DNA from: Bacteroidales bacterium
Lineage (GTDB): Bacteria > Bacteroidota > Bacteroidia > Bacteroidales > B18-G4
Direction: 5' to 3'
Length of the DNA stretch: 12,319 bases
Assembly: GCA_023132505.1 (NCBI GenBank)
Contig: JAGLYE010000023.1
Coordinates: 1 to 12,319 of the forward strand
The notes below the pieces were generated by a model, which was given only the letters and a program-made list of their open reading frames with translations, did not search any database and was not told the DNA's origin. The translations under genes were made by a program, and so were the position numbers. Positions 1 to 12,319 of the stretch are shown one piece after another. Position 1 is the stretch's first letter. Each line of letters starts with the position of its first letter.

Positions 1-717
1 ATGGATTATCCGGTTCACCTGGGTGTAACCGAAGCCGGGGAAGGAGAGGATGGCAGGATCAGGTCTGCAGCAGGCATAGGGCCATTACTGGCGATGGGTA
101 TTGGCGATACGATCAGGGTTTCGCTCACTGAGGACCCTGTGGCAGAGATCCCGGTGGCACAGAAGTTAAGGGATCATTATGCTGATATTAGGAGATTGGA
201 AAAACCTTCGATGCCATGGACTTCAGAAGGAAAGGTCAGGATCCCGGACTTGATAAAACTAACATATCCTGATCATGACTATGAGGAAATGGCAATAATT
301 GCAGCCGCAGAAATGTCTTCTCTTATCCTGAAAGCGCAGGGAAACAATTATCACATTTCGGGTGATTCCGGCAGACTCTATCCTAAGCTGGTACTCAATA
401 TACTGCAGGCTACCGGGGTACGGATCACCGATACAGAATATATCTCATGTCCGACCTGTGGCAGGACCACTTTTGATATTCAGACTGTACTGAAAGAGGT
501 TAAGCAGCATACCCGGGGATTGAAGAATGTCAAGATTGCCATAATGGGCTGTATTGTTAACGGGCCGGGCGAAATGGCCGACGCTGATTATGGTTATGTT
601 GGTGCAGGGAAAGGAAAAGTCACCCTTTACTATGCCGGTAAAGTTGTGAGAAAGAACATTCCTGAAGAGGATGCCCTGAAAGTACTGCTTGAGCTGATCA
701 GAAGCACACAACTATAG
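1..717 (+). CDS. ispG: IspG (4-hydroxy-3-methylbut-2-en-1-yl diphosphate synthase), C-terminal part
   Basis: IspG (GcpE) reductively converts methylerythritol cyclodiphosphate to HMBPP in the MEP isoprenoid pathway, using a [4Fe-4S] cluster in the cytoplasm. The visible 238 residues are the C-terminal part. They begin with a conserved TIM-barrel stretch (HLGVTEAG at residues 6-13, then [10 protein letters not shown] at 33-42) and end with the cluster-binding domain. The cluster ligands are visible: Cys150 and Cys153 in SCPTCGRT, Cys184 in [10 protein letters not shown], and Glu191. The segment between barrel and cluster domain is long, as in the large, about 600-residue Bacteroidota/plant-type IspG. 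The ATG at position 1 is almost certainly an internal Met, because the N-terminal half of the barrel is missing at the window edge. The stop (TAG, 715-717) overlaps the end of the convergent lipid-kinase gene. Confidence 0.95.
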
Positions 718-1680
718 GGTTTCCGGCTCGGGAACAATAAAGGTCAGTGCCTGATATACAACAGAAAAATGAAGCGGTGAATGTCCAAGTGATTCACCAT
801 CAGCTTCAAGAAAAACGGATCCCCTGGGTTTGGAAATAATGGTACATTTCTCACCCCTGTACGTATTGACAAATTTTAATTTGGTGAAAGATCCATCATA
901 TAATTTTACCACATGCTTGACGATATTGAATTTTGAGGTGGCTTTAATGACGGTTATGTCCAGCAGGCCATCATCAGGGATGGCTTCGGGCACCTGCATC
1001 AAACCACCGCCATTGTATTTACAAATACCCAGGTTCATGCTCAACACCCTCCCGCTGAATACTTCTTTTCCGTCAACCCCAATATTAAAATGGGTGTATT
1101 TGTATTGGAACAGCCCGGTAAAGATATTTGTCAGGTAGGCCAGCTTCCCACCCCTTCCGCGGTCTTTCATACTGTTGGTCTTCATTGCCACAAGAGCATC
1201 ATATCCCATACCGCTCATATTGATGAAGTAACGCTCGTGCTTTCCTTCATTATCATGATAGGTAACAAAACCGGCATCCTGTTTAATAAGGTAAGCCTCC
1301 TTAATGACCTTGATCGCTTCCTTGTACTTTTTTGGAAGTCCGTACATCCTGCCCCAATCATTACCTGTCCCCACAGGGATCATTCCTATGGCAATGTCGG
1401 CAGCTGCGCATGCATCTTGTCTGAATACCCCATTCACCACTTCATTCAGCGTGCCGTCACCCCCTATAACGATTATATTTCTGTAACCTTCAGCAATTGC
1501 AGAACTTGTAAGGGCTATGGCATGGTTCCTGCTTTCAGTAAAAACAGCATGGAAAGTAAATCCATGTGCGGATAATAACGCATGTATTTTTGGCCAGTCT
1601 TTTTCACCTTTACGGCTTCCGGCATTGGGGTTAACCACCACCAGCCAGGTCCCTGCTTCTGTTTTTGCCTTCTTCTCCAT
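712..1680 (-). CDS. Diacylglycerol kinase family lipid kinase (DgkB/YegS-like)
   Basis: This is a soluble ATP-dependent lipid kinase of the DAGK_cat family, 322 residues, close to the usual length. Residues 12-21 (ending NPNAG) form the first beta strand and loop. GGDGTLNE at 73-80 is the nucleotide-binding signature. PVGTGND at 102-108 is the second conserved loop. The C-terminal beta-sandwich carries YNGGG (222-226), PDDGLLDI (235-242) and EADGE (292-296), all typical of this family. The substrate cannot be read from sequence; diacylglycerol, another lipid or an isoprenoid alcohol are possible. The gene is last in a minus-strand run and starts 6 bp after the O-antigen-ligase-like gene, so it is probably co-transcribed with envelope genes. 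Its stop codon lies inside the end of convergent ispG, and no terminator hairpin is visible at the junction. Confidence 0.92.
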
Positions 1681-1686
1681 GTTAGT

Positions 1687-3366
1687 TCAAATTGTAGTTT
1701 TATCTTTTTTGCCGAAAAGAAATAAGGATGTGAAAAATGCAAAAATGGTTACCCCGGCCTGGGTTTCAATGGTATCCTCGGAGATCATGGATACAATCAT
1801 GATCACAAAAAATGACAGGTAAAAGTAATCCGACAATCTGTGTAGTTTTATGGGAGGATAAAATAATGCAAACAAAAACCATAGGATACCAATAATGCCA
1901 AAGCCAACAGTAATGGATAGAAATTGATTATGGGATCTCCAGCGGAATTCGAGCTTTAGCGGACTGTCCATCAGTTCGTACTGTCTTTCAAAGGCAATGT
2001 TCATATCGCCTGTGCCCACCCCGAACAATGGATTCTGTTTGATGATCAGCATAGATGTTTTCCAGTATTCGATGCGCTGCATGGCCGAATGGCCACTGGG
2101 ATCTCCTGTATGTAAGTATTGCTGAGACTCCCAAATGATCTTGTAAAGCCTGATGTAGAAAACAGATCTTTCATGATAATGTATGCTGGCTTCTCCGTTC
2201 TCAACCAATGAAATGTCTGAATCACTAAGTTCTTCCACTCCGGCTGCATCTTTCCTTAAGCCTTTGGAACTCATGAATCTGATCAGCGTGGATTTTAATT
2301 CCTGGCCCTTACTGTCCAGGCTATCGAAATCGTATTCACTTCTGTTATTCCATGCATCCCGTAATTCATCTGTTGCAAGATAGATCCAAATATAATGTCC
2401 ATTCTCCGTTTGAAGGTTTGTTGTATCGTGCCAGTAATAGTTTCCCTGCTTGGTTTGCTTGTCAAGACCGGAAAAATCTACTTTATGTGTTTTGTAAACA
2501 TCGGTAACTATACCCATGAGAAATACAAGCAATATTGCGGGCACAAGAAGTATTAATACTGTAGCAATACGTGAATAGATATTTTTTTTCTTCAGTGTAT
2601 AATGAACTGCCATCACAAATACTGCCACAAGCAGCACCACAAGGCCTGTTATGGAAGCCGATAGTACCAGGTAAATGATAAACCATCCTGTAAGGAACAG
2701 GCATAGAATGCGCATATGCTTCTTGAAGCCTGCCTGCCGGGTGCTAAAATACGCAAGGGTAAAAATTGCGATGCTAATCAACAGGCTGAAGCGGATATGG
2801 GAGATAAATATTGAGATTTCGCGGAGGTTATCTACATCCTGAGTTATCAGAATATATGTACTGATAAAGGTTCCGGCAAGTACGGAAGCTACGAAAAACA
2901 GCATCAATTTGCGGAACTTCTTCCAGTCTAATGACTCCGAAACAGTGAATATTACAGGCAATACCAGGAGGGGCAATTTGATACGAAGATCTTTCAGCGC
3001 ATAGTCAAAATCAACTGTAAATAAGAGCCCGATTGCGTGCAGTATATAAAGGGAGAAAAAGACAATAGCTGGTAAATTCTCCCGTCGAAAAAAGCGTATA
3101 ATAATAAGCTTCAGACCCTTAATGATCCATAAAATGATAGCCGGAAAGATCAGAAAGATGCTCAGATAATATGGGTATCGTTTAAAAAAGCGACGGACTT
3201 CATCCATCGAAACAAATTCAAGGATCATGATACCTGATAAGGTAAACTGTGCCAGGCTCATCATGAATCTTGATAGGGGGATTGAGATGACCATAAGTAC
3301 CAACCCCCAGAAATACATGTGGGATAATATGTTTTTAACCTTTATTTGTGTGTCTTGTCCTTTCAA
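1687..3366 (-). CDS. O-antigen ligase-like (Wzy_C/WaaL family) polytopic membrane protein
   Basis: A 559-residue inner-membrane protein with about ten to twelve hydrophobic segments: roughly 18-50, 68-90, 99-117, 130-145, 154-174, 187-207, 219-256, 266-290, 485-503 and 514-555. A large soluble loop lies between about 290 and 480. Near the end of this loop are RIEYWKTS (431-438), NPLFGVGTGDM (445-455) and SHNQF (478-482). This arrangement, followed by a hydrophobic tail beginning EDTIETQAG (530-538), is that of WaaL/Wzy_C glycan ligases or polymerases, which act on the periplasmic face and join lipid-linked polysaccharide to an acceptor. It lies between a GT9 gene and a lipid kinase, which fits lipopolysaccharide assembly. 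The start is uncertain: 3366 is a TTG, and an in-frame TGA lies six codons upstream of it. The first ATG is at 3318 and would give 543 residues. Ligase and polymerase cannot be separated by sequence alone. Confidence 0.85.
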   Translation of the reverse strand: MKGQDTQIKVKNILSHMYFWGLVLMVISIPLSRFMMSLAQFTLSGIMILEFVSMDEVRRFFKRYPYYLSIFLIFPAIILWIIKGLKLIIIRFFRRENLPAIVFFSLYILHAIGLLFTVDFDYALKDLRIKLPLLVLPVIFTVSESLDWKKFRKLMLFFVASVLAGTFISTYILITQDVDNLREISIFISHIRFSLLISIAIFTLAYFSTRQAGFKKHMRILCLFLTGWFIIYLVLSASITGLVVLLVAVFVMAVHYTLKKKNIYSRIATVLILLVPAILLVFLMGIVTDVYKTHKVDFSGLDKQTKQGNYYWHDTTNLQTENGHYIWIYLATDELRDAWNNRSEYDFDSLDSKGQELKSTLIRFMSSKGLRKDAAGVEELSDSDISLVENGEASIHYHERSVFYIRLYKIIWESQQYLHTGDPSGHSAMQRIEYWKTSMLIIKQNPLFGVGTGDMNIAFERQYELMDSPLKLEFRWRSHNQFLSITVGFGIIGILWFLFALFYPPIKLHRLSDYFYLSFFVIMIVSMISEDTIETQAGVTIFAFFTSLFLFGKKDKTTI

Positions 3367-3415
3367 AAAATATCTTATTCAGTGATCAATATTACATATT
3401 AAAATTGATCCATGT

Positions 3416-4450
3416 TTATATTTCCGGGGCCTTGTTTTGTTTATATTCAAAATTGATAAGGCTTTTGATTACTTCGGGTTTGATCTCCTGCATGCAATGG
3501 CATATTCCATTTTTGCGGCAATCAGAACAATCTTTTTCTATAACAGCATATGTAGCATGCTTTCCGACAGGGGCCCATCTTCCGGGATGCATGGGCCTGA
3601 TGGGAGGATAAATTCCGATAGCCTGCTTGCCAAGTGCTGCTGCTAAGTGAAGGGGTCCTGTGCTGGCTGCAATAAGGCCGTCGCAAGCTTGTATAAAGCT
3701 CATTAATTGCCCGAGCGACATCTGTCCGGTCAGATCTGTAGCCTTACCGGTATCAAATATTCCTAAGTCTTTTAGCATCGCCCCTTCTTCGGCAGTACCG
3801 CTGATAAAAACTTTGCATTGATTATCAGGAAGGATCCCGATCAATGATTTAAAATTTTCAAGGCCCCATTCCCGGGCACTTCCCTTGGACTTTGGATGAA
3901 GGATCAGATTGTACCTCCGGGGATCTAATAATTTTTTGAATTTATCTTCCAGGGCTTCAGTTTTGCTAAGCCCATATAATTGGCAGACTTCATCCAGGGT
4001 GAGGGGGCCTTTGCCCGCGATTCCCTCAATAAGCTTCAGGTTTAGCTGTGCTTCGTGTAAGTTTGATCTTTTTCTTGACAATCTGACCAGCTTATTACAT
4101 GTTCTCCAGTGATACAGCCTGTTTGTAGTGCCCAACCGCCATGGAATCCCTGCCTTTTTGGCAAGCCTGGCTATTTCAGGCCTGGGAAAAACGTGTATGA
4201 TGAGGTCGGCATTTACAGTTTTAAATGCCGACAACCTATCAGCATCATTCATCTTGCTGATATCATCCCAGTTCATAAAAGTGTTGATGTGCTCGCAGGC
4301 CTTGATCACATCCTTTGTATAGGATTTGCCTAGGAAAATGATCTCTGCCCGGGGGTATTTTTTTTTGAGCATGCCCGCTACCGGCAGACTAAGGATCACA
4401 TCCCCTATGCTGTCCGTGCGGCTGATAATAATTCGATGAAACTCCATCAT
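3416..4450 (-). CDS. Glycosyltransferase family 9 (heptosyltransferase-like)
   Basis: A cytoplasmic GT-B fold transferase, 344 residues, the usual length for lipopolysaccharide heptosyltransferases (WaaC/WaaF/WaaQ type). The N-terminal DSIGDVILSLP (13-23) is the family acceptor-side loop (compare R.xD.iGD). HPKSKGSAREW (185-195) opens the donor-binding domain. ASTGPLHLAAALGK (262-275) is the GT9 hallmark nucleotide-sugar loop. A cysteine cluster (Cys308, Cys311, Cys317, Cys319) near the C-terminus resembles the Cys-rich tail seen in many family members. The translation begins MetMet; either codon could be used (4450 or 4447). It follows the family 2 glycosyltransferase gene by 10 bp, and both face the ligase-like gene, so all are probably in one transcript for LPS core synthesis. 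The sugar transferred (heptose or another) is not evident. Confidence 0.92.
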   Translation of the reverse strand: MMEFHRIIISRTDSIGDVILSLPVAGMLKKKYPRAEIIFLGKSYTKDVIKACEHINTFMNWDDISKMNDADRLSAFKTVNADLIIHVFPRPEIARLAKKAGIPWRLGTTNRLYHWRTCNKLVRLSRKRSNLHEAQLNLKLIEGIAGKGPLTLDEVCQLYGLSKTEALEDKFKKLLDPRRYNLILHPKSKGSAREWGLENFKSLIGILPDNQCKVFISGTAEEGAMLKDLGIFDTGKATDLTGQMSLGQLMSFIQACDGLIAASTGPLHLAAALGKQAIGIYPPIRPMHPGRWAPVGKHATYAVIEKDCSDCRKNGICHCMQEIKPEVIKSLINFEYKQNKAPEI

Positions 4451-4460
4451 AAAGCACAGT

Positions 4461-5225
4461 TTAGGCTTTTTTCCCCTTTCTTATCTGCCTGATCTTGGCA
4501 TATTTCATGAATGTAGCCTGGGCGGAGATCCGGCATACCACGTAACCATAATAACCATCAAGGAATCCAAGTTTAATGATATAATCCTTGATGAATTTTA
4601 CAAAGGGGCTGAAGATGATCTTGAAAATTCCTGAACTTTTGCCTTTTTCAACCGCAAGCCCTGCTGTCATATTCGTGAAATGGTTTGCCTGGGCAATATG
4701 CTCGGAAATATTATAGTATGAATAATGCAACAGGTCACCCGCTAAGCTTTCAACATGGGCATTGCTTTCTTTCATGATCATCATTTCATGTATCCTTTCA
4801 CCGCCCCATTCAAATTTATCACGGTGGAACAAACGTAATTTCCTGTCGGGATACCAGCCACCATGCCTGATCCACTTTCCGCAGTAGTTTGTTAGCCGGT
4901 TCATTTCATAACCATCGGCCACAAAATTGTCTTTTACTTTGAGAATAGAATCCCTGAGCTGTCCGGAAAGTGCCTCATCTGCATCGATAGAAAGGATATG
5001 TGGGTATTCAGCCAGACCATTGGCAAAGTTTTTCTGCTCAATGTATCCTGCCCACTTATTGAAAATGAACCTGGCTCCCTTTTCCTTGCATATATCTTTG
5101 GTATTGTCTGTGGAACCGGAATCTATCACCACGATATCATCAGCGACGGCAATAAGGGAATCAATGCAGCGGCCAATGTTCCGCTCTTCGTTCAGGGTGA
5201 TGATTACAGCTGAAAGCTTAGGCAT
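4461..5225 (-). CDS. Glycosyltransferase family 2 (WaaE/KdtX-like LPS core transferase)
   Basis: A 254-residue GT-A transferase. It starts with a typical Rossmann-like strand (SAVIITLNEERNIGRC, 5-20), then VVIDSGSTDNT (32-42), which binds the nucleotide part of the donor. SIDADEAL (79-86) contains the metal-binding DxD motif. The middle segment GGWYPDRKLRLFHR (122-135) and the GGERIHE that follows (141-147) are characteristic of the WaaE/KdtX group, which adds beta-glucose to the inner core of lipopolysaccharide. The C-terminal third (about 199-240) is moderately hydrophobic and may associate with the membrane. It is the first gene of the glycan cluster, preceded by a 66-bp gap with a promoter-like box. 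The sugar and acceptor are inferred from the family only. Confidence 0.92.
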   Translation of the reverse strand: MPKLSAVIITLNEERNIGRCIDSLIAVADDIVVIDSGSTDNTKDICKEKGARFIFNKWAGYIEQKNFANGLAEYPHILSIDADEALSGQLRDSILKVKDNFVADGYEMNRLTNYCGKWIRHGGWYPDRKLRLFHRDKFEWGGERIHEMMIMKESNAHVESLAGDLLHYSYYNISEHIAQANHFTNMTAGLAVEKGKSSGIFKIIFSPFVKFIKDYIIKLGFLDGYYGYVVCRISAQATFMKYAKIRQIRKGKKA

Positions 5226-5253
5226 TTGAAGGTTTTTCTATATCGATCAAATT

Positions 5254-5261
5254 CAAAGATA
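5254..5261 (-). promoter_or_regulatory. Putative Bacteroidota -7 box for the glycan cluster
   Basis: Read on the minus strand this is TATCTTTG, an exact match to the Bacteroidota sigma-70 -7 consensus TAnnTTTG. It sits 28 bp upstream of the family 2 glycosyltransferase ATG, inside the 66-bp gap after trkH. No convincing TTG-type -33 element was seen at the usual distance, so the promoter is tentative. If real, the glycan genes can be transcribed independently of trkA-trkH. Confidence 0.4.
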
Positions 5262-5291
5262 ATATATTTCCCGCTGACAGCCGGATATGGC

Positions 5292-6758
5292 CTATTTTTT
5301 CCAGAATGCAGGGGAGAAAAGAATGAGCACGGTAAACAGTTCCAGGCGGCCAAGCAGCATGAGAAATGAGAGGAACCATTTCCCGCCATAAGGGATGAAA
5401 GCATAATTGCCTTCCGGGCCCACAGCACCGATACCTGGCCCGATATTTCCAATTGTTGCAGCCGTTGCTCCAATGGCAGTGGAGGCATCCAACCCAATCA
5501 GGGCCATCACGGTTGAGCCGATGATAAAGATGATGATATAGATAAGAAAGAAAGCCATTACCTTGAAGATGATATCCTGTGATACAACTTTACCGTTCAT
5601 CCTCACAGGAATGATGGCTTGCGGATGGATCAATCGCTTAAGTTCCAGCAAACTGTTTTTCAGCAATAGCAATTGCCTTACTACTTTAATACCACCTCCT
5701 GTAGATCCGGCCATCCCGCCAATGAACATCATAAGTATGATCAGGAACCAAATCATGCTTGGCCATTGCAGGTAGTTATCGGTAATATAGCCGGTAGTGG
5801 TGATTATGGATACCACCTGAAAAAAGGATGCCCGGAAAGCCTCTTCAAATGACATCCCATCCTTGTTAAGGGCCAGTACCAGGGTGATAATTAGAGTTCC
5901 AGCCAGAATAAGGTAAATGAACCAACGAAATTCCTCACTTTTCCATACCCTTCGAAGTTGTCCGTGCAGGGCAAAGTAATGCAGGGTAAAATTTGTCCCG
6001 GCAAGGATCATAAAAACAATGATCACATATTGTATGTATGGTGATGAGAAGGCTGCAATGCTTTCTGTATGAGTTGAAAAACCACCCGTGGCAACTGTGC
6101 CGAAAGTATGGCAAAGGGCATCGAACAGACTCATTCCGCCAAAAAGCAGTAATAGAGTTTCAACTACAGTGAAGATCAGATAGATCGCCCAAAGCCGTTT
6201 GGCTGTGGCTGCGATCTTCGGGTGGAGTTTATCTTTGGTAACGCCAGGCATCTCTGCCGCATAGAGCTGCATACCGCCAATGCCAAGAATGGGGAGTACT
6301 GCAACAGTAAATACGATGATGCCCATACCCCCGATCCAATGGGTCATGCTCCTCCAGAAGAGGATGCTCTTTGGTATGGACTCTATGTCAGTGAGGATAG
6401 TAGCCCCTGTCGTAGTAAATCCTGACATAGTCTCGAAAAATGCGTCAGTGAAATTAGAGATCACTCCGCTTAAGAGAAAGGGTAAAGTGCCGAAAAGGGA
6501 AATGATAATCCAGGTGACAGCTACTATCACATAACCTTCTTTCCTGCCAATGTTCTTGAGGTGCTTCCTGGTAGAAAACCATAAAATACCACCCGTAAGA
6601 ATGGTGATTAGCCCGGAATATAGTAGTGCAGGGTTTTCGAGTTCTCCATAATAAATGGAAAAGGGTAAACCGAGAAACATGAAAAACCCTTCGATCATAA
6701 GAAGGAAACCAATCACCTTGATGATCACCTTGATATTGATGCCTTTCCAGTTTTTCAT
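5292..6758 (-). CDS. trkH: TrkH-family potassium uptake channel subunit
   Basis: An integral inner-membrane K+ transporter of 488 residues, the usual length for TrkH/KtrB. The four-fold repeated pore architecture is visible. Each repeat has a selectivity-filter segment: SGFTTTGAT (112-120), GTVATGGFSTH (220-230), TTTGYIT (320-326) and TIGNIGPG (435-442). Other family landmarks are RSMTHWIGGMGI (136-147), GGMAGSTGGGIKVVR (347-361), which includes the gating region after the third pore, and LGRLELFTVLILF (469-481) in the last helix. It is translated after trkA with a 4-nt ATGA overlap, which suggests translational coupling of the channel and its cytoplasmic gating ring. The two gene products together take up K+ driven by the membrane potential or ion gradients. 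Confidence 0.97.
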   Translation of the reverse strand: MKNWKGINIKVIIKVIGFLLMIEGFFMFLGLPFSIYYGELENPALLYSGLITILTGGILWFSTRKHLKNIGRKEGYVIVAVTWIIISLFGTLPFLLSGVISNFTDAFFETMSGFTTTGATILTDIESIPKSILFWRSMTHWIGGMGIIVFTVAVLPILGIGGMQLYAAEMPGVTKDKLHPKIAATAKRLWAIYLIFTVVETLLLLFGGMSLFDALCHTFGTVATGGFSTHTESIAAFSSPYIQYVIIVFMILAGTNFTLHYFALHGQLRRVWKSEEFRWFIYLILAGTLIITLVLALNKDGMSFEEAFRASFFQVVSIITTTGYITDNYLQWPSMIWFLIILMMFIGGMAGSTGGGIKVVRQLLLLKNSLLELKRLIHPQAIIPVRMNGKVVSQDIIFKVMAFFLIYIIIFIIGSTVMALIGLDASTAIGATAATIGNIGPGIGAVGPEGNYAFIPYGGKWFLSFLMLLGRLELFTVLILFSPAFWKK

Positions 6759-8104
6759 TTGTTGTTGAACAGTTTATCTACCTTGTGGATGGCATCAGGC
6801 ATGCTGAACACCACTACCTTGTCGCCTTCTTCTATTTGGAAGTCGCCCACTGCGATATAGCTGTCATCACCACGGATAATACCGCCAATGATTGCTCCTT
6901 TAGGCACATTCAGATCCCTGATAGGCTTCCTTGTGACAGCACTGTGTGGATTGGCTACCAGCTCCATTACCTCAGCATTGATACCACTTAAGCATTTGAT
7001 GGAAGTGACTTCCGCATGCATTGTAAACTTCACAATATAGCTGGCAGTGCTAAGCTTTTTATTGATGATGGTGTCAATGCCGATATTTTGGGAGATGTCG
7101 ATATAATCGATATTCTCAACGAGGGCGATGGTACGCTTAACGCCGAATTTACGGGCGTGCAGACAGGCCAGAATATTTGTTTCCGAGCTGTCGGTAACTG
7201 CTATAAAAGCATCCATGCCACGGATATCCTCATCTTCCATCAATTGTATGTCGCGGGCGTCACCATTGATCACCAGGGTATGCTCCAGCTGATTTGCAAG
7301 ATGAAGGCTCTTTTCCTTATTCTTTTCGAAAAGTTTTATGTGTAGGGAGTTTTCGAGCTTCCGTGCGGTTGTACGTCCAACACGACCCCCGCCCATGATC
7401 ATCACGTTCCTGATGTAAATCTTTTGTTTGCCGCCGAGCTTGAGCAAGTCATCTATTCCCCCGGGTTTTGTGATCACATACGACAAATCATTTACCAGGA
7501 ACTGATCATCCCCTTTCGGGATGATGGTATTTGAATCCCGGTGGATGGCTACGGCACGGAAATCAAGATGCGGATACATGGCAACAATATCATTCAGGCT
7601 TTTATTCACCACAGGGGCATTTTCTTCAAGCTTGATCAGAAAAAGAGAAAGCTTTCCCCCTGAAAAATCAAAGACTTCGGTTGCTGCCGACTGGCTGAGC
7701 AGGTCAGCGATTTCCTTGGAAACAATATCCTCCGGACAGATTAATGCATCAACACCCATGTTTTTAAATCGTTCTTTATTTTCCGGATGAAGGTATTCGA
7801 GGTTATTGATCCTGGCTATAGTTTTCTTTGCGCCAAGTTGTTTGCCGAGGGCTGCAGTGATCAGGTTGATACGCTCATCATGAAGCACCGAGATAAGCAG
7901 GTCGGCCTTCTTTACATTGGCATTTTTCAAAACCTCTATTGAGGTTGAATCCCCCGTGATCGCCATAAGGTCGGTATGGGCCTCAACCATCTTGATCATG
8001 TCCTCGTGTGGGTCAACGATAGTAATATTCTGGTTTTCAAGTGAAGAAAGCTCTTGAGCAAGGTGTAATCCTACCTCTCCGTCGCCTGCGATTACTATAT
8101 TCAT
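6755..8104 (-). CDS. trkA: TrkA potassium-channel regulatory subunit (two RCK/KTN domains)
   Basis: A cytoplasmic NAD(H)/nucleotide-binding regulator that forms a ring under TrkH and gates it. The 449 residues contain two tandem KTN_NAD-binding units: GDGEVG (7-12) with the acidic strand end IVDP (29-32), and GGGRVG (238-243) with FEKN (259-262). Each is followed by a TrkA_C-type domain; the second includes GAIIGGIIRGDD (403-414) and FQIEEGDKVVVFS (422-434). The length fits E. coli-type duplicated TrkA. It begins the trkAH pair, and its TGA overlaps the trkH ATG. The 5' flank is the decayed omega-amidase gene, so its original promoter context has been remodelled. I saw no exact TAnnTTTG box just upstream, only near-matches in the AT-rich 8105-8160 segment. 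Confidence 0.97.
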   Translation of the reverse strand: MNIVIAGDGEVGLHLAQELSSLENQNITIVDPHEDMIKMVEAHTDLMAITGDSTSIEVLKNANVKKADLLISVLHDERINLITAALGKQLGAKKTIARINNLEYLHPENKERFKNMGVDALICPEDIVSKEIADLLSQSAATEVFDFSGGKLSLFLIKLEENAPVVNKSLNDIVAMYPHLDFRAVAIHRDSNTIIPKGDDQFLVNDLSYVITKPGGIDDLLKLGGKQKIYIRNVMIMGGGRVGRTTARKLENSLHIKLFEKNKEKSLHLANQLEHTLVINGDARDIQLMEDEDIRGMDAFIAVTDSSETNILACLHARKFGVKRTIALVENIDYIDISQNIGIDTIINKKLSTASYIVKFTMHAEVTSIKCLSGINAEVMELVANPHSAVTRKPIRDLNVPKGAIIGGIIRGDDSYIAVGDFQIEEGDKVVVFSMPDAIHKVDKLFNNK

Positions 8105-8159
8105 GATTTGATTTTAAAACTGCTGCCAAATTACTACAAACAAATCTTAAAAAGCAAGT

Positions 8160-8495
8160 GTATAAGGTAAATCTTGCATTGTTTGGAAATTGTTTAGTGA
8201 ATATCAAACCTATCCCGATCCTGTTCATACCTACCACATATGCCATGTTCTCTATGGCCCTGCCGGTGATTAGCGATGTCCAGGCAAGCGAGCGTATGAC
8301 AGGCCAAACTGAAAAATGCAGATGTCATCACCCATCCTGAAAAGATGTTTTTTGTCATAGTACTGATAATTGCTATCAGGATGCATCAATACTAATCTGT
8401 TGAAATACTTATCATTTCCCAAAGTTTTCGAGGTTGGCCGGGGTGTCTTCCCAGATGAGGCTTGATTGAACAAGCGTAATGGTCAGATCTTGCAT
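8160..8495 (-). pseudogene. Omega-amidase (YafV/NIT2-like nitrilase family) pseudogene with internal deletions
   Basis: This gap holds the wreck of a carbon-nitrogen hydrolase. Block A starts at an ATG (8495-8493) overlapping the aminotransferase stop. It encodes MQDLTITLVQSSLIWED followed by TPANLENF, the family N-terminus, then meets an in-frame TGA at 8414-8412. Block B (about 8419-8324, another frame) reads NDKYFNRLVLMHPDSN then YDKKHLFRMGDD, the segment with the catalytic Lys. Block C (about 8315-8208, frame of block A) reads SVWPVIRSLAWTSLITG then RAIENMAYVVGMNRIG, the region after the catalytic Cys. A possible C-terminal remnant (TKQFPNNARFTL, about 8198-8163) follows. Compared with YafV (about 256 residues), roughly 40-50 codons are missing at each junction, including the catalytic Glu (LPEM) and Cys (CYDLRFP) segments. 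Only about 95-105 codons remain. Family and order of blocks are clear by eye; exact breakpoints are approximate. A functional protein is very unlikely. Confidence 0.88.
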
Positions 8496-9640
8496 AGAAT
8501 ATTGGCAGCTTTATCAAGAGTTTCCTCCTTTTTGGCAAAACAAAGGCGAAGAACCCTGTTTTCATCTCCTGAATGATAAAATGGCGATACCGGGATCGTA
8601 CCAATACCATACTCCTTTATTAATCGTGTGGCAAAATCCATATCGTTTTCATCTGATATGTTGCTGTAATCTAACAACTGGAAATAAGTCCCGCGGCAGG
8701 TGATGATCTTGAAACGCGAACTGCTAATGCCATCAACGAAATAATCCCGTTTCTTCTGATAGAAATTGTGAAGACCACGATAGTTTTCATCATCATCCAA
8801 ATAATCAGCAATGGCATGCTGTACCGGTGTATTGCATGCAAATACGATAAATTGGTGCGACTTGCGGAATTCTTTCATCAGGTTTTCGGGGGCAAGCACG
8901 TATCCCATCTTCCAGCCCGTGGCATGAAAAGTCTTCCCAAAGGAGCCTGTTACAAAACTTTTTTCGGCCAGCTCAGGATATTTGCAGACACTTTCGTGAG
9001 GCTGATCGTCATAGATCAGGTGTTCGTAAACCTCATCGCTGAGCACCACGATGTCAGTTTTCTTGATCAGGTGTTGGAGGGCCAGCAGGTCTTTTTCCCG
9101 GAGAATGCAGCCTGTTGGGTTATGGGGACTGTTAATAATGATCATCCGTGTGCGGTGGGTAACCATTCGTGAGACCTCAGCCCATTTTATGGTATAATCA
9201 GGGGGCTCCATCCTGGCATATTTCACAATACCGCCGCAAAGTTGTACGGCGGGGGCATAACTATCATAGGCCGGCTCAAAAATGATCACTTCATCATCAT
9301 CCCTTACCATGCATGCTATGGCAGCATAGATACCCTGGGTAGCGCCCGCCGTGATATTAATTTCTTTGTCGGGGTCATATTTAATCTTATACGTCTTTTC
9401 AATTTTTTCCGAGATACGCTTTCTCAGCAAAGGAACCCCTGTCATAGGGGCGTACTGGTTATAGCCCTTTTTCATGTAATAGCTGACGAGGTCTATCAAC
9501 TTAGGGGAAACTTCGAAATCAGGGAAACCCTGTGAGAGGTTGATGGCATTGTGCTCATTGGCCAGTTGCGACATCACCGCAAATATTGACGTTCCGGTGC
9601 GGGGTAGTTTCGATTTTATGATGCCGGGGAATTTTGTCAT
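8483..9640 (-). CDS. Class I/II PLP aminotransferase, methionine/kynurenine type (YbdL/MtnE-like)
   Basis: A fold-type I PLP aminotransferase of 385 residues, full length. INLSQGFPDF (33-42) is the N-terminal signature of the methionine/kynurenine/glutamine aminotransferase group. Further motifs are NQYAPMTG (61-68), ITAGATQG (96-103), NSPHNPTG (170-177) with the conserved Asn, SDEVYEHL (201-208) with the PLP-ring Asp202 and Tyr205, and SFGKTFHATGWKMGY (233-247) with the Schiff-base Lys236. Arg365 in VLRLCF would bind the substrate carboxylate. Enzymes of this group transfer the amino group from methionine or aromatic amino acids (often with glutamine) to keto acids. They are commonly paired with an omega-amidase, and the ruin of one overlaps the end of this gene. 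Exact substrate is not determined from sequence. The gene diverges from pgk. Confidence 0.93.
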   Translation of the reverse strand: MTKFPGIIKSKLPRTGTSIFAVMSQLANEHNAINLSQGFPDFEVSPKLIDLVSYYMKKGYNQYAPMTGVPLLRKRISEKIEKTYKIKYDPDKEINITAGATQGIYAAIACMVRDDDEVIIFEPAYDSYAPAVQLCGGIVKYARMEPPDYTIKWAEVSRMVTHRTRMIIINSPHNPTGCILREKDLLALQHLIKKTDIVVLSDEVYEHLIYDDQPHESVCKYPELAEKSFVTGSFGKTFHATGWKMGYVLAPENLMKEFRKSHQFIVFACNTPVQHAIADYLDDDENYRGLHNFYQKKRDYFVDGISSSRFKIITCRGTYFQLLDYSNISDENDMDFATRLIKEYGIGTIPVSPFYHSGDENRVLRLCFAKKEETLDKAANILCKI

Positions 9641-9665
9641 CTTGTATGGTAGTTTAGCAGCTAAG

Positions 9666-9673
9666 CAAATTTA
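9666..9673 (-). promoter_or_regulatory. Putative -7 box of the aminotransferase promoter
   Basis: On the minus strand this reads TAAATTTG, an exact fit to TAnnTTTG, located 25 bp before the aminotransferase ATG. A clear -33 TTG was not found at the expected spacing. It faces away from a similar box serving pgk, in the 106-bp divergent gap. Confidence 0.4.
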
Positions 9674-9695
9674 ATGATAATTGATAAGCTTTTCC

Positions 9696-9703
9696 TAATT
9701 TTG
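9696..9703 (+). promoter_or_regulatory. Putative -7 box of the pgk promoter
   Basis: This reads TAATTTTG, an exact fit to the Bacteroidota TAnnTTTG -7 consensus, 43 bp upstream of the pgk ATG. The stretch just before the start codon is A-rich (ataaaagaacaagata) and lacks a Shine-Dalgarno sequence, as is usual in this phylum. No well-placed -33 element was recognised. Confidence 0.42.
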
Positions 9704-9746
9704 CAGTAAGACTTGTCACAACCTTAAAATATAAAAGAACAAGATA

Positions 9747-10940
9747 ATGAATACCATTGACAACTATAATTTCAGCGGCAAGAAAGCACTGATCCGTGTA
9801 GATTTTAACGTACCCCTCAACGATAAATTTGATATTACCGATACCACGAGGATAGATGCAGCTTTACCAACTATTCGAAAAATCCTTGATGGTGGCGGTG
9901 CTGTGATCCTGATGTCGCACCTGGGCAGGCCCAGGACCGGCCCGGAAGAAAAATTCTCACTGAAACACATACTCCCATACATCTCAGAACAACTCGGGTT
10001 AGAAGTTAAATTTGCCGATGATTGCATCGGGGAACAGGCAAAGGAAAAAGCCGCTGATCTTAAGCCGGGTGAGGTCCTGTTGTTGGAAAACCTTCGCTTT
10101 TATAAGGAAGAAACTGAAGGGGATGAAAAGTTTGCATCCAAACTTGCATTCCTGGGTGATGTATATGTAAATGATGCTTTCGGCACCGCACACAGGGCCC
10201 ATGCATCTACAGCCATCATTGCCCAGTTCTTCCCGAATGATAAACTTTTTGGTTATATCATGGAAAATGAGGTCAGGAGCATTGACAAGGTACTCCATGA
10301 TTCCGGCAAACCATTTACAGCCATCCTTGGCGGGGCGAAGGTGTCCGGTAAGATAGAGATCATCATTAACCTGCTCGACAAGGTCGACAATATAATCATC
10401 GGCGGAGGCATGATGTTCACTTTCATTAAGGCAATGGGTGGAAATATAGGAAACTCCCTGTTGGAGGAAGACCTGATCGATACCGCAAAGAAAGCCTTTT
10501 ATAAAGCAAAGGAGCTGGGTGTGAACTTCTATATTCCTTCAGATACGGTGGCCGCGGATGCATTTGATAATGATGCCAATACCAGGCTTGTTCCTGCAGA
10601 TGCAGTGCCTGATGGACTGATGGGCCTTGATATCGGACCTGATAGCATTAAATCTTTCACCGAAATAATAGGCAATTCTTCAACAATTCTCTGGAACGGT
10701 CCCATGGGCGTATTTGAAATGAACAATTTTGAGGCAGGTACCAAAGCCATTGCTGAAGCTGTGGCCGCTGCAACGCAAAAAGGTGCCTTTTCACTTATTG
10801 GTGGAGGTGATTCTGTAGCGGCTATAAATAAATACCATCTGAAAGATAAGGTGAGCTATGTTTCAACAGGTGGAGGTGCCATGTTGGAATATATTGAAGG
10901 CAAGGAACTTCCTGGGGTGAAGGCGGTGGAAGAACTTTGA
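9747..10940 (+). CDS. pgk: Phosphoglycerate kinase
   Basis: A cytoplasmic glycolytic and gluconeogenic enzyme that transfers the acyl phosphate of 1,3-bisphosphoglycerate to ADP. The 397 residues match the standard bacterial length. Motifs in order: RVDFNVPL (17-24, substrate binding), RIDAALPTI (35-43), SHLGRP (57-62), [11 protein letters not shown] (112-122), [14 protein letters not shown] (142-155), the hinge and nucleotide-side [11 protein letters not shown] (193-203), [10 protein letters not shown] (315-324), the ATP-binding GGGDSVAA (352-359, usually GGGDTVAA), and [18 protein letters not shown] (373-390). Start and stop are unambiguous. It stands alone on the plus strand between a divergent aminotransferase and a convergent methyltransferase, so it is probably monocistronic. 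Confidence 0.98.
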
Positions 10941-10977
10941 AATCAGAAGTCAGACACCAGAAATTAGAATTGGATTA
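10941..10977. other. Short convergent spacer with AG-rich microrepeats
   Basis: The 37 bp between the stops of pgk and the methyltransferase gene read as variations on a short purine-rich unit (cagaagtcagacaccagaa, then attagaattgg). I see no stem-loop terminator here. Confidence 0.4.
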
Positions 10978-11826
10978 TTAGGTTGTGCCGAATTCTTTGT
11001 GCTTGCTTTTTAAGTCCGTGAATACATTACCGGATTCCTGCTCCTTGATGAACTCAACCATCAAATGCCCGCTTATAAGTATTTTCGGGTTTATTGAAAG
11101 CTTATAGATCTCCCGGTAGACGGCTTTTTTAGTAGCATCGTCATAATCCTTGTTTTTTCTCAGGTTCTTTTTGTAGGTAATCCAGTTGGAGAGTAAGATG
11201 AACGGATAAAATAGGGGCAACAGGAACAGGGAAGTGGTCTTTGCCCTGGTAAAGTGGAAAGCTTTCATTTTAAATCCACTTAACTTACCCAGCGCACGCA
11301 GCTTTTGAATGCCGATCAGAAAAATATGCCCGAAGTATATTTCACTGCTGATGTGTTGTTGCGACATCCAGATACTGTCGAGTTCATTCGGGGGCATGGT
11401 GGAGTTAAATCGTTCACTTTCTGAAAGGAGGTAGCTTAATTTCGAACGAAGGTTTGAGTAATTTGGTGTTGTGATGAGGAGCAGTCCATCCGGCTTAAGC
11501 ACCCTGTTAAATTCCTTGAAAGCACCAAACTGATCACTGAAATGCTCAATTCCTTCCTGACAAATGAGCCCGTCAGCGGCATGATCTTCCAATGGAAGCC
11601 CTGATGTGATTGTGGCCCTTTTGCACTTGATATCGTCCAGCTCAAAATACTCCGGGAACAGGTCGAAGGGAATGGGGTCAGCCCCCACCTCTTTCAGAAG
11701 TTTTGATGTTACCCCGTTACCGGCCGGAAAATCAATTATCTTTTTGCCTTTGAACAGATTGGCATTGTTCAGCAGGTATTGCTTCACGTGGTACTTAATA
11801 CTCCTGGGATTATCTTCGTATTTCAT
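10978..11826 (-). CDS. Class I SAM-dependent methyltransferase (Methyltransf_11-like)
   Basis: A 282-residue protein with a Rossmann-type methyltransferase core. Motif I is IDFPAGNGVTSKLL (31-44), a GxGxxT variant that binds S-adenosylmethionine; the acidic motif II region lies around PFDLFPEYF (53-61). GLICQEGIEHFSD (86-98) and the following FNRVLKPDGLLLITTPNYSN (106-125) are the post-I and post-III motifs typical of the UbiE/Methyltransf_11 group. A hydrophobic stretch at about 198-216 (SLFLLPLFYPFILLSNW) could anchor or associate it with the membrane. Related proteins are common in polysaccharide or lipid loci, but there is no adjacent pathway gene here and the substrate is unknown. It is a lone minus-strand gene converging on pgk. 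The start ATG is at 11826, and no exact -7 box was seen upstream. Confidence 0.85.
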   Translation of the reverse strand: MKYEDNPRSIKYHVKQYLLNNANLFKGKKIIDFPAGNGVTSKLLKEVGADPIPFDLFPEYFELDDIKCKRATITSGLPLEDHAADGLICQEGIEHFSDQFGAFKEFNRVLKPDGLLLITTPNYSNLRSKLSYLLSESERFNSTMPPNELDSIWMSQQHISSEIYFGHIFLIGIQKLRALGKLSGFKMKAFHFTRAKTTSLFLLPLFYPFILLSNWITYKKNLRKNKDYDDATKKAVYREIYKLSINPKILISGHLMVEFIKEQESGNVFTDLKSKHKEFGTT

Positions 11827-11956
11827 GTATCAGGATCAGTTATATTCCCTGCTTGTTATGAGGTTCATAAATGCCACATGCAACAAAGCATTGTAAAAGT
11901 ATGAAATTAATGAATGATTATGAATTATGGATGTTATATTGGATTTGAACTTAATA
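11827..11956. other. Upstream intergenic stretch with ATGAATTATG-like microrepeats
   Basis: No gene is recognised in this 130-bp segment upstream of the methyltransferase gene. Positions 11901-11934 are low-complexity variants of the unit atgaattatg (atgaaattaatgaatgatta, then tgaattatggatg). The methyltransferase promoter should lie in this stretch. Confidence 0.4.
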
Positions 11957-12017
11957 CTTCCCTTCCTCCTTTTGCCCTCTTCCTTATGCCTTATGCCTTC
12001 TTCCTTCTGCCCTTTTC
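11957..12017. repeat. Pyrimidine-rich degenerate microrepeat tract
   Basis: About 60 bp of almost pure pyrimidine on the plus strand, built from variations of cttcctt and ccttatg (for example cttatgccttatgccttctt at 11984-12003). The other strand reads as GAAGGAAGAAGG-type purine repeats. The tract ends against the cccgggtccc at 12017-12026. Confidence 0.6.
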
Positions 12018-12088
12018 CCGGGTCCCATAGAGATCTGACGTTGATAACTTGATGGATAGAGGAACACAAATGCGCCCTGTAGGGACGC
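12018..12088. repeat. Putative dispersed short element interrupting the ORF6N gene
   Basis: This stretch begins with ccgggtcccatagagatctg, continues through gttgataacttgatggatag and ends in the small hairpin gcgccctgtagggacgc (12072-12088; arms gcgccct and agggacgc with one unpaired base). ORF6N similarity stops exactly at its right edge (12089). Its look matches short dispersed intergenic elements that I associate with Bacteroidota genomes; that is pattern memory, not a search. Only one copy is in this window, so repetitiveness is not demonstrated here. Confidence 0.4.
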
Positions 12089-12256
12089 AACAATCTTTTC
12101 AATTTCTTCATCTGTTAGCTTAAACATAAAATTGACTGGGAATCGGCTTATGTTTCTATTAACCTGCTCGTTCAATCGTTTAGTTTTTACCCCATACAAA
12201 TCAGCAAGGTCAGCATCTAGCATTATCTTTTGTCCACGAATATCAAATATCGGATA
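12089..12256 (-). pseudogene. ORF6N-domain protein remnant (N-terminal DNA-binding domain only)
   Basis: On the minus strand, 12244-12089 encode an ORF6N domain: DIRGQKIMLDADLADLYGV, then KTKRLNEQVNRNISRFPVNF and MFKLTDEEIEKIV. ORF6N proteins are DNA-binding, phage-derived regulators, common as single genes in Bacteroidota, where the conserved start is around IRGQKVMLDxDLAxLYGV. Here the frame has a TGA at 12259-12257, just upstream of the conserved IRGQ, and the only ATG (12223) lies inside the domain. Downstream, similarity ends abruptly at 12089, where a hairpin-containing element begins, and the frame runs through unrelated repeat DNA to a stop at 11984. Both ends are therefore damaged. 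The usual continuation (a LPYAFTEQG-like segment and C-terminal region) is absent. I call it a fragment rather than a working gene. Confidence 0.75.
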
Positions 12257-12272
12257 TCAGATTTCGAATATC
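12237..12272. repeat. ATATC microrepeat with flanking CGAATATC direct repeats
   Basis: Two copies of cgaatatc (12237-12244 and 12265-12272) flank a run of related units (aatatcgg, gatatcag). The left part overlaps the last recognisable codons of the ORF6N remnant, so the repeat directly borders or replaced its 5' end. Confidence 0.5.
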
Positions 12273-12275
12273 ATC

Positions 12276-12319
12276 TAACACCCAACACCAACCCAAAACT
12301 CAACCCTCAACCCTCAACC
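12276..12319. repeat. Degenerate C/A-rich heptamer repeat reaching the window edge
   Basis: Variants of a roughly 7-bp unit (aacaccc, aacacca, acccaaa) become regular caaccct units at 12301-12319 (caaccctcaaccctcaacc). It continues to the end of the window, so the full extent is unknown. No CRISPR-like repeat/spacer alternation is present. Confidence 0.7.

Follow-up and report, generated by a model that had tools for sequence, protein, structure and literature searches.

Probable unitary pseudogene of a YafV/Nit2-type omega-amidase between an aminotransferase gene and trkA in a Bacteroidales bacterium

Unitary pseudogenes eroded by deletions are a known kind in bacteria. The gene concerned here belongs to a metabolic pair that has been described before. 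According to PMC6302742, the product of glutamine transamination is 2-ketoglutaramate, a compound that may cyclise; by removing it, omega-amidases make the transamination irreversible. YafV is listed as an omega-amidase in the methionine salvage pathway in PMC3223725. The stretch of DNA analysed in this work (the window, 12,319 nt from a Bacteroidales bacterium) carries trkA at 6755-8104 and a gene for a methionine-type (YbdL-like) aminotransferase at 8483-9640, both on the minus strand and separated by a gap of 378 bp. The initial annotation had claimed that this gap holds no intact gene, and the ORF listing bears this out: the relic is not spanned by any ORF of at least 60 aa. With high confidence, positions 8194-8495 (minus strand) are assigned to a unitary pseudogene of a YafV/Nit2-type omega-amidase gene, lost after the split from G001, the nearest relative.

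Both flanking genes are intact. The aminotransferase, whose gene normally precedes the lost one as its partner, scored 578.4 bits with NCBIfam model NF006569 (cut-off 420), matched YbdL (PDB 1u08) with E=4.1e-121 and could be aligned over its full length with three genomes of the same genus. The downstream neighbour trkA scored 533.8 bits with NF007038 (cut-off 374) and matched G001 over its full length and G002 and G003 over 447 of 449 residues. The aminotransferase served as query in a search of 60 genomes, among them the own one, and this gave the three same-genus genomes; it is 91, 80 and 78 % identical to its counterparts in G001, G002 and G003, respectively. The initial annotation had pointed to alignment with an intact locus of close relatives as a means of mapping each deletion, and such loci were found: in all three genomes an intact amidase gene (789 nt and a stop codon) stands between the aminotransferase gene and trkA, its ATG overlapping the stop of the former, so that an intact orthologue occupies the place matching that of the relic, and each deletion could be mapped. 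The orthologues of G001, G002 and G003 reached 280.9, 272.4 and 260.9 bits with NF007757 (PRK10438, amidohydrolase; cut-off 249), a model which we take to correspond to YafV. The closest solved structure by sequence to the G001 protein (P0001) is PDB 2e11, matched over residues 1-260 with E=7.2e-67. The amidase is also intact, with 50-53 % identity, in four of the five genomes of the same family (G004, G006, G007 and G008), whereas G005, the fifth, yielded no closer matches than a distant aminotransferase with E 8.6e-35 and a nitrilase, likewise distant, with 85.8 bits.

A search of the own genome with P0001 recovered three pieces in the gap: block A (8415-8495, residues 1-27, E=6.3e-5, 70 % amino acid identity), block B (8309-8410, residues 90-123, E=2.5e-9, 59 %) and block C (8214-8324, residues 166-202, E=6.3e-11, 65 %). 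Blocks B and C were each also matched on their own to PDB 2e11, at residues 91-117 and 175-205, in both cases with E=2.3e-5. The three nitrilase-family blocks proposed initially from the letters alone were thus recovered on the minus strand, in the same order and at about the same places, and all three gave the nitrilase-family matches by which the proposal was to be checked. In a tblastn control with the 390-nt stretch 8105-8494 the real pieces scored 57.0, 51.2 and 39.3 bits; 232 of 1000 dinucleotide shuffles gave any hit at all and the best of them reached 22.3 bits, so the matches of the fragments are not due to chance. Pfam scans of the single blocks gave no match for A and B and only E=0.1 for C because the pieces are too short for the Pfam model. 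The window pieces scored 35.0 and 21.6 bits with NF007757, below the cut-off that the intact G001 orthologue passes.

The anatomy of the relic was established from a MAFFT alignment with the three intact same-genus genes, and losses were measured against G001. The relic retains 302 of 792 bp, with start and stop codons present; the 490 bp lost (62 %) are accounted for by three deletions of 182, 141 and 166 bp and one single-base loss. All its parts are read on the minus strand. Block A (8415-8495) comprises the start codon and codons 1-27, MQDLTITLVQSSLIWEDTPANLENF..., and its first bases overlap the aminotransferase stop. Deletion 1 (junction 8414-8415) removed about 182 bp, the exact base being uncertain by a few nt, took codons 28-88 including Glu43 and shifts the frame. 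Block B (8307-8414, codons 88-124) contains the Lys109 motif YYDKKHLFRMGD, then a frame-shifting 1-nt loss between 8325 and 8324 in codon 118, and then HLHF. Deletion 2 (junction 8306-8307) took 141 bp in frame, codons 125-171 including Cys143. It is followed by block C (8218-8306, codons 172-200, WPVIRSLAWTSLITGRAIENMAYVVGMNR), by the frame-shifting deletion 3 (junction 8217-8218; 166 bp, codons 201-256) and by block D (8194-8217), which encodes the C-terminus ...DRFDIH and the TAA stop in a third frame. Block D, which is too short to be scored separately, was placed by the alignment with the three intact genes; it had been overlooked in the initial inventory, which was right about the other three blocks, and its presence with the stop means that the relic holds both original ends. 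As had been claimed, translation of the minus strand puts blocks A and C in one frame and B in another; the change between B and C results from the 1-nt loss in codon 118, since deletion 2 is in frame. With a reference, G001, that shares only about 64-78 % identity with the blocks, each junction can be placed only to within a few bases.

With four blocks in three frames the reading frame is disrupted and a full product is impossible. We take Glu, Lys and Cys to be the catalytic residues of the nitrilase family, here Glu43, Lys109 and Cys143. The first observation that the segments bearing Glu and Cys are missing and the Lys block is kept agrees with the alignment, and without Glu43 and Cys143 the window copy does not qualify as a functional YafV/Nit2-type omega-amidase. 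Codon 118, the site of the 1-nt loss, encodes Glu, which we presume may be a further active-site residue. In each of the three intact genes TGG flanks the segment of deletion 3 on both sides; around deletion 2, CTGG lies across both edges in G001, and the left edge is without it in G002 and G003. These hints at junctions 2 and 3 are suggestive only, but the deletions might have arisen by slippage between short repeats.

The fragments could still be useful to the cell if a short peptide, such as that of the 67-aa TTG-start ORF at 8270-8473, or an RNA had been retained. We consider this very improbable. The fragments do keep the invariant residues, which recent loss explains as well; they are spread over three frames, the 67-aa ORF starts outside the old frame and found no relatives in the protein search, and no match to Rfam at gathering scores was obtained in the window. 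The conservation behind the first of these points was assessed against the other intact proteins, 63 in number. At positions invariant in these proteins the relic retains 16 of 16 residues, and at positions conserved in at least 97 % of them 18 of 18. At positions conserved in at least 90 % it differs at 3 of 23 (W97L, G102S and A186G), the 63 proteins differing there at 0.3 on average and at 2 at most; A186G is common to G002 and G003 and is therefore not decay. Of the 35 positions conserved in at least 80 %, 5 are changed in the relic and 4 in P0001; among the 63 proteins the mean is 2.0 and the maximum 6. With all 16 invariant residues retained, point decay in the blocks is slight, which supports the earlier suggestion that the gene was lost through deletions rather than through point decay.

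Differences from the G002 gene in the retained blocks number 25, 20 and 47 at the first, second and third codon positions of the relic, respectively, and are about equally numerous in the intact G001 gene, with 24, 16 and 53. When changes were polarised, the window branch showed 7, 10 and 10 in the relic, the G001 branch 5, 6 and 12 in the same blocks, and the window aminotransferase 12, 6 and 56. The pattern of the relic did not differ significantly from that of the G001 amidase (Fisher p=0.39) and differed from that of the window aminotransferase (Fisher p=0.0007). When these counts were used for dating, the neutral share of the branch had a bootstrap interval that includes zero, scaled or unscaled, and reaches about 0.8. 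The loss had also been called fairly recent, and this holds only in so far as it postdates the split from G001; the substitution patterns do not date it within that branch. As judged from the aligned sequences, the loss of the omega-amidase gene after the split from G001 is evidently deletion-driven.

Fragments with few point changes, parted by deletions, might equally result from faulty assembly, and it was considered whether the chromosome has an intact gene whose pieces were misjoined in the metagenome assembly. The evidence comes from one draft assembly in 352 contigs. A second assembly showing these fragments was not found, and the 67-aa ORF over block B had no relative in the protein collection, where candidates were limited to proteins between 0.55 and 1.75 times as long. 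Such an artefact, however, needs three independent misjoins and the loss of a base within one gene, and the own assembly contains no second copy of the stretch. The surroundings also speak against it: when ten window genes were compared with five same-genus loci, eight neighbours (diacylglycerol-kinase-like, O-antigen-ligase-like, GT9, GT2, trkH, trkA, aminotransferase and pgk) matched G001 or G003 at or near full length with at most one gap position per match. The other apparent internal loss in the window, an ispG gene shorter than that of G003, was rejected as a sign of faulty assembly: the short form recurs in G001, with 94 % identity over residues 1-236, so this loss is real. We give an assembly artefact only a small chance; the deletions are unlikely to be an assembly error and are most probably present in the real chromosome.

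Several further observations concern the ispG gene and the rest of the window. Compared with the IspG (GcpE) part at window positions 1-717, the G003 protein is about 117 residues longer internally (between 16894 and 16506 of L149). The short IspG of G001 is a 476-aa open frame; G009 and G016 also give unbroken matches, with open frames of 473 and 477 aa, and in most of the 26 genomes searched the IspG open frames are of about 500-650 aa. Shortening of the IspG insert may have happened more than once. The ispG genes of G002 and G013 contain an in-frame stop. The methyltransferase gene at 10978-11826 had no match in the five same-genus loci compared. Near the contig end, a truncated gene with an ORF6N domain (11984-12223; PF10543, 65.7 bits) lies beside low-complexity sequence, CTTCCTT/GCCTTATGCC and then CAACCCTCAACC at the contig end; this region is possibly a remnant of a mobile element or phage.

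Between the relic and trkA lies the trkA leader (8105-8193, minus strand), a non-coding spacer of 89 nt in G001, 92 nt in G003 and 192 nt in G002, whose trkA-proximal part is conserved. It is 89-91 % identical to G001 over 8181-8123, and the identity is 96 % over 8122-8075, a piece that extends 30 nt into trkA; positions 8193-8182 fall within an alignment piece of 64 % identity. The trkA-proximal leader (8105-8181; 89-96 % to G001) is thus more conserved than the adjoining relic (64-78 %). It also has TTTG and TATTAATTTG-like motifs, which in our view resemble the Bacteroidota promoter consensus. A putative promoter located there may have limited the deletions on that side.

Decay of the genome as a whole was considered and found no support. 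The coding fraction, a crude ORF count on stretches unmatched between the genomes, was 0.923 for 165,530 own bases (20 contig stretches together with the window); the 20 stretches each of G001 (119,004 bases) and G003 (172,261 bases) gave 0.926 and 0.868. Gaps of at least 300 nt occurred 4.8 times per 100 kb in the own genome, about twice as often as in G001 (2.5), and 7.5 times in G003. Given the normal coding density of the sample and the eight neighbours at or near full length, the loss looks local.

No intact copy of the gene was found elsewhere in the 75.7%-complete own assembly by searches with P0001, the family model and the stretch itself. The only other CN_hydrolase match of this genome is C291, a protein of 297 aa with 24 % identity to P0001 and 69.3 bits with NF007757, far below the cut-off of 249, that is, a distant nitrilase paralogue. 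Given the completeness of the assembly, a second omega-amidase copy may exist. Of the 14 control genomes just 2 reach the NF007757 cut-off, so some other type of omega-amidase that scores below it, C291 included, may exist as well. The cell would otherwise lack omega-amidase activity. The course of events proposed here starts from an omega-amidase gene that would once have been co-oriented with the aminotransferase gene and overlapped its stop; the internal deletions and the single-base loss would then have left the four fragments. Alpha-ketoglutaramate, if the aminotransferase makes it from glutamine, would have to be tolerated, made in small amounts or cleared otherwise. It is conceivable, but in our estimate rather doubtful, that the aminotransferase works here without the omega-amidase and that the repair step is dispensable, either because glutamine is not used or because alpha-ketoglutaramate is cleared by, for example, C291.

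The association of the two genes was surveyed in 80 loci of named genomes, the best 80 of 152, with the three same-genus ones included; four with less than 850 bases downstream were dropped and 76 were testable. Among these best-matching loci an amidase gene is present within 250 nt and on the same strand as the aminotransferase gene in 63 of 76, with the same ATG/stop overlap in 39 of the 63. trkA comes next in 15 of these 63 loci, not every one of which reaches far enough. The remaining 13 testable loci have no adjacent amidase. Fifteen genomes without an adjacent amidase, some of which may be of the same species, were searched further (11 of the 13 and four relatives from the aminotransferase search), and 11 of them gave a non-adjacent amidase match with 41-51 % identity over most of the protein; that of G070 may lie a few kb downstream. 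G024 (96 % complete) and G064 gave no match to the intact amidase or to the family model, and G068 (an Ignavibacterium chromosome) only a weak distant one, with 37.5 and 28.7 bits for the family model. Subject to completeness, aminotransferases without a detectable omega-amidase may therefore occur elsewhere, and uncoupling of the pair may recur.

Two loci met in the survey deserve a comment. In G060, the last of the fifteen genomes searched further, a frame break near codon 118-121 was considered as a shared frameshift site and rejected: an N and a short duplication stand at the join, to which the split is attributed as an assembly join. At this locus of another Bacteroidota assembly (L206, G060:C223) the single N and the duplicated stretch split an otherwise intact omega-amidase, which could be annotated as a frameshift. 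At L049 the trkA downstream of the aminotransferase matches in three pieces (74, 60 and 36 %), unlike at other loci.

The relic offers a clean snapshot of gene loss, with start and stop left, all losses on one branch and three intact same-genus copies for mapping. It may mark the natural loss of a conserved metabolite-repair partner from a pair whose other enzyme, the one that makes such repair necessary, is still intact; apart from this possible uncoupling of the pair it represents ordinary genome evolution. The enzyme and the kind of gene pair are both already known, and the surprise for a specialist is low.

Compared with known systems, the locus resembles that of YafV/Nit2-type omega-amidases (NF007757/PRK10438) in that the orthologues of the three same-genus genomes pass the cut-off of the model and the fragments match in order, but the window copy is broken. 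As for the coupling of glutamine-type transaminase and omega-amidase that PMC6302742 treats in connection with methionine salvage, the survey likewise finds a methionine-type aminotransferase beside an omega-amidase gene in most of the testable loci, whereas here the second gene is lost and the first is intact, its use of glutamine being putative. The likeness to unitary bacterial pseudogenes lies in an orthologue that is intact in sister genomes and broken here, mainly by deletions; the gene concerned is the only point of difference, and the sampled part of the genome is compact (0.923 coding). The gene loss is thus a well-preserved yet ordinary case of a pseudogene in a conserved gene pair.
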